Assembly (NCBI RefSeq): GCF_000473065.1
Contig: NZ_AXAZ01000009.1
Coordinates: 124,001-188,000 of the forward strand
Length of the DNA: 64,000 bases
From: Bradyrhizobium sp. WSM1743
GTDB taxonomy: Bacteria; Pseudomonadota; Alphaproteobacteria; Rhizobiales; Xanthobacteraceae
Direction of reading: 5' to 3'
Positions 1 through 64,000 of the stretch are shown piece by piece. Position 1 is the stretch's first letter. Every line of letters begins with the position of its first letter. The notes under the pieces are model-generated. The model saw only the letters and a program-made list of their open reading frames with translations. It had not been told where the DNA came from and did no database searches. A program made the position numbers and the translations under genes.

Positions 1-2
1 TG

Positions 3-218
3 ATCGGCTTCGACCTGGAGGGCATCGCGGTCTCCTCCGGCTCTGCCTGCTCCTCAGGCAAAGTCCAGCCGTCGCACGTGCTGTCTGCCATGGGCTATGA
101 TCCCGCGGTGGCCCAGGGAGCGGTGCGTCTCAGTCTTGGCTGGTCCACGGAACCAGAGGACATCAATAGGGCGTTAGAGGCTTGGCGAAAGCTTGGTAAT
201 ACCCTACTTAAGAGCTAA
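3..218 (+). CDS. Cysteine desulfurase, C-terminal end (partial)
   Basis: Only the last 71 codons are present; the gene enters from the left edge and stops at TAA 216-218. The frame contains the active-site cysteine loop SSGSACSSG followed by VRLSLGW, as in the C-terminal domain of NifS/IscS-class PLP-dependent cysteine desulfurases, which release sulfur from cysteine for Fe-S cluster assembly. It lies 113 bp upstream of sufB and matches the position of sufS2 in rhizobial sufS2BCDS1XA operons. The cysteine loop is nearer to IscS/NifS than to SufS, so it is a second desulfurase beside the sufS at 4042. The PLP-lysine part is outside the window. Confidence 0.85.
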   Translation: MGFDLEGIAVSSGSACSSGKVQPSHVLSAMGYDPAVAQGAVRLSLGWSTEPEDINRALEAWRKLGNTLLKS

Positions 219-230
219 GCGACGAAACAC

Positions 231-250
231 GGCTTGAACGGTTCTAAGCC
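231..250. promoter_or_regulatory. Imperfect palindrome upstream of sufB, possible Irr/iron-responsive site
   Basis: GGCTTGAACGGTTCTAAGCC is an imperfect inverted repeat about 80 bp before the sufB start. Its right half, TTCTAA, matches the half-site of rhizobial Irr-box (ICE) motifs (TTTAGAA-N3-TTCTAAA as I recall it), and the left half is degenerate. Iron control of suf operons is known in rhizobia. Assignment to this site is inference; it could also be a simple hairpin in the intergenic leader. Confidence 0.3.
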
Positions 251-331
251 CGTGCTTTCCGCGGAGATTTATCGTAATACTCGTCCTAGTTTGATCCACC
301 GCGGTCCTTGAAACCGCGAGCGGAGGATGGA

Positions 332-1828
332 ATGCCAGCCGTACAAGAGACGGTCGAGCGCGTGAAGCGCATCGACGTCGACCAGTATCGTTATGGGTTT
401 GAGACCCTGATCGACTCCGAGAAGGCCCCCAAGGGGCTGTCGGAAGAGATCGTAAAATTCATCTCACAGAAAAAGAACGAACCCGACTGGATGCTCCAGT
501 GGCGGCTCGAGGCCTATCGGCGCTGGCTGACCATGACCGAGCCGACCTGGGCCCGCGTCGAGTACCCCAAGATCGACTTCCAGGACATTTATTACTACGC
601 GGCACCGAAGCCGAAGAAGGCCATCACCTCGCTCGACGAGATCGATCCCGAGATTCTCAAGACTTACGAGAAGCTCGGCATTCCCCTGCGGGAGGTCGCA
701 ATGCTCGAAGGCGTCGAGCCGAAGGTCGGCGAGGAAGACCCGGCGCGCCGCAAGATCGCGGTCGATGCGGTGTTCGATTCGGTCTCGGTTGCGACCACCT
801 TCAAGGCGGAGCTGAAGAAGGCCGGCGTGATTTTCATGCCGATCTCGGAGGCGATCCGCGAGCATCCTGAGCTGGTGCAGAAATATCTGGGATCGGTGGT
901 TCCGACCTCGGACAATTTCTACGCGACGCTGAACTCGGCGGTGTTCTCCGACGGCTCATTCGTCTACGTGCCGCCGGGCGTGCGCTGCCCGATGGAGCTG
1001 TCGACCTATTTCCGCATCAACGAGCGCAACACCGGCCAGTTCGAGCGCACGCTGATCATCGCGGACAAGGGCTCGTACGTCTCCTATCTCGAAGGCTGCA
1101 CCGCGCCGCAGCGCGACGAGAACCAGCTGCATGCCGCCGTGGTCGAGCTCGTCGCGCTCGATGACGCCGAGATCAAATATTCGACGGTGCAGAACTGGTA
1201 TCCCGGCAATTCGGAAGGCAAGGGCGGCATCTACAATTTCGTCACCAAGCGTGGCGACTGCCGCGGCAACCATTCCAAAATCTCCTGGACCCAGGTCGAG
1301 ACGGGCTCCGCCATCACCTGGAAATATCCGAGCTGCATTCTCCGCGGCGACAACTCGCGCGGCGAGTTCTACTCGATCGCGATCTCGAACGGCTTCCAGC
1401 AGGTCGATTCGGGGACCAAGATGATCCATCTCGGCAAGAACACGTCGAGCCGCATCATCTCCAAGGGCATCGCCGCCGGCAAGTCGCAGAACACCTATCG
1501 CGGTCTCGTCACCGCGCATCGCAAGGCGACCGGCGCGCGCAACTTCACGGCCTGCGACTCGCTGCTGATCGGCGACAAATGCGGCGCGCACACCGTGCCG
1601 TATATCGAGGCCAAGAACTCCTCGGCGACATTCGAGCACGAGGCGACCACCTCGAAAATCTCGGAGGACGTGCTGTTTTACTGTGTCCAGCGCGGCCTCA
1701 GCCAGGAGGAGGCGGTCGGCCTCGTCGTCAACGGCTTCGTCAAGGACGTGCTGCAGCAGCTGCCGATGGAGTTCGCGGTGGAAGCGCAGAAGCTGATCTC
1801 GATCTCGCTCGAAGGGTCTGTCGGCTAG
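332..1828 (+). CDS. sufB: Fe-S cluster assembly scaffold SufB
   Basis: SufB forms the SufBC2D scaffold on which Fe-S clusters are built in the cytoplasm. The 498-residue product has family length and the C-terminal core [18 protein letters not shown]; Cys417 in DKCGAHT aligns with the cluster-assembly cysteine of E. coli SufB (C405). The following segment, with EHEATTSKI and the end [14 protein letters not shown], is typical. I chose ATG 332 because GGAGG lies at 322-326; the upstream TTG at 308 would add eight residues without a ribosome site. It is followed by a palindromic repeat and then sufC. Confidence 0.97.
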
Positions 1829-1834
1829 CTCCGA

Positions 1835-1939
1835 CCTCATCCTGAGGAGGCCGCGGAACGCGGCCGTCAAGGATGGATACCGGAAAGATTGTTGACCTCA
1901 CTCCTTCGAGGCGCGCCTTCGGTGCTCCTCAGGATGAGG
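1835..1939. repeat. Intergenic palindromic repeat (CCTCATCCTGAGGAG family)
   Basis: CCTCATCCTGAGGAG starting at 1835 is repeated as its reverse complement CTCCTCAGGATGAGG at 1925-1939, and each arm also has internal dyad symmetry. The element sits between sufB and sufC, so it would be transcribed as a long hairpin inside the operon. A related element sharing the CTCAGGATGAGG core lies at 41511-41621. Such elements are dispersed in Bradyrhizobium genomes. Confidence 0.8.
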
Positions 1940-1961
1940 GGATAGATGGAAAGACAACAAG

Positions 1962-2711
<750 letters not shown>

Positions 2712-2722
2712 GGATTTTTGCG

Positions 2723-4045
2723 ATGAACGTTGCTGTGGCAAAGACCGGAAACGGCCGCGCGGTGAGCGATCTCTTCGCCAACGCCGAAGGCCGGCTGCCG
2801 GGTTCGCCGTCCGTGATCGCCGCACGCCGCGAGGCGTTCGAGACCTATGAGCGTCTCGGCCTGCCGCATCGCCGGATCGAGGAATGGAAATACACCGATC
2901 TGCGCGCCTTGGTCGGCGAGGTGCTGCCGCTGGCAGCCAGCCCCGATGCGGCCGCGCTGAAGCGCGCGGCGGAAGCGGTCAAGGCCCACGCACTTGAAGG
3001 CGCGCCCAAGCTGGTGCTGGTCGACGGCGTGTTCGCGGCCGATCTGTCTGACTTGAAGGCGCTCGCGTCCGAGCTCAGCGTCAAGACGCTGCGCGAGGTT
3101 CTCACGAACGAGGCCAATCCCGCCGCTGGCGATCTCCTCCAGACCGCCGCGACCGATGCGGTCATCTCGCTCAATGCGGCCATGGCGACCGACGGCGTCG
3201 TGATCTCGGTGGCTGACGGCACTCATTTGTCTGCGCCGATCCAGGTCATTCATGTTGCGACCGCGGCTGGTGCGTCCGCGTTCACCCGCTCACATCTGCG
3301 GATTGGCAAAGGCGTGCGTGCCACTGTCGTAGAGAGCTTCGTCGCAGCCGGAAAGGCCGGCGGCTATCAGGTCAACGATGCGGTGATCCTCTGGGTCGGC
3401 GATGACGCCGACGTCGCCCATATCCGTCTGATGGACGATGCGCCCGACGCGGTGAACGTCTCGTCGCACTTCGTCACTGTCGGCGCCAATGTGAAGTTGA
3501 ACTTCTTCAACATGACGACCGGCGCGGCGGTCAGCCGCCTGCAGGGCTTCACTACGTTCTCGGGCGAGGGCAGCGAGCTCTCGGCCAATGGCGTGAACCT
3601 CTTGCAGAAGACCGAGCATGGCGACACCACGCTGGTGGTCGACCATGCCGTGCCGAACTGCGTCAGCCGCGAGACCTTCCGCGCCGTGATCGACGATCGC
3701 GCCCATTCGGTGTTCCAGGGCCGCATCATCGTTCGTCCCGACGCGCAGAAGACCGACGGCAAGATGATGACCCGCGCGCTGCTGCTCTCGGACGAAGCCG
3801 AGGCCGACAACAAGCCGGAGCTCGAGATCTTTGCCGACGACGTCTCCTGCGGCCACGGCGCTACCGCGGGTGCGCTCGACGACAGCCTGCTGTTCTATCT
3901 CAAAGCGCGCGGCCTGCCGGAGAAGCAGGCCCAGGCGCTGCTGATCCAGGCCTTCGTCGGCGAGGCGATCGAGCAGATCGCCGATGATGGTTTGCGCGAG
4001 CACGTGATCGGCATCGCCGAGCGCTGGCTGGAGCGGCGGTCATGA
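2723..4045 (+). CDS. sufD: Fe-S assembly scaffold protein SufD
   Basis: SufD is the paralogous partner of SufB in the SufBC2D scaffold and is important for iron entry. The 440-residue sequence has the N-terminal WKYTDLR motif, the beta-helical core and a C-terminal segment with SCGHGATAGALDDSLLFYLKARGL, which is the SufD form of the SufB C-terminus (the motif CGHGAT contains the conserved histidine facing the SufB cysteine). AAGGA precedes ATG 2723. Its stop overlaps the sufS start (ATGA), which suggests translational coupling. Confidence 0.95.
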   Translation: MNVAVAKTGNGRAVSDLFANAEGRLPGSPSVIAARREAFETYERLGLPHRRIEEWKYTDLRALVGEVLPLAASPDAAALKRAAEAVKAHALEGAPKLVLVDGVFAADLSDLKALASELSVKTLREVLTNEANPAAGDLLQTAATDAVISLNAAMATDGVVISVADGTHLSAPIQVIHVATAAGASAFTRSHLRIGKGVRATVVESFVAAGKAGGYQVNDAVILWVGDDADVAHIRLMDDAPDAVNVSSHFVTVGANVKLNFFNMTTGAAVSRLQGFTTFSGEGSELSANGVNLLQKTEHGDTTLVVDHAVPNCVSRETFRAVIDDRAHSVFQGRIIVRPDAQKTDGKMMTRALLLSDEAEADNKPELEIFADDVSCGHGATAGALDDSLLFYLKARGLPEKQAQALLIQAFVGEAIEQIADDGLREHVIGIAERWLERRS

Positions 4046-5289
4046 GCACGCATCCCGCAGTCAAGAACGGCGCTTATGACGTTGCGCGCGTGCGCCAGGA
4101 CTTTCCGGCGCTCGCCATGCAGGTCTACGGCAAGCCGCTCGTCTATCTCGACAACGCAGCCTCGGCGCAGAAGCCGCAGTCGGTGCTCGACCGCATGACG
4201 CAGGCCTACACGAGCGAATACGCCAACGTGCATCGCGGCCTGCACTACCTCGCCAATGCCGCGACCGAAGCCTATGAGGGCGCGCGGGCAAAAGTCGCGC
4301 AGTTCGTCAACGCCCGCCGGACCGAGGAGATCATCTTCACCCGCAACGTCACCGAGGCCATCAACCTCGTGGCGTCGTCCTGGGGCGAGCCGAACATCAA
4401 GCAAGGCGACGAGATCGTCCTCTCGATCATGGAGCACCATTCCAACATCGTGCCCTGGCATTTCCTCAGGGAGCGCCATGGCGCGGTGATCAAATGGGCG
4501 CCCGTCGATGACGAGGGCAATTTCCTGATCGACGAGTTCGAGAAGCTGCTGACGCCCAAGACCAAGCTTGTCGCCATCACCCAAATGTCGAACGCGCTCG
4601 GGACGTTCGTTCCGATCAAGGAGGTGGTGCGGCTGGCCCATGATCGCGGCATTCCGGTGCTGGTCGACGGCGCGCAAGGCGCGGTGCATCTGCCCATCGA
4701 CGTGCAGGATCTCGACTGCGATTTCTACGCGTTCACCGGCCACAAGATCTATGGCCCAACCGGCATCGGCGCGCTCTATGCCAAGCATGAGCACCTTGTC
4801 GCGATGCGGCCCTTCAACGGCGGCGGCGAGATGATCCGCGAGGTTGCGAAGGACTGGGTCACCTATGGCGATCCGCCGCACAAGTTCGAAGCCGGCACCC
4901 CGCCCATCGTCGAAGCGATCGGCCTCGGCGCCGCCATCGACTACGTCAACTCGATCGGCAAGGAGCGCATCGCCGCCCACGAGCGCGATCTCACCACCTA
5001 TGCCCAGGAGCGCCTGCGCGAGATCAACTCGCTGTGGCTGATCGGCACGGCGCGGGGCAAGGGCCCGGTGATCTCCTTCGAGCTCAAGGGCGCGCATGCC
5101 CATGACGTCGCCACCGTGATCGACCGCCAGGGCATCGCGGTGCGCGCCGGCACCCATTGCGTCATGCCGCTTTTAGAGCGGTTCAACGTGACCGCCACCT
5201 GCCGGGCCTCGTTCGGCATGTATAATACGCGGGAAGAAGTCGATCATCTGGCACAGGCGCTCTTGAAGGCGCGGGATTTGTTCGCATGA
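4042..5289 (+). CDS. sufS: Cysteine desulfurase SufS
   Basis: PLP-dependent SufS/CsdA-type (group II) cysteine desulfurase that supplies persulfide sulfur to the SUF scaffold. The PLP-binding lysine is Lys235 in TGHKIYGPTGIG and the catalytic cysteine is Cys373 in RAGTHCVMP; both contexts match SufS rather than IscS. The 415-residue length is normal. The start overlaps the sufD stop and the end overlaps the next gene by four bases. No SufE gene is seen in this operon, so its sulfur acceptor is elsewhere or is another SUF protein. Confidence 0.97.
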   Translation: MSTHPAVKNGAYDVARVRQDFPALAMQVYGKPLVYLDNAASAQKPQSVLDRMTQAYTSEYANVHRGLHYLANAATEAYEGARAKVAQFVNARRTEEIIFTRNVTEAINLVASSWGEPNIKQGDEIVLSIMEHHSNIVPWHFLRERHGAVIKWAPVDDEGNFLIDEFEKLLTPKTKLVAITQMSNALGTFVPIKEVVRLAHDRGIPVLVDGAQGAVHLPIDVQDLDCDFYAFTGHKIYGPTGIGALYAKHEHLVAMRPFNGGGEMIREVAKDWVTYGDPPHKFEAGTPPIVEAIGLGAAIDYVNSIGKERIAAHERDLTTYAQERLREINSLWLIGTARGKGPVISFELKGAHAHDVATVIDRQGIAVRAGTHCVMPLLERFNVTATCRASFGMYNTREEVDHLAQALLKARDLFA

Positions 5290-5657
5290 GTGACACGGCC
5301 GAAATCAAAGCCAATCCGATGGAGACCCAGTCGGCGCTGCCGCCTGAGGAGACCGAGCGTCTCACCACCGAGATCATCGCCGGGCTCAAGACCGTGTTCG
5401 ATCCGGAGATCCCCGCCGACATCTACGAGCTCGGCCTGATCTACAAGGTCGAGATCAAGGACGACCGCTCCGTCGACGTGCTGATGACGCTGACGACGCC
5501 GAACTGCCCGGCCGCCGGCGAGCTGCCGACCATGGTCGAGAACGCGGTCGCCAGCGTCCCTGGCGTCGGCGTGGTCAACGTCAAGGTCGTCTGGGAGCCG
5601 CCGTGGTCGCCGGAACGCATGAGCGACGAGGCGCGCCTCGTGCTGAACATGTGGTGA
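5286..5657 (+). CDS. sufT: SUF-associated MIP18/DUF59 family protein (SufT-like)
   Basis: Small MIP18-family (DUF59) protein of 123 residues with the family core DPEIPADIYELGLIY and a Cys in TTPNCPAAGELP. Members in SUF operons help mature Fe-S proteins, and this is the position called sufX/sufT in rhizobial operons. The start overlaps the sufS stop (ATGA), so translation is probably coupled. The exact biochemical step is not shown by the sequence. Confidence 0.88.
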   Translation: MSDTAEIKANPMETQSALPPEETERLTTEIIAGLKTVFDPEIPADIYELGLIYKVEIKDDRSVDVLMTLTTPNCPAAGELPTMVENAVASVPGVGVVNVKVVWEPPWSPERMSDEARLVLNMW

Positions 5658-5706
5658 CGGTCTCAGCCCGCATTGAATTCGCCCCGCAACGGACCACATA
5701 AATAAC

Positions 5707-6108
5707 ATGACCCAGGCGACACCAGCATCCTCCACTCCGAAGCCGCGGCGGCCGCGCCCGCAGGTGATGCGGCTGACGGACGCTGCTGCCAAGCGCATCA
5801 CCGAGCTGACCCAGCGCGCGGATTCGGAGATCGTCGGCCTGCGCGTCGGCGTTAAGAACGGCGGCTGCGCCGGCCAGTCCTACACGGTCGAATATGCCCA
5901 CGAGATCCGCCCGACCGACGAGGTCGTCGAGGACAAGGGCGTCAAGATCCTGGTCGATCCCAAGGCGGTGCTGTTCCTGCTCGGCACCGAGATGGACTAC
6001 AAGGCCGACAAGATGCAGGCCCAGTTCGTCTTCAACAATCCCAACCAGGTCTCCGCCTGCGGCTGCGGCGAATCGGTCGAGCTGCGGCCTGCCAAGATCG
6101 ACGGGTAG
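5707..6108 (+). CDS. sufA: A-type Fe-S carrier SufA/IscA family
   Basis: A-type carrier (HesB/IscA fold) of 133 residues that accepts clusters from the scaffold and hands them to apoproteins. The three cluster-binding cysteines are Cys54 (GGCAGQSY) and Cys118 and Cys120 (SACGCGES), with the standard C-X63-CGC spacing. About 20 proline/arginine-rich residues precede the domain. It is the last gene of the SUF run; a block of palindromic repeats follows. Confidence 0.95.
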   Translation: MTQATPASSTPKPRRPRPQVMRLTDAAAKRITELTQRADSEIVGLRVGVKNGGCAGQSYTVEYAHEIRPTDEVVEDKGVKILVDPKAVLFLLGTEMDYKADKMQAQFVFNNPNQVSACGCGESVELRPAKIDG

Positions 6109-6126
6109 CGCCTTCTCAATACTCTC

Positions 6127-6285
6127 GTGTCCCGGCGCGCTGCAGCGCCCTTGCGCTGCTGCGTTGAGCCGGGACCCACGCTATAGTCATCGGTGCAAAA
6201 GACTGGGCCCCGGCTCAGCTGCGCCATAGCGAGTCGAAGACGCGCGTAAACGCGCTTATGACACGCTGCGCTGCGTCCGGGGCAC
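6127..6285. repeat. Nested palindromic repeat block downstream of sufA
   Basis: GTGTCCCGG (6127) and CCGGGGCAC (ending 6285) form the outer arms, and GAGCCGGGACCCA and TGGGCCCCGGCTC form an inner inverted repeat. The block is a dispersed intergenic element of Bradyrhizobium type. It lies between the sufA stop and the TfoX-N gene and runs almost to the chosen start of the latter, so that gene has little unique upstream sequence. Confidence 0.7.
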
Positions 6286-6299
6286 GAGAGAGCGTGCCC

Positions 6300-6743
6300 A
6301 TGGACCGTGAATTCCTGACCGACCTGTTCGCCGATTTCGGCCCCGTCACCATCCGCAAGATGTTTTCCGGCTACGGCATCTCCGCCGACGGCGTCAATTT
6401 CGCGCTGTCGCTCCGTGCCGGCCTGTTCTTCCGCGCCGACGAGACGACCATTCCGGACTTCGAGGCCGAAGGCTCGAAACCATTTCAATATTCGACCCGC
6501 GCCAAGACCGTGACGGTGAACTCCTACTGGGAACTGCCCGCACGCCTGTTCGACGATTCTGCAGAGCTTGCCCAGTGGGCAAGGGCGGCACTCGCCGCCG
6601 CCCAGCGCGCCAAGGTGAAGAAGGGGAAGAAGGCAGCAGGTAAGCCGGCGAAGAAGGCAGTCAAGAAAACGGTGCGCAGGGTGGGCAAAGCGACTCGTCC
6701 GCCGAAGCTCGCAGAGCGAAGGCGGAAGCGTGCCCACCGTTAG
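6300..6743 (+). CDS. TfoX N-terminal domain protein with a basic tail
   Basis: Residues 1 to about 100 match the TfoX N-terminal domain (MDREFLTDLFADFGPVTIRKMFSGYG, here in parts; FFRADETT, PFQYST, SYWELP). This is a small domain found in competence regulator TfoX and in many stand-alone proteins of unknown role. There is no TfoX C-terminal domain; instead a Lys/Ala-rich tail follows, and its last 20 or so residues are encoded by a palindromic repeat (6680-6738). ATG 6300 is preferred over 6258 because the extra residues would be encoded by repeat DNA. Function unknown. Confidence 0.75.
   Translation: MDREFLTDLFADFGPVTIRKMFSGYGISADGVNFALSLRAGLFFRADETTIPDFEAEGSKPFQYSTRAKTVTVNSYWELPARLFDDSAELAQWARAALAAAQRAKVKKGKKAAGKPAKKAVKKTVRRVGKATRPPKLAERRRKRAHR
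6680..6738. repeat. Palindromic repeat overlapping the 3' end of the TfoX-N gene
   Basis: GGTGGGCA (6680-6687) pairs with TGCCCACC (6731-6738), with an inner CCGCC/GGCGG hairpin. The same outer arms recur 25 bp later in the element at 6764-6796. The repeat lies inside the coding region and ends 5 bases before its stop. Confidence 0.7.
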
Positions 6744-6763
6744 GCTGCGGGTTGTGGAGAGAT

Positions 6764-6796
6764 GGTGGGCACGGCGCTTGCGCGCCTTTGCCCACC
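6764..6796. repeat. GGTGGGCA hairpin between convergent genes
   Basis: GGTGGGCA (6764-6771) and TGCCCACC (6789-6796) enclose a GC-rich loop. The hairpin sits between the stop of the TfoX-N gene and the stop of the fabA-like gene, which converge here. It could act as a bidirectional terminator, although there is no clear T-run. Confidence 0.6.
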
Positions 6797-6807
6797 CTAC
6801 AGACACT

Positions 6808-7338
6808 TCAATCCACGGCCTTGGTCAGGCCAACCCGCATGTCCTTGGCCGTGAAGACAGAGGTGCCGTCGGCAAGCACGCGCCCGTCGGCAATTCCGAG
6901 CACCAGCTTGCCGCGCCGGACCATGCGCATCGCGACCTCGTAACGCACGCGTTTCGTGTCGGGTGTAATGGTCCCCGTGCATTCCACTTCGCCGACGCCG
7001 ATGGCGCGGCCCTTGCCCGGCGAGCCCGACCAGCCGAGCCAATAGCCGATCATCTGCCACATGGCGTCGAGCCCCAGGGAGGCCGGCATCATCGGGTCGC
7101 CGCGATAGTGGCAATCGAAGAACCAGTGGCTCGGCGTGATGTCCAGCTCGCCGACGACATGGCCCTTGCCGAACTCGCCGCCGTCCAGGCTGATCTCCGT
7201 GATGCGGTCCATCATCAGCATCGGCGGTGCCGGCAGCTGCGCATTGCCCGGGCCGAAATAGCCGCCTTCGCTCGATCTCAGCAGCTCGTCCCTGGTGTAG
7301 GACGGCTGCGGCGTATGGAAGTCGTGGGGATTGGGCAA
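6808..7338 (-). CDS. fabA: FabA-like 3-hydroxyacyl-ACP dehydratase
   Basis: Hot-dog fold dehydratase of the FabA family (dehydration and trans-2/cis-3 isomerisation of C10 acyl-ACP in unsaturated fatty acid synthesis). FGPGNAQLPAPPMLM near residue 29, His77 in CHYRGDP and Asp91 in LGLDAMWQ keep the 14-residue spacing of the E. coli catalytic pair. The loop after MP reads AS where E. coli FabA has GC. TTG 7338 is chosen because GAGGA lies about 9 bases upstream and gives 176 residues, the normal length; longer readings would overlap the neighbouring gene. No fabB partner is adjacent, so it may be a second FabA-type enzyme. Confidence 0.85.
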   Translation of the reverse strand: MPNPHDFHTPQPSYTRDELLRSSEGGYFGPGNAQLPAPPMLMMDRITEISLDGGEFGKGHVVGELDITPSHWFFDCHYRGDPMMPASLGLDAMWQMIGYWLGWSGSPGKGRAIGVGEVECTGTITPDTKRVRYEVAMRMVRRGKLVLGIADGRVLADGTSVFTAKDMRVGLTKAVD

Positions 7339-7433
7339 GGTGATAAGTCCTCGATGCCCGCGGGTGAGGAGCCACGGCGGCGAGGAAGATGTCGGTCGGC
7401 AAGTTGGAATGTCAAGCGCGGACGGCGCCCGAC

Positions 7434-8501
7434 TCACGCCACCCGGCTGTGCGTCTCGACCGCGTATTCCGGATCGGCTTCGCAGATCACGCGGTTGCGG
7501 CCGTTGCGCTTGGCGGCGTAGAGGCAGGCATCCGCGCGTTCGATCAGCGCGTCGGTGTCGTCGCCTTCCTTGAGCATGGAGACGCCGACGGAGATGGTGA
7601 CGCGGCCGAGGATCTCGCCGGTCGATTTCTTCTTCAATTCCTTCGCCATCACGGCGCGGCGGATGTGGTCGGCGACCGTGAGCGCCTGGCGCAGCGCGGT
7701 GTTGGGCAGCACGACCGCGAATTCCTCGCCGCCATAGCGCGCGGTGATGTCCTGGCCCTTGATGGTCTGCTTCAGCGAAAGGCCGACGAGCCGCAGCACC
7801 TGGTCGCCGGTGAGATGGCCGTAGGAATCGTTGAACGACTTGAAGTGGTCGATGTCGAACAGCAGCAGCGACAGCGGCTCGCCGGAGGCGAGCGCGCTCT
7901 GCACGGCCATGCCGATCATGCGATCGAAATATTTGCGGTTGCCGAGGCCGGTGAGCGGATCGGTCAGGCTTTCGGCGCGGATCGCTTCCAGGCTCTGCTG
8001 GAGATTGCTGATCTCGTTCTTCGACAGCGTCAGGCGGTCTTCCAGCGCCTTGTTGGTCTGGCGCATCTCGCTGGTCGAGCGCAGCAGCGCCTCGACGACA
8101 GCCTTGATCTGGTCGCGGCTCTTGGCCGACGAGAGCTTCTCGGTCGCGCCCGACAGGCTGGCATCGTAGGCGCCGGTCATGCCGAGCGCCTCGCCCAGGA
8201 CCTTCATCACGTCGTCGATCTCGCCGATGACGCGCGCGCCGACCTTGTCGATGCGGTCAGTGGTCTTGATGTGGGAGAGATATGTCTCGTAGATCTGCTC
8301 GAGATCGGCTTCAGTCAGCTTGCCGCTGCGCGCCAGCGTCTCGTTGATGATCTTGTTGAGCGGCGCGTTGTAGCCGGTGGCGTAGACGTACCAGATCTCG
8401 TAATTGCGGGGAATTGCCGTCTGCCGAAGCGATCGGATCTGACCGAGCGCCACCTCGGCGAACGCCATTGTGCGTTCGTGTTCGTCGAGCACCTTGATCA
8501 C
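7434..8501 (-). CDS. Diguanylate cyclase with GGEEF domain
   Basis: A C-terminal GGDEF domain (about residues 175-340) carries DPLTGLGNRK, the DIDHFKSFND metal site and the active-site motif GGEEF at 257-261, so cyclic-di-GMP synthesis is expected. The N-terminal 150 residues are alpha-helical without membrane segments and contain a predicted coiled coil (about 145-178). I do not recognise this sensor part. The product inhibition site usually written RxxD is KGQD here (248-251). It is cytoplasmic and lies upstream of the fabA-like gene on the same strand. Confidence 0.93.
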   Translation of the reverse strand: MIKVLDEHERTMAFAEVALGQIRSLRQTAIPRNYEIWYVYATGYNAPLNKIINETLARSGKLTEADLEQIYETYLSHIKTTDRIDKVGARVIGEIDDVMKVLGEALGMTGAYDASLSGATEKLSSAKSRDQIKAVVEALLRSTSEMRQTNKALEDRLTLSKNEISNLQQSLEAIRAESLTDPLTGLGNRKYFDRMIGMAVQSALASGEPLSLLLFDIDHFKSFNDSYGHLTGDQVLRLVGLSLKQTIKGQDITARYGGEEFAVVLPNTALRQALTVADHIRRAVMAKELKKKSTGEILGRVTISVGVSMLKEGDDTDALIERADACLYAAKRNGRNRVICEADPEYAVETHSRVA

Positions 8502-8576
8502 GGAACATACCCCACAACGGTCGGCGCGCCATCGACCGCAGCAATGCTTAAATTATGTTCGTAGGCTAACGGACGA

Positions 8577-8607
8577 TCGTGAACGCCCCGTAAATATACG
8601 TTCACGA
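8577..8607. promoter_or_regulatory. 9-bp inverted repeat upstream of the diguanylate cyclase
   Basis: TCGTGAACG (8577-8585) and CGTTCACGA (8599-8607) are a perfect inverted repeat with a 13-base AT-rich spacer, 76-106 bp upstream of the cyclase start. There is no T-run, so it is more like an operator than a terminator of the helicase gene that ends at 8666. The binding protein is unknown. Confidence 0.45.
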
Positions 8608-8665
8608 ATGCATCTAAAAAATTGTGCCGCGGGTTTTCTCAACCGCAACCGGTGCGCGTCGCGCT

Positions 8666-10162
<1,497 letters not shown>

Positions 10163-10461
10163 TGAGCCTCTGGTCGAAACCGCCGTTCGGAATCGAGGGT
10201 AATAAGGCTGTCGCGTTCCACCCCGAAACGGCGCGCTCTCGAAGAAGCTGGGGGTGCTGACTCACGCGGACAAAGCGCAAGGCCCAGGAATCGCTCTTCG
10301 ATCTGAGCCGCGTCGCCCCGGAACATAGGGGGGAATTGGCCAAAGTCAATGGAGCGGGCGCGGGAAGACCCTAAAAAACCTGAGGTTTTTGCCCAAATCA
10401 CGGGCGCGGCTGGGGTTTTCCGCTCCTGCCGGCGCTTCGGCCGCAACCGCCAAGACGTCGG
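10163..10461. other. Intergenic region upstream of the DEAD-box gene
   Basis: About 300 bp without a gene, between the helicase start and the stop of the AraC-type gene. It must hold the helicase promoter. The only clear structure is the hairpin AAAAACC-TGA-GGTTTTT at 10374-10390, which has a T-run on either strand and may end the AraC-type transcript. I see no small gene here. Confidence 0.4.
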
Positions 10462-11421
10462 CTAATGCCCGTCCGAAGCCTGGGCCCGGAAGTCGCCGGG
10501 GGCCATGCCATAGGCGGCGCTGAACACCCGGTAATAGGTCGCCAGGCTTTCGAAACCGCAGGAGGCCGCGATGTCGGCGATCAGCCGTTCCGGCGCCTCG
10601 CGCAGCAGGCGGCGGCTCTGTTTCAGGCGCTCGTCCGTCACGGTCTGCGAGAAGCTCTTCTCCGCCGTCTCGAACAGCATGTGCAGGTGACGCACGGATA
10701 CCTCGAGCAGGTCGGCCACCATGGTCGGCGCGAGATGGGGGTCCTGAAGATGGCGCGCGATCAGGCGCCGGGCCTGGGAAAGGCGGGCGGTTCGCAGCGC
10801 GGCCTGTCCGCGCCGGCTGCCGGGCCGCACGATGCCGCGCTCGATCTGCACGAGGTGGGCGAGTGCTTGGACGAGGGAGGTCGCGTCGAGCGCGACGTCA
10901 TCCGCTGCCTCATTGAGATCAGCAAAGCAGGCCCCGAGGAGGGGCGCCAGGGTGGGATCGCCGAACGTCCGGGGCGCCAGCTCGCGCATGCGCTTGTCCT
11001 GCGCCGGGATGCTGCTCATCGGGATCTTCAGGATCCGCAGGTGAAAGCCCTCGGCGCCCAGCGGCGCGGTGCGGTAGGGCAGGTCGGTATGGCTGGTGGC
11101 GAAGCTGCCGTTGGCAATTGAAAAGTCGCCCCCGCGCAAGCCGCCGAACCAACCGCCGCTGCCAAGCTGCTGGTAGACGCAGATCGCGTCACCCGGGGCG
11201 TTCGCGATGTCGGACGTGCTGCGCTCGACCGCGTAGGGCGAAGCCTTCAGCTCGACGAGGCCGGCGCCGCCAAGCTGACGCAGCGAGAATTCGCCGAAGA
11301 AGTCCGCGCGCCGTTCGCGTTCGAGCTCGGCGGTGACGCCGAACAATCCCTTGGAGCGCACCTCGCGCCAATAGTCGAAGCGCTCATGCGGCTCCACCTC
11401 GTCCGTACACCAGCGCAACAC
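10462..11421 (-). CDS. AraC family transcriptional regulator
   Basis: The C-terminal 100 residues carry the double helix-turn-helix of AraC/XylS regulators (MVADLLEVSVRHLHMLF and IADIAASCGFESLATYYRVFSAAYGMAPGDFR). The N-terminal 200 residues resemble the cupin-type AraC-binding-like domain seen in regulators that open with a FDYWRE segment. The length of 319 residues is normal. It lies downstream of the YadA-like module on the same strand, 141 bp past the secreted partner gene; whether it controls that module is unknown. Confidence 0.9.
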   Translation of the reverse strand: MLRWCTDEVEPHERFDYWREVRSKGLFGVTAELERERRADFFGEFSLRQLGGAGLVELKASPYAVERSTSDIANAPGDAICVYQQLGSGGWFGGLRGGDFSIANGSFATSHTDLPYRTAPLGAEGFHLRILKIPMSSIPAQDKRMRELAPRTFGDPTLAPLLGACFADLNEAADDVALDATSLVQALAHLVQIERGIVRPGSRRGQAALRTARLSQARRLIARHLQDPHLAPTMVADLLEVSVRHLHMLFETAEKSFSQTVTDERLKQSRRLLREAPERLIADIAASCGFESLATYYRVFSAAYGMAPGDFRAQASDGH

Positions 11422-11561
11422 GAAAGACTCCCCTTCGATGGTTTGGCCAAAGGAGCAGATTCACCCCAATTATTCCATAGGCGGGACGGCGAATGGACCG
11501 AAAGATCTGAAAGCGAAGCCCGAAACGCAGTCGTCGAGGCGGGCCAAGCCGGGACAGCATT

Positions 11562-12275
11562 TCATTGCCGAGTAGATGCTTCCTGCGGCTGGGGCGTCGG
11601 GTTCTGCGCGGCCTCCAATCTTGCCGGAGGTCCTTTCGCGGGCAGAGCTTTTGGCGGGGCTTTCGGACTCTGCATCTGCTTCTTGGGTTCGCTCTTTTGC
11701 TGCTCTTGAGCAACTGATGAAGCCTGGACAGGCGTGGTCGAGATATTGAGGCTCAGCAACTTCCACTGACGAGAGGAGGCTTCAAACACGAGATCGAACT
11801 TCACCTGCTGCGGACTCGTTGGAACATGGCCGGAAACGCGAAGGTGCCCGTCAGCGTCTATCTCAGGGGCGTTGGAAAGCTGAGGTGACAGCAGCATCAC
11901 ACTAAACAAGCTGAGATTGCTTCTCCGCATCTCTGCAAAAACGAGCGCAAGATCGGCGGATGTGTTTCTAATCTGGAACTCTCGTGAGGCGAGATCCCGC
12001 AGGACCGTGTAGTTTCCGGAATGGTTGGCATCGTTGAGCGTCAGCAATGTTGAACGCACCAACAGCAGGGCTTGGTCGAGCGGGACATGGAGCTTGGTTC
12101 GTACCGGCGCCGCGGGGGCTTTTTCGGTTGGGGCGGCGGCAGGAGCTGCACCGCCCGACGAGTTCTGGGAAGGAATGCTGGTCTGCGACCAAGCGCTGGT
12201 TGGCCGGAGGATCGCGATACAAAGCGCCAGGATCAAGGCGGCATAAAGCGGCGGGCGCAGCATGACAACTACCAT
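11562..12275 (-). CDS. Secreted protein of unknown function, partner of the YadA-like gene
   Basis: A 237-residue protein with a signal peptide (hydrophobic about residues 8-22, cleavage probably after SAWS). A Pro/Ala-rich linker follows, then a compact domain of about 110 residues (from KLHVPLDQALLL to QWKLLSLNI) whose helix-then-strand pattern recalls NTF2-like folds, and a Lys/Pro/Gln-rich tail. ATG 12275 overlaps the TAG that would end the frame-corrected YadA-like protein (ATGGTAG), which suggests coupling; ATG 12263 is an alternative start. I do not recognise the family. Periplasmic or cell-surface location is inferred. Confidence 0.65.
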   Translation of the reverse strand: MVVVMLRPPLYAALILALCIAILRPTSAWSQTSIPSQNSSGGAAPAAAPTEKAPAAPVRTKLHVPLDQALLLVRSTLLTLNDANHSGNYTVLRDLASREFQIRNTSADLALVFAEMRRSNLSLFSVMLLSPQLSNAPEIDADGHLRVSGHVPTSPQQVKFDLVFEASSRQWKLLSLNISTTPVQASSVAQEQQKSEPKKQMQSPKAPPKALPAKGPPARLEAAQNPTPQPQEASTRQ

Positions 12276-12327
12276 CCGACACGCAGGCCGGCGCGCGCGC
12301 CGACAAGGTTCTGATTGGTCGAGTAGC

Positions 12328-13377
12328 CTATGCCCCTGTGAACTGCAGATTGTCACTGAGACGGACCGCACCGTTGAGCGCTAGGCCGTTTTGTCCCTGA
12401 AAGTTGCCATAGTTCATCGTGAACGCCACGCGCTCGCTTGGGAGCACCGTTGGTACTCCTGCCATAGCCATTGCCATAGCGACGCCGGCCGTCGCTTTGG
12501 TGGTGCGATTTGAAATGTCGTCGATCCTGCCATTTACCCCCGCAAGCGCTTGATCGAACTGTCCTCCCAGTGCCGAGAGGCTGGCACCGACATAGCTTTT
12601 GTTTGCAGCATCCGTTCCCGCCAGCGGCGCGGCAACGTTCTGAATTCTGTTGCCGCCCATGCTGACCGAGGCGCCGGGTGATACCTGCAGTGCTGTCGTG
12701 ACGTTGGCCATGCCAATATTGGCGATAGTCATGTTGGCGGTAGTCATGTTGGCCGTCGCGATATTGGCAGTGGTCACGTTGGCAGTCGTAATCGTAGCCG
12801 TCGTCACGTTTGCGCTGGTTGCGGTAATCAGCGGAGTGTTGATTGAGGTGTTTGCCGTCAATGTGTCGGTCGTCAGATTGCCTGTATTGGTAATGCCATT
12901 GAACGTCGCGAGACCCGTCACGTTGAGGGTGCCTCCGATCGTGGCATTGCCCGTCGTGCTCAACGTGTCGGTAGAAATGTTCCCGGTGTTGTTGATGCCC
13001 GAGAAGTTCTGAGCGCCTGCAAAGGTGACCCCTCCGTTGAAGACGGCGTTTCCATTGAATGTAGCCGTCGTGCCGGTGGCAAAGGTCGAATTGCCATTGA
13101 CGTTCGTCGTGCCCGTTGTCGTCGTGCCGTCCACAGTCATGTCCTGTGCAGCATGAATACTGTCGCCGAAAAGCAAGGCGCCGCCGAAGAACGGGGTGAA
13201 GGGATTGGAGCAGTCGTCGTCCTGTACGACCAGGACTTGCTGTTCGCTGCCGTTTACGAAAGAACAAACGGCATGGATCGCATGAGCCGATCTGGGTGCC
13301 AGGAGGCACGCGGCGATGGCAAACAGCGGTCCCGAATTCTTCAATAATTGGCAGATCAAGCGTTGCTGGAATATCAT
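12328..13377 (-). CDS. YadA-anchor surface protein with repeat stalk; apparent frameshift near the end
   Basis: Starts at ATG 13377 with GGGAG 8 bases upstream. The signal peptide ends in SAHA. A small Cys-containing head follows (AVCSFVNGSEQQ, DDDC), then repeats of GN-x-TF type, then nine consecutive five-residue units of A-N-[VIM]-x-x type. At the end come MGGNRIQNVAAPLAGTDAANK and the YadA membrane-anchor start (GVAMAMAMAG, MNYGNFQGQNGLALN). This is the layout of a trimeric autotransporter adhesin. The frame stops at 12328, but the next frame continues GIGYSTNQNLVGARAGLRVGW to a stop at 12269, which is the missing last strand of the anchor. One base is lost in the GGGG run near 12335, or the sequence has an error there. 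Confidence 0.75.
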   Translation of the reverse strand: MIFQQRLICQLLKNSGPLFAIAACLLAPRSAHAIHAVCSFVNGSEQQVLVVQDDDCSNPFTPFFGGALLFGDSIHAAQDMTVDGTTTTGTTNVNGNSTFATGTTATFNGNAVFNGGVTFAGAQNFSGINNTGNISTDTLSTTGNATIGGTLNVTGLATFNGITNTGNLTTDTLTANTSINTPLITATSANVTTATITTANVTTANIATANMTTANMTIANIGMANVTTALQVSPGASVSMGGNRIQNVAAPLAGTDAANKSYVGASLSALGGQFDQALAGVNGRIDDISNRTTKATAGVAMAMAMAGVPTVLPSERVAFTMNYGNFQGQNGLALNGAVRLSDNLQFTGA

Positions 13378-13618
13378 TTGGAATCTCCCAGAAGCCGAGG
13401 ATGCAGTCTCTGAACCAGCTCGTCGTGCGTAGTCTCGCACAACGGTCGCGCATCTTCTGTCGTTGGCAGGCAACAGCGTTGTCGGATGGGTTGACGTAAG
13501 ACGAGTGAGGCTTTGCGACTTGCGTGTTCGCCCGATAAAGCGCGTCAGCATGCCGCAGGTTTTCGATGCCCCCGCGCTCACTTGATCTTATGCGAGCAGG
13601 ATTTTTGCTTTTTGCGAA

Positions 13619-14650
13619 GTGGGAGAGCCGGTCCGAATCTTGCAATCTCTGCGTGAATTGCTAATTTCGAAAACTCATTTGGAATGCATCGTCCCATGGC
13701 CCCCCGCCAGCGATTTTTCGCCGAGACGCTTCAGCACCGATGAACTGCCCGAGGGCGAGAGGCTCGCCCGATGGCGTGAGGAGTTCGGAAGGACGCTGGT
13801 ACGTGTAGATATCGAGTCCTTGTCGAACGATGTTCCGTTCAGGGCGGAGGCCGTGCTTCAAAACCTCCCGGGTGTGCGCCTCGCGTCCTGCGATGGCTCC
13901 GCGGCGCGCCTCGATCGCACGCGCGCGCTGGCTGCCGATCACGGGGACTGGATTGGATTGTTCGTCAATATGGGAGATGCTGCATCCGTATCCCAACGCG
14001 GCGCAGGGCTGGAGCTTGGACCGGGCGACGCAGCGTTCGTCCGCCCGGGAGAGGCTGCGGTGCTGTGTGGCACAAGACATCTCCATCTTCTTTTTCCGCG
14101 TGCTGCTCTGGCTCTGCGGACACACGATTTGGACAGCGCGGTCATGCGTCCGATTTCGCAGAACGATCCGGCGCTGCGGCTGCTTCTCGGTTACCTTGGC
14201 TTCATCCAGGGAGCGTCCGGTCTCGACGAGACCGCGCTGCGGCAAACAATTGTCAATCACATTCACGATTTCGCTGCGCTGGTGATCGGCGCAAACCGCG
14301 ATACACGACAACGGGCAAAGGGCGCCGCCGCGGCGGCACGATTGGCCGCGGCGATCGAGTTCATCGGAAAATCCTTTACAGATCCTGGCCTATCGCTGGC
14401 GAGTGTTGCCGATCGTCAACACATCTCGCCGCGCTATCTGCAGGAACTGTTGGAGAAGTCGGGGGCATCATTCACCGCGCGCGTGAACGAATTGAGGTTG
14501 AATCGGGCGTTTGCGCTCGTCATAAAATTCCCGGACCGGCCTGTATCCGAGATTGCGGCTCAGGTTGGATTTTCCAATGTCTCGCATTTCAATCGATTGT
14601 TCCGGAATCGGTTCGGCGATAGCCCGAGTGGGGTACGCGACCGTGCCTGA
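13619..14650 (+). CDS. AraC family transcriptional regulator, divergent from the YadA-like gene
   Basis: The C-terminal 100 residues form an AraC-type double helix-turn-helix (LASVADRQHISPRYLQELLE and VSEIAAQVGFSNVSHFNRLFRNRFGDSP). The N-terminal part has the DELPEGERLARWREEFGR segment of the AraC-binding-like family. The annotated start is GTG 13619; the first residues are poorly supported and a start nearer 13680 is possible. It is divergent from the YadA-like gene with a 241-bp shared upstream region, so it is the likely local regulator. Its effector is unknown. Confidence 0.85.
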   Translation: MGEPVRILQSLRELLISKTHLECIVPWPPASDFSPRRFSTDELPEGERLARWREEFGRTLVRVDIESLSNDVPFRAEAVLQNLPGVRLASCDGSAARLDRTRALAADHGDWIGLFVNMGDAASVSQRGAGLELGPGDAAFVRPGEAAVLCGTRHLHLLFPRAALALRTHDLDSAVMRPISQNDPALRLLLGYLGFIQGASGLDETALRQTIVNHIHDFAALVIGANRDTRQRAKGAAAAARLAAAIEFIGKSFTDPGLSLASVADRQHISPRYLQELLEKSGASFTARVNELRLNRAFALVIKFPDRPVSEIAAQVGFSNVSHFNRLFRNRFGDSPSGVRDRA

Positions 14651-14775
14651 CGGTTCTGGCCGATGGTCGGTCCCTCAAGGCCGCCGCCGACGGTAGGCGA
14701 TTGAACCGATCTGCCTAATTTGCACACTATCTATTGAGCATCTTGTCCAGAGATGCACGGGCAGGAACTTCACAC

Positions 14776-16287
14776 ATGACATGGGTGTCGTTTAAGGCAG
14801 CATTGGTTGTGGGCTTGGCGGCGCTGCTGGTGGGCACAGTGCCCGCCCAGGCCGAGAAGCGCGTCGCGCTGGTCGTCGGCAACAACGATTACAGGAACGT
14901 GCCGAAGCTGCTCAAGGCGGTCAACGACGCCCGCACCATGGGTGACACGCTGAAGCAGCTCGGCTTTTCGGTGATGGTCGCCGAGAACCAGAACCGGCAG
15001 CAATTCTCCGAGACGCTGCTCGCGTTCGACAAGGCGATTGAGCCGGGCGACACCGCATTCTTTTTCTATGCCGGCCACGGCTTCGAGATCGCCGGCCAGA
15101 ACTATTTGCTGCCGACCGACGTGCCGGCGGCGACGGAAGGACAGGAAGAGCTGGTGCGCGACGCCTCGATCCTGGCCGACCGCATTGTCGAGCGCCTCCA
15201 GAACAAGAAGGCGCGGACCTCCATCCTGGTGTTCGACGCCTGCCGCAACAACCCGTTCGAGCGCAAGGGGACCCGCGCGGTCGCCGGCGGCGGCGGGCTC
15301 GCGCCGATGACGCAGCTGCCCGAAGGCGTGTTCTCGGTGTTCTCGGCAGGTCCCCGCCAGACCGCGCTCGATCGTCTGTCCAATGACGACACCAACCCCA
15401 ATTCGGTGTTCACGCGCACTTTCGCCAGGGAGCTGCTGCAGCCCGGCGAGAACCTGGTGCAGGTGGCGCAGCGCACGCGCCGTCTGGTCAGCGAGATGGC
15501 CGACACCGTCAAGCACAGACAGGTGCCGGTCTATTTCGACCAGATGGTCGACGACGTCTTCCTGAGCGGCATGGCGAAGGATGCCGCCGCGCGACCGGCC
15601 GATCCGCTGCCACAGAAGCTCGCGGCGCTGCCGCCGGTGTCGGTGCCGCAGATGCCGAAGGAGGAGACGATCAACGCGCCGATCGCGAGCTTCTCGCGCC
15701 ACAATGGCGGCTGGAGCGTTACGTTCTCCTTCGCCGACCCGACGCTCGGCATTTCCTGGCGCATGGCAGGCAAGGGTGATTTCCGCGAGACCGGCTTCAT
15801 CGACACGCTCGATCCGCGCACGCGCAAGCGGATGCCGAACCCGTCGATCGAGCTGCCGCCGGATGCGCAGTCCGGCACCATCGAGGTCCGCTATGTCGAT
15901 CAGTCCGGCGAGATGCAGGGACCGTTCCCGATCAAGTTCGATCCCGAGGCCGCGCTGATCCGTGACCAGCGCAAGATCCTCGACATGACGTCGACGAGCT
16001 GGCTGTCGTTCCGCGAGTTCAACGGCCTATTGGTCTACTACACGCACCTCGTGTCCTACCGCTGCGCCATCCGCGAGGTGCGCATCGGCATCGACACCGC
16101 CGTGCCCAACCAGGTGCTGAAGATGTCGCCTTGCGACATGCGCGACCCCAGCGCGGTCAGCGCCGGCATGCCGCTCTACATGAAGCTCGCGCCAAGCACG
16201 AAATCCGTCTCGGTGGAGCTGACCTATCGCGACGGCAGCGTCTCGGAGATCAAGAGCTTTCGCAGCGCGAACCGGAGTAACAATTGA
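14776..16287 (+). CDS. Secreted caspase-family (orthocaspase, peptidase C14) protein
   Basis: A signal peptide (cleavage after VPAQA, about residue 26) is followed by a caspase p20-like domain. The catalytic dyad is visible as His101 in FFFYAGHGFEI and Cys156 in FDACRNNPF. The C-terminal 230 residues are beta-rich, without a motif I recognise. Export makes this a periplasmic or secreted relative of metacaspases; substrates are unknown. ATG 14776 is chosen (AGGA nearby, clean signal peptide) over TTG 14734. Bradyrhizobium genomes often hold several such proteins (from memory). Confidence 0.9.
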   Translation: MTWVSFKAALVVGLAALLVGTVPAQAEKRVALVVGNNDYRNVPKLLKAVNDARTMGDTLKQLGFSVMVAENQNRQQFSETLLAFDKAIEPGDTAFFFYAGHGFEIAGQNYLLPTDVPAATEGQEELVRDASILADRIVERLQNKKARTSILVFDACRNNPFERKGTRAVAGGGGLAPMTQLPEGVFSVFSAGPRQTALDRLSNDDTNPNSVFTRTFARELLQPGENLVQVAQRTRRLVSEMADTVKHRQVPVYFDQMVDDVFLSGMAKDAAARPADPLPQKLAALPPVSVPQMPKEETINAPIASFSRHNGGWSVTFSFADPTLGISWRMAGKGDFRETGFIDTLDPRTRKRMPNPSIELPPDAQSGTIEVRYVDQSGEMQGPFPIKFDPEAALIRDQRKILDMTSTSWLSFREFNGLLVYYTHLVSYRCAIREVRIGIDTAVPNQVLKMSPCDMRDPSAVSAGMPLYMKLAPSTKSVSVELTYRDGSVSEIKSFRSANRSNN

Positions 16288-16381
16288 TACGCTGTACGGG
16301 CGGCGGATTGTGCCGGGATCACCCTTACGAAGTGGACGAACTTAAATCGGACAGGCGAAGGCGAAAGTGCTAGAGCCGGGG

Positions 16382-16597
16382 ATGACAAAATTCATCATCG
16401 TCGCGTTCCTTACGACGCTTCCGGTTCTGGCGCAGACGATTCCAGTCCCCACACCGCCGCCACTCACCGACCGCGAGCGCGTCCAAGCAGACCGTGCGAA
16501 GGCCGCCGAGGATGAGAGAGTAGCTCCGATCACTCGACCATGGGATCGCGATGCCGATGGCAAGCGCCCATGGGAACGGAAGTCGTCAAAGCCCTGA
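16382..16597 (+). CDS. Small secreted protein, unknown
   Basis: A 71-residue protein with a signal peptide (MTKFIIVAFLTTLPVLAQ), followed by a short charged region rich in Pro, Arg and Asp (RERVQADRAKAAEDERV, PWDRDADGKRPWER). ATG 16382 follows GAGCCGGGG and gives a better signal peptide than GTG 16367. No known domain is seen. It lies between the caspase-like gene and a second small secreted protein on the same strand. Confidence 0.55.
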   Translation: MTKFIIVAFLTTLPVLAQTIPVPTPPPLTDRERVQADRAKAAEDERVAPITRPWDRDADGKRPWERKSSKP

Positions 16598-16676
16598 AGC
16601 AAGCGAACATCTATTCGTCGAGGAGGGAACAACTCCTCAGTTTTTTGGATTGTCTGTCAAACCAGGGAGACGATCT

Positions 16677-17099
16677 ATGATCCGCAAATCCATCCTCGTG
16701 ACGATCGCTTGTGCTGCACTTTCGACGGCGGCCTCTGCCCAAGGCGGCGGTGGTGCCGGAGGCGGCGGTGGTGCAGGTGCAGCGGCGGGCGCCGGCACGG
16801 GTACCGGTGGCGCCAGCGCGGGATCTGCGGCCAGCTCAGGTGTCGGAGTGGGCTCGTCATCCAGCGGCGCCAGCTCCGGGCCGTCGGCTCCCTCCGGGAT
16901 GGGAACGCATGACACCACCACAGGGGCCAACGTTAACACCAACATCGGCCAACCCAATGCGAACGTTCAGCCTCCGACTGCGAACGCCAAGACGCCGGCA
17001 GCCGCGCAAGCCGAGCGAAACATGGGCGTCGGCCACGCACCCAACGGGTTGCCGATCGGCAGTCCGGGCACCGGGACCAGCAACGAGGACCAGAAATAG
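16677..17099 (+). CDS. Gly/Ala/Ser-rich secreted protein, unknown
   Basis: AGGGAG lies just upstream of ATG 16677. The 140-residue product has a signal peptide ending STAASA, then a low-complexity stretch of Gly, Ala and Ser, then an Asn/Thr-rich part (NVNTNIGQPNANVQ) and a conserved-looking end (NMGVGHAPNGLPIGSPGTG). The composition suggests an extracellular or periplasmic unfolded protein. No enzymatic motif is present. A strong terminator follows at once. Confidence 0.7.
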   Translation: MIRKSILVTIACAALSTAASAQGGGGAGGGGGAGAAAGAGTGTGGASAGSAASSGVGVGSSSSGASSGPSAPSGMGTHDTTTGANVNTNIGQPNANVQPPTANAKTPAAAQAERNMGVGHAPNGLPIGSPGTGTSNEDQK

Positions 17100-17118
17100 T
17101 CTGGTCCCGTCTTCAGGC

Positions 17119-17146
17119 AAGGCCCGCGCTCTGCGGGCCTTTTTTG
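17119..17146 (+). terminator. Rho-independent terminator
   Basis: The stem AAGGCCCGC / GCGGGCCTT (17119-17127 and 17133-17141) is followed by a run of T, 20 bp after the stop of the Gly-rich protein gene. Confidence 0.92.
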
Positions 17147-17223
17147 TCGGGCGCTTAGCCTGAATCGCGCTAGTATCGTCCGGTATAGCTTGATCGATAC
17201 TCCCATCGCGGATTGCGTCTGCA

Positions 17224-18471
17224 ATGACGTCCGACCAACAACCTGACAGGACCATGAAAGTCCGCTGCTGCATCGTCGGCGGCGGCCCGGCCGGCATGAT
17301 GCTCGGCTATCTCCTGGGACGGGCAGGCATTGATGTCGTGGTGCTGGAAAAGCATGCGGATTTCTTCCGCGACTTCCGCGGCGATACAGTGCATCCCTCG
17401 ACACTTCAGGTGATGGACGAGCTCGGCCTGATCGACGGCTTCCTGAAGCTGCCGCATCAGCGCCTGCAGAAGATGGACGGCCTGTTTGGCGGCACGCCGG
17501 TGCGCATTGCCGATCTCAGCCGGCTCCATACCAAGTACCCCTTCATCGCCTTCATGCCGCAATGGGATTTCCTGAATTTCCTGCGCGAGGCCGGCCAGCG
17601 CTTTGCATCGCTCAAGGTGATGATGCGCACGGAGGCGGTGGATCTGATCCGCCGCGGCGAGACGGTTGCCGGCGTGCGGGCGAAGACGCCTGACGGCTTC
17701 ATTGACATCGAGGCTGATCTCACCATTGCCTGCGATGGCCGCCACTCGACGGTGCGCGAGCGCGCCGGCCTTGCGGTCGAGGAGATCGGCGCGCCGATGG
17801 ACGTGCTCTGGTTTCGCGCCGGCCGCAGGCCCGACGAGACCGAGAACGTGTTCGCGCGGATCGAGCCCGGCAAGATGATGATCACCTTCGACCGCGGCGA
17901 TTATTGGCAATGCGCCTATGTCATCGCCAAGGGACAGCACGAGGCGGTGAAGGCGAGGGGATTATCGGCGCTGCTCGACGATGTCGTGCGCATGGCGCCG
18001 ATCCTTCGGTCCGGCATCGCCGAGGTGAAGAGCTTCGACGACATCAAGCTGCTGACCGTCGCGATCAATCGCCTCAAACGCTGGACGCAGCCGGGTCTGC
18101 TGTGCATCGGCGACGCCGCGCATGCGATGTCGCCGGTCGGCGGCGCCGGCGTCAATCTCGCCGTGCAGGACGCGGTCGCGACTGCCAATCTGCTCGCGGA
18201 CAAGCTGCAACATGGCTGCCCGTCCGAGGATGAACTCGATGCTATCAGGCGTCGCCGCGAGTTTCCGGTGAAGATGACGCAAGCAATGCAGGTGATCGTG
18301 CAGAACAACATCATCAGTGGCGCTTTGCAGTCGGGCGATCGACCGCTGAAGGTGCCGCTGATCGTGCGCCTCATCACCGCGCTGCCGTGGCTGCAGGGCA
18401 TTCCGGCCCGCCTGCTGGCGCTCGGCGTGCGGCCCGAGCACGTGCATTCGCCGGCCGCGCCGGGATCGTAG
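17224..18471 (+). CDS. FAD-dependent monooxygenase (PHBH fold)
   Basis: Class A flavin monooxygenase of 415 residues: the Rossmann GxGxxG variant CCIVGGGPAGMMLGYLL near the N-terminus, the DG motif ACDGRHSTVR in the middle and the FAD ribityl motif CIGDAAHAMSPVGGAGVN near residue 295. These enzymes hydroxylate aromatic or polyketide-like substrates with NAD(P)H and oxygen. Substrate is not predictable and no pathway genes adjoin. The start may be ATG 17224 or the internal ATG at residue 11 (17254). Confidence 0.9.
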   Translation: MTSDQQPDRTMKVRCCIVGGGPAGMMLGYLLGRAGIDVVVLEKHADFFRDFRGDTVHPSTLQVMDELGLIDGFLKLPHQRLQKMDGLFGGTPVRIADLSRLHTKYPFIAFMPQWDFLNFLREAGQRFASLKVMMRTEAVDLIRRGETVAGVRAKTPDGFIDIEADLTIACDGRHSTVRERAGLAVEEIGAPMDVLWFRAGRRPDETENVFARIEPGKMMITFDRGDYWQCAYVIAKGQHEAVKARGLSALLDDVVRMAPILRSGIAEVKSFDDIKLLTVAINRLKRWTQPGLLCIGDAAHAMSPVGGAGVNLAVQDAVATANLLADKLQHGCPSEDELDAIRRRREFPVKMTQAMQVIVQNNIISGALQSGDRPLKVPLIVRLITALPWLQGIPARLLALGVRPEHVHSPAAPGS

Positions 18472-18650
18472 CGTAGGACTTCAGTAGGGATAACGCGGCG
18501 TGAAATCGCTCGCGATGCGTTGCGCGCGGGCAACAGCGCCAACGGATTGACGGCGCAGTGCGTGCCCAACCGCCACGTTAACCGTGTTGATTTCAATTTT
18601 AGTAAGAGCCGTCTGTGACCGTGCGCCCATCAAAGGACACGGGGTATGCC

Positions 18651-19415
18651 ATGCGTAATAAATTGATTGCCGCCTTCGCCTACACGACGGCCCTGGTTTC
18701 GACCGGCGCTGCTTCCGCCGCCGATCTCGGTGCGCGCTACACGAAAGCGCCCGCCTATGTCGAGCCGCTGTTCAACTGGACCGGCTTCTATGTCGGCGGC
18801 CACATCGGTGGCGCATGGACCAACGAGCAGTTCGTCAACAACGGCATCGGCGCACCGTTTGGCGATCTCATTCCGGGCGAGGGCTATCGTCAGCGCGGAT
18901 CAGGCATCATGGGCGGCGCCCAGATCGGCTACAACTGGCAGGCCAACAACTACGTGTTCGGCGTGGAAGGTACGATCTCCGGTCTCGACAACAAGGGCTC
19001 GCTCACGAACACTGTGTTCGGTGCCGGGGACGACGTGTTCTCCTGGCGCACCAACGTGCTCGCGACGATCCTCGGCCGCGCCGGCTTCGCCGTGCAGAAC
19101 AACCTGTTCTACATCAAGGGCGGCTATGCCGGCGCGAACAATCGGCTCTCGGTCAGCGACACCGTCGGTGTGTCGGGCTCCGGTGGACAGACCCATTGGG
19201 CCAACGGCTGGACTGTCGGCGCCGGCTGGGAATACGGCATCACCCGCAACTGGATCGTCGGCCTCGAATACAACTACGCGGCCTTCGGCAGCCAGACCTA
19301 TCAGCTCGGCGGCACCTCCGGAAACTACAGCTTCGATGCCAAGCCACGCGACATCCAGTGGGCCGTGGTGCGTGCGAGCTACAAGTTCGACGCCCCGACC
19401 ATCGCCCGTTACTGA
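18651..19415 (+). CDS. Omp25/RopB-like outer-membrane beta-barrel protein
   Basis: A signal peptide (MRNKLIAAFAYTT to ASA) is followed by ADLGARYTKAP and NWTGFYVGGHIGGAW, the hallmark N-terminus of the rhizobial Omp25/RopB 8-strand barrel family. The product of 254 residues ends in an alternating strand (WAVVRASYKFD) and ARY. ATG 18651 starts the signal peptide; the upstream start adds a hydrophilic stretch. It is probably a single-gene transcript closed by a terminator. A paralogue is at 20804-21580. Confidence 0.9.
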   Translation: MRNKLIAAFAYTTALVSTGAASAADLGARYTKAPAYVEPLFNWTGFYVGGHIGGAWTNEQFVNNGIGAPFGDLIPGEGYRQRGSGIMGGAQIGYNWQANNYVFGVEGTISGLDNKGSLTNTVFGAGDDVFSWRTNVLATILGRAGFAVQNNLFYIKGGYAGANNRLSVSDTVGVSGSGGQTHWANGWTVGAGWEYGITRNWIVGLEYNYAAFGSQTYQLGGTSGNYSFDAKPRDIQWAVVRASYKFDAPTIARY

Positions 19416-19466
19416 GCACGTCGACGCAACGCGACCAACGATCAAAAAAGCACTGCCAAAATTTCA

Positions 19467-19498
19467 AAAGCCCCGGCTTCCACCGGGGCTTCTTTTTG
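19467..19498 (+). terminator. Rho-independent terminator after the Omp gene
   Basis: AAGCCCCGG / CCGGGGCTT stem with a 6-base loop, followed by CTTTTTG, about 50 bp past the Omp25-like stop. Confidence 0.9.
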
Positions 19499-19526
19499 CG
19501 TGCAGTGTTGTGGTGCAGGCCCGGCC

Positions 19527-20297
19527 TCAGGCCATCACCGAGAATCCGCCGTCGACCGGGATCGCGGTGCCCGTGACGAAGTTCGACGCGGGCGATGCCA
19601 GGAACACGGCGATGCCGGCGAAGTCATCGATGTCACCCCAACGCCCCGCGGGCGTGCGCGCCAGCACGCGCTCGTGCAGCCCTGACACCTGCTGCCGCGC
19701 GCCGCGGGTAAGATCAGTGTCGATCCAGCCCGGCAGGATGGCGTTGACCTGGATGTTGTCGGGCGCCCAGGCATTGGCGCAGGCGCGCGTGTACTGCACG
19801 ATGCCGCCCTTGCTCGCTGCATAGGCGGTGGCGAAGCTCGCACCGAAGATCGACATCATCGAGCCGATATTGATCACCTTGCCGTTGCCGGACGCCTTCA
19901 GCGCCGGATAAGCCAGCTTCGAGCACACGAAGGCGCTGGTGAGGTTGGTGTCGATCACCTTGTTCCACTCGTCGAGTTCGAGCTCGTGCGGCGGCTTGCG
20001 GATGCTCATGCCGGCATTGTTGACGAGGACGTCGATGCGGCCGAGCTCCTTGACCACGCGATCGATCATGGCCGCGACCGCCGCCTTGTCGGTCACGTCG
20101 GTGGTGACGGCAATCGCCTTCACGCCGCGCTGCCTGAGATCGGCCACCGCTTCCGCGGACTTGGTCTCGTTACGTCCGACCACGGCGATGTCGGCGCCGG
20201 CATCGGCAAGGCCGCGCGCCATGCCGAGCCCGATGCCGCCATTGCCTCCCGTGACGATCGCGACCTTGCCGCGGAGATCGAACCGGCTGGATGTCAT
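19527..20297 (-). CDS. SDR family oxidoreductase
   Basis: Classical short-chain dehydrogenase of 256 residues with the NAD(P) motif TGGNGGIGLG near residue 17, NNAG, the catalytic Ser in IGSMMS and the YAASKGG motif, and the usual C-terminal PVDGGFSVMA. It resembles gluconate/2-deoxygluconate 3-dehydrogenase-like members; the substrate is not determined. It starts at ATG 20297, 21 bp after a small membrane-protein gene on the same strand, which is probably co-transcribed. Confidence 0.92.
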   Translation of the reverse strand: MTSSRFDLRGKVAIVTGGNGGIGLGMARGLADAGADIAVVGRNETKSAEAVADLRQRGVKAIAVTTDVTDKAAVAAMIDRVVKELGRIDVLVNNAGMSIRKPPHELELDEWNKVIDTNLTSAFVCSKLAYPALKASGNGKVINIGSMMSIFGASFATAYAASKGGIVQYTRACANAWAPDNIQVNAILPGWIDTDLTRGARQQVSGLHERVLARTPAGRWGDIDDFAGIAVFLASPASNFVTGTAIPVDGGFSVMA

Positions 20298-20318
20298 GCT
20301 TGTATTCCCTGGTTTCTT

Positions 20319-20504
20319 CTATTGATTGCTCTGCCAGATCAGCACCAGCCCGAAGCCGGCCATGGCTGCGCCATAGCCGGCCCATTGCAGCTGGTTGACC
20401 ATGAAGCTCGATCGCGGCCACGGAACGGTGCCCGTGCCCTGTCCAATCCAGAGCAGCCCGAGGGCAGTTGCAAACAGGCCTGCTAGCAGCAGAAATCTGC
20501 GCAT
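20319..20504 (-). CDS. Small membrane protein, unknown
   Basis: A 61-residue product with two hydrophobic segments (FLLLAGLFATALGLLWIG and GYGAAMAGFGLVLIW) separated by a short polar loop. ATG 20504 is supported by GGAGG 6 bases upstream; longer readings add an arginine-rich stretch without support. It lies immediately upstream of the SDR gene on the same strand. No family is recognised. Confidence 0.7.
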   Translation of the reverse strand: MRRFLLLAGLFATALGLLWIGQGTGTVPWPRSSFMVNQLQWAGYGAAMAGFGLVLIWQSNQ

Positions 20505-20747
20505 GCATTCCTCCCATCGGTCCGCTTCTGTCGCGTGCGACGAGGATCGCCGCCGCCGCGAAAGCTTGGGCGCACAGTAACCGCAGCTTCGGTGTCGACA
20601 CAATGGCGGCACCGGCGCAAAGGTGCCGGCGGGGAGGGAGCGCGTCCTTAGAACGCAATTCGCCGCTTGGCGATCAGTGCCGATAGACGGCGGGCGAAAC
20701 CGGGCTCGGCGTACAAGTCATTGCGGGCGAGCATTGATCGCCTTGCC

Positions 20748-20781
20748 CAAACGAAAAAGCCCCGGTCGATGCCGGGGCTTT
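20748..20781 (-). terminator. Rho-independent terminator of the minus-strand Omp gene
   Basis: AAAGCCCCGG (20756-20765) and CCGGGGCTTT (20772-20781) form the stem; reading the minus strand, TTTTTCGTTT follows. It ends the Omp25-like gene whose stop is at 20804. Apart from this, the 299-bp region 20505-20803 shows no gene. Confidence 0.9.
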
Positions 20782-20803
20782 GACGTTTGATCGTGAGATC
20801 AGA

Positions 20804-21580
20804 TCAGTACTTCGCGACCACCGGACCGGTCCAGTTGAAACGGTAGACCAGCGAGGTGCTGATGGTCTGGACGAACGGCTTGAAGCTGATGGAGTCGGTG
20901 GTGGCGACGTTGCCCGCATCGGTGCGGACCGCGACGTCCTTACGATCGTAGTAGGCAGCACGATATTCGGTCTTCATGAACCAGCCCGGCGCCGTGATGC
21001 CGAAAATGTTCAGATTGTTCTCGACGCCACCGCCGACGAACCAACCATTGCGGTTAAACGAGTCAGTGTGGAAGCCCGAAACCGTCCCGGCGAGATTGGT
21101 CAGGGTAGCGCCCGACCAGTGCGATCCAGTGTAACCGCCATTGACGTAGGAGAGAACGTTCGGAGCCACCAGATAGCCGAGGCGAACACCCGCAGCCCAA
21201 GCGTCCTGCATCTTGATGCGACCGGTCAGCGCAGCGAACTCATCGTTGATGCTGCCGCGCAGGCTGCCGAACTGACCGTCGGCGAACACGCCGGCCACCC
21301 AGGTGCCGCTGAACTGCCAGTCGTAGCCGGCACCGACCGTTCCAAACCAGCCGTCGCCGCCAACGCGCTGATCGATCGTCACGGGAACGCCAACGAAGTT
21401 GGTGTGGGAATCCGCATCCCAGATGCCGCCGCCCGCACCGCCGAAGATGTAGAAGCCGGTCCAGTTGGCGACGGGCGCCGGCATCGGCGCCTTCGTATAA
21501 GGACGGGCCGCGAGGTCGGCCGCCGAGGCCGAACCGGTCATCGCCGCGACCGCGGTCAGAGCGAGCAAAATCTTCTTCAT
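20804..21580 (-). CDS. Omp25/RopB-like outer-membrane beta-barrel protein
   Basis: A signal peptide (MKKILLALTAVAAMTGSASA) is followed by ADLAARPYTKAP and NWTGFYIFGGAGGGIWD, then alternating strands ending TSLVYRFNWTGPVVAKY. The mature protein, about 238 residues, fits the 8-strand Omp25 family. ATG 21580 is preceded by GGGGA. It is a paralogue of the gene at 18651 but transcribed from the other strand, and has its own terminator. Confidence 0.9.
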   Translation of the reverse strand: MKKILLALTAVAAMTGSASAADLAARPYTKAPMPAPVANWTGFYIFGGAGGGIWDADSHTNFVGVPVTIDQRVGGDGWFGTVGAGYDWQFSGTWVAGVFADGQFGSLRGSINDEFAALTGRIKMQDAWAAGVRLGYLVAPNVLSYVNGGYTGSHWSGATLTNLAGTVSGFHTDSFNRNGWFVGGGVENNLNIFGITAPGWFMKTEYRAAYYDRKDVAVRTDAGNVATTDSISFKPFVQTISTSLVYRFNWTGPVVAKY

Positions 21581-21778
21581 GTTAAAATCCCCAACCTTGG
21601 TCTGTAGGCGCGAGCGCACTGAAGTCCGTTTCATCTGATGCCCGAACTATAGACGGTTCTCGTCGAAATGCTGTTGCCGGGCAGGCACAGTCGCCGGAAA
21701 ACGCCGGTGCGGGGGTATTTGGAGCGCGATTGCGCGAGTCGTAAATAACCTTGATAGTTCAATGTGTTGAGCGCAATT

Positions 21779-21850
21779 CTAGGTTTCGATTTCGAGTAAC
21801 CTCTCGTTAGCAAATTCGGCTTTGTCCGAAATGGAGGCAATCCTGCCTCG
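21779..21850 (-). pseudogene. Decayed second copy of the parE 3' end
   Basis: On the minus strand this reads [17 protein letters not shown] and stop. The true parE end at 22025 reads [15 protein letters not shown] and stop. DNA similarity extends over about 70 bp (for example AAATTCGGCTTTGTCCGAAAT against GAATTCGGCCTTGTCCGAGAT, given here as matching segments). The copy lies about 175 bp downstream of the parE stop, past the parE terminator, and no start or domain remains. It is either a leftover from a duplication or the relic of an insertion event at the gene end. The rest of 21581-22024 shows only the promoter side of the Omp gene and the parE terminator. Confidence 0.75.
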
Positions 21851-21962
21851 GCCTGGGCGTCTGTGAGTCGGTGGCCGAGTCGCCATGCGACCATTGCGGG
21901 AATCAACGAAAACACCGGCGGCCCGCCCGGCAAAATTGCCGGAAAATGCGGCCGTCCCCTCA

Positions 21963-21995
21963 AACAAAACAGCCCCGGCTTTAGGCCGGGGCTGT
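21963..21995 (-). terminator. Rho-independent terminator of parE
   Basis: ACAGCCCCGGC (21969-21979) pairs with GCCGGGGCTGT (21985-21995); on the minus strand TTTTGTTTG follows. It is placed 30 bp after the parE stop. Confidence 0.9.
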
Positions 21996-22024
21996 CTCGG
22001 AACGCAGCCGGCGTGGTTCTGGCC

Positions 22025-24067
<2,043 letters not shown>

Positions 24068-24240
24068 ATATCTTGATGCGTTTTGAGGGCCGCGGAAGCG
24101 GCGAATCGGTTAGGCCGACTATGCCACTTCTGACTTGGAAAGGTTACTTGGGGCGGGCCGGGCGCTGTGGGTTGGGAGCCAATCCCGGCGATTTTACGCC
24201 GCAGGCCCGCTAATTCCCGCCAATTTGACGTGCCGGCCTT

Positions 24241-24285
24241 AGCCAAGTCGGGTTTTGTGACTTGATGTCACACAAGTCCTTGGCT
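24241..24285. promoter_or_regulatory. Nested inverted repeats upstream of the DedA gene
   Basis: The inner arms TGTGAC (24256-24261) and GTCACA (24267-24272) lie inside the outer arms AGCCAAG (24241-24247) and CTTGGCT (24279-24285), and both pairs share nearly the same centre. The inner pair resembles a CRP/FNR-type operator but has seven rather than six central bases. It lies 56-100 bp before the DedA start and about 175 bp before the divergent parE start. Confidence 0.45.
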
Positions 24286-24340
24286 TACCAGTCCTTTTCA
24301 TCGAGCAGCACCTTGAGACGGGGCGGGAAGGCGATTTTGG

Positions 24341-24871
24341 ATGGAGCAGTTTGCGCACGCCCTGGCTGATTTCGTGCGCGTTCACCAGGCTTGGGCGGCG
24401 CCAATCGTGTTCCTGCTCGCGTTCGGGGAGTCGCTTGCGTTTATCTCGCTCTTGATTCCGGCCTGGGGCGCGCTGGTGGCCATCGGCGCGCTGATCGGGG
24501 TGAGCGGCATCAGCTTCTTTCCGGTCTGGCTTGCCGGCGGCCTCGGCGCGGCGCTGGGCGATTGGGTCTCCTACTGGTTCGGCTACCGCTACAAGGAGAG
24601 CGTTGCCCAGATGTGGCCGCTCTCGCGCTATCCGGAACTCTTGCCCAGGGGCGAGGCTTTCGTGCGCAGCTGGGGCATACCCAGCATCTTCATCGGGCGC
24701 TTCTTCGGTCCCTTGCGCGCCTCCGTGCCGCTCGCGGCCGGCATCTTCGAGATGCCCTATTGGAGCTTCCAGGCCGCCAATTTCGTTTCGGCCCTGATCT
24801 GGTCGGCCGTGCTCTTGCTGTTCGGCGACGTGCTCGCGAAGATCATGGAATGGATCTGGCGCGTCATCTGA
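24341..24871 (+). CDS. DedA family membrane protein
   Basis: A 176-residue integral membrane protein of the DedA/SNARE-associated family: the FGESLAFISLLIPAWGAL segment, the GAALGDWVSYWFGYR motif and the GRFFGPLRASVPLAAG motif that carries the conserved Arg residues. DedA proteins support membrane lipid (polyprenyl phosphate or phospholipid) translocation and the proton motive force. Start ATG 24341 fits the family N-terminus. Confidence 0.92.
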   Translation: MEQFAHALADFVRVHQAWAAPIVFLLAFGESLAFISLLIPAWGALVAIGALIGVSGISFFPVWLAGGLGAALGDWVSYWFGYRYKESVAQMWPLSRYPELLPRGEAFVRSWGIPSIFIGRFFGPLRASVPLAAGIFEMPYWSFQAANFVSALIWSAVLLLFGDVLAKIMEWIWRVI

Positions 24872-25097
24872 CGCCTGAACCTTGACGGGAACCGCGACTG
24901 GCCTTATAGCCGCGCGCCATGATCAACGCCGCGACCATCCTGTTCGCTCGTCGCCGCCGCCGCAGCTTAGCGGTTTGGGCGGTCGATCGCGTTTGAGATC
25001 ATCGTCTTTGCCGCTGGACCCGATCCGCGGCATCCTCTCTCCTGTCAGCGCGATCTGATCCGGCGGCTCCCCCAAGGAGGCCCAGCAGGAGACCACG

Positions 25098-25778
25098 ATG
25101 TACACACCACCCTTTTTCAAGCAGGATCGCGCCGCGAGCCTGAAATTCGCCGAAGAGCGCGGCTTCGGCACCATGTGCGCCTTTGATGGCCACAAGCCGA
25201 TTGCTTCGCCATTGCCGTTCTACCTGACCTATGCCGCGGACGGCACGCCGCAGGCCGCCTTTCATCTCGCCCGTCACAATCCGCTGCTAAAGCTTGCGGG
25301 CGGTGATGCGTCCTGGCTGCTCGCGGTCAACGGTCCCGATGCCTATGTATCGCCGGACTGGTACGTCTCGCAGGATCAGGTCCCGACCTGGCTCTACCAG
25401 TCGGTGCATCTGAGCGGGCCGGTGCGGCTCTTGTCCGACGATGAGCTGTCGATGCAGCTCGACACGCTCAGCGCCAAGTTCGAGAGCTGGCTGTTGCCGA
25501 AAAAGCCGTGGACGTCAGGCAAGATGACGGCGGGTCGGCTGGAGACGATGAAGAAGGCGATCGTTGGGCTGGTCATGACGGTTGAGGAGGTCGAAGGCAG
25601 CTTCAAGCTGAACCAGCACAAATCCGACGCCGACTACGTGGCCATCGCCAATGCGCTCAGCGCCGGTGATGCCGACGCCAAGCAGATTTCGCGTTTGATG
25701 CGGCAGGCCAGGCCGCAAGCCTTCGCAGAACCAGACTTCGCAGACGATACGAACATGCTCGAAAGGAGCGCGCCGTGA
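25098..25778 (+). CDS. PaiB-like FMN-binding protein
   Basis: A 226-residue protein of the PaiB family (FMN-binding split barrel, often annotated negative transcriptional regulator). It opens MYTPPFFKQDR and contains PLPFYLT, ARHNP and GPDAYVSPDWY, with VPTWLYQSVH before the C-terminal part. AGGAG precedes ATG 25098. The stop overlaps the next gene's GTG (GTGA), so it is translationally coupled to argC. A regulatory role is only a family annotation; an oxidoreductase role is equally possible. Confidence 0.88.
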   Translation: MYTPPFFKQDRAASLKFAEERGFGTMCAFDGHKPIASPLPFYLTYAADGTPQAAFHLARHNPLLKLAGGDASWLLAVNGPDAYVSPDWYVSQDQVPTWLYQSVHLSGPVRLLSDDELSMQLDTLSAKFESWLLPKKPWTSGKMTAGRLETMKKAIVGLVMTVEEVEGSFKLNQHKSDADYVAIANALSAGDADAKQISRLMRQARPQAFAEPDFADDTNMLERSAP

Positions 25779-26773
25779 GCCTTTCTGAAACCGGCCTCGC
25801 TGACACCACGAAAGCCCCGACCGCCAGCGCGGCCAAAAAGCCCGCCACCGTCTTCGTCGATGGCGGCTCCGGCACCACCGGCCTCGGCATCAACGAGCGG
25901 CTGAAGCTCCAGAGCGACGTCGCGGTGAAGACCATTGCCGATGACAAGCGCAAGGACCCCGCAGCCAAGAAAGCGCTGATGGAAGAGGTGGACCTCGTCA
26001 TCCTCTGCCTGCCGGACGATGCCGCCAAGGAAACCGTCGCTCTTGTCGACAGCATGGGGGCTCAAGCGCCGAAAGTGCTGGATGCCTCGACCGCCTACCG
26101 GGTCGCGCCGGACTGGGCCTATGGCTTTCCCGAGCTGACGCCGGACCAGGCCGGCAAGATCAAGGCGGCGAAGAAGGTCTCAAATCCCGGCTGCTATCCG
26201 ACCGGCGCGATCGCGCTGCTGCGGCCGATCGTCGATGCCGGCCTGCTGCCATCAGACTATCCCGTCACCGTCAACGCGGTGAGCGGCTATTCCGGCGGCG
26301 GCAAGTCGATGATCGCAAGCTTCGAAGATGGCAGCGCGCCGTCGTTCGAGCTCTACGGCCTCGGCTTCGAGCACAAGCATCTGCCCGAGATGCAGCTCTA
26401 TTCCAACCTGACGCGGCGGCCGATCTTCATTCCCTCGGTCGGCAACTACCGGCAGGGTATGCTGGTCTCGGTGCCGCTCCAGCTCGACACCTTGCCGGGC
26501 AAGCCTGGCGGCGCCGACCTTCAGGCAGCGCTGGCTAAGCGGTACGCCGGCTCGAACTACGTCAAGGTGATGCCGCTGCAGAACGAGGCCATCAAGGGCG
26601 GCCGGCTCGAGCCGGAGGCGCTCAACGAGACCAACATGCTCGAACTCTACGTCTTCGCCAGCGACAAGTATCACCAGGCGTTGCTGGTCGCCCGGCTCGA
26701 CAATCTCGGCAAGGGTGCATCCGGCGCAGCCGTGCAGAACATGCGACTGATGCTCGGGCTGGCAGAGACGTAA
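25775..26773 (+). CDS. argC: N-acetyl-gamma-glutamyl-phosphate reductase, type 2 (short form)
   Basis: Third enzyme of arginine synthesis: NADPH-dependent reduction of N-acetylglutamyl phosphate to the semialdehyde. The type-2 (AstD/ArgC short) form is indicated by the FVDGGSGTTGLGI N-terminus and HKHLPEM segment. The catalytic cysteine is Cys140 in SNPGCYPTG. It starts at GTG 25775, overlapping the PaiB-like gene. The first 20 residues are a Ser/Thr/Ala-rich extension. The downstream neighbour is a second argC of the other type, 26 bp away. Confidence 0.92.
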   Translation: MSLSETGLADTTKAPTASAAKKPATVFVDGGSGTTGLGINERLKLQSDVAVKTIADDKRKDPAAKKALMEEVDLVILCLPDDAAKETVALVDSMGAQAPKVLDASTAYRVAPDWAYGFPELTPDQAGKIKAAKKVSNPGCYPTGAIALLRPIVDAGLLPSDYPVTVNAVSGYSGGGKSMIASFEDGSAPSFELYGLGFEHKHLPEMQLYSNLTRRPIFIPSVGNYRQGMLVSVPLQLDTLPGKPGGADLQAALAKRYAGSNYVKVMPLQNEAIKGGRLEPEALNETNMLELYVFASDKYHQALLVARLDNLGKGASGAAVQNMRLMLGLAET

Positions 26774-26799
26774 CCGATCCAACGTTGAAGGAACGTCTG

Positions 26800-27846
26800 A
26801 TGAGCACGAAGAAGATCGGCATTCTCGGCGCCTCCGGCTACACCGGCGCCGACGCGGTGCGCCTGTTGGCGCGGCATCCGAATGCCGAGATCACCGCACT
26901 CACTGCCAATACCCACGCCGGCAAAGCCATGAGCGAGGTGTTTCCACACTTCTTCATGCTGGACCTGCCTAAACTTGTGGAATGGGAGAAGGTGGACTGG
27001 AGCAGGCTCGATGCGGTGTTCTGCGGACTGCCACACGGGACTACGCAGGAAATCATCGCCGCGGTCCTCAAGGCAAATCCCAAGATCAAGGTCCTCGACA
27101 TGTCCGCCGATTTCAGGCTGCGGGACAAGAGCACCTACGCGCAATGGTACGGCCATGAGCATCGGGCGCTCGAATTGCAGGGCGAGGCGGTCTATGGTCT
27201 CACCGAATTCTATCGCGAGAAAATCACGTCGGCGCGGCTGGTCGCCTGTCCCGGCTGCTATCCCACGGCGGCGCTGCTCGCGCTGGTACCGCTTGCGAAG
27301 GCCAAACTGATCGATGTCGACGACATCGTCATCGATGCGAAATCGGGCGTCACCGGCGCCGGACGCGGGCTGAAACAGAACACGTTGTTCAGCGAGGCGG
27401 GCGAAGGGCTTTCGCCCTATTCGGTCGGTACCCACCGGCACGCGCCCGAGATCGAGCAGGAGATCGGCGTCGCCGCCGGCTCCGCGGTGACGGTGAATTT
27501 TACACCGCATCTGATCCCGATGGCGCGCGGCGAACTCTGTACGTCCTATGTAAAACTCAATGGCGTGACGCCCGACGATTTGCGGGCCGCGCTCGAGAAG
27601 GCCTACGTCAACGAACCCTTCGTGCATGTCGCTAAGAAGGGCGTGCTGCCGCAGACGCAGAATGTGCGCGGTTCTAACTATGTGCAGATCGGTGTCGTCG
27701 CCGACCGCATCAAGAACCGCGCGATCGTCATTTCCACGCTCGATAATCTGGTGAAGGGCTCGGCCGGGCAGGCGATCCAGAACATGAACTTGATGTTCGG
27801 GTTGCCCGAAACTGTGGGGCTGGAGCAGATCGCGCTATTCCCGTGA
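26800..27846 (+). CDS. argC: N-acetyl-gamma-glutamyl-phosphate reductase, type 1 (long form)
   Basis: Same reaction as the preceding gene but of the long subtype: KIGILGASGYTGADAVRLL at the N-terminus, MSADFRLRD, catalytic Cys153 in VACPGCYPTAAL, and the family end NMNLMFGLPETVGL. The product is 348 residues from ATG 26800, which has AAGGA upstream; the alternative TTG 26785 is not needed. Having both subtypes back to back is unusual. Either may serve arginine synthesis; the other may act on a related acyl phosphate, such as that used in lysine or ornithine analogue pathways. The sequence does not decide this. Confidence 0.93.
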   Translation: MSTKKIGILGASGYTGADAVRLLARHPNAEITALTANTHAGKAMSEVFPHFFMLDLPKLVEWEKVDWSRLDAVFCGLPHGTTQEIIAAVLKANPKIKVLDMSADFRLRDKSTYAQWYGHEHRALELQGEAVYGLTEFYREKITSARLVACPGCYPTAALLALVPLAKAKLIDVDDIVIDAKSGVTGAGRGLKQNTLFSEAGEGLSPYSVGTHRHAPEIEQEIGVAAGSAVTVNFTPHLIPMARGELCTSYVKLNGVTPDDLRAALEKAYVNEPFVHVAKKGVLPQTQNVRGSNYVQIGVVADRIKNRAIVISTLDNLVKGSAGQAIQNMNLMFGLPETVGLEQIALFP

Positions 27847-27847
27847 C

Positions 27848-28265
27848 GTGAGTGCGACAGTGGATGAAGAGACGCTGCAATTCTACCGCGGCAACGCCGA
27901 GGCCTATGCCTGGCGCGAGCGCGCCAGGCGCGGTTGACCGCGTTTCTCGCCAAGCTCGCGCCAGGTGCTTCCATTCTCGAACTCGGATGCGGCGCCGACG
28001 GCGGTACCGCGGAAATGCTGGTGCGCGACTTCGCGGTTCGTGCGACCGACGGATCACCGGAAATGGCCGAGGTCGCCTCGCGCCGTCTCGGCCGATGGCC
28101 GCGACACGCTGAACCGCTATTACAATTATCCCTTGCCGGACTGGCTGCAGGCGACCCACGCCGAAGCGGGCAGTCGGAGGGGTGACGATCGATTCGGGCG
28201 AGGTCAATGGCTTCGACGACAAGGCCGCATCGATGCTGTTCGTCGTCGCGCAGAAGAGCGGCTGA
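27848..28265 (+). pseudogene. SAM-dependent methyltransferase remnant
   Basis: Three frames give consecutive pieces of one class I methyltransferase: DEETLQFYRGNAEAYAWRERA, then after a shift ASILELGCGADGG and ATDGSPEMAEVASRRLG (motif I and the acidic loop), then GRDTLNRYYNYPLPDWLQATHAEAG and finally DDKAASMLFVVAQKSG to the stop at 28263. An in-frame stop occurs after about 29 codons, and a central stretch of roughly 60 codons is missing between RRLG and GRDT. No functional product is expected. Confidence 0.8.
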
Positions 28266-28278
28266 GCACGGCGCGCGT

Positions 28279-28677
28279 TCACACCACCCCGAAGATCGCC
28301 AGCGCCAGCACGGCCTGGGCGAGAAAGCCGACGGTGAAGGCCAGCGTGCGGAACACCGGCAGGCCGAGCGTGTAGACGATGAGATGTGCGACCCGCGACC
28401 AGAAATAAACGGCGCAGGCGAGCACGGTCCATTTCGTGGAATAGTCGATCGCGTTCAGGATCAGCACCAGCGGCGCGAAGATCACGAGGTTCTCGACCGC
28501 GTTGTCATGCGCGAACATCAGCCGGTTCGCCCACTCCGCCTGCGGCTTGTCGCCCCGCGAAGGGTTGGCCATGGCACCGCTCAACCCGCGAACCTGGCAT
28601 CGGTTGATGATGTAGGGAATCCAGAGAACCCCCGTCAGGATCACCGTCAGTGTCAGCCAGAACAATTCGCGTGTCAT
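28279..28677 (-). CDS. MAPEG family membrane protein
   Basis: A 132-residue protein with about four membrane segments (LTLTVILTGVLWIPYII, NLVIFAPLVLILN, WTVLACAVYFWSRVAHLIVYTLG and the C-terminal FTVGFLAQAVLALAIF). The RCQVRGLSG loop and the AHDNAVENLVIFAPLVL stretch match the MAPEG family (membrane-associated proteins in eicosanoid and glutathione metabolism). Bacterial members have no single established substrate. It lies downstream of phaC on the same strand. Confidence 0.85.
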   Translation of the reverse strand: MTRELFWLTLTVILTGVLWIPYIINRCQVRGLSGAMANPSRGDKPQAEWANRLMFAHDNAVENLVIFAPLVLILNAIDYSTKWTVLACAVYFWSRVAHLIVYTLGLPVFRTLAFTVGFLAQAVLALAIFGVV

Positions 28678-28740
28678 AGTGGCAGTCCCCTGTGTCGTCG
28701 CTGGATTGAGGCGAGTCTATACGAAAGCACGGAGATTCCG

Positions 28741-30549
28741 CTATGCGCGAACTCTGACATAGCTGCCGGGCGCGTCCTCGATCGGCGGGAATGCTTCGCT
28801 GCCGACCGCCCGCGCCGGGACTTCCTCGGGATCGAGCCCGCCCAGCCACTCCCGCCAGTCGGGCCACCACGAGCCCTTGTGCTCCACGGCTCCCTTCATC
28901 CACTGCGCGATGTTGACGTCCTTGATGTTGTCGTTGGTCCAGTACTGGTACTTGCTCGAGGCGGGCGGATTGACCACGCCCGCAATGTGGCCCGAGCCCG
29001 ACAGCACGTACTTCACCGGACCGCCGAAGAACTGCGAGCCGTAGAGCACCGAGTCAGCGGGCGCTATGTGGTCCTCGCGGGTGGCGAGATTGTAGACGGG
29101 CACCTTGACCTTGGAGAGATCGAGCAGGGTATTGTCGAGCACCATCGTGCCGGCGGAGAGCCGGTTCTCCAGATAGCAATTGCGCAAGTAATAGGAATGA
29201 TTGGCCTGGGTCATGCGCGTCGCGTCGGAGTTCCAGTGCAGCAGGTCGAACGCGCTCGGCTGCTGGCCCTTCAGGTAGTTGCTGACGACATAGGACCAGA
29301 TCAGGTCATTGGAGCGCAGCATGTTGAAGGCCATCGCCATCTTCGAGCCTTCGAGCACGCCGGCGGCCCTCATGTCCTGCTCGAGCGCTGCGATCTGCTC
29401 CTCGTCGACGAACACGAGGAGATCGCCGGCGTGGGTGAAGTCGACCTGCGCGGCGAAGAACGTCGCGGACGACACGCGCTGACGGCGCTTCTCGGCGAGC
29501 CAGGCCAGCGTGGTCGCGAGCATGGTGCCGCCGACGCAATAGCCGGCGGTGTGCACCTTCATCTCGCCGGTGACCTTCTCGATCACGTCCATCGCCGTGA
29601 GCGGGCCTTCCTTCATGTAGTCTTCCCAGCCCTTGTTGCCGAGCCGCTTGTCCGGATTGACCCACGAGATCACGAAGACGGTGATGCCCTGGTCGACGCA
29701 CCACTTGATGTAGGATTTCTCCGGCTTGAGATCGAGGATGTAGAACTTGTTGATCCAGGGCGGCACGATCAGGAGCGGTGTGCGCAGCACCTTCTCCGTG
29801 GTCGGCGCGTACTGGATCAGCTGCATCATCTCGTTCTGGTAGATCACCTTGCCCGGCGTCGTCGCCATGTTGACGCCGACGACGAGATTGTCCGGATTGG
29901 ACTGGCGGATCTTCAACATGCCTTTGCCGGCGGCGATGTCCTCGGCCAGCATCGTCAGGCCGCGCGCAAGATTCTCGCCGCTGGACGCCACCGTCTCGCG
30001 CAGCACCTCGGGATTGGTCAGCACGAAGTTCGATGGCGAGAGCGCGTTGGTGACCTGCTGGACGTAGAACTCGGCCTTGCGGCGCGTGTGCGGATCGAGC
30101 CCTTCGGCATCGCGCACCAGCTCCTGCGCCCATTTGGTCGTGAGCAGATAGAGCTGCATGACGAAATCGAAGAACTGGTTCGACTTCCATTCCGGATCGG
30201 CAAAGCGCTTGTCGCGCGGCGAGGGAGCGATTGCGGGCGGGGCCTCCTGGCCGGCCATGCGCCGCGCCGCCGAGCCCCAGAGGTCGAGATAGTCCTTGGC
30301 GAGCTTGGTCTGGAGATCGGAGGAGCGGGATGTATCCGACAGCCAGTATTCGGCGACCGACGTGAAGGTCTTGACGACCTCAGCGAGCTCGGCCGGTGGA
30401 CGATCCTGCACCTCGCCGCTCTCGCGCGGCTTAAGGTAAGCGGCAAGTGCCTTGCCGCCGCTCTCCATCGCCCGCGCGACATTCATCGCGAAGGCTTCCG
30501 CATCGAACTTCGTCTCGGGTTTCGGCGTGTCGGTCGTGGCCATGCTCAT
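28741..30549 (-). CDS. phaC: Class I poly(3-hydroxyalkanoate) synthase
   Basis: Polymerises 3-hydroxyacyl-CoA into PHA storage granules. The 602-residue length is class I. The lipase-like box is GYCVGG with the nucleophile Cys338; the Asp in TREDHIAP and the His in SGSGHIAGVVNPP complete the catalytic triad. PhaC_N features (NPEVLRETVASSGENLARG, PPWINKFYILDL) are present. phaA and phaB are not adjacent, and the upstream gene is a divergent lipoprotein. ATG 30549 or 30543 could be the start. Confidence 0.97.
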   Translation of the reverse strand: MSMATTDTPKPETKFDAEAFAMNVARAMESGGKALAAYLKPRESGEVQDRPPAELAEVVKTFTSVAEYWLSDTSRSSDLQTKLAKDYLDLWGSAARRMAGQEAPPAIAPSPRDKRFADPEWKSNQFFDFVMQLYLLTTKWAQELVRDAEGLDPHTRRKAEFYVQQVTNALSPSNFVLTNPEVLRETVASSGENLARGLTMLAEDIAAGKGMLKIRQSNPDNLVVGVNMATTPGKVIYQNEMMQLIQYAPTTEKVLRTPLLIVPPWINKFYILDLKPEKSYIKWCVDQGITVFVISWVNPDKRLGNKGWEDYMKEGPLTAMDVIEKVTGEMKVHTAGYCVGGTMLATTLAWLAEKRRQRVSSATFFAAQVDFTHAGDLLVFVDEEQIAALEQDMRAAGVLEGSKMAMAFNMLRSNDLIWSYVVSNYLKGQQPSAFDLLHWNSDATRMTQANHSYYLRNCYLENRLSAGTMVLDNTLLDLSKVKVPVYNLATREDHIAPADSVLYGSQFFGGPVKYVLSGSGHIAGVVNPPASSKYQYWTNDNIKDVNIAQWMKGAVEHKGSWWPDWREWLGGLDPEEVPARAVGSEAFPPIEDAPGSYVRVRA

Positions 30550-30802
30550 GAGCAGAACAGTAACGATTCATTCCGTATTCGTCACCGCGAAGCTCGCATG
30601 TTTGACGTTAAACACTCTCGAAGATGTGTTGCACTGCGACAAAATTTCTTGGTTCCGTCACAATCGAGCCGCACCGCTCGGCTTGGTAGCGCCGGGCTAT
30701 TTTCTCGCTCACGCCATTTGGGCAGCAATGGTTTGAGCTTGGGCGCGGTCTTGGGTAAGGTTGCCCGGGGCCGTGCTTTGGGACGAGTAGGGGATTTCCC
30801 AA

Positions 30803-31078
30803 GTGTTGGCGTTATGGGACCTGCAAAGGACGCTGCCGATCTGCGGCGCGCTGTTGATTGCGGCGCTCGCCCTCGGCGGGTGTTCGAGCCAGCTCGCGGA
30901 TCTGACGCCCGCGGATGCGCAGCCGCATGCCAGGGAGCCTGGTACCTATCTGCCGGTGCACGATCTGCCGCCGGATCGCGATCAGGCAATCATCCCGCCG
31001 GAGCAGCGCGCCAAGATCGAGGCCGAGCTCGCCGCCGCGCGCGATCGCCAGGCTGTGGCCGCCAAGGACGCCAAATAG
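30803..31078 (+). CDS. Small lipoprotein
   Basis: A 91-residue product with a lipoprotein signal: a hydrophobic stretch followed by the lipobox LALGGCSS (Cys near residue 27), then a Pro/Asp-rich mature part and an Ala/Glu/Arg-rich helix at the end (PPEQRAKIEAELAAARDRQ). The start is GTG 30803, with AGGGGA 8 bases upstream. Membrane-anchored, unknown function. It is divergent from phaC. Confidence 0.75.
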   Translation: MLALWDLQRTLPICGALLIAALALGGCSSQLADLTPADAQPHAREPGTYLPVHDLPPDRDQAIIPPEQRAKIEAELAAARDRQAVAAKDAK

Positions 31079-31304
31079 CCCGTGACGTGAGACGGGCAAC
31101 GTAATCGCTGGCGCCTCCGCTTTGCCGTGCTAAAAGACCTCGGTTCAGCCAAGAGTCAGGGCGAACGACTTCAGTCTTCGTCGTCGACGATTGCTCTAAG
31201 TATTTGATTTTGAGTAATTTTCGCGATGGGGCTGAGGGCCTTTTGGAATGGCCCTCTTGATCTGTCGATTCTGTCCTGACCGGTTGCCCGGAGCCCAGAG
31301 AGCC

Positions 31305-32525
31305 ATGGAAGAATTTTACCGCATTCGCCGCCTTCCGCCTTACGTGTTTGAGCAGGTCAACCGGGCCAAGGCGGCTGCGCGGAATGCCGGCGCCGACATC
31401 ATCGACCTCGGCATGGGTAATCCGGACCTGCCGGCGCCGCCGCATGTGCTGGAGAAGTTGAAGGAGACGCTCGGCAAGCCGCGCACCGACCGCTACTCGG
31501 CCTCGCGCGGCATCCCCGGACTGCGCAGGGCCCAGGCCGCCTACTACGCCCGTCGCTTCGGCGTGAAGCTCAATCCCGACACCCAGGTGGTGGCGACGCT
31601 GGGTTCGAAGGAAGGTTTTGCCAACGTGGCGCAGGCAATCACCGCGCCCGGCGATGTCATCCTCTGTCCGAACCCGAGCTATCCGATTCACGCCTTCGGC
31701 TTTTTGATGGCGGGCGGCGTGATCCGCTCGGTGCCATCGGAGCCGACGCCGCAGTTCTTCGAGGCGGCGGAGCGGGCGATCATCCATTCGATCCCGAAGC
31801 CGCTGGCGCTCGTCGTCTGCTATCCCTCGAACCCCACGGCCTATGTCGCGAGTCTCGATTTCTACAAGGACCTCGTCGCCTTCGCGAAGAAGCACGAGAT
31901 CCTGATCCTGTCCGATCTCGCTTATGCCGAGGTCTATTTCGACGAGAACAACCCGCCGCCCTCGGTGCTGCAGGTGCCGGGCGCGATGGACGTCACCGTC
32001 GAGTTCACCTCGATGTCGAAGACCTACTCGATGGCCGGCTGGCGCATGGGCTTTGCGGTCGGCAATGAGCGCGTGATCGCAGCGCTCGCCCGCGTCAAAT
32101 CCTATCTCGACTACGGCGCCTTCACGCCGGTCCAGGTCGCGGCGACGGCGGCGCTCAACGGCCCGGACGATTGCATCAAGGAGATGCGCGACACCTACCG
32201 CAAGCGTCGCGACGCGCTGGTGGAATCGTTTGGCCGCGCCGGCTGGGAGATTCCGCCGCCGGAGGCCTCGATGTTCGCCTGGGTGCCGCTGCCGGAAGCC
32301 TTCCGCAGCATCGGCAGCATGCAGTTCGCAACCCTGATGGTGGAGAAATCCGGCGTCGCGGTCTCGCCCGGCGTCGGCTTCGGCGAGCATGGTGAAGGAT
32401 ATGTTCGCATCGCCATGGTGGAAAACGAGCAACGGATCAGGCAGGCCGCGCGCGGCGTGCGCCGCTTCCTTGAAAGCGGGATCGAAACGTTGCACAACGT
32501 CGTTCCGCTCGCCAATCGGCGTTGA
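31305..32525 (+). CDS. Class I/II aminotransferase (AlaC / LL-DAP aminotransferase-like)
   Basis: Fold-type I PLP enzyme of 406 residues: N-terminal EEFYRIRRLPPYVFEQVN, DLGMGNPD, YPSNPTA, DLAYAE and the PLP-lysine motif SMSKTYSMAGWRMG. It is often annotated LL-diaminopimelate aminotransferase, but the sequence is also close to alanine transaminase AlaC. ATG 31305 is preceded by AGAGAG. It lies 29 bp upstream of hom, and I recall the order aminotransferase-hom-glpX as common in rhizobia, which suggests a role in amino acid metabolism. Confidence 0.9.
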   Translation: MEEFYRIRRLPPYVFEQVNRAKAAARNAGADIIDLGMGNPDLPAPPHVLEKLKETLGKPRTDRYSASRGIPGLRRAQAAYYARRFGVKLNPDTQVVATLGSKEGFANVAQAITAPGDVILCPNPSYPIHAFGFLMAGGVIRSVPSEPTPQFFEAAERAIIHSIPKPLALVVCYPSNPTAYVASLDFYKDLVAFAKKHEILILSDLAYAEVYFDENNPPPSVLQVPGAMDVTVEFTSMSKTYSMAGWRMGFAVGNERVIAALARVKSYLDYGAFTPVQVAATAALNGPDDCIKEMRDTYRKRRDALVESFGRAGWEIPPPEASMFAWVPLPEAFRSIGSMQFATLMVEKSGVAVSPGVGFGEHGEGYVRIAMVENEQRIRQAARGVRRFLESGIETLHNVVPLANRR

Positions 32526-32554
32526 GTTCTCTTCGGCAGGTTTTCTAAGGCATC

Positions 32555-33871
32555 ATGGTTGCACCCCTGAAAGTGGGCATAGCGGGGCTCGGCACCGTGG
32601 GCGCCGAAGTTGTCCGTTTGATTGAAACGCAGGCGCGCGTGCTCGCGGGCCGCAGCGGCCGCGGCATCCGCGTCGTCGCCGTCACTGCGCGCTCGAAGGC
32701 GAAGAAGCGCGGCATCGATCTGCGCGGCGTCGAATGGGCGAAGGATCCGATGGCGCTCGCCACCCATCCGGAGGTCGATTGCTTCGTCGAGCTGATGGGC
32801 GGCGCCGGCGATCCCGCGCTGTCGGCTGTGGACGCCGCGCTGGGCGCCGGCAAGTCGGTCGTCACCGCCAACAAGGCGCTGCTGGCCAAGCACGGCCTCA
32901 AGCTCGCCAAGGCGGCTGAAAAGCACGGCGGCGCGCTGAATTTCGAGGCAGCCGTCGGCGCAGCCATCCCTGTCATCAAGACGTTACGCGAAGGTCTTGC
33001 CGGAACCGGCATCACCCGCGTCTACGGGATCCTCAACGGCACCTGCAATTACATCCTGACGCGGATGGAGCAGGAGGGGCTGTCCTTCGCCGAATGCCTC
33101 AAGGACGCGCAGCGGCTCGGCTATGCCGAGGCCAATCCGTCCTTCGACGTCGACGGCCACGACACTGCGCAGAAGCTCGCCATTCTCGCCAGCCTCGCCT
33201 TCGGCACGAAAGTTGCTCAAAGCGCCGTGTATGTCGAAGGCATCTCATCCATCGCGCCGGAAGATCTTCGCGCCGCCGCCGATCTCGGTTACCGCGTCAA
33301 GCTGCTCGGCGTTGCGGTTCGCACCGCCAAGGGCATCGAGCAACGCGTGCATCCGACCATGGTTCCCAAATCCTCCTCGATCGCGCAGGTGATGGGTGTC
33401 ACCAATGCGGTCACGATCGATGGCGAGGGCATTCCGCCGATCACCCTGGTCGGCCCCGGTGCCGGCGGTGCTGCGACGGCATCAGCCGTCGTTGCCGACA
33501 TCGCCGACGTCGCGCGCGGCATCCGCGCCAATCCGTTCGGCCGGCCGATCTCGCAACTCCGCGACACCAAGAAGGCGCCGATGGAGCGGCATGAAGGCGG
33601 TTATTACATCCGCCTGCTCGCGCGCGATTTCCCCGGCACTGCGGCGGCGATCGCGACCCGGCTTGCAGAGCAGAAGATTTCGATCGAGTCGATCGTGCAG
33701 CGTCATCCCAATGGCGGCGCTGCGCCGGCCGACGGCAAGGCGGTCCCCGTGCCCGTCATCCTGATCACCTATGCCACGCATGAGGACGCCGTGCGCCGCG
33801 CACTCGCCGCCGTGCAGAAGGACAAGGTCATCAGCGGACGGCCGCAGGTGATCCGGATCGAGAAGAACTGA
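32555..33871 (+). CDS. hom: Homoserine dehydrogenase
   Basis: Reduces aspartate semialdehyde to homoserine for threonine and methionine synthesis. The 438-residue protein has the N-terminal NAD(P) domain (GIAGLGTVGAEVVRL), the catalytic region with GILNGTCNYILT and ANPSFDVDGHDTAQKL, and a C-terminal ACT domain (YYIRLLARDFPGTAAAIA) for feedback control. It starts at ATG 32555 with TAAGG upstream, downstream of the aminotransferase gene. Confidence 0.97.
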   Translation: MVAPLKVGIAGLGTVGAEVVRLIETQARVLAGRSGRGIRVVAVTARSKAKKRGIDLRGVEWAKDPMALATHPEVDCFVELMGGAGDPALSAVDAALGAGKSVVTANKALLAKHGLKLAKAAEKHGGALNFEAAVGAAIPVIKTLREGLAGTGITRVYGILNGTCNYILTRMEQEGLSFAECLKDAQRLGYAEANPSFDVDGHDTAQKLAILASLAFGTKVAQSAVYVEGISSIAPEDLRAAADLGYRVKLLGVAVRTAKGIEQRVHPTMVPKSSSIAQVMGVTNAVTIDGEGIPPITLVGPGAGGAATASAVVADIADVARGIRANPFGRPISQLRDTKKAPMERHEGGYYIRLLARDFPGTAAAIATRLAEQKISIESIVQRHPNGGAAPADGKAVPVPVILITYATHEDAVRRALAAVQKDKVISGRPQVIRIEKN

Positions 33872-33959
33872 GGCGGTTGTTCATTCGAACGAACCGTGGG
33901 CGTTGAGAGTTGATGCGGGCAGAGATGTCTGTCCCAAACCGTTTCGAAGGAGTAAGCCG

Positions 33960-34961
33960 ATGTCGACCCATATTTCAGTCCCGCCGCAAGCGTTGCTCGA
34001 GCGCATCCTCACGCTGGAGATTGTGCGGGTGACGGAGCGGGCGGCGGTGTCGTCGGCGCGGTTGCGCGGGCACGGCAACGAGAAGCAAGCTGACCAGGCC
34101 GCCGTCGACGCCATGCGCCGCGAGCTCAACAAGCTGCCGATCGAAGGCACTATCGTGATCGGCGAAGGCGAGCGCGACGAGGCGCCGATGCTCTTCATCG
34201 GCGAGAAGGTCGGCATGAATGCCGGTCCCCAGGTCGATATCGCCGTCGATCCACTCGAAGGCACCACGCTGTGCGCCAAGAACATGCCGGGCGCGATCGC
34301 GACCATGGCAATGGCCGATGGCGGCACGCTGCTGCACGCTCCCGATGTCTACATGCAGAAGCTCGCGATCGGACCCGGTTACGACAAGGGCGTGGTCGAT
34401 CTCGATGCTTCGCCTGCCGACAACGTCCGCCGCCTCGCCAAGGCCAAGGGCGTCAAGCCGGAAGGCATCACCGTTCTCGTGCTCGACCGTCCGCGCCACG
34501 CCGACATCATTGCGAGCGTGCGCTCGACCGGCGCTGCGGTGCGCCTGATCACAGACGGCGACGTCGCCGGCGTCATTCACTGCGCCGACCCCGACAACAC
34601 CGGCGTCGACATGTATCTCGGCACGGGCGGCGCGCCGGAAGGCGTGCTCGCGGCCGTGGCGCTGCGCTGCATCGGCGGCCAGATGCAGTGCCGCCTCATC
34701 CTCGATTCCGACGAGAAGCGTGAGCGCGCCGCCAAGATGGGCGTCAACGACCCCAAGATGATCTACGGCATCGAGGACATGGCGCGCGGCGACTGCCTGT
34801 TCGCCGCCACCGGCGTCACCACGGGCTCGCTGCTCTCAGGCGTCAAGTTCCGCAAGGACGGCGTGATCGAGACCGAGACGGTGGTGATGCGCTCCGTCAC
34901 CGGCACCGTGCGCTACATCAAGGCCGAGCACCGCGAGCTGGCGAAGTTCCATCTGGATTGA
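33960..34961 (+). CDS. glpX: Fructose-1,6-bisphosphatase class II
   Basis: GlpX-type FBPase (333 residues) for gluconeogenesis. Motifs: GEGERDEAPML near residue 66 and IAVDPLEGTTLCAKNMPGAI (metal-binding Asp/Glu). AAGGAG precedes ATG 33960; the upstream start at 33903 lacks such a site. It lies 89 bp downstream of hom. Confidence 0.95.
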   Translation: MSTHISVPPQALLERILTLEIVRVTERAAVSSARLRGHGNEKQADQAAVDAMRRELNKLPIEGTIVIGEGERDEAPMLFIGEKVGMNAGPQVDIAVDPLEGTTLCAKNMPGAIATMAMADGGTLLHAPDVYMQKLAIGPGYDKGVVDLDASPADNVRRLAKAKGVKPEGITVLVLDRPRHADIIASVRSTGAAVRLITDGDVAGVIHCADPDNTGVDMYLGTGGAPEGVLAAVALRCIGGQMQCRLILDSDEKRERAAKMGVNDPKMIYGIEDMARGDCLFAATGVTTGSLLSGVKFRKDGVIETETVVMRSVTGTVRYIKAEHRELAKFHLD

Positions 34962-34967
34962 GACTGC

Positions 34968-35058
34968 CGTCATTCCGGGGCTCGCGAAGCGAGAACCCGG
35001 AATCTCGCGCCACGACTTCTGGATTCCGGGCTCGCGCCCTGCGCGCGCCGGAATGACG
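34968..35058. repeat. CGTCATTCCGG palindromic repeat, copy 1
   Basis: CGTCATTCCGG (34968-34978) and its exact reverse complement CCGGAATGACG (35048-35058) enclose further GC-rich dyads (CTCGCGAAGCGAGAA, ATTCCGGGCTCGCG). A second copy with the same arms is at 55670-55762. It lies between glpX and the haloacid dehalogenase gene. Confidence 0.85.
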
Positions 35059-35081
35059 ACAAGAATAATCAGGAAGCGCCC

Positions 35082-35801
35082 ATGTCCGATCTCTCTGCCG
35101 TCAAAGCGCTGGTCTTCGACGTGTTCGGCACGGTCGTGGACTGGCGCACCAGTCTGATCACCGACTTCATGTGGTGGGGTAAGCAGCGCGGCATCAGCGC
35201 TGATTGGACCGCGCTCGTCGACGGCTGGCGCGGCATGTACGTCGCCTCCATGGACGACGTGCGCAAGCATCCCGAGCGCGGCTACGTCATGCTCGACGAT
35301 CTGCATCGCCGCTCGCTGGAGAAGCTCGTCGAGAAATTCGCGATCAAGGGCCTCACCGAGGCCGATCTCGATTATCTCACCAAGGGCTGGCACCGGCTCA
35401 ATCCCTGGCCCGACAGCGTCGCCGGCCTGACGCGGCTCAAGACGAAATTCGTGATCGCGCCGCTCTCGAACGGCAACGTGGCGCTGCTCACCAACATGGC
35501 GAAGTTTGCAGGGCTGCCGTGGGACCTCATCATGTCGGCCGAGCTGTTCGAGCACTACAAGCCCGATCCCGAGACTTATCTCGGCGCCGCGCGCCTGCTC
35601 TGCCTCAAGCCGGAAGAGGTGATGATGGTCGCCGCCCACAACGGCGATCTCGCCGCCGCGCAGAAGAACGGATTGAAGACCGCCTTCGTGACGCGGCCGA
35701 CGGAGTATGGTCCGCTTCAGAAGGTGGACTTCGAGGCGATCGGCAATTGGGACATCGTTGCGAAGGATTTTGGCGGGATCGCCGATAAATTGGGCTGCTA
35801 G
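35082..35801 (+). CDS. HAD-family haloacid dehalogenase type II
   Basis: A 239-residue HAD enzyme: nucleophile Asp13 in FDVFGT, IAPLSNGN (motif II) and AAHNGDLAAA (motif IV region) in the layout of L-2-haloacid dehalogenases (cap domain inserted after motif I). It would hydrolyse the C-halogen bond of 2-haloalkanoic acids; other HAD phosphatase roles cannot be excluded. It is the first gene of the accessory-looking stretch after glpX. Confidence 0.85.
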   Translation: MSDLSAVKALVFDVFGTVVDWRTSLITDFMWWGKQRGISADWTALVDGWRGMYVASMDDVRKHPERGYVMLDDLHRRSLEKLVEKFAIKGLTEADLDYLTKGWHRLNPWPDSVAGLTRLKTKFVIAPLSNGNVALLTNMAKFAGLPWDLIMSAELFEHYKPDPETYLGAARLLCLKPEEVMMVAAHNGDLAAAQKNGLKTAFVTRPTEYGPLQKVDFEAIGNWDIVAKDFGGIADKLGC

Positions 35802-35886
35802 GGCGCGCTTCGTGACGCAGCAAGTTCTTTTGCTTCCTGCGATACGCCGTTGCATCGCGTCGAGGTGACGTGAAGGTCTGAAGATC

Positions 35887-36300
35887 ATGAGCAAGCTGGT
35901 CCCCGAGCGCTATCGACACCTCCGGACATTTGCGTTCGGCGACAGCCCTGCGCTGGCGGATGAATTGGTCGAGCTCGTCATCAAGGGCATCAAGACCGCG
36001 ACGTGCAGCACCGAAGACGAGCCGAACACCTCCACGCCCGGTGAGCGCTGGGTCGTGCTCGACGGCCGAGGAGAGCCGCGTTGCGTCATCGAATCCGTTG
36101 AGGTGACGTATCGGCGCTTCAACGAGGTCGACGCAGCCTTTGCGTATGAGGAGGGTGAAGGTGACCGGAGCCTGACCTATTGGCGCCGCGCCCATCAGTC
36201 CTATTTCGGCAGGCTCGGACGATATAGCGACGACATGATGCTGATGTGCGAGCGTTTTCGCCTTGTCGAGGTCTTCGGCGATGCCGAGAGGGATCCATAG
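35887..36300 (+). CDS. ASCH domain protein
   Basis: A 137-residue protein matching the ASCH fold: FGDSPALADELVELVIKGIKTATCS, the GERWVVLDGRGEPRCVIE loop and a C-terminal CERFRLVE strand. ASCH domains resemble PUA domains and are predicted RNA-binding or nucleoside-hydrolase proteins (YqfB-like); the exact activity is not known for this subgroup. Confidence 0.8.
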   Translation: MSKLVPERYRHLRTFAFGDSPALADELVELVIKGIKTATCSTEDEPNTSTPGERWVVLDGRGEPRCVIESVEVTYRRFNEVDAAFAYEEGEGDRSLTYWRRAHQSYFGRLGRYSDDMMLMCERFRLVEVFGDAERDP

Positions 36301-36371
36301 CTACGAGAGTGATGCTCATCTGCAGGCGCGCCTGGACCGCTTGTAAGCGTGGCCTTGCGCAGTGATGCACG

Positions 36372-36397
36372 ATCCGGGCGGCTCGCGCCGCCCGGAC
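36372..36397. terminator. GC-rich hairpin between convergent genes
   Basis: TCCGGGCGGC (36373-36382) pairs with GCCGCCCGGA (36387-36396) around TCGC. It lies between the ASCH gene and the minus-strand metallo-beta-lactamase fold gene. There is no T-run, so factor-independent termination is uncertain. Confidence 0.4.
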
Positions 36398-36410
36398 GTG
36401 ATCTGCCCGC

Positions 36411-37382
36411 CTACAACGTCATCTTCATCGGCTCCGGATAGTAGTGGAAGCCGTCGCCCGACTTGGCGACGTGGCCGTAGCCGGGCCAGGCGAAGTGATA
36501 GGACATCACCGGGGTCTTGTTGGCCGCAAGCATCGTCAGCAGTTTCACGCGCGACTCCGCCGCCTGCTTCGGGTCTGTGTCATAAGAGAATTCCATCCGC
36601 GGCCGCTCCAGCAGCAGTACCGAATGGTGCGAGAGATCGCCGAGGAACGCGAACGATTTGCCCGCCGAGGAGACCATGAAAATGGTGTGGCCGACGGTGT
36701 GGCCGGGCGCCGCGATCGCCTGCACGCCGGGCAGAAATTCCTGGCCGTCCTTGAAGAACACGATGCGGTCGCGCACCGGCAGCAGGTTCTTGCGGGCGTG
36801 AACGACGAAGTCCTTGGCCGCGCTGCCGAGCTTGCCCTCGTCGGTCCAGAAGTCGAAGTCGGTCTGCGAGATGTAGACTTGCGCATTCGGAAACAGCGGC
36901 TTGCCGCCCTCGTCGACGATGCCCCCGATGTGGTCGATATGGGCATGCGAGCAGACCACGGCGTCGATGTCCTCCGGCTTGATGCCGGCCTCGGTCATGC
37001 TCTTCTGCTGGCGGCCGGTGCTGGCGCCGAACATCTTCGATGAGCCCATGCCGGTGTCGAACAGGATCAGCTTGTCGCCGGTGTTCACGATCGGCGAGTT
37101 CTGTTCGAGCACGACATTGTCCGGCGACAGGAAATTGTCGGCGAGCATCTTCTTGACCTCTTCCTGGGGAACGCCAAGGAACGTCCCGGAGGGGTCGCCG
37201 AGCGGCAGCGGCCCGTCGGACACGACGGTCACCTCGGCATCGCCGAGAATGAAGCGGTGCCAGTACGGCGTCTGGGTGCCGAGTTTGGGAGCCCGCGCCA
37301 TCGCGCTGCTGCCGAGCATGGCGCTGGCGCCGAGACCGGCGCCGAGTGCGAGTAGGGACCGACGTGAGACATCGATTGTCAT
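36411..37382 (-). CDS. MBL-fold metallohydrolase with Tat-like signal
   Basis: A 323-residue metallo-beta-lactamase-fold enzyme: zinc motif CSHAHIDHIGG (HxHxDH), GHTVGHT, FLGDLSHHS and a late YHFAWPGYGH. The N-terminus has a twin-arginine segment (SRRSLLALGAGLG) followed by AMARA, so export by Tat is likely. Related proteins are lactonases or alkyl sulfatase-like hydrolases; substrate unknown. It faces the ASCH gene. Confidence 0.88.
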   Translation of the reverse strand: MTIDVSRRSLLALGAGLGASAMLGSSAMARAPKLGTQTPYWHRFILGDAEVTVVSDGPLPLGDPSGTFLGVPQEEVKKMLADNFLSPDNVVLEQNSPIVNTGDKLILFDTGMGSSKMFGASTGRQQKSMTEAGIKPEDIDAVVCSHAHIDHIGGIVDEGGKPLFPNAQVYISQTDFDFWTDEGKLGSAAKDFVVHARKNLLPVRDRIVFFKDGQEFLPGVQAIAAPGHTVGHTIFMVSSAGKSFAFLGDLSHHSVLLLERPRMEFSYDTDPKQAAESRVKLLTMLAANKTPVMSYHFAWPGYGHVAKSGDGFHYYPEPMKMTL

Positions 37383-37596
37383 GCGTTTTCTCCGCCTTTG
37401 TCTTTTGTTTTCCGCAAGTGTTCGCGCGTAGCGACCGCCTGATCGGCCCGCGGCCAGAGACGGTGCAAGGCATGCTGCGCCGGTTGCGACAAGCTAGCAA
37501 GTGGAATTACTTGGCACTGCACGCTGAGCGGGAACGATAGTCGGACCGCGAAGGCGACGCGCAAAGGCAGGCCGCGCCAAAGCGCGGTATTGCGGG

Positions 37597-38262
37597 CTAC
37601 GCAATTCTCAACGTGACATCATTGCCTTCCGTCTCGGCAAAGCCCGCCTGCAGGACCTCTTCGCGCTTGTGACGGAGATGCGCACGCAGGATGTGGGCGA
37701 GGCCGACGCCGTCGCGGCGCTGAAGCGCGTTGAGGATCGCCTCGTGCTCCTTCACGGCAAGCGCCCAGCGCTGCGGCGTCATCGGCGTGACGTAGCGCGC
37801 GCGCCGGATGCGCGCGGTCACCGAGGTGTAAAGCCCGGCGAGCACGGGATTTCCTGCTGCGGTCACGATCGCTTCGTGAATGGCGCGGTTGCCGCGATAG
37901 TACTGGATCAGGTCACCGTCGCGATAATGCTGCACCATGTTCGCATGTGCGGCGGCGATCGCGTCGATCTCGCCGTCCGTGATGCGCTCGCAGGCGAGCT
38001 CGCCGGCGAGGGCCTCCAAGCCCTGGCAGACCTCGAACAGGTCGCGCATGTCCTTGTCGGTCAGTTTTGCTGCGCGCGAGCCGCGATGCGGCAGCAGCTG
38101 TACGAGCCCTTCCGCGGCCAGCACCTTGAGCGCCTCGCGCAGCGGCGTGCGCGAGATCTCGAGCCGCTCGCACAGCTCGCGCTCGGGAATCCGCGCGCCC
38201 GGCGGGATTTCGCCGTCGAGCAGGATGGCGCGGATGCGGCCGACGACTTCTTCGTGAAGCAT
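37597..38262 (-). CDS. GntR family regulator, FCD type
   Basis: A 221-residue regulator: winged-helix domain (residues 1-75, with PPGARIPERELCERLEISRTPLREALKVL) and an FCD ligand-binding domain with conserved metal-site residues (ALAGELA, HEAIVTAAGNP). FadR/VanR-type GntR proteins bind DNA as dimers and sense small carboxylates. It is divergent from the crotonase-CoA-transferase-TctCBA run and has an inverted site upstream of its start, so it is the likely local repressor. Confidence 0.92.
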   Translation of the reverse strand: MLHEEVVGRIRAILLDGEIPPGARIPERELCERLEISRTPLREALKVLAAEGLVQLLPHRGSRAAKLTDKDMRDLFEVCQGLEALAGELACERITDGEIDAIAAAHANMVQHYRDGDLIQYYRGNRAIHEAIVTAAGNPVLAGLYTSVTARIRRARYVTPMTPQRWALAVKEHEAILNALQRRDGVGLAHILRAHLRHKREEVLQAGFAETEGNDVTLRIA

Positions 38263-38276
38263 GGGTCTGAGCTCGA

Positions 38277-38350
38277 TTTGAATGCAAAAACGAACTTATG
38301 CGCATATATTTCCAAGTTATAGCTTGAAAATCCCAGATTTTGCATTCAAA
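38277..38350. promoter_or_regulatory. Pair of TTTG-N4-CAAA operator-like sites for the GntR regulator
   Basis: TTTGAATGCAAAA (38277-38289) and its exact reverse complement TTTTGCATTCAAA (38338-38350) lie 61 bp apart between the GntR gene and the crotonase gene. Each site is itself a TTTG-N4-CAAA palindrome. The first is 15 bp before the GntR start and the second 28 bp before the crotonase start. The intervening sequence is AT-rich and must contain the promoters. Binding by the GntR protein is inferred. Confidence 0.65.
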
Positions 38351-38377
38351 ATTGTAAAAGACAGAAGGGTAAGAGGA

Positions 38378-39172
38378 ATGGACCTGCAAGTGGAGGCGGA
38401 AGACCTCGTCTTCGAGCGTGACGACGGCATCGGGCGGATCACCTTCAACCGCCCGCAGGCCCGCAATGCCTTCACCTTCGCCATGTACGAGCGGCTTGCC
38501 GCGATCTGCGAGGAGGCGAACCGCGATCATGCGATCAAGGTGCTGGTGCTGCGCGGGGCCGGCGACAAGGCCTTTGCCTCGGGCACCGACATCAACCAGT
38601 TCCGCGAGTTCAAGACGCCGCAGGACGCCATCGACTACGAGAACCGCATCGATCGCGTGCTGACCACGCTGGAACAGTGCCGGGTGCCGACCATCGCGGC
38701 GATCAACGGGTTCTGCACCGGAGGCGGGGCGGGCATTGCCGCGGCCTGCGACCTCCGCATCGGCACCAAGAGCGCCAAAATTGGATTTCCGATTGCTCGC
38801 ACGCTCGGCAATTGCCTGTCGATGTCCAATGTCGGCCGTCTCACCGCACTCATCGGCGCCGCGCGCGTCAAGGACCTCATCTTCACCGCGCGCCTTGTCG
38901 ACGCCGCGGAGGCCGCAAGCGTCGGACTGCTCGGCGAGGTCGTCGACGATCTTGTCGCCCTCGAGCGGCGCACTGAGGAGGTGGCCCGGCTCGTCGCGAG
39001 CCATGCGCCGCTGACGCTGAATGCGACCAAGCAGGCTGTCAGCCGCCTGCAGCGGCGGCTGACGCGGGACGAGGGCGAAGACCTCATTCTGATGTGCTAC
39101 ACGAGCCAGGACTTTCGCGAAGGGCTCGATGCTTTCCTCAACAAGCGCGCGCCGCAATGGCGCGGCCAATAG
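38378..39172 (+). CDS. Crotonase-superfamily enzyme, non-canonical active site
   Basis: A 264-residue crotonase-fold protein (enoyl-CoA hydratase/isomerase family). AAGAGGA precedes ATG 38378. The oxyanion-hole segments are ASGTDINQF and INGFCTGGGAGIAAACDLRIG. Positions corresponding to the two catalytic glutamates of classical hydratase (rat E144 and E164) read Gly (GGGAG) and Ile (GFPIART), so ordinary water addition is unlikely. It is probably another member of this superfamily. It is the first gene of the operon, 9 bp before the CoA-transferase gene. Confidence 0.88.
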   Translation: MDLQVEAEDLVFERDDGIGRITFNRPQARNAFTFAMYERLAAICEEANRDHAIKVLVLRGAGDKAFASGTDINQFREFKTPQDAIDYENRIDRVLTTLEQCRVPTIAAINGFCTGGGAGIAAACDLRIGTKSAKIGFPIARTLGNCLSMSNVGRLTALIGAARVKDLIFTARLVDAAEAASVGLLGEVVDDLVALERRTEEVARLVASHAPLTLNATKQAVSRLQRRLTRDEGEDLILMCYTSQDFREGLDAFLNKRAPQWRGQ

Positions 39173-39181
39173 GACGAGCCG

Positions 39182-40441
39182 ATGCAAAGCGACCGATCTC
39201 AATCCACTTCTCGCCGTTCGGGACCGCTGGCCGGCCTCAAGGTCATTGACCTCACCCACGTCATGGCCGGGCCGACCTGCACCTTGATGCTCGCCGACAT
39301 GGGCGCCGACGTCATCAAGATCGAGAAATGGCCGAACGGCGACGATACCCGCCATTCGGTGCCGCCGAAGATCGGCGATGAAGCGGCGTCCTTCCTGATG
39401 ATGAACCGCAACAAGCGCGGCATCGTGCTGGATCTGAAAACCGAGGGCGGCAAAGAGGTGCTGCGGCGCCTGATCGCGGATGCCGACGTGCTGGTCGAGA
39501 ACTTTGCGCCGGGCGCGATGGAGCGCCTCGGCTTCGGCTACGAGGCGCTCCATGCGGAATTCCCGGCGCTGATCTACTGTTCGCTGTCGGGCTTCGGCCG
39601 CACCGGTCCCTATAAGCACCGCAGGGGATTTGACCTTGTCGCGCAAGCGATGAGCGGCATCATGAGCTTTACCGGCGAGCGCCCGGACGGTCCGCCCGTC
39701 AAGTGCGGTCCGCCGCTGTCAGACATCACCGCGGGCCTGCTCGCGAGCATGGGCATCCTTGCGGCCTACACGCATCGTCTCAAGACCGGCGAAGGGCAAT
39801 GGGTCGAGACCTCGCTTTATGAAGCTGCGCTGGTGCAGACCTATTGGCAGTCGACCATCGCGCTGGCGGCCGGCACGGCGCCGCGCGCCATGGGCTCGGC
39901 GCATCCGCTCAACGCTCCGTATCAGGCGTTCGAAGCCTCGGACGGCTGGCTCGTGGTCGGCGGCGCCAACAAGAAGCATTGGCTGTTGATGCTGGAAGCG
40001 CTCGGCGCGAGCGAGCTTGCCGCCGATCCGCGCTTCGTCACCGGCGCCGATCGCATGGCCAATCTGAAGGAGCTCGAAGCCGTGCTGAGCGAGCGTTTCC
40101 GCACCAGGTCGCGGGCGCATTGGCTGGCGGCGCTGGAGGAGAAGGGCGTGCCGTGCGGCCCCGTGCACGACATGCTGGAAGCCCTCAGCGATCCGCAGAC
40201 ACTGGCGCGCGAGATGGTCGTCGAGGTCGAGCACTCCACGCTCGGTCCCGTCAAGACGATCGGGCTTCCCATCAAGTTTTCGGAGACCCCAGGCAAAGTG
40301 CGATCGGGCGCGCCGGTCTATGGTGAGCACACAAGCGAGGTGCTCGCCGAGCACGGGTTCGACCAGTCACGAATCGAGGCGCTCGAAAAAGAAGGCGCGA
40401 TCGTGCTGGCATCAGGAAGGCGCGAGGAACGCGTCGCCTGA
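39182..40441 (+). CDS. CaiB/BaiF family CoA-transferase
   Basis: A class III CoA-transferase of 419 residues that moves CoA between carboxylates. Visible motifs: DLTHVMAGPTCTLMLADMGADVIKIE near the start, ENFAPGAMERLGFGY, SLSGFGRTGPY, and the nucleophile Asp181 in GPPLSDITAG (as Asp169 in formyl-CoA transferase). It is probably co-transcribed with the crotonase and the Tct transporter, so it likely activates the imported carboxylate. Confidence 0.93.
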   Translation: MQSDRSQSTSRRSGPLAGLKVIDLTHVMAGPTCTLMLADMGADVIKIEKWPNGDDTRHSVPPKIGDEAASFLMMNRNKRGIVLDLKTEGGKEVLRRLIADADVLVENFAPGAMERLGFGYEALHAEFPALIYCSLSGFGRTGPYKHRRGFDLVAQAMSGIMSFTGERPDGPPVKCGPPLSDITAGLLASMGILAAYTHRLKTGEGQWVETSLYEAALVQTYWQSTIALAAGTAPRAMGSAHPLNAPYQAFEASDGWLVVGGANKKHWLLMLEALGASELAADPRFVTGADRMANLKELEAVLSERFRTRSRAHWLAALEEKGVPCGPVHDMLEALSDPQTLAREMVVEVEHSTLGPVKTIGLPIKFSETPGKVRSGAPVYGEHTSEVLAEHGFDQSRIEALEKEGAIVLASGRREERVA

Positions 40442-40491
40442 GCAGGCATCGATACGACAAGAACAAAGAACAAAATCAGCTGGAGGAAATC

Positions 40492-41484
40492 ATGGGTCGG
40501 ACGTCAACATTTCTGCTCTCCGCGGCCATAGCCGTGCTCGTCGGCACGATGCCGGCGCTTGCCGCCTGGCAACCGCAAAAGCCGATCGAGTTCGTCGCCA
40601 CCGCCGGCCCCGGCGGCGGCACCGACAACCTTGCCCGCGCGGTGCAGAACATCATCACCAAGCACAAGCTGACGGAGCAGCCGATCGTCGTCGTCAACAA
40701 GGGCGGCGGCAGCGGCGCCGAAGGCTATGTCTACGGCAAGGCGTCCGCGGGCGACCCTTACAAGGTGATCTTCGGCACCTCGAACGCCTGGCAACAGCCG
40801 CTCGTCTCCAAGGTCGCCTTCAACTACACCGATCTCACCCCGATCGCGGCGATGGCACAGGACGAGTTCCTGCTCTGGGTCAAGCAGGACGCCCCCTACA
40901 AGACGGCGGGCGACTACCTCAAGGCCGCCGCGTCCGGCGAATTCAAGATGGGCGGCGCGCAGTCGAAGGACACCGACGAGGTGCTGACGCGGATGATCGA
41001 GAAGGCCGGCAAGGTCAAGCTCACCTACATCCCCTTCAAGAGCGGCGCCGAGACCGCCGTGCAGCTCGCCGGCGGCCATCTCGATTCTCACGTCAACAAT
41101 CCCAGCGAAAGCCTCGGGCAATGGCGCGGCGGCACGCAGCGACCACTCTGCGTGTTCAGCCCGAAGCGCTTGCCGCAGGGCCCGAAGGTCACCGCGACCG
41201 AAGGCTGGAGCGACGTTCCGACCTGCGTCGAGCAGGGCCTCGACATCAAGCAATATGAGCAGCCGCGCACCGTGTGGCTGCCCGGCAAGGTCACGCCGGA
41301 GCAGGCCGCGTTCTATGTCGACCTCATGAGGAAAGTGCAGGCAACGCCGGAGTGGAAGGACTACATCGAGAAGACCTCCCAGGTCGACACGTTCCTGACG
41401 GGTGCCGAGTTCGACAAGTTCATCAAGGAGGACCTCGAGCACGTCAAGCAGGTCGCGGGCGAGCAGGGCTGGCTCGTCAAGTGA
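40492..41484 (+). CDS. TTT-family substrate-binding protein (TctC/Bug)
   Basis: A 330-residue periplasmic solute receptor of a tripartite tricarboxylate-type transporter. Signal peptide TFLLSAAIAVLVGTMPALA precedes WQPQKPIEFVATAGPGGGTDNLARAV, the Bug-family start. It captures a carboxylate and hands it to TctBA encoded 0.2-2.2 kb downstream. The ligand is unknown. Confidence 0.95.
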   Translation: MGRTSTFLLSAAIAVLVGTMPALAAWQPQKPIEFVATAGPGGGTDNLARAVQNIITKHKLTEQPIVVVNKGGGSGAEGYVYGKASAGDPYKVIFGTSNAWQQPLVSKVAFNYTDLTPIAAMAQDEFLLWVKQDAPYKTAGDYLKAAASGEFKMGGAQSKDTDEVLTRMIEKAGKVKLTYIPFKSGAETAVQLAGGHLDSHVNNPSESLGQWRGGTQRPLCVFSPKRLPQGPKVTATEGWSDVPTCVEQGLDIKQYEQPRTVWLPGKVTPEQAAFYVDLMRKVQATPEWKDYIEKTSQVDTFLTGAEFDKFIKEDLEHVKQVAGEQGWLVK

Positions 41485-41510
41485 GGCGGGGCAGGCAGGT
41501 CGCCAGCGGC

Positions 41511-41621
41511 CATCCTTCGAGACGCCCGCCTGCGGCGGGCCCTCAGGATGAGGTCGCGAATTGCGGCGAGATGTCAGCCCCTCATGGTGGGAGCCCGCCA
41601 AAGCGGGCGTCTCGAACCATG
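41511..41621. repeat. Palindromic repeat between tctC-like and tctB-like genes
   Basis: CATCCTTCGAGACGCCCGC (41511-41529) pairs with GCGGGCGTCTCGAACCATG (41603-41621), with two mismatches. The interior has GCCCGCCTGCGGCGGGC and CTCAGGATGAGG, the latter shared with the repeat at 1835-1939. Confidence 0.7.
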
Positions 41622-41690
41622 CAGGTCTGGCTCGTTCGGCAGACCCCCCGCGGTCACGCGGGATCGCTCAGCCTTCAAAGGGACCACGCC

Positions 41691-42173
41691 ATGATCTCCC
41701 GTCGCGCGCTTGAACTTGCGACCGCCGTCCTCACCGGCAGCTTCGGTGTCGCCGTAATCGTCTCCAGCCTCGACAACGGCATCGGCTGGTCGAGCGCAGG
41801 CGTCGACGCCGGCACGTTCCCGTTCCTGACCGGCATCATCATCGTGCTCGGGAGCCTCTACAATCTGGTGCGCGGCGTGCTGCCGGCTGCCACACTGGCA
41901 AACGTCCCCATCGCCATCACGTCAATCGAGCTGCGCCGGCTCGCCGGCCTGTTCGTGCCGGCTGCGATCTTCGTCGCCGCGATCCCGCTCGCCGGGATAT
42001 ACGTCGCCTCGGCGCTGTATGTCTTCGCGGTGCTGGCGATCCCCCGGCACCAATCCGTGCCGCGCGCGCTCGCCATGGCAGCAGCAACGGCGCTCGCGCT
42101 CTATGTCGTGTTCGAGCGCATGTTCCAGGTGAGCCTGCCGCACGGCGCGCTCGCCGCCGCCTTCGGGTTCTGA
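41691..42173 (+). CDS. TTT-family small membrane subunit (TctB)
   Basis: A 160-residue protein with four hydrophobic segments, for example AVLTGSFGVAVIVSSL, FPFLTGIIIVLGSLYNLV, LFVPAAIFVAAIPLAGIYVASALYVFAVLAI and ALAMAAATALALYVVFERMF, as in TctB. AAGGGA is upstream of ATG 41691. It precedes the tctA-like gene by 11 bp. Confidence 0.9.
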   Translation: MISRRALELATAVLTGSFGVAVIVSSLDNGIGWSSAGVDAGTFPFLTGIIIVLGSLYNLVRGVLPAATLANVPIAITSIELRRLAGLFVPAAIFVAAIPLAGIYVASALYVFAVLAIPRHQSVPRALAMAAATALALYVVFERMFQVSLPHGALAAAFGF

Positions 42174-42184
42174 CGGAGAGGCCG

Positions 42185-43714
42185 ATGGACAATCTCGCAG
42201 AGCTCCTGCACGGCTTCACCATCGCAGTCACCGTGCCGCATCTGGCCCTGATGGCGGTCGGCGTGCTGCTCGGCATTCTCGTCGGCGTGCTGCCGGGGCT
42301 GGGCGCGCCGAACGGCGTGTCGCTGCTCCTGCCGCTGACCTTCGGCATGCAGCCGGTGTCGGCGATCATTCTGCTCTCCAGCATGTATTGGGGCGCGCTG
42401 TTCGGGGGATCGGTGACCTCGATCCTGTTCAACATTCCCGGTGAGCCGTCGTCGGTCGCGACCACGTTCGACGGCTATCCGATGGCACGCGACGGCCGGC
42501 CGACCACGGCGCTCGCGACCGCCTTCGGCTCGGCCGCGTTCGGTGCGCTGATCGGCGTCATCCTGATTACCTTCCTCGCATCCTGGGTGGCGCAGGTTGC
42601 GCTCGCGTTCGGGCCGGCCGAGTATTTTGCGGTTTATTTCCTCGCCTTTGCCAGCTTCGTCGGCATGGGCGGTGCGGCGCCGATCAAGACCGTCGTGGCG
42701 CTGGCGATCGGCTTTGCGATCGCCGCCATCGGCATCGACACCGTCTCCGGCAGCGTGCGCCTCACCATGGGCGTGGATGAGCTGGTCAAGGGCGTGAGCT
42801 TCGTCGTCGCGGTGATGGGCCTGTTCGGCATCGGCGAGCTCTTGGTCGCTGTCGAGGAGGAGTTTCACGCCCGCGCGGTCTCCTCGAAGATCGACTGGCG
42901 CGAGGTGTTTCGCGCCGTCGGCCGCCTGCCGCGGCACGGCGTTGCCCTGCTGCGCAGCGCCGCGATCGGCTGCTGGATGGGGATCACGCCGGGCGGCCCG
43001 ACCGCGGCTTCCTTCATGAGCTACGGCATCGCCCGCCGCTTCTCGCGCCGCGGCCGGCATTTCGGCACCGGGGAGGTCGAAGGCATCATCTCGCCGGAGA
43101 CGGCCGATCATGCCGCCGGGACCAGCGCGCTGCTGCCGATGCTCTCGCTCGGCATTCCCGGCTCGGCGACCGCGGCGGTGATGATGGGCGGGCTGATGAT
43201 CTGGGGCCTCAATCCCGGGCCGATGCTGTTCGTCGACAGCAAGGATTTCGTCTGGGGCCTGATCGCCTCGATGTATGTCGGCAACATCGTCGCCGTCGCG
43301 CTGGTGCTGCTGACCGTCCCGGTCTTCGCCGCCTTGATGCGGATTCCCTTCGTGGTGATCGCGCCGCTGATCGTGATCATCTGCGTCGTCGGCGCCTATT
43401 CGGTGTCGAACTCCTATCTCGACGTGGTCATGATGCTCGGCTTCGGCGTCGTCGGCTATCTCTTCAAGAAGCTGTTCTATCCGCTGGCGCCGCTCGTGCT
43501 CGCGATCGTGATCGGCGACAAGGCCGAGGATGCGTTCCGGCAGTCGATGCTGATCTCCAAGGGATCACTCGGCATCTTCTTCGCGAACAAGCTGGTGACG
43601 TGCCTGATCGTGGGCGGCATCGCGCTGCTGCTGCTGCCGCTCGTGTTGCAGCTTGCGCGTCTCTGGCGCAAGCCCGCGATCGACACGCCAGCCCAGGAAA
43701 AGGTGATCATATGA
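42185..43714 (+). CDS. TTT-family large membrane subunit (TctA)
   Basis: A 509-residue, about 12-segment membrane permease of the TctA family: GVLLGILVGVLPGLGAPNGVSLLLP, GALFGGSVTSILFNIPGEP and GGPTAASFMSYGI are the signature glycine-rich loops. Together with TctC and TctB it forms the uptake system. It overlaps the start of the pdxA-like gene (ATGA). Confidence 0.95.
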   Translation: MDNLAELLHGFTIAVTVPHLALMAVGVLLGILVGVLPGLGAPNGVSLLLPLTFGMQPVSAIILLSSMYWGALFGGSVTSILFNIPGEPSSVATTFDGYPMARDGRPTTALATAFGSAAFGALIGVILITFLASWVAQVALAFGPAEYFAVYFLAFASFVGMGGAAPIKTVVALAIGFAIAAIGIDTVSGSVRLTMGVDELVKGVSFVVAVMGLFGIGELLVAVEEEFHARAVSSKIDWREVFRAVGRLPRHGVALLRSAAIGCWMGITPGGPTAASFMSYGIARRFSRRGRHFGTGEVEGIISPETADHAAGTSALLPMLSLGIPGSATAAVMMGGLMIWGLNPGPMLFVDSKDFVWGLIASMYVGNIVAVALVLLTVPVFAALMRIPFVVIAPLIVIICVVGAYSVSNSYLDVVMMLGFGVVGYLFKKLFYPLAPLVLAIVIGDKAEDAFRQSMLISKGSLGIFFANKLVTCLIVGGIALLLLPLVLQLARLWRKPAIDTPAQEKVII

Positions 43715-44715
43715 CCGCAAAGCCGCTCGTTGCATTGGCAATGGGAGATCCCGCCGGCATCAGCCCGGAGCTGACGGCGAAGCTCGTGGCGCAGGACGAC
43801 ATCCGCGCCCGCTGCCGGCTCGTCGTCATCGGCGATCGCCGCATCTTCGACGAAGGCGCGCGCATTGCTGGCCTCAAGCCGAAGCTGAAGATGGTGGAGC
43901 AGGGTGCCGACCTCCGCGCGGCGCAGGAAGATGCACTGTTCGTCGATCTCCGCCACCTCGACCCCAGCGAGGTCGAGCCGAAGACCGCGACCGTTGCCGG
44001 CGGCAAATTCGCCCTGGCCAATTACAGGCACGCGCTCGAACTCGGCCGCGACGGCCATGTCGACGCGGTCTGTTTCACCCCCTTCAACAAGCAGGCGATG
44101 CGCCTTGCCCGTGCCGAGTACGACGACGAGATCGCGTTCTCGGCCGAGGTCGTCGGTCTCAACACGCCGGCAAGCGAATTCAACGTGCTGGACCGGCTCT
44201 GGAACGCACGGGTCACTTCGCACATCCCGCTCAAGGACGTCGCTGCAAAGCTGTCGAGCGAACGTATCCATCGCGCGCTCTGGCTGACCGATTCCTGCAT
44301 GCGCAATGCCGGCTTTGCGCGACCGCGCATCGCGGTCGCAGGCCTCAATCCCCATGCCGGCGACGGCGGCAATTTCGGCCGCGAGGAGATCGACGTGATT
44401 GCGCCTGTGGTCGCGGACGGTCAGCGCGAGGGTATTGCCGCGGAGGGACCGTTCCCGGCCGACACCGTGTTCCTGCGCGCCAAGGCCGGCGCCTTCGATG
44501 CCGTGCTGACGATGTATCACGACCAGGGCCAGATCGCGATGAAGCTGATGGGTTTCGATCGCGGCGTCACCTTGCTCGGCGGCTTCCCTTTCCCGATCTG
44601 CACGCCCGCGCACGGCACTGCCTACGACATCGCAGGGCAGGGCATCGCATCGATTGGCGCTAGCCGCGCCGCATTGCTGCTCGCAGCGGAGATGGCGGCG
44701 CAGCGACTCGTCTGA
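43711..44715 (+). CDS. PdxA-family NAD-dependent dehydrogenase (PdxA2-like)
   Basis: A 334-residue member of the PdxA family (4-hydroxythreonine-4-phosphate dehydrogenase fold). MGDPAGISPELTAKL at the N-terminus and three metal-site histidines (VTSHIPLKDV, GLNPHAGDGG, MYHDQGQIAMK) are present. Context in a catabolic operon, overlapping tctA, suggests a PdxA2-like role in oxidising a phosphorylated hydroxyacid (as in erythronate or threonate catabolism) rather than vitamin B6 synthesis. No kinase is adjacent, so this is inference. Confidence 0.85.
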   Translation: MTAKPLVALAMGDPAGISPELTAKLVAQDDIRARCRLVVIGDRRIFDEGARIAGLKPKLKMVEQGADLRAAQEDALFVDLRHLDPSEVEPKTATVAGGKFALANYRHALELGRDGHVDAVCFTPFNKQAMRLARAEYDDEIAFSAEVVGLNTPASEFNVLDRLWNARVTSHIPLKDVAAKLSSERIHRALWLTDSCMRNAGFARPRIAVAGLNPHAGDGGNFGREEIDVIAPVVADGQREGIAAEGPFPADTVFLRAKAGAFDAVLTMYHDQGQIAMKLMGFDRGVTLLGGFPFPICTPAHGTAYDIAGQGIASIGASRAALLLAAEMAAQRLV

Positions 44716-44852
44716 TCTCGTAGGCAGCAAGGGAGCGAGCGCTGACTGTGCTGGCCTGCCGAGCAGGCTTAGACTTTTCGGTAAAAACTGGAAACATCCG
44801 CCGTCGCCACGAGTTGTGGCTCCATGAACATCTCCCACGTCGGAGCTGGAAC

Positions 44853-45068
44853 ATGGTCGACGAAGGCCCGCTACGAGCAGCGGTGGACACCGCTTGGTGC
44901 GTGTACCGCGCCCGGCATCGCGATGTCGATGCCGCGGATGGCCGTCGCTGCCTGCTCGAGCGTCATCTGCAAGGGAGGCGGGAAGCGCGCGAGAGTAACG
45001 GTGATGCCCAGGAACTTGCAGCATTCGGGCTTGCCTATCTCGAGCGGCTTTCCGATAACGAATGTTGA
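44853..45068 (+). CDS. Small conserved-looking protein, unknown
   Basis: A 71-residue acidic/basic protein (DAAWCVYRARH-like start, here DTAWCVYRARHRDVDAADGRRCLLERHL, shown in parts). ATG 44853 is preceded by GGAG. The predicted helices and the ARHRDVDAADGRRC segment resemble small hypothetical proteins that I recall from Bradyrhizobium, which is why I prefer it over a random frame. The longer reading from 44748 is unsupported. Function unknown. Confidence 0.55.
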   Translation: MVDEGPLRAAVDTAWCVYRARHRDVDAADGRRCLLERHLQGRREARESNGDAQELAAFGLAYLERLSDNEC

Positions 45069-45195
45069 GGCTCATTGAGGGCCGCATCTGCCGCCTGGCG
45101 AGCGCAAGCGCGAGGCCGGATTGGACGTTGTTCGCGATTTCGAACCTTCTGTCTGCGGCCATCGTGCTGATCGTGCGTTCAGCGGTATAGCGGGC

Positions 45196-46257
45196 ATGCG
45201 CATCGCTCAGCTCGCTCCGTTGGCCGAAAGCGTCCCTCCCAAGCTTTACGGCGGCACCGAGCGGGTGGTGGCCTGGCTTGTGGATGAGCTTGTCGAGCTC
45301 GGCCACGACGTCACGCTGTTTGCCAGCGGCGACTCCCGAACGACAGGCAAGCTCCACCGGGTGTGGCCACGCGCGCTACGTCTCGGCCGAAAGGGCGTCG
45401 ATCCGAGTGCAGCCTGCGCGATGCTGCTGGAAGCGATCGCGAGACGAGCCAGGGACTTCGACGTGATCCACGCGCATATCGACTGGCTTCCGCTGCCGTT
45501 GCTCAGTCGCCTTGGTGTGCCGTTCCTGACGACCATGCACGGCCGCCTCGACCTGCCTGGCTTGCCCGACGTGGTTCGGGAGTTCCCGGAAGCATGCTTC
45601 GTGTCGATTTCCGATCACCAGCGCCAGCCGCTTCCGGACGCCAAATGGATCGGAACGATCCAGCACGGATTGCCATCGGAGCTGTTGCACCCCTCCTACG
45701 AGGACGGGTCATATCTGGCGTTTCTTGGCCGTCTCACGGCAGACAAGGGTCCGGAGGACGCCATCCGCATCGCGCACGCAGTCCGAATGCCTCTCCGCAT
45801 CGCCGCGAAGATTCCTCGCGCCGAGACTGCCTACTTCAGGAAACACCTTGCACCCCGGATCGACGGCGAGAAGATCCAGCTTGTCGGCGAAGTCGACGAC
45901 GTGAAAAAGCAATCATTCCTTGGCGGAGCAGCCGCTCTGCTATTTCCGATCGCTTGGCCGGAGCCTTTCGGGCTGGTCATGATCGAGGCGATGGCGTGCG
46001 GAACGCCCGTGATCGCCTACCGCTCGGGATCCGTCCCTGAGGTGATCGAGCACGGCCTGACCGGTTTCATCGTCGAGAACGAGGAGCAGGCCGTCAAGGC
46101 GGTCGGCGAATTGGGTAGGCTGGATCGAAGGCGGGTGCGCGCCCGTTTCGAGGAACGCTTCACCGCACGCCGAATGGCGCGCCAGTACGAAGACCAATAC
46201 CGTAAGTTGGCTGCCGCGGCAGCTCGGAAAGTCAACACACAAATGTCGGAAAAGTGA
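45196..46257 (+). CDS. GT4-family glycosyltransferase
   Basis: A 353-residue retaining glycosyltransferase of GT-B fold: RIAQLAPLAESVPPKLYGGTERVV at the start, FLGRLTADKGPEDAIRIA, and the C-terminal donor-binding motif WPEPFGLVMIEAMACGTPVIAYRSGSVPEVIEHG with the EX7E glutamates. ATG 45196 fits the family N-terminus. The sugar and acceptor are unknown; it may modify a surface glycan. An L,D-transpeptidase gene follows 12 bp later. Confidence 0.9.
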   Translation: MRIAQLAPLAESVPPKLYGGTERVVAWLVDELVELGHDVTLFASGDSRTTGKLHRVWPRALRLGRKGVDPSAACAMLLEAIARRARDFDVIHAHIDWLPLPLLSRLGVPFLTTMHGRLDLPGLPDVVREFPEACFVSISDHQRQPLPDAKWIGTIQHGLPSELLHPSYEDGSYLAFLGRLTADKGPEDAIRIAHAVRMPLRIAAKIPRAETAYFRKHLAPRIDGEKIQLVGEVDDVKKQSFLGGAAALLFPIAWPEPFGLVMIEAMACGTPVIAYRSGSVPEVIEHGLTGFIVENEEQAVKAVGELGRLDRRRVRARFEERFTARRMARQYEDQYRKLAAAAARKVNTQMSEK

Positions 46258-46269
46258 AAGGAGGCGGCG

Positions 46270-47268
46270 ATGTCGCTGACGAAATCGGGGCGGTTCTGCA
46301 TCTTTGCTATCTTCGCCCTGGCGGCATCACCAGCGTTCGCCGCCGAGATGACCGCGGACGCTATCAATTCCGCCCAGCCATCAAAGAAGACGCTTTCAAA
46401 CGAGCAGCCGACCCCGGCAGGGGTGCGGCTGCAGGTTCTCCTGGACAGGGCGCACTTCTCGCCCGGCGAGATCGACGGCAGATTTGGCGATAACGCGAAG
46501 AAGGCCCTGCGGGCCTATGCGGAAGCGCAGCAATTGCCGAGCTCGGATGCCTTCACGGACGACGTTTGGGAGGCACTGCAGGCGGATGACCGTCCGGCGA
46601 TGACGACCTACACCATCACCGGGCAGGACGTGGCGGGGCCTTTCCTGCGCAAGCTGCCGTCGAAGATGGAGGACATGAAGGGCATCCCGAAGCTCGGCTA
46701 CACCAGTCCGCGCGAAGCACTGGCCGAGAGATTCCACATGAGCGAGCAACTCCTGTCGGCGCTCAATCCCGGGCGTCGTTTTGATCGCGTTGGCGGCACC
46801 ATCGTCGTGGTGGACACTGCCAGAGCAAAGGAGGAGGCGCCCGCCAAGGCTGATAGGGTCGAAATTGATAAGGTCCGGCAGACCGTAAAACTGTTCGACA
46901 AGTCGAATGCGTTGATCGGTTTCTATCCGGCGACCGTCGGAAGCGAGGAGAAGCCGTCGCCCTCAGGCGCGCTCAAGATTACTGAAGTGAGCCGAAATCC
47001 GTTCTACCGCTACAATCCCGCTTATCACTTCAAGGGCGTCCGCTCGCGCAAGCCCTTCATCATCAAGCCCGGTCCAAACAATCCGGTCGGCACGGTGTGG
47101 ATCAACCTGTCCGCAGAAGGCTACGGCATTCACGGGACGTCGGCGCCGGATAAGATTTCCAAGGCGGAGTCTCACGGCTGCGTGCGTCTTACCAATTGGG
47201 ACGCCGAACGCATCGCCGAGCGCGTATCGAAGGGTATACCGGTGGTGTTCATCGGGAACTCCGGATGA
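46270..47268 (+). CDS. L,D-transpeptidase (YkuD domain)
   Basis: A 332-residue secreted peptidoglycan cross-linking or protein-anchoring enzyme. Signal peptide to SPAFA; an N-terminal peptidoglycan-binding-like region (LDRAHFSPGEIDGRFGDNAKKALRAYAEAQQLP, in parts); and the YkuD catalytic motif GIHGTSAPDKI...SHGCVRLTNWD with the nucleophile Cys. It follows the glycosyltransferase gene closely, so both may serve the envelope. Confidence 0.92.
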   Translation: MSLTKSGRFCIFAIFALAASPAFAAEMTADAINSAQPSKKTLSNEQPTPAGVRLQVLLDRAHFSPGEIDGRFGDNAKKALRAYAEAQQLPSSDAFTDDVWEALQADDRPAMTTYTITGQDVAGPFLRKLPSKMEDMKGIPKLGYTSPREALAERFHMSEQLLSALNPGRRFDRVGGTIVVVDTARAKEEAPAKADRVEIDKVRQTVKLFDKSNALIGFYPATVGSEEKPSPSGALKITEVSRNPFYRYNPAYHFKGVRSRKPFIIKPGPNNPVGTVWINLSAEGYGIHGTSAPDKISKAESHGCVRLTNWDAERIAERVSKGIPVVFIGNSG

Positions 47269-47312
47269 TGCGAGTTCGCCCGGTGCAATAACGTCGCCTG
47301 CTGACCCCAGCG

Positions 47313-47726
47313 CTACTTGATCGGCGTCGTCAGCTCCTTGTCGTTCGTATCCACCACGAACACGGCAAGCAGCTTCGCAGGTTCGGTATCGCTGGCATTG
47401 GCGCTGACGGCATGGCGGTCGCCGGGCTTTTCAAAGAAGTTCTCTCCCTTGTGAAAGACTTTTGCGGGGCCGTCATTGACCTGGCTGCGGATCGCGCCTT
47501 CCAGGACCGTGGCATAGATGAAGGCGGAGGGCGCGTGGATGTGGGCCGGCGACGAGCCTCCGGGACCATACTCGACCAGAACGCCCTTCATGCTCTTGCC
47601 CGGGACGTTCGGCAGCGCCTGGTCGAACACGACCGACACTTTCGCCGATGGGGCTGTCGGCTCGGCTGTATGGGCCGTCACGACGGATGCGGCATAAACC
47701 GCCGTTGCGATCAACAATCTGCGCAT
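47313..47726 (-). CDS. Secreted cupin-domain protein
   Basis: A 137-residue product with a signal peptide (MRRLLIATAVYAASVVTAHTA) and a single cupin domain: GPGGSSPAHIHAPSAFIYATVLEGAIRS and the second half PGDRHAVSANASDTEPAKLLAVFVVD. AAGGAA precedes ATG 47726. It shares LPNVPGK and SANAS-x-TEPA with the cupin at 58580, so they are paralogues. Metal-dependent oxidation or isomerisation is possible; no substrate is indicated. It is convergent with the L,D-transpeptidase gene. Confidence 0.85.
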   Translation of the reverse strand: MRRLLIATAVYAASVVTAHTAEPTAPSAKVSVVFDQALPNVPGKSMKGVLVEYGPGGSSPAHIHAPSAFIYATVLEGAIRSQVNDGPAKVFHKGENFFEKPGDRHAVSANASDTEPAKLLAVFVVDTNDKELTTPIK

Positions 47727-47776
47727 GGGATTTCCTTCATTGCCGTAGCTGAGTGATGGCCAGGACCGCCGGAGCC

Positions 47777-48520
47777 TCAGAGGCTCACGAGCCATGTTGC
47801 GAGCGGCGTCGTGCCGAGCCGCGCCTCGCCGAGCGGGTTCAGCGATGTGTCGTCGATGGGGGCGCCGTAATACAGCGCCTTCGGATCTCCGATCACGGGG
47901 CGTGTGTCGCCGGACGCTTTCAGGCGGCGTGCGATGAATTCATTGAAGGGGGCCTTCTCAGGGCCAGCGATATCGATCGTGCCGTTGAGCGGCCGGCCGG
48001 TTGCGACCTCCGCGAGGCGATCGACGATGTCGTCGGCCGCGATCGGCTGAAACTGAGCCGTGGGAACGACGATCTTCCCGTCGATCACGCCCGCGTCGGC
48101 GATGGCCGCGAGGAATTCGAAGAACTGGGTGGCGCGCACGATCGAGTATGGGACCGAGGCGGACTTGATGATGGTTTCCTGCGCCAGCTTGGCACGGAAA
48201 TAGGCGTTGTCGGGCGAGCGGTCGGTGCCGACGATCGAGAGCGCCACGTGATGTTTCACGCTCGCTGCGGCCTCTGCCGTGACGAGATTCTTGCTCGAAC
48301 GCTGGAAGAAATCGAGCACGGCGGCCGGCTCCCAGGACGGCGCGTTGGCGACGTCGACGACGACATCAGCACCGGCCAGAGCGGCCGCGAGGCCTTCGCC
48401 GGTCACGGCGTTCGCGGCTGATTTCGGCGAGGCTGCCACGGTGTCGTGGCCTTGCTGCTTGAGCTTCGCCACCAGTCTCGATCCGATCAATCCGGTCCCG
48501 CCGATCACGACGATTTTCAT
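47777..48520 (-). CDS. NmrA-like / atypical SDR family NAD(P)-binding protein
   Basis: A 247-residue Rossmann protein beginning KIVVIGGTGLIGSRLVAKLKQQGH (in parts), with VVDVANAPSW and a KHHVALSIVGTDR segment; the catalytic YxxxK of classical SDRs is replaced by YFRAKLAQE. This fits the NmrA/atypical SDR group of NAD(P) sensors and reductases. GGAG lies upstream of ATG 48520. It lies 50 bp upstream of the secreted cupin gene on the same strand. Confidence 0.88.
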   Translation of the reverse strand: MKIVVIGGTGLIGSRLVAKLKQQGHDTVAASPKSAANAVTGEGLAAALAGADVVVDVANAPSWEPAAVLDFFQRSSKNLVTAEAAASVKHHVALSIVGTDRSPDNAYFRAKLAQETIIKSASVPYSIVRATQFFEFLAAIADAGVIDGKIVVPTAQFQPIAADDIVDRLAEVATGRPLNGTIDIAGPEKAPFNEFIARRLKASGDTRPVIGDPKALYYGAPIDDTSLNPLGEARLGTTPLATWLVSL

Positions 48521-48726
48521 GGCATGTCTCCTCAGCGTTTCGGGCTGCGAGATGGTGAGACCAATTCCAGCTCTCGCGCCTACGCCATCAACGATCCGAA
48601 CCATGTGTTACCCGAGCAATCAGGCAGGCTCTTGTCTGGAACGCGCCTGCCTTGCCGAAAAATGCTTCAGAGAGATCGTTGGCGCGTCGCAATTGGTCAG
48701 GGATCATTCCCCTAAATCTCGGGGGA

Positions 48727-49959
48727 TCAGTGGCCGCTCAGCACCAGTGTCTTGACCGGTAACAGCAACGCTTGAATGCGCAGCAGAAGGGCATGCACGA
48801 GCCCCGTGGCATCGACGACGTGCAGGGCAAATCCCTTGAGCGCGCCGGTCTTCGGGGCGGCGATCGCGTCGTGGTTGCTGGTATAGGCGTTGACGATGCA
48901 GGTCGAGCCTGGCGTGACGCCCTCGAGCCCGCCCTTGTAGAGCGGCTCCAGGAACGCCAGGATCGTGCCCGGCTGCCGCAGGTTTTGCGGGTCGACGAGC
49001 TGTTCGCCCGAGCGGAATTGCCCGGCGGCGATGTAGTCCTGCACGCCTGTGACCACGAGCGGAATGACCACCCAGGGCTTCGAGATGCAGGTCGCCTCCG
49101 CAAGCATGCCGGGGCGCATGACCTGGGCTTCGATCTGGCCGAAGCCGGCCTGCAATGCGCGCCGGCCGGCACCTTCCGGAATCAACAGGCCGGCCGGCCG
49201 CATCATCTGGTTGACGACATCGCCCGGACGCAGAAGGAATTGCTCCACCCGCCCATCGACACCGGCCCGAACGAAGGTCTTATCGAGATCGACCTGCGCC
49301 TCCGCCATCGCGGCTTCGGCGCTCGCCTTCTCGGCAGGCAGCAGCGTGGAGACCCGCAGCGCCGAAGCCTCCCTGGCGGCACTCGCGGAATCGATGCCCG
49401 CCTGTCGCTGATCGACCGTGACCTGGAGCTTTTCGATGTCGCGCTGCGGCACGATACCGGGATTGCGACGCTGCAATTCGCTCTTGGTGTCGAGCTCGTC
49501 CCTGGCTTGCTGCCAGGCCGCCTTCGCTTCCCCGATCTGGGCCTCCGCTTTGACCACATCGGCCCGTGCGCTGATCAGCGAAGCATCGACTTCGGCGACC
49601 TTTCGTTTCGCCGTCTCGAGCGCCGCCTGCTGCTTGGTGCTGTCCAGCCGGAAGAGGACGTCGCCCTGCTTCACAGGCGCGCTGTAATCGACGCTGACCT
49701 CGGCGACGCGGCCGGCCACTTCGGGCAGGATCGGCACGGTGCGGAAATAGAGCGCTGCGGACGTGGTCGAGGGATGATAGTAGAAGATCATGGTGATCAG
49801 CGCGACGGTCAGCATCAGGCAGCCGGTGATGCCCCACCTCAGCTCATACCAGACCGAGTAGAGCGTGATTTCCTTGCCGAACCGCTTGTTCTGCCGATAG
49901 CGGCGATAGAGGTAGTCCGGCAGGATCGTCACGAGCGAGCAGAGCAGGAGCTCAAGCAT
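48727..49959 (-). CDS. HlyD-family membrane-fusion protein (YiaV-like)
   Basis: A 410-residue inner-membrane adaptor: one membrane segment (ITGCLMLTVALITMIFYY) after a basic N-terminus, then the lipoyl/barrel-sandwich half (PEVAGRVAEVSVDYSAPVKQGDVLFRLD), a long coiled coil (KQQAAL to VDLDKTFV) and the second half (RAGVDGRVEQFLLRPGDVV). It overlaps the preceding DUF3302 gene by 8 bases. The pair equals the yiaW-yiaV arrangement of E. coli. Its outer-membrane partner or substrate is not in view. Confidence 0.88.
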   Translation of the reverse strand: MLELLLCSLVTILPDYLYRRYRQNKRFGKEITLYSVWYELRWGITGCLMLTVALITMIFYYHPSTTSAALYFRTVPILPEVAGRVAEVSVDYSAPVKQGDVLFRLDSTKQQAALETAKRKVAEVDASLISARADVVKAEAQIGEAKAAWQQARDELDTKSELQRRNPGIVPQRDIEKLQVTVDQRQAGIDSASAAREASALRVSTLLPAEKASAEAAMAEAQVDLDKTFVRAGVDGRVEQFLLRPGDVVNQMMRPAGLLIPEGAGRRALQAGFGQIEAQVMRPGMLAEATCISKPWVVIPLVVTGVQDYIAAGQFRSGEQLVDPQNLRQPGTILAFLEPLYKGGLEGVTPGSTCIVNAYTSNHDAIAAPKTGALKGFALHVVDATGLVHALLLRIQALLLPVKTLVLSGH

Positions 49960-50395
49960 GACCTTGAACTCCCTCGTTCGACGCGTCCTTGGGGCCGGAA
50001 TTGCCGATCGGCTCGGCTTCGGATGCCAATCGAGGCGTCTGCGGCGCTGCATCGGCGATCCGCTCCACTGAGCCGGCGATGGTGCGCAGCGGCGTCGAGA
50101 AGTCCGGCAGGTCGATCATCGCGAGCAGGAGACCTGCGATCCAGAAGATGTGCATGTGTGTGAACAGCGAGATGAGGCCGAGCACGGCGACGATCTCGAA
50201 TTGCAGCTTCTGCGATTTGTGCGCCATGCGCTCCGGAAGGCTGTGCAGCTTCCAATAGAGCGTGCCCACCCACAACACGATGACGATGAGGAAGATGGCC
50301 ATGACGATCATCAGGGCATCCGCCCCGTCAGGCCCAGGCACGAAGAACGGCAGATGATGAGGCGCTGCCGGATGCATTTGTTCGCTCAAGCTCAT
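49952..50395 (-). CDS. DUF3302 inner-membrane protein (YiaW-like)
   Basis: A 147-residue protein with two main membrane segments (LMIVMAIFLIVIVLWVGTLYW and ISLFTHMHIFWIAGLLLAMIDLP); the spacing of LISLFT and the aromatic loop matches DUF3302/YiaW as I recall it. The C-terminal half is soluble and Pro/Ser-rich. Its overlap with the HlyD-type gene suggests the two proteins act together. Start ATG 50395 is uncertain; ATG 50377 is an alternative. Confidence 0.75.
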   Translation of the reverse strand: MSLSEQMHPAAPHHLPFFVPGPDGADALMIVMAIFLIVIVLWVGTLYWKLHSLPERMAHKSQKLQFEIVAVLGLISLFTHMHIFWIAGLLLAMIDLPDFSTPLRTIAGSVERIADAAPQTPRLASEAEPIGNSGPKDASNEGVQGHA

Positions 50396-50715
50396 TCTCC
50401 CTGCCAGAAGAAGCCTGAGAGCCCACGGCGAGGCTCGTACATTGACCAGCATAGTTCCCCAACACGGGAACTGGAGCAAGGACTGTTCGGTGTGTGCTAG
50501 ATCGCCGCGCCCAATGACGTGCTCCTGAGACGGCCCTTATCGGACACGGACTGTGCCGCGTTGGCACCCTTGGCGATCGTTAGCAGATTGCGCCTGTTTT
50601 GCCCGACGTGTCAAAGGCGATCGGACTGACGAAAAACGCTAGAGAAAACAATCCCATGGCTACTGTGCATGGGGTTGTTTTATGGTTTTTGATCGCACGG
50701 GCGGACCCGTTCGCC
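50396..50715. other. Intergenic region
   Basis: About 320 bp between the DUF3302 start and the stop of the chemoreceptor-like gene. The promoter of the DUF3302-HlyD pair must lie here. The only clear structure is the hairpin at 50645-50681. I see no gene. Confidence 0.5.
50645..50681 (-). terminator. Rho-independent terminator of the chemoreceptor-like gene
   Basis: AAAACAATCCCATG (50645-50658) pairs with CATGGGGTTGTTTT (50668-50681), with a 9-base loop and T-runs on both sides. It is 35 bp past the stop of the minus-strand gene. Confidence 0.8.
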
Positions 50716-51792
50716 TCACGCCGCACAGACGATCACGCCGTACCAGCCGAGCCCCCGATAGGTCTCGTAGCCCGGGGTCGCATGGAACGCGACCAGCGTA
50801 CCCGTGCGTTCCTGATAGAAGCCGGAGCGCTGGCCGTTCAGCGAGATCGAGATGCGCTCGCTGAGGATGCCCTGGCCGTCCGAGGCTGCGATCACACGAA
50901 AATTCGAATCGACCAGCAGAACGCGCGCCTTGTCGCTGTCGCCGACGCGCACGCCCTGGACGATGGCGCGGGCCTGCGGCTCCCAGTCGAAATGGATGGC
51001 GAGCACGCCGATCGGCGCCCCGTTGGCCTGGCCGCCGGCGCGGACGCTGGCGCAATAGGTCGCGACCTGCGCATTGCCGAGCAGCGGCTGGTTCTCGACG
51101 TCGCCGGCGACATAGTCGTCGCCGGAGCGCAAGGACCGCGCCTCGCGAAACCATTTGGTATGGGCGACGTTCTGGCCGACGACGCGGAAGCGGTCGGCGC
51201 GGCCGTTGGCGATGACGTTGCCGTCGAGGTCGCAGAGCCAGAGATCGAGATAGACGGTGTAGGCCCCCAGGATCACGCCCAGCCGCTGCGAGGCATGGGA
51301 GATGGCCGCAGCGCCAGGCGAGGCCGCGCAATCGACCACGGCAGAGTCGGTTGCCCACCAGCGCACGTCGCAGGTGCGTTCATAGAGATTGCGGTCGATC
51401 AGCTCGATCGCGTTCAGAGACAGGTCCGTCATTCGCTCGCCGCGGGAGCGTTGGCTCATGCGCTCGATCGAGGCGACGAGATCGCCCGTGCGTTTCGTCA
51501 ATTGGGTTTCGAGCTCGCGGGCGATGGTCTCGACCTGCTGGCCGACGCCGCGCACCTCCTGCGCCACCACCGCAAAGCCCGCGCCTTGCGCGCCGGCGCG
51601 CGAGCTCTCGATCAGCGCGTTCAGGGCCAGCATCTTCATCTGGTTGGTGATCTGCTGGATCGCCTTGGTCTTGTCGACCGCGATCTGGTTGACCTCCGCA
51701 GTGAGGCGGTTGATCAGCGCGGAGATGTCGGAATCGTCATCAGCGGGTTCGGTGGCAATCGGCTTGGCTTTCAGGCCCAGCGCAGCAGACAT
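50716..51792 (-). CDS. Chemoreceptor-like protein with signalling segment before a Cache-type domain
   Basis: A 358-residue protein without a membrane segment. Residues about 20-110 contain a shortened methyl-accepting signalling hairpin (QITNQMKMLALNALIESSRAGAQGAGFAVVAQEVR, in parts). The C-terminal 240 residues look like a Cache/PAS-like sensor (LDLWLCDLDGNVIANGRADRF, GVLAIHFDW, DSNFRVIAASDG). The order is the reverse of a normal receptor. AAGGGA precedes ATG 51792. It is probably a soluble sensor linked to the chemotaxis kinase; this is inference. Confidence 0.82.
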   Translation of the reverse strand: MSAALGLKAKPIATEPADDDSDISALINRLTAEVNQIAVDKTKAIQQITNQMKMLALNALIESSRAGAQGAGFAVVAQEVRGVGQQVETIARELETQLTKRTGDLVASIERMSQRSRGERMTDLSLNAIELIDRNLYERTCDVRWWATDSAVVDCAASPGAAAISHASQRLGVILGAYTVYLDLWLCDLDGNVIANGRADRFRVVGQNVAHTKWFREARSLRSGDDYVAGDVENQPLLGNAQVATYCASVRAGGQANGAPIGVLAIHFDWEPQARAIVQGVRVGDSDKARVLLVDSNFRVIAASDGQGILSERISISLNGQRSGFYQERTGTLVAFHATPGYETYRGLGWYGVIVCAA

Positions 51793-52081
51793 CGGGGACT
51801 TCCCTTGGCAATGAGGTCTGATCTGCAAGGAACCCGGGACAACAACTTACAGATCGAATACGATTCTTTTTCGAGGATTCCGCCTAACGCCTGCTTAATT
51901 TGCTGTTCGGCGGAATGCCTAAATGGTAGTCACTCCGGCCTGCCGGCCGGCCATCCACCGCTTTGTGCGGCCCGGCCGTTGCAAATCCGGGCCAATTGCC
52001 GGCCAATCCCTTGAAGCCAGTGACCGTGCGTCCCGCGTGATCGCCTGGACCTTCGAGTTCCCAAATGACCTGCCCCCCGTC

Positions 52082-53923
52082 ATGACGCCTCCCGCCACCG
52101 CCTTGCCCATCGAAGCGCCCCAGGCGTTCCTGGGCGTGGTGCGTTCGCTGACCGACAAGCTCTGGCGTGACCGGCTGGACGGGCGCGGGGCGGCCCAGGC
52201 GCTCGCCATCGTGCAGCGGCACCAATTGCCCGAGCTGCTGGCGCGGGTGCTGGCGGGCCGCGGCGTCGATATCGACGCGGTGTCCGACTTTCTCGATCCG
52301 ACTATCCGAAAGCTGCTGCCGGATCCGTTCACCGTGACCGAGATGGAGGCTGCCGCCAAGCGGATTGCCGATGCCGCGGCGAGGGGCGAGAAGGTCGCGA
52401 TCTTCGGCGACTACGACGTCGACGGTGCGACCTCGGCGGCGCTGCTCGCCTGGCATCTGCGTCATTGCGGGCTCGATCCGCTGGTCCACATTCCCGATCG
52501 AATATTCGAGGGCTACGGCCCGAACACGGAGGCGGTGCGGGCGCTTGCCGCGAAGGGCGCGACGCTGCTCGTCACCGTCGATTGCGGCACCACCAGCATC
52601 GAGCCGCTGGCCGAGGCGAAGCGCCTCGGCATGTCCGTGGTCGTGATCGATCACCACCAATGCGGCCTTGATCTCCCCGAGGTCGATGCGCTGGTCAATC
52701 CGAACCGCCTCGACGATCTCTCCGGCCTCGGCCATCTCGCCGCCGTCGGCCTCGTGCTCGTGACGCTGGTCGCGGTCAATCGCGAGCTGCGCCAGCGTGG
52801 CTTCTGGAGCACAGAGATGCCCGAGCCCGATCTGCTCGGCATGCTGCATCATGTTGCGCTCGGCACGGTCGCCGATGTCGCGCCGCTGATCGGTCTCAAC
52901 CGCGCCTTCGTGGCCAAGGGGCTGATCGCGATGCGGCGGCGCGACCATGTCGGCCATACCGCGCTGATGGACGTCGCACGGCTCAATGGCCCGCCGGAAG
53001 CCTGGCATCTCGGTTTCATGCTGGGGCCGCGCGTCAATGCCGGCGGCCGCATCGGCCGCGCCGATCTCGGCGTGCGGCTGCTGCTCGAAGGCGACAGCGT
53101 CGAGGCCGCGCGGATCGCGGCCGAGCTCGACCGGCTCAACAATGAGCGCCGCGTGATCGAGCAGGCGGCCGAAGCGCAGGCCGAAGCCGAGGCGTTGGCG
53201 TCGATCGGGCTGGAGGACAAGCTCGGCATCATCGTCACGGCGTCTGAAGGCTGGCATCCCGGCGTGGTCGGTCTCGTCGCTTCGCGCCTGAAGGAGAAGT
53301 TTTCGCGGCCCGCCTTCGCCATCGCGCTGGAGCCCGGCGGCATCGGCACCGGCTCGGGCCGCTCGATCGCCGGCGTCGATCTCGGCAAGGCGGTGCGGCA
53401 GGCGGTCGCCGACGGCATTCTGCTCAAGGGCGGCGGCCACGCGATGGCCGCGGGTGTGACGCTGCGGAAGGAGAAGCTCGCCGAATTCCGCGCCTATGTC
53501 GAGAACGCGCTGGCAAAGGATGTTGCGGAGGCTCGCCACGTCAACGAGCTCTATATCGACGGCGCGGTCTCCGCACGTGCAGTGACGCGGGAGCTGGCGA
53601 CGACGCTCAACCGCGCCGGTCCCTTTGGCAGCGGCAATCCGGAGCCGGTGCTGGCGCTGCCGGCGCATCAACTCGTGTTCGCCGACGAGGTCGGACAGGC
53701 GCATCTGCGCCTGCGTTTCAAGGCGGGCGACGGCGCCATCGTCAACGGCATCGCATTCCGTTCGGTCGGCCAGAAGCTCGGCAATGCGCTGCTTGCTAAT
53801 CGCGGCCAGCAGATGCATGTCGCGGGCTCGCTCTCGGTCGATCGCTACCAGGGCGCCGAGCGTGTGCAATTCCGCGTCGTCGACGTCGCGCTACCGGATC
53901 AGGGGCCATCAGTGATTAGATAA
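52082..53923 (+). CDS. recJ: Single-stranded-DNA exonuclease RecJ
   Basis: 5'-3' ssDNA exonuclease of recombination and mismatch repair. The 613-residue product has the DHH-family motifs FGDYDVDGATSAA, TVDCGTTS, VVIDHHQC and the DHHA1 motif GGGHAMAAGVT. ATG 52082 gives the N-terminal start seen in relatives (APQAFLGVVRSLT); longer readings add no family sequence. In related bacteria I recall it next to hom-glpX, from which it is separated here by 17 kb. Confidence 0.95.
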   Translation: MTPPATALPIEAPQAFLGVVRSLTDKLWRDRLDGRGAAQALAIVQRHQLPELLARVLAGRGVDIDAVSDFLDPTIRKLLPDPFTVTEMEAAAKRIADAAARGEKVAIFGDYDVDGATSAALLAWHLRHCGLDPLVHIPDRIFEGYGPNTEAVRALAAKGATLLVTVDCGTTSIEPLAEAKRLGMSVVVIDHHQCGLDLPEVDALVNPNRLDDLSGLGHLAAVGLVLVTLVAVNRELRQRGFWSTEMPEPDLLGMLHHVALGTVADVAPLIGLNRAFVAKGLIAMRRRDHVGHTALMDVARLNGPPEAWHLGFMLGPRVNAGGRIGRADLGVRLLLEGDSVEAARIAAELDRLNNERRVIEQAAEAQAEAEALASIGLEDKLGIIVTASEGWHPGVVGLVASRLKEKFSRPAFAIALEPGGIGTGSGRSIAGVDLGKAVRQAVADGILLKGGGHAMAAGVTLRKEKLAEFRAYVENALAKDVAEARHVNELYIDGAVSARAVTRELATTLNRAGPFGSGNPEPVLALPAHQLVFADEVGQAHLRLRFKAGDGAIVNGIAFRSVGQKLGNALLANRGQQMHVAGSLSVDRYQGAERVQFRVVDVALPDQGPSVIR

Positions 53924-53956
53924 CAACGGCCTCGAACAACAAAAAAGGGAGTGAAC

Positions 53957-54766
53957 ATGGCAGGTCAGGTTGAGGGCAAGATCGCGCTGGTGACGGGCGG
54001 CGCTTCCGGCATCGGCGAGGCCATCGTCGAGCTGTTCGCGCGCGAAGGCGCGACCGTCGTAATCACCGACATCGACGAGCTACGTGGGTCCGAGCTCGCC
54101 AAACGCGTGACAAAAGCCGGCGGCAAGGCGACCTTCCTGGAGCAGGATGTCACCAGCGAAGAGCGCTGGATCGAGATCGCCGCTGAGGTCGGCAAACGCT
54201 ACGGCCGGCTCGACGTGCTCGTCTCCAATGCCGGCATCGGCATCTCCGTGCCATCGATCGTCGATATGACGCTCGCTGACTGGCGCAAGCAGAACGCGAT
54301 CAATCTCGACGGCGTGTTTCTTTCGGTCAAGCACTGCCTGCCGTTGATGCGCAAAACCGGCGGCGGCTCGATCGTCATGATGTCCTCGCTCGCCGGCCTG
54401 CGCGGCGCGCCGGGGTTGTCGGCCTATTCGGCGACCAAGGGCGGCGTGCGGCTGTTCGCGAAGTCGATCGCGATGGAGTGCGCGGCGGCGGGCGACGGCA
54501 TCCGCGTCAACTCGGTTCATCCCGGCATCATCGATACCCCGATCTGGGGCAAGATCCCGACGGGAGCGACCGGCGCCGGCCAGAACGCCCCGATCGATCC
54601 GGAGGAGCGCGCGCGGGTCGTCACCCCGCTCGGCCGCGCCGGCCAGGCCGCGGAGATCGCCTCCGGCGTGCTGTATCTCGCCTCCGATGGCTCGCGCTAC
54701 GTCACCGGCAGCGAGCTCGTCATCGATGGCGGCATGAACGCAGGCGCCGTACCGCGGCGGGCCTGA
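53957..54766 (+). CDS. SDR family oxidoreductase
   Basis: A classical SDR of 269 residues: TGGASGIGEAI near residue 12, SNAGIGIS, the catalytic Ser in MSSLAG and YSATKGG, and a C-terminal DGGMNAG. AGGGAG precedes ATG 53957. It lies 34 bp after recJ and 96 bp before a class II aldolase-type gene on the same strand, so both may act on the same sugar or hydroxy compound. Substrate unknown. Confidence 0.92.
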   Translation: MAGQVEGKIALVTGGASGIGEAIVELFAREGATVVITDIDELRGSELAKRVTKAGGKATFLEQDVTSEERWIEIAAEVGKRYGRLDVLVSNAGIGISVPSIVDMTLADWRKQNAINLDGVFLSVKHCLPLMRKTGGGSIVMMSSLAGLRGAPGLSAYSATKGGVRLFAKSIAMECAAAGDGIRVNSVHPGIIDTPIWGKIPTGATGAGQNAPIDPEERARVVTPLGRAGQAAEIASGVLYLASDGSRYVTGSELVIDGGMNAGAVPRRA

Positions 54767-54862
54767 GCCGCGCAGGGCAGGGTGGCGGTCACAGGGGCTG
54801 ACGCGCAGGCGCCGCCCCTGTACAACAAGGACAGATCCCGACCGACAGAGGTGTTCTTCGCC

Positions 54863-55660
54863 ATGGCGCACAGCCTTCACGCTTCTTCGCCCGCGTCCGC
54901 GCCATTCCGTTCCAACCGGCCGGACCTCGCCACCGACGCGATCCGCACCGCGCGCGAGGATCTCGCCGCCTGCTTCCGCATGGCCGCGCGCAACGGCTTT
55001 GAAGAAGGCATCTGCAACCATTTCTCGGCCGTCGTGCCGGGCCATGACGATCTTTTCCTCGTCAATCCCTATGGCTACGCCTTCCGCGAGCTGACTGCGT
55101 CAATGCTCCTGATCTGCGACTTCCACGGCAATGTGCTCGACGGCGAGGGCGTGCCCGAAGCGACCGCCTTCTACATCCATGCCGAGATGCACAAGCGCCT
55201 GCCGCGCGCCAAGGTCGCCTTCCACACCCACATGCCCTATGCGACGGCGCTGTCGATGACCGAGGGCGATCCGCTGATCTGGGCCGGCCAGACCGCGCTG
55301 AAATTCTACGGCCGCACCGCGGTCGACCGAGACTACAACGGCCTCGCGCTCGACAACCGCGAGGGTGCGCGCATCGCCTCCGCCGTTGGCGATGCCGACA
55401 TCATCTTCATGAAGCATCACGGCGTGATGGTGCTGGCCCCGACCATCGCGGAGGCCTGGGACGATCTCTATTATCTCGAGCGCGCCGCAGAGGTGCAGGT
55501 GCTGGCAATGTCGACGGGACGAAAGGTGTTGCCGGTCGATCCCGCGATTGCGGCCGCGACCTACAAGCAGATGCGCGAGGGCGATTCCGAATCCGCGCGG
55601 CTGCATCTCGCGGCGGTCCGCCGTCAGCTCGATGCCGAGGAGCCGCAGTACAGGCACTGA
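54863..55660 (+). CDS. Class II aldolase/adducin family protein
   Basis: A 265-residue zinc-dependent aldolase-type protein: GICNHFSAVVPG, VNPYGYAFRELTASMLL, the HTHMPYATALS metal-binding pair and KHHGVMVLA. The family includes fuculose/rhamnulose phosphate aldolases and decarboxylases; the loops here give no clear substrate. ATG 54863 is preceded by AGAGGTG. The upstream SDR gene may be a partner. Confidence 0.9.
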   Translation: MAHSLHASSPASAPFRSNRPDLATDAIRTAREDLAACFRMAARNGFEEGICNHFSAVVPGHDDLFLVNPYGYAFRELTASMLLICDFHGNVLDGEGVPEATAFYIHAEMHKRLPRAKVAFHTHMPYATALSMTEGDPLIWAGQTALKFYGRTAVDRDYNGLALDNREGARIASAVGDADIIFMKHHGVMVLAPTIAEAWDDLYYLERAAEVQVLAMSTGRKVLPVDPAIAAATYKQMREGDSESARLHLAAVRRQLDAEEPQYRH

Positions 55661-55669
55661 AAGTAAGGA

Positions 55670-55762
55670 CGTCATTCCGGGGCGAGGCGAAGCCTCGAAC
55701 CCGGAATCCAGGGATTGTCGCGCGAGATTCCGGGTTCTCGCTACGCGAGCCCCGGAATGACG
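55670..55762. repeat. CGTCATTCCGG palindromic repeat, copy 2
   Basis: CGTCATTCCGG (55670-55680) and CCGGAATGACG (55752-55762) are the same perfect arms as at 34968-35058, enclosing GAGGCGAAGCCTC and TCTCGCTACGCGA dyads. It lies between convergent genes (aldolase and transglycosylase) and may help transcription end. Confidence 0.85.
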
Positions 55763-55779
55763 GGGTGAGAGAGCGCGCT

Positions 55780-57009
55780 CTACGACCCCTGCCGCAGCTT
55801 CGCCAGCACCTTCAGCCCGCCATAGCCGTCGGCAGGCGTGATCCCGGCGCGCTGCTGAAAATCCTTGACCGCCTTCATCGTGTCGTTGCCGACGCGCCCG
55901 TCGGTGCCGCCGGTATCGAAGCCGGCCTTGGTCAGGCGCGTCTGCATCTCCTGCACCTCGGCGAGCGTCAGCGCGCGCTCGGAGCCCGGGAAGGGCTGGA
56001 TGAAGGACGGTGCGCCCAGGCAGCGATCACCGAGATGGCAGATTGCCAGCGCATAGTTCATGGAGGGGTTGTAGCTTTTCACTGAGTAGAAATTTGGTCC
56101 CAGCAGGAAGGTCGGTCCGCCCGCAATCGGCGTCCACATCTGCGCCGAGGCATTGGGCTGCGGAAACGGCTGGCCGTCGGCGCGGGTGACGCCGGCCGCC
56201 TGCCACGCTGCATAGGTGCGGCTTCCGCTCATGTTGCCGGGCGCGCGCACCTCGTAGCCCCAATGCTCGCCGCGATGCCACTTGCCGCGATTGACGAGAT
56301 ATTTTGCGGTCGAACCCAGCGCATCGTCGGGCTTGCCGAACGGCGAGACCTTGCCGTCGCCGTCATAGTCGATGCCGACATTGAGCCAGACCTCCGGCAT
56401 CCATTGCGAATGCCCCATCGCACCGGCCCAGGATCCCCGCATTTCCTCCGGCGTGCTCCAGCCCTTGTCGACGATACGCAGCGCGTTGATCAGTTCGGTC
56501 TCCCAATAAGCCTTGCGGCGCGGCTCGTTCCAGGCGAGCGCGGCGAGCGAGGGAAACACCGGCCTCATGTGGTTCTGCTGCACCAGGGGATCGCCATAAG
56601 CGGACTCGACGCCCCACAGCGCCAGCAGCGTGCCGCGCTCGACGCCGAAATCGCGCTCGATGCGTGCGAGCAGCGCTTCGTTGTTCTTCAGCGCGATCTT
56701 GCCGTTGATGATGCGCCAGTCAGAGACACGGCGGTTGATGTATTGCCAGACCTGCTCGTGGAATTCCGGCTGGTTGCGCATCTGCTTGAACACGCTCATG
56801 TCCGGCTCGACCCGTCCCATCGCGCGCTGCCATGTCGCGGCGGAAATACCTTTTGCCATCGCGCGTGCGCGAAAGCTCTCGCGCCATTCGTCGAAGCCCG
56901 GAGGCGCGGCGAGAGCGCGGGTCGGGAGTGCGAGCAAGGCGGCTGCACCGAGCGTCGATTGGAGCAAGGCGCGGAGCGTATGGCGGGCCGAGGAATCAGC
57001 GTGTTTCAT
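55780..57009 (-). CDS. Lytic murein transglycosylase with C-terminal peptidoglycan-binding domain
   Basis: A 409-residue MltB-type (GH103) enzyme: signal region ending ALPTRALA, then the catalytic domain with Glu in LALWGVESAYGDP, WAGAMGHSQWMPE and a C-terminal peptidoglycan-binding domain (VQEMQTRLTKAGFDTGGTDGRVG, in parts). It cleaves glycan strands to anhydromuropeptides. ATG 57009 is the first ATG; the GTG at 57015 adds two residues. Confidence 0.93.
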   Translation of the reverse strand: MKHADSSARHTLRALLQSTLGAAALLALPTRALAAPPGFDEWRESFRARAMAKGISAATWQRAMGRVEPDMSVFKQMRNQPEFHEQVWQYINRRVSDWRIINGKIALKNNEALLARIERDFGVERGTLLALWGVESAYGDPLVQQNHMRPVFPSLAALAWNEPRRKAYWETELINALRIVDKGWSTPEEMRGSWAGAMGHSQWMPEVWLNVGIDYDGDGKVSPFGKPDDALGSTAKYLVNRGKWHRGEHWGYEVRAPGNMSGSRTYAAWQAAGVTRADGQPFPQPNASAQMWTPIAGGPTFLLGPNFYSVKSYNPSMNYALAICHLGDRCLGAPSFIQPFPGSERALTLAEVQEMQTRLTKAGFDTGGTDGRVGNDTMKAVKDFQQRAGITPADGYGGLKVLAKLRQGS

Positions 57010-57218
57010 GGGCACATTCTAGCCGGAAACATGGCCCGTGTGAGTCGGTTCCTGGAACAGCAATGGACGAGCGAATTCTGCCTGATTGCGTCGGCCATTC
57101 CCACCGGAACAAGTGTCGCACTCTCGCATTCCCCAAAGACAGGAAGGACGAGAAGATTCGGCCGCGGGCCGGGGCCAGCTTCCGTGATGCAGTCTGTTCA
57201 GCGAAAAATCGGGGTGGA

Positions 57219-57470
57219 ATGAAGATACGCACGCATGTGGAAAGCCATGTCGTCGAACTCGATGACGGATCGCAATGGAAGATCTTTCCCGGCGACCTCG
57301 CGACCACGCTGAGCTGGAAGCCCGAAACCGATTTGCGTCTTGAGCAGAGCGGTGAGCGGATGAGTTCGCACGTGCTGGTGAATACCGCCGACCAAAGCCG
57401 TGTGCGGGTGATCGCGGCCGACGAGACCTGGCCGGACGGCGAGGTCAAGAATGCATTGAAGGATGGATAG
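57219..57470 (+). CDS. Small conserved-looking protein, unknown
   Basis: An 83-residue protein beginning MKIRTHVESHVVELDDGSQW and containing KIFPGDLATTLSW and VRVIAADETWP; the alternating strands suggest a small beta-fold. GGTGGA precedes ATG 57219. I recall similar hypothetical proteins in Bradyrhizobium. It lies between the transglycosylase and MarR genes. Function unknown. Confidence 0.65.
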   Translation: MKIRTHVESHVVELDDGSQWKIFPGDLATTLSWKPETDLRLEQSGERMSSHVLVNTADQSRVRVIAADETWPDGEVKNALKDG

Positions 57471-57493
57471 CATCCTTTGGGCGTGAAGACCGC

Positions 57494-58024
57494 CTAGCCC
57501 TCCTGTAACTCGGCCGCGATGCCGGCGAGCCAGCGGCGGATCGCAGTTTCCGCCTTGATATCCAAACCCCGAGCGAGGCGCTTCTCCAATTCGAGCACAC
57601 GCTGTCGGCATGCCTTCAACAGCGTCGCGCCGCGCGGAGTCAGCGTCCACTGCTGGATGCGGCCATGGACCGGATGGGGCGTCATCGCGATCGCGCCGTC
57701 GCGTTCGAGATTGCGGATGATGACGCCGACGGTCTGGGGGGTCAGGAAGGTGAGGCGGGCGACATCGGCCCCCGAGAGGCCCGGATAGGCGTTGAGCATC
57801 GTCAGCACCGCGAATTGCGGTGAGGTCACGCCGAGATCGGCGAGGGTGCGTTCCATCGTCAGGCGAACCGCGGCGTGAGCCTGGCGGAGAAGATAGCCAA
57901 GATAACCTTGCTCGCCGCGCTTGCCTTCCCCGGGAGCCGGGACATGCACGGCGCCGCCGTCGGCAGGTGTGGGCATCTTGCGGGCGATTTTCGCTCTCGC
58001 GGTGGCAGCGGTCTTGCGTGACAT
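57494..58024 (-). CDS. MarR family transcriptional regulator
   Basis: A 176-residue winged-helix regulator: LTMERTLADLGVTSPQFAVLTML and GADVARLTFLTPQTVGVIIRNLERDG are the MarR helix-turn-helix and wing, preceded by a 40-residue basic/Pro-rich extension. It is divergent from the CMD-cupin genes. The shared 54-bp intergenic region contains a dyad at 58034-58063, so autoregulation and control of the neighbour are likely. Confidence 0.92.
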   Translation of the reverse strand: MSRKTAATARAKIARKMPTPADGGAVHVPAPGEGKRGEQGYLGYLLRQAHAAVRLTMERTLADLGVTSPQFAVLTMLNAYPGLSGADVARLTFLTPQTVGVIIRNLERDGAIAMTPHPVHGRIQQWTLTPRGATLLKACRQRVLELEKRLARGLDIKAETAIRRWLAGIAAELQEG

Positions 58025-58033
58025 ATCAGAACT

Positions 58034-58063
58034 CTTATAAGATGTAAGGACACTTACAATAAG
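58034..58063. promoter_or_regulatory. Dyad between the MarR gene and the CMD gene, probable MarR operator
   Basis: Outer arms CTTAT (58034-58038) and ATAAG (58059-58063) flank inner arms TGTAAG (58043-58048) and CTTACA (58053-58058). The spacing is unequal on the two sides. It lies within the 54-bp region between divergent starts and so overlaps both promoters. Binding by the MarR protein is inferred. Confidence 0.6.
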
Positions 58064-58078
58064 ACGAGGTGAATCGCA

Positions 58079-58558
58079 ATGTCACATGCTCGCAGCGAAT
58101 ACGAGGATTTCAAGAAGATCGCGCCGGACGTCTACGATCTGGTGCTGGCGCTCGGTCAGCTTGCGGCCAAGGCCGGCCTCGACAAGCAGCTCATCGAGCT
58201 GGTCAAGCTGCGCGCCTCGCAGATCAACGGCTGTGCCTTCTGCGTGCAGCACCACGTTCTGCTGTCCGAGCGGATCGGCGCCCCCGTCGACAAGCTCCAT
58301 CTGGTCGCGGTGTGGCGCGAGGCGCCGATCTTTTCGGCGCGCGAGCGTGCTGCGTTGGCCTGGGCCGAGGCTCTGACCTGTCTGCCTGATGGCGTCAGCG
58401 AGGAGGTCTATGCGGAAGCGTCTGGCGAATTCTCGGAGACGGAACTGACGTACCTGACGTCGGCGGTCGCCTCGATCAACGTCTGGAACCGCTTTGGCGC
58501 GGCGTTTCGCTGGACGCCTGCAAAGCGACCGGCTGCAGCGGCCGCCGCTGCATCCTGA
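58079..58558 (+). CDS. Carboxymuconolactone decarboxylase-family (AhpD-like) protein
   Basis: A 159-residue CMD/AhpD-fold protein: ELVKLRASQINGCAFCVQHHVLLSERIG (in parts) has the redox CxxC pair with the nearby His, and RERAALAWAEALT is the second family helix. Such proteins act as peroxidase partners or in detoxification. GACGAGGTG lies upstream of ATG 58079. It is the first gene downstream of the MarR operator. Confidence 0.9.
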   Translation: MSHARSEYEDFKKIAPDVYDLVLALGQLAAKAGLDKQLIELVKLRASQINGCAFCVQHHVLLSERIGAPVDKLHLVAVWREAPIFSARERAALAWAEALTCLPDGVSEEVYAEASGEFSETELTYLTSAVASINVWNRFGAAFRWTPAKRPAAAAAAAS

Positions 58559-58579
58559 TGCAGACAAGGGGAGATCACG

Positions 58580-59083
58580 ATGACAGCCATGAGCTTTTCT
58601 GCCGTGCAGTGTCCGGCGCCATCACGTTCGACGGCGCTCGCCATTGTCGCGGGGTTCGCCTGCGCGATTGCGATCGGCAAAGCGCTGCCAGTGACGATGG
58701 ATACCGTCTCAGGCGTACTGAACCCGCTCTGCGCCACGGCGGCGGAGAGCTCGCCGCTCGACAAGGTCGAGCCGATCGACTCCTACGCGCTGCCGAACGT
58801 CCCGGGCAAGCGCGTCACCATCGTGCGTGTGTCCTATGGTCCGGGCGGGTTTTCGCGGCCGCATCGTCACGCGGGGTCGGTGACGGCCTACATCACCAAG
58901 GGCGAGATCCGCTCGCAGCTCGGCGGTGGCCCGGTCGAGACGTTCGGCGTCGGCCAATCCTTCTTCGAACCGCCCGGCTCGACGCATCTCGTCTCGGCCA
59001 ATGCCAGCGCGACCGAGCCTGCAGAGTTGATCGCGGTGTTCGTGGCAGATGAGGGCGCCCAGCTGACGACGTTCTTGGAGTAG
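58580..59083 (+). CDS. Secreted or membrane-anchored cupin protein
   Basis: A 167-residue protein with an N-terminal hydrophobic segment (TALAIVAGFACAIAIG) and one cupin domain (SYGPGGFSRPHRHAGSVTAYITKGEIRS and GSTHLVSANASATEPAELIAVFV). It is a paralogue of the cupin at 47313. It starts 21 bp after the CMD gene and is probably co-transcribed with it. Substrate unknown; a dioxygenase or binding role is possible. Confidence 0.87.
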   Translation: MTAMSFSAVQCPAPSRSTALAIVAGFACAIAIGKALPVTMDTVSGVLNPLCATAAESSPLDKVEPIDSYALPNVPGKRVTIVRVSYGPGGFSRPHRHAGSVTAYITKGEIRSQLGGGPVETFGVGQSFFEPPGSTHLVSANASATEPAELIAVFVADEGAQLTTFLE

Positions 59084-59112
59084 CAGGCACTCGTAATTCG
59101 CAATCGCCATGT

Positions 59113-60099
59113 TCAGGCCGGTTGCGATCGTCTCAGCCGTTTCCATGCCGGTGCGAGACCATGTTCGACTGCCGGGATCGCAAGTGCGCCGACAAGCAGG
59201 CCAACTATGCCCGAGATGGCTGCCTCGACCGACCACTCGATGATACCGGCAACTGATGGAAGAACATGTGCGGCAGCCTCGGTTGCGGCATGGACCGCGC
59301 GGCCGATCGCGGGCGGGCCGTATTGTTCGATGCCGTGCAGGATGATGCCGCCGCCGACCCAGATCATGGCGGCGGTGCCGATGGTGCTCAGCACCGTCAG
59401 GAAGGAGGGCATGCCGCGGACGAGCGCGCGTCCAAGCAAGCGGATCGCGCGACCAATGACAGAGGCGCCGTCGTAGCGCGCAAGGGCCACGCCGACATCG
59501 TCCGCCTTCACGATCAGGGCGACCACGCCATAGACCCCAACGGTGATAAAGAGGCCGACCAGCGACAACACCAGCGCCTGCGTCCAGATGCTGCCCGCCG
59601 GGAGGGCCGCCAGCGTGATCGCCATGATTTCCGCCGACAGGATGAAATCTGTCTTGATGGCACTCGCGACCTTCTCGTCCTCGACCGACCGGGCATTCAA
59701 CGCAATCGGCTGAAGCTGAGCTTCGTGGTGGTGCGCATGATGCGGCATCACGGCTTCGAGCACCTTTTCGGCGCCTTCGTAGCAGAGAAAGGCTCCGCCC
59801 AGCATGAGCAGCGGCGTGACCACGGCGGGAAGGAAATAGCCAAGCAGCAGGGCAATGGGCAGCAGAATTAGCAATTTATTGCGCAGCGATCCAACCGCGA
59901 TCTTGCCGACAATCGGCAGTTCGCGTTTCGAAGCGAAACCGATGACGTAGTTCGGCGTGACGGCTGCGTCATCGATGACCACGCCAGCCGCCCTTGTGCC
60001 CGCCTTGGCTGCCTGGCTCGCCACATCGTCGAGCGAGGCTGCTGCCACCTTTGCAATCGCCGCGATATCGTCGAGAAGACCGATCAGTCCGACACTCAT
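59113..60099 (-). CDS. DUF808 (YedI family) membrane protein
   Basis: A 328-residue inner-membrane protein of the YedI/DUF808 family: N-terminal SVGLIGLLDDIAAIAKVAAASLDDVASQAAKAGT (in parts), ITLAALPAGSIWTQALVLSLVGLFITVGVYGVVALIVKADDVG and several further hydrophobic segments. Function is not established. ATG 60099 fits the family start. It is downstream of the M23 peptidase gene on the same strand. Confidence 0.88.
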   Translation of the reverse strand: MSVGLIGLLDDIAAIAKVAAASLDDVASQAAKAGTRAAGVVIDDAAVTPNYVIGFASKRELPIVGKIAVGSLRNKLLILLPIALLLGYFLPAVVTPLLMLGGAFLCYEGAEKVLEAVMPHHAHHHEAQLQPIALNARSVEDEKVASAIKTDFILSAEIMAITLAALPAGSIWTQALVLSLVGLFITVGVYGVVALIVKADDVGVALARYDGASVIGRAIRLLGRALVRGMPSFLTVLSTIGTAAMIWVGGGIILHGIEQYGPPAIGRAVHAATEAAAHVLPSVAGIIEWSVEAAISGIVGLLVGALAIPAVEHGLAPAWKRLRRSQPA

Positions 60100-60182
60100 C
60101 AACCCTGTCCCTTCTTCGTTCGGGTCGGTGGTGTGCGCGACAACACGCTCTTGCACCGCCCGGCATCGGAACGAGCAAGCCG

Positions 60183-61784
60183 TTAATTGTCCTCGCCGCT
60201 CGATCCCTCGCGCAGGTCCGGCTTGAGCACGTCCTCGGGCAGCGCATGCGCCACAGGCTGCGGGGCCCCTGCGATCTCCGGCCCGACCTCCCGGCCGCGG
60301 GCCCGGATCAGGCGTTCATAGGCAGAGACTAGCGTGACGTAGGGGCTGACCCAGATCCAGCCGTCGCGAGTGAACACCTGGACGTCGAAATGCAGGTGCA
60401 TCGACGTGCCGGCGGGATGGTCGAGATAGTTCGAGATCACGCCGATCTTCTCGCCTTCGGTGACGATGCGGCCATTGAGCACGCCATCGGCGTTCATCGC
60501 CTGCGGATTCATGTGCATGTAGCGGAAACGGATGTGCTCGGTGCGGCTGTTGACTTGAAGTGTCGCGGCCTGGTCCTTGGCTCCGCGGATGACGATTGCA
60601 TCACGCACGGCGACGACGCCGCGCTGCTTGGGATCGCAGGGCTCGCGGCCTTCGCCGGGCGGCGGGCAGTCGGCGGCGCGGATGTCCTCGCCCTGGTGGC
60701 CGTAGCCTCCAGCACATTGCCACACCTCGAAACTGCGCGACTCGCAGAAATTGTCGCGCCAGGGATAGGCGGTCAAACCTTCGTTCTTGTCGCGCTTGGA
60801 ATAGGATTGCGAACGCACGAAGGCGGGCGCCTTCCCCAGCGGAAAGCGGATCTGGGCATAGGCGATTGTGTCAGGATGGCCGCCCTGCTTGCGGTAGCCG
60901 GTGTTCGGGATGATGTCACCGCTCGGCCGGTAGCTGAACTCCGGTGAACGCGCCGCGGGGCGATCGATGACGTTGGAGGCAATGTCCGTCAGCGGCCGCA
61001 TGCGCTGGCCGCCTGCGACGCGCAGCGCCTTCAGGAAGCGCTCGGCAACCGGATAGGCCTCCTTGCAGGCGAGTCGCCGCGGCCTGGCGATGCTGTCGAG
61101 GCACTGGATCGACACCACATAGGCGACACCGAAACGGGTGAAGGCGTAGCGAACAAAGCCTTCCCGGATGAATTTGCGCAGGTCCGGGTAGGTTGCCGCG
61201 AGCGGCTTGACTGGCTCGCCCTTGCCCCCTGAGGGATCGGCGATGTCGTAGACGAGCGCTGAACCCGTAATTTGCACCTCGACGGGCCTTGCGAACACCC
61301 GGCCAGGCATGCCCTCGCCGGCGCCGGGCTCGAACGAGAAGGTCGCGCTGTAGCCGGCAGGACCGGCATCGAACATGTCGACGGGATTGAAGTCAGCCTG
61401 GTAGCGCGACAACGCGAGCGTCGCCGGCGCGCCGCTGCGCTGCGCCTCGAGGTACGCGGCGGCGTCGAACGGCAGCAGCACCGGCACGGGACTTCGGGTA
61501 ATGCCGGTGAAGAAGCGCGAGGAGATCGCGTTGAGCTGCACCAGCGCGGGCATCGCGCGCGGATCGTAGCGCGGCACCGAACGGCGTGGTGCGAAGATGA
61601 AGTCGCCCGCAATCTGGGGGCGGCTGTTGATCTCGATACGGAGCTGGTCGAGCGCCGCGCGCCAGTCGACGCGCAGGGCCGTGAGCGAGGGGCTGCGGAA
61701 CTCATCCGCAGCAAGCGGTGCCGCAACGAGGATCGACAGCAACGCCAGGAGAAGCAAGACGAAGCGGAAACTCTTCCTGCCCAC
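60183..61784 (-). CDS. M23-family metallopeptidase (LytM-like), secreted
   Basis: A 533-residue protein with a signal peptide (FVLLLLALLSILVAAPLAA) and a C-terminal peptidase M23 domain: YGHQGEDIRAADC holds the first zinc His/Asp and MHLHFDVQ the catalytic/zinc His pair. The long N-terminal 300 residues have no domain I recognise. It probably cuts peptidoglycan cross-links. It lies 45 bp downstream of efp on the same strand. Confidence 0.85.
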   Translation of the reverse strand: MGRKSFRFVLLLLALLSILVAAPLAADEFRSPSLTALRVDWRAALDQLRIEINSRPQIAGDFIFAPRRSVPRYDPRAMPALVQLNAISSRFFTGITRSPVPVLLPFDAAAYLEAQRSGAPATLALSRYQADFNPVDMFDAGPAGYSATFSFEPGAGEGMPGRVFARPVEVQITGSALVYDIADPSGGKGEPVKPLAATYPDLRKFIREGFVRYAFTRFGVAYVVSIQCLDSIARPRRLACKEAYPVAERFLKALRVAGGQRMRPLTDIASNVIDRPAARSPEFSYRPSGDIIPNTGYRKQGGHPDTIAYAQIRFPLGKAPAFVRSQSYSKRDKNEGLTAYPWRDNFCESRSFEVWQCAGGYGHQGEDIRAADCPPPGEGREPCDPKQRGVVAVRDAIVIRGAKDQAATLQVNSRTEHIRFRYMHMNPQAMNADGVLNGRIVTEGEKIGVISNYLDHPAGTSMHLHFDVQVFTRDGWIWVSPYVTLVSAYERLIRARGREVGPEIAGAPQPVAHALPEDVLKPDLREGSSGEDN

Positions 61785-61829
61785 TGCCTCGCCCCCCGGC
61801 GGTACCTGTTCCGATCCTCGGTTGCTCGC

Positions 61830-62396
61830 TTAGTCCTTGGCGCGCTCGGCGTAGGAGCCGTCTTCGGTCATCACCACCACGCGGGTGCCGACCGTGATGT
61901 GCGGCGGTACGGTGGTGCGCACGCCGTTGGAGAGCACCGCGGGCTTATAGGAGGAGGAGGCGGTCTGGCCCTTGGTCACGGGCTCGGTCTCCACCACTTC
62001 GAGCGTCACGCGCTGCGGCAGCGCGATCGACACCGGGTTGGTATCGTGCATGGACAGCTTGACGGTCATGCTCTCCTGGAGATACGCGGCAGCGTCGCCG
62101 ACGACGTCCTTGGAGACCTGGACCTGATCGTAGGTCTCAGGGTTCATGAAGTGGTAGCCGTCGCCATCCTCATAGAGGTAGGTGTAGTTGCGCTCTTCGA
62201 TCGTGGCCTTTTCGACCTGGTCGGTGGTCTTGTAGCGTTCGGAGATCTTTACCCCGTCCGAGATTCGGCGCATTTCGATCTGGCTGACCGGGGTGCCCTT
62301 GCCGGGATGGATGTTCTCGGCGCTCACGACGACATAAAGCTTGCCGTCTTGCTCGATCACGTTGCCCTTGCGAATAGAACTGGCGATGACTCTCAA
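61830..62396 (-). CDS. efp: Elongation factor P
   Basis: EF-P (188 residues) relieves ribosome stalling at polyproline. The modified lysine is Lys33 in NIHPGKGTP. The three beta domains are complete, ending [12 protein letters not shown]. The divergent genes epmA and epmB, 163 bp away, attach and isomerise lysine on this residue, so the pathway is self-contained here. Confidence 0.97.
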
Positions 62397-62558
62397 AGCT
62401 GTATTTCCTGCTTGCTTGGCCCGGCACCAGCCAGGACGTGGTCAAATTGATGGGGGACTTGGGGCCTCAAATCGGACCTCGGCGCCCGTTTCGGGCCGCA
62501 ACATACTGATTTTGCCGTTGGATGCCAGCACTTTGCTGCTGGTCGGGGCTGTCGGTTG

Positions 62559-63611
62559 ATGGCTGGGGACAAGCCGATCTCGCCGTTCTGGTCGCCCTCG
62601 CGGCACCTCGACCGGCGGCCGTTCCTAAAGGCCAGGGCCGCCGTGACCGGAGCTTTGCGGGGCTTTTTCGCCGAGCAGGGCTTCGTAGAGGTTGAAACCT
62701 CGGTCCTGCAGGTTTCCCCGGGCAATGAGACCCATTTGCACGCCCCCCGGACCGAGATCATGCGGCCCGACGGCAGCCGGGCCAACCGATATCTGCGGAC
62801 CTCGCCGGAATTTGCCTGCAAGAAGCTGCTGGCGGCAGGCGAGACGCGGATTTTCGAGTTCGCCCGCGTGTTCCGGGACCGCGAGCGGGGCGACCTGCAT
62901 CTGCCCGAATTCACCATGCTGGAATGGTACCGGGCCGGTGCCCCCTATGACACGATCATGGCCGATTGCGTCGTCGTGATCGCCCGTGCGGCACAGGCGA
63001 CCGGGATCGGGACCTTCTCCTTCCGCGGTCGGACCGCCGATCCCTTCGCCGAGCCGGAGCTCTTGACGGTGGCGGGCGCCTTCGAACACTTCGCTGGGAT
63101 CGACCTGCTGTCGACAATTTCGGGCGGCGAGGGTAACCGTGCCGCGCTCGCCGCGGCGGCGCGCGGCAAGGTGCGTGTGGCCGACGACGACACCTGGTCC
63201 GACATCTTTAGCAAAGTCCTCGTCGAGCATGTCGAGCCACATCTGGGGCAGGGGCGTTTGACCATCCTGTTTGAATACCCATCTCCAGAGGCGGCACTGG
63301 CGCGGGTGAAGGCGGACGATCCGAGGGTCGCCGAGCGTTTCGAGGTCTATGCGTGCGGTGTCGAGCTCGCCAACGGCTTTGGAGAGCTGACCGATGCCGA
63401 GGAGCAGCGAAAACGCTTCACGGAATCGATGACGGAGAAGCAGCGCCGCTACGGCGAAGCCTATCCGCTCGACGAGGACTTTCTGGCTGCGGTTGCCGCA
63501 ATGCCGGAGGCGAGTGGGGTCGCACTCGGCTTCGACCGGCTGGTCATGCTGGCGAGCGGCGCAACACGAATTGATCAGGTGGTGTGGACACCGCCTGCGG
63601 ATGAGAGATGA
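62559..63611 (+). CDS. epmA: EF-P beta-lysine ligase EpmA
   Basis: A class II lysyl-tRNA-synthetase-like enzyme (350 residues, no anticodon domain) that attaches lysine to EF-P. Motif 1 to 2 region: RTSPEFACKKLLAAGETRIFEFARVFRDRERGDLHLPEF (in parts), and motif 3 GVALGFDRLVMLA. ATG 62559 follows the TTG start at 62556. It overlaps epmB (ATGA). Confidence 0.94.
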   Translation: MAGDKPISPFWSPSRHLDRRPFLKARAAVTGALRGFFAEQGFVEVETSVLQVSPGNETHLHAPRTEIMRPDGSRANRYLRTSPEFACKKLLAAGETRIFEFARVFRDRERGDLHLPEFTMLEWYRAGAPYDTIMADCVVVIARAAQATGIGTFSFRGRTADPFAEPELLTVAGAFEHFAGIDLLSTISGGEGNRAALAAAARGKVRVADDDTWSDIFSKVLVEHVEPHLGQGRLTILFEYPSPEAALARVKADDPRVAERFEVYACGVELANGFGELTDAEEQRKRFTESMTEKQRRYGEAYPLDEDFLAAVAAMPEASGVALGFDRLVMLASGATRIDQVVWTPPADER

Positions 63612-64000
63612 CGAAGACGAATCTTGCACGCACTCTGCGCGAGCCTGCCGAGCTGGTGGCTAAGGGCCTGGCCCCCGCATCGGCGCTGCCGGCGCTCGAA
63701 CGCGTTGCCGCGCACTATGCCGTGGCGATCACCCCTGATCTGGTCGAGCTGATCGAGACGACCGATCCCGACGATCCCATCGCGCGGCAGTTCGTTCCGA
63801 CCGCGGCCGAGCTGGACGTGCAGCCGGGCGAGAGCGCCGATCCGATCGGCGACCATCCGCATTCGCCGGTTCCCGGGATCGTGCACCGCTATCCCGACCG
63901 CGTGTTGTTCAAGCTCGTTCACGTCTGCGCGGTCTATTGCCGGTTCTGCTTCCGCCGCGAGATGGTGGGGCCCGGCAAGGAGAATGCGCTGTCGGACAGC
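63608..64000 (+). CDS. epmB: EF-P-lysine 2,3-aminomutase EpmB (partial)
   Basis: A radical-SAM lysine 2,3-aminomutase-like enzyme that converts alpha-lysine to beta-lysine for EpmA. Only 131 codons are in the window; the frame is open to the right edge. The cluster motif CAVYCRFC (CxxxCxxC) and the SPVPGIVHRYPDRVLFKLVHVC context are visible. It overlaps epmA by four bases, so the two are translated together. Confidence 0.93.
   Translation, partial: MTKTNLARTLREPAELVAKGLAPASALPALERVAAHYAVAITPDLVELIETTDPDDPIARQFVPTAAELDVQPGESADPIGDHPHSPVPGIVHRYPDRVLFKLVHVCAVYCRFCFRREMVGPGKENALSDS

Follow-up and report, generated by a model that had tools for sequence, protein, structure and literature searches.

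The closest described counterparts of the PdxA-family enzyme studied here are the PdxA2/PF07005-PF17042 kinase pathways for four-carbon sugar acids, which share with it the PdxA fold, the metal ligands and NAD chemistry, and likely also the oxidation of a beta-hydroxy acid with decarboxylation. In contrast, no such kinase gene lies beside the PdxA of the window (the whole 64,000-nucleotide stretch of Bradyrhizobium sp. WSM1743 DNA that was analysed), the positions that we take to be phosphate contacts are replaced, and identity is 35-36%. An L-ascorbate pathway with a PdxA-family decarboxylase was reportedly described by Stack et al. in 2020; judged by the gene context of its relatives, that decarboxylase falls in the same D-E clade of PdxA proteins and would also act on a phosphate-free substrate, but the relatives are only 46-50% identical to the window protein and have other neighbours. 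Tartrate dehydrogenase/decarboxylase (TIGR02089), which beta-decarboxylates a hydroxy diacid with NAD and without prior phosphorylation, resembles the step proposed below, but it belongs to a different protein family and is absent from the cassette. The crotonase of the locus is a full-length member of NCBIfam subfamily NF004796 within the enoyl-CoA hydratase family (407 bits; structural Z 24-26 to solved crotonases), while unlike the classical hydratase it carries Arg141-Thr142 and Asn145-Cys146 in place of the catalytic glutamates. Formyl-CoA:oxalate, succinyl-CoA:mesaconate and succinate:glutarate CoA-transferases belong to the same class III family as the CoA-transferase of the locus (289-335 bits), which nevertheless stays far under the cut-off of every equivalog. 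A search of openly licensed (CC0, CC BY and CC BY-SA) PubMed Central papers returned no described pathway for this gene set, in agreement with an earlier note on this DNA, which could name none using exactly these genes. With moderate confidence, we propose that the locus is a cassette under its own regulator that breaks down a single small beta-hydroxy carboxylate, in which a kinase-free PdxA branch would operate together with a CoA branch leading to C2 products.

Organization and conservation of the cassette

The earlier note had described a GntR-FCD gene divergent from genes for a crotonase, a CoA-transferase, TctC-TctB-TctA and a PdxA-like dehydrogenase whose start overlaps tctA, and all seven genes were recovered with these families and positions (Table 1), the PdxA ATG sharing 4 bp with the tctA stop. 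All three subunits of a tripartite tricarboxylate transporter are thus present (PF03401, PF07331 and PF01970). The longest open reading frame of the crotonase begins at 38282, and conservation extends from 38378 on.

Table 1. Genes and putative regulatory elements of the cassette, in window coordinates.
Feature	Position	Strand	Evidence
GntR/FadR-FCD regulator	37597..38262	-	PF00392 61 bits, PF07729 102 bits
Putative operator 1	38277..38288	.	palindrome TTTGAATGCAAA, exact match
Weak sigma-70-like promoter	38324..38352	+	9/12 matches; second hexamer inside operator 2
Putative operator 2	38339..38350	.	palindrome TTTGCATTCAAA
Crotonase-fold enzyme	38378..39172	+	NF004796 407.3 bits vs cut-off 272; signature GFPIARTLGNCLS
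CaiB/BaiF (class III) CoA-transferase	39182..40441	+	PF02515 447 bits, profile 1-366 of 366
TctC periplasmic carboxylate receptor	40492..41484	+	PF03401
TctB small membrane subunit	41691..42173	+	PF07331
TctA large membrane subunit	42185..43714	+	PF01970 464 bits
PdxA-family dehydrogenase	43711..44715	+	PF04166 291 bits

Among 46 loci fetched through PdxA or crotonase matches, and hence not an unbiased draw, 42 carry all seven genes colinearly with the GntR gene divergent, indicating that the gene set is not a chance grouping and that the neighbours are conserved together, as the gene-order comparison suggested in the earlier note was meant to establish. The flanking genes differ between loci while the cassette stays. 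One of the four exceptions starts at the crotonase (L148) and one consists of the crotonase alone (L147); the other two, L145 and L154, have the cassette without PdxA, an observation that speaks against our best reading. In 15 loci of the same genus, protein identity to the window was 71-96% for GntR, 75-96% for the crotonase, 76-98% for the CoA-transferase, 74-98% for TctC, 55-95% for TctB, 82-99% for TctA and 71-95% for PdxA. Median gaps from crotonase to PdxA in the 42 complete loci are 9, 52, 57, 11 and -4 bp. The run from crotonase to PdxA is likely one transcript, and only likely because the gap between TctC and TctB, with its median of 57 bp, measures 206 bp in WSM1743. The promoter/terminator scan gave no convincing terminator at the 3' end of the operon.

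The PdxA gene might be a passenger that joined by chance in Bradyrhizobium, leaving an operon for the CoA branch only, as its absence from L145 and L154 and its place as the last gene would allow. However, it is kept in 42 of the 46 loci, and a CoA-transferase of the same family also adjoins such a PdxA in L207, L256 and L261, making this explanation highly improbable. Proteobacteria of the alpha, beta and gamma types carry the cassette or one half of it, among them S. meliloti, Shinella and numerous Bradyrhizobium. Out of at least 584 relatives, our genome scan covered the 80 best, 62 of them titled Bradyrhizobium, so it says little on breadth, which was judged from other genomes.

A conserved putative operator pair in the divergent promoter

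The divergent promoter holds a pair of palindromes (TTTGMATKCAAA) at a distance of 62 bp, the exact match of operator 1 having a chance expectation of 0.01 in the window. All 44 intergenic regions between GntR and crotonase genes contain at least one TTTG-N4-CAAA palindrome, and 33 contain two. Across the 8.34-Mb genome the palindrome occurs three times, twice at this locus (reversed control pattern: once); the third site, at C82:17382 upstream of a gene that by eye reads as a cyclopropane-fatty-acid-synthase type, was treated as chance. Of 60 relatives, 12 have the paired pattern, each a single time, and none has the control pattern. In 11 of them the pair shares a contig with a cassette-type PdxA and lies within 5-7 kb of it; in the other one (G029), a draft assembly, it is on a different contig from PdxA. 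Moreover, the pair was found in 37 of 174 fetched loci of at least 8 kb (reversed control: none), and all 37 are cassettes except for four related loci, namely L202, which carries TctCBA-PdxA, and L298, L299 and L300, which carry crotonase/CoA-transferase genes and in two cases also an aminotransferase. One relative arrangement behind the same pair reads aminotransferase-transporter-crotonase-CoA-transferase.

We infer that the GntR-FCD protein is the local regulator of the cassette and acts through this conserved palindromic operator, to which its binding is predicted. GntR control of a conserved uptake and catabolism cassette, as put forward earlier, thus gains support from the divergent gene and the operator pair. 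The beta-proteobacterial GntRs that bear the operator do not group with the window GntR, so identical inducers are only presumed. The promoter that overlaps operator 2 is weak, since shuffles yield 0.8 such sites in the region.

A PdxA clade with replaced phosphate contacts

The window PdxA scores 263.0 bits on TIGR00557, below the cut-off of 290.35. It reads D-E-I, T and I at GHT 135-137, N283 and R292 of E. coli PdxA, which are presumably the phosphate contacts of that enzyme, and keeps the metal ligands H166, H211 and H266. The replacements are common to all 21 aligned clade members, which show D-E at G135-H136, T at N283 and I, V, L or F at R292, and all retain H166, H211, H266, D247 and K274; E. 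coli PdxA and both other PdxA paralogues of the genome retain GHTE/N/R. The earlier note had pointed to a PdxA without a kinase partner, and neither the cassette nor its flanks contain a PF07005/PF17042 kinase gene. Such a kinase need not be considered missing, however, because the replaced phosphate-contact positions imply that none is needed. Judged by these residues, the window PdxA should act on an unphosphorylated acid as a member of a kinase-independent clade. The same residues led us to discount a DUF1537-type kinase missing here but encoded elsewhere in the genome; at least one PF07005/PF17042 kinase is encoded there and adjoins another PdxA paralogue (contig C76, L061). A terephthalate-type dihydrodiol dehydrogenase was likewise discounted, 4aty being only the tenth PDB relative and the cassette having no oxygenase. 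Public plasmid records label cassette-type PdxA genes 4-hydroxythreonine-4-phosphate dehydrogenase, which is probably wrong for this clade because of the replaced residues.

Some clade members are, from their gene context, probably the decarboxylase of the L-ascorbate pathway. The 46-50% relatives in L209, L211 and L214, all with the D-E change, lie beside an SMP-30 lactonase gene (PF08450), genes of the MR/MLE and DHDPS types and one for a weak YncE-like propeller, a setting that resembles the L-ascorbate pathway reportedly described by Stack and co-workers. The work of Stack et al. (2020) is cited in PMC11066805. Hence, the imported acid could be a branched ascorbate breakdown product (2-carboxy-L-pentonate), with PdxA as a 2-carboxy-L-lyxonate-type decarboxylase and the CoA-transferase and crotonase serving another compound. 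We consider this quite unlikely, as none of those neighbours lies beside the window PdxA and the cassette encodes neither a lactonase nor a sugar-acid dehydratase; the stretch of the window from 34.5 to 48 kb likewise lacks a lactonase, a rearranging propeller protein, an amidohydrolase and lyxonate enzymes.

The glutamate-free crotonase and its CoA-transferase

Alignment to enoyl-CoA hydratases confirmed that both catalytic glutamates are absent from the crotonase, with Glu at the first site in none of 46 family rows, some of which repeat one gene. At the second site, the rows listed carry G(F/V)P(I/V)(A/V)RT(L/V)GNC, and Arg141-Thr142 and Asn145-Cys146 are invariant in the subfamily. Together with a PdxA devoid of the presumed phosphate contacts, this supports the unusual chemistry that the earlier note had anticipated. 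The crotonase model (pLDDT 74.8) is poorest at the key motif, residues 140-144 being below 50, and comparing its fold with solved structures brought up ordinary crotonases (Z 24-26) but no hint of function.

The best NCBIfam equivalog of the CoA-transferase reaches 335 bits against a cut-off of 750, and carnitine-type CaiB/CaiD chemistry was discounted at 152 bits against 413. Some members of the class III CoA-transferase family are racemases or isomerases. In L207, L256 and L261, the same CoA-transferase family accompanies a D-E-type PdxA together with another crotonase type and TRAP transporters, the PdxA-linked CoA-transferases forming one 12-row clade (support 97/96). The other crotonase type paired with the CoA-transferase retains one glutamate, so the two types may differ in reaction.

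Proposed pathway and candidate substrates

From the gene set, its conservation, the operator pair, the residue changes and the neighbour associations, all read from sequence, we infer repression, reaction types and substrate as follows. GntR would repress from the two palindromes until the substrate, or a product formed early from it, releases the protein, and TctC-TctB-TctA would import the acid. In one branch, the metal- and NAD-dependent PdxA-like dehydrogenase would oxidise the beta-hydroxyl of the unphosphorylated acid and release the carboxylate; in the other, the CoA-transferase would load CoA on the acid and the crotonase would break or decarboxylate the thioester to C2 units (glycolate/glyoxylate). 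Under paired operators of the same kind, TctCBA-PdxA occurs without CoA-transferase/crotonase in L202, and the latter two without PdxA in L078, L298, L299 and L300. Two branches on one ligand therefore fit better than a single chain, so that of the import, CoA activation and conversion of one compound suggested earlier, the uptake and catabolism cassette stands but probably not the single CoA-dependent chain.

Neighbours were counted within nine genes of 42 CoA-transferase-crotonase pair loci outside the window, named by NCBIfam/Pfam, by similarity to those or by reading of the translation. A BhcA/serine-glyoxylate-type aminotransferase was present in 11 loci (ten by script, L094 by its record), a GlcD/YdiJ-like FAD oxidase in eight, a tartronate-semialdehyde-reductase-like protein in five, PdxA in five, a TPP enzyme in three and glc genes in two. 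The gene caller missed at least one aminotransferase. About half of these sister operons add one or more of the genes named, 20 of 42 having none; an aminotransferase, oxidase or CoA-transferase occurred in none of 33 comparison loci. The aminotransferases (408-458 bits on BhcA, cut-off 650) and the oxidase (513 bits on YdiJ, cut-off 1350) score below their cut-offs, so the names do not fix their substrates. The neighbours at other loci nevertheless confine the predicted chemistry more closely, in the direction of C2 products (glycolate/glyoxylate). L095 (557 bits, cut-off 470) and L314 also have a tartrate dehydrogenase gene next to this type of crotonase.

The acid would be a small beta-hydroxy acid, probably C4 and tartrate-like or a tetronate, with the C4 2,3-dihydroxy acids as foremost candidates. 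Tartrate is a tentative proposal from the neighbours; PdxA would convert it to glycerate or hydroxypyruvate and CO2, and the crotonase would convert tartryl-CoA to glyoxylate and glycolyl-CoA. A more specific and unlikely version makes the crotonase a C-C cleaving (retro-aldol) lyase that splits tartryl- or tetronyl-CoA at C2-C3 to glycolyl-CoA and glyoxylate or glycolaldehyde, while the kinase-free PdxA decarboxylates the same acid. If true, glycolyl-CoA would be formed in nature by an enzyme that does not belong to the known malyl-CoA-lyase family; among the matches listed from openly licensed PubMed Central papers none mentions tartryl-CoA, the top ones being on synthetic pathways. A small panel of the D-E PdxA, TctC and glutamate-free crotonase would assign many plant- and soil-associated catabolic operons and test the possible new crotonase reaction.

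A tetronate is a somewhat less probable acid than tartrate. As a C4 aldonate (L-threonate or an erythronate), it would be converted by a PdxA acting like PdxA2 without a kinase to dihydroxyacetone and CO2 with NAD, and by the CoA branch to glycolyl-CoA and glycolaldehyde. In Shinella (L091), PdxA-TctCBA is followed by the gene of a TIM-barrel isomerase and one of the dihydroxyacetone-kinase family (NF011049, 735 bits, cut-off 492). Moreover, three TRAP receptors of sister operons were tested, and each has 4nq8 as its best PDB relative, with 4p9k, 4pdh and others next; we take 4nq8, 4p9k and 4pdh to be among the pantoate- or erythronate-bearing structures. According to PMC11668362, the majority of the TRAP-receptor structures in that study's set of homologues contain pantoate or erythronate, which had mostly co-purified. 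On the other hand, dicarboxylates are what TctC/TctA systems and class III CoA-transferases are chiefly known for, and there would be no explanation for the tartrate dehydrogenase that adjoins the crotonase in L095 and L314; we regard this complete scheme as rather unlikely.

Malate, as D-malate, would give pyruvate and CO2 through PdxA and, by splitting of malyl-CoA, acetyl-CoA and glyoxylate. It would account for the aminotransferase and for the neighbours from the tartrate-dehydrogenase family, which includes D-malate enzymes, but has no need of the GlcD-like oxidase and glycolate genes and appears very unlikely.

The genome holds 27 other TctC-like matches, two of them close (46 and 48%) and the next at 29%, and the nearest by identity lies inside its crotonase2-aminotransferase-oxidase operon. 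The TctC model is poor (pLDDT 56), and the nearest solved relatives in the PDB search (at most 99 bits) gave no clue to the ligand. Another close paralogue adjoins oxalate/formate antiporters (TIGR04259, 632 and 636 bits) and would suit a smaller diacid. This adjacency fits a CoA branch that takes a malonate-like diacid such as tartronate, the crotonase decarboxylating tartronyl-CoA to glycolyl-CoA, which would pass CoA on, with glycolate then oxidised and transaminated. Tartronate would explain the glutamate-free crotonase, which would then be like methylmalonyl-CoA decarboxylase, as well as the FAD oxidase and the aminotransferase. It is nevertheless improbable, since tartronate offers no beta-hydroxyl for PdxA, yet TctCBA-PdxA stands alone under the same operator pair in L202.

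Conservation of the cassette

The earlier note had described seven genes of the families listed below, with a crotonase devoid of its catalytic glutamates and a PdxA with no kinase partner in the cassette, and all three points were borne out, the second by alignment. The start of pdxA and the stop of tctA overlap by 4 bp. In a search of 100 relatives, PdxA was found at an identity of at least 71% in 34 of the 60 same-genus genomes, our own counted, and 42 of the 46 loci retrieved via PdxA or crotonase matches carried all seven genes colinearly with GntR divergent. The exceptions were two loci without PdxA (L145 and L154), one with the crotonase only (L147) and one beginning with the crotonase (L148), a MAG named only Alphaproteobacteria in which the order from crotonase to PdxA is that of the window. 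Since the flanking HAD, ASCH, MBL, GT, Ldt and cupin genes are variably present across the 42 loci, the conserved unit is the cassette and not the region. A metallo-beta-lactamase-fold gene, not counted in the cassette, adjoins GntR in part of the genus, and the nearest NCBIfam to its product is an AidB-type lactonase (145 bits against a cut-off of 360).

Features of the cassette, its promoter and related loci (G000, genome of the window, which lies on its contig C120; C, contig; L, locus)
Feature	Position	Strand	Details
GntR-FCD regulator	within 37597-44715	minus	divergent from the other six genes
Crotonase, class III CoA-transferase, TctC, TctB, TctA, PdxA-family gene	within 37597-44715	opposite to GntR	
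Palindrome 1, putative operator	38277-38288		TTTGAATGCAAA; in 115-bp divergent promoter
Palindrome 2, putative operator	38339-38350		TTTGCATTCAAA; in 115-bp divergent promoter
Metallo-beta-lactamase-fold protein	36411-37382	minus	N-terminal signal-like stretch
Third genomic palindrome copy (L327)	G000:C82:17382-17393		single; upstream of apparent cyclopropane-fatty-acid synthase gene
Second crotonase (L077)	G000:C112:1-20000		71% identity
TctCBA of window TctC subfamily (L321)	G000:C109:9958-16363		immediately before both oxalate/formate antiporters

The protein families of the cassette are already known, and the PdxA branch probably has at least one characterised member. In the literature searched (CC0, CC BY and CC BY-SA papers in PubMed Central), we found no description of the seven-gene combination, of the kinase-free PdxA clade taken as a whole or of the glutamate-free crotonase subfamily.

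Regulators and putative operators

At least one TTTG-N4-CAAA palindrome was present in all 44 GntR-crotonase intergenic regions, and two in 33 of them. The pattern TTTGMATKCAAA, with a chance expectation of 0.01 per window by shuffling, has three copies in the 8.34-Mb genome, two of them in this promoter, compared to one copy of a reversed control pattern. Of 60 relatives, 12 had the spaced pair, each a same-genus genome with a single copy. It also occurred in 37 of 174 fetched loci (at least 8 kb long, scanned with a slightly looser pattern and sites 60-64 bp apart), the reversed control giving none in either scan. This cassette accounts for 33 of the 37; the other four are a locus with GntR, TctCBA and PdxA (L202) and three beta-type operons with crotonase and CoA-transferase (L298, L299, and L300). 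A crotonase-CoA-transferase-TRAP locus (L078) has the second site, with the first one base off.

The regulators of the window, L202, L078 and two further loci (L080 and L093) form one clade (10 rows, support 99/99), and the beta-type GntR regulators a separate clade of their own. On this grouping, a common inducer is likely for the first group and only suggested to extend to the beta-type regulators.

The PdxA clade

Compared to E. coli PdxA, the window protein carries D-E-I at G135-H136-T137, T at N283 and I at R292, while H166, H211, H266, D247 and K274 are kept. The five replaced residues are phosphate contacts in the E. coli enzyme. They are retained in the canonical PdxA of the same genome (C125) and in a further copy (C76) adjoining a PF07005/PF17042 kinase, and the change is common to all 21 aligned clade members (43-72% identity to the window PdxA, itself apart).

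Within the clade, GntR-PdxA-TctCBA is accompanied by a TIM-barrel isomerase in S. meliloti, by an isomerase and a dihydroxyacetone-kinase-family gene in Shinella, by an amidohydrolase in Chelatococcus, and by IlvD and a DRL-type oxidoreductase in Roseomonas; further settings include TRAP, amidohydrolase and tartronate-semialdehyde-reductase-like genes, and, for the 43%-identity members, DctA and MmgE/PrpD genes. No kinase adjoining a D-E PdxA was seen among the loci read, the kinase model having been run on part of the flanks. Given the D-E change and these settings, the absence of a kinase is, on sequence grounds, a property of the clade. In beta-type genomes the neighbours are SMP-30, a weak propeller match, MR/MLE and DHDPS-type genes, which resemble an L-ascorbate pathway reportedly described by Stack et al. 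(2020), a study cited in PMC11066805. In L058, L060 and L217, PdxA relatives (43-46%) are clustered with MmgE/PrpD, with DctA or with several genes of the tartrate/isocitrate-dehydrogenase family, which may point to a tricarboxylate pathway.

Crotonase and CoA-transferase

The crotonase belongs to NF004796 (407 bits against a cut-off of 272). Glutamate at the first catalytic site was found in none of 46 aligned rows, which include same-gene repeats; in the 45 rows listed, the sequence at the second site is G(F/V)P(I/V)(A/V)RT(L/V)GNC. The operon of the second crotonase holds two BhcA-like aminotransferases, TctCBA, GntR and a 991-aa GlcD/YdiJ-like FAD/Fe-S oxidase, a layout that repeats across Bradyrhizobium loci, with an HbpS-like gene adjoining the oxidase.

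Sixty non-window loci centred on an NF004796 crotonase or a cassette-type CoA-transferase had both genes in 42 cases, the crotonase alone in 14 and the CoA-transferase alone in four. Within nine genes, the 42 paired loci held an aminotransferase in 11 (10 by script, L094 by its record), a GlcD/YdiJ-like oxidase in eight, PdxA in five, a tartronate-semialdehyde-reductase-like gene in five, a TPP enzyme in three and glc genes in two; 20 lacked all of them. Of the five PdxA loci, L148 and L155 carry the cassette of the window in another organism, and L207, L256 and L261 are arranged differently, their crotonase being of another type in which the first glutamate is retained. The 33 loci used for comparison, some centred on PdxA and the rest further stretches of this genome, gave no aminotransferase, oxidase or CoA-transferase of these types at the same thresholds. 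Among the crotonase-only loci, the gene follows glcFED, glcC and a tartrate dehydrogenase (TIGR02089, 557 bits against a cut-off of 470) in Caballeronia (L095), and another tartrate dehydrogenase in L314.

Three genomes of one family (L250, L258, and L260) have a one-glutamate crotonase, CoA-transferase and TPP enzyme in a row, the last assigned to NF006052 (797-841 bits against a cut-off of 539), which carries no reaction name. Two beta-type genomes of one genus (G565 and G730, about 2 Mb each; L303, L304, L306, and L307) each have two glutamate-free crotonase copies, one with a TctC-type receptor and CoA-transferase.

Transport and the imported acid

Among its 27 other matches in the genome, the window TctC has two close paralogues, one (C109, 46%) adjoining two oxalate/formate antiporters (TIGR04259) and one (C112, 48%) within the second crotonase operon; the next match is at 29%. 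Formate-dehydrogenase-like genes, recognised by eye, lie about 12-20 kb beyond L321 along the contig. For the TRAP receptors of three sister operons, 4nq8 is in each case the best solved relative.

Because each half occurs alone under the same operator pair, TctCBA-PdxA and crotonase-CoA-transferase would probably both serve a single imported acid. Since the chemistry of PdxA depends on a beta-hydroxyl, tartronate and oxalate were excluded as the shared acid. C2-type neighbours are consistent with cleavage of a C4 2,3-dihydroxy acid. We give the general mechanism, two branches working on one acid, somewhat better than even chances; the crotonase may be a lyase, a decarboxylase or something else. 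Tartrate, a tentative candidate for the acid, would account for most observations, namely the tartrate dehydrogenase that adjoins the crotonase, the glycolate oxidase and the aminotransferase. A tetronate, a somewhat less likely candidate, would account for the Shinella kinase-family gene and for the TRAP receptor relatives, whose ligands in solved structures are presumably compatible with a tetronate.
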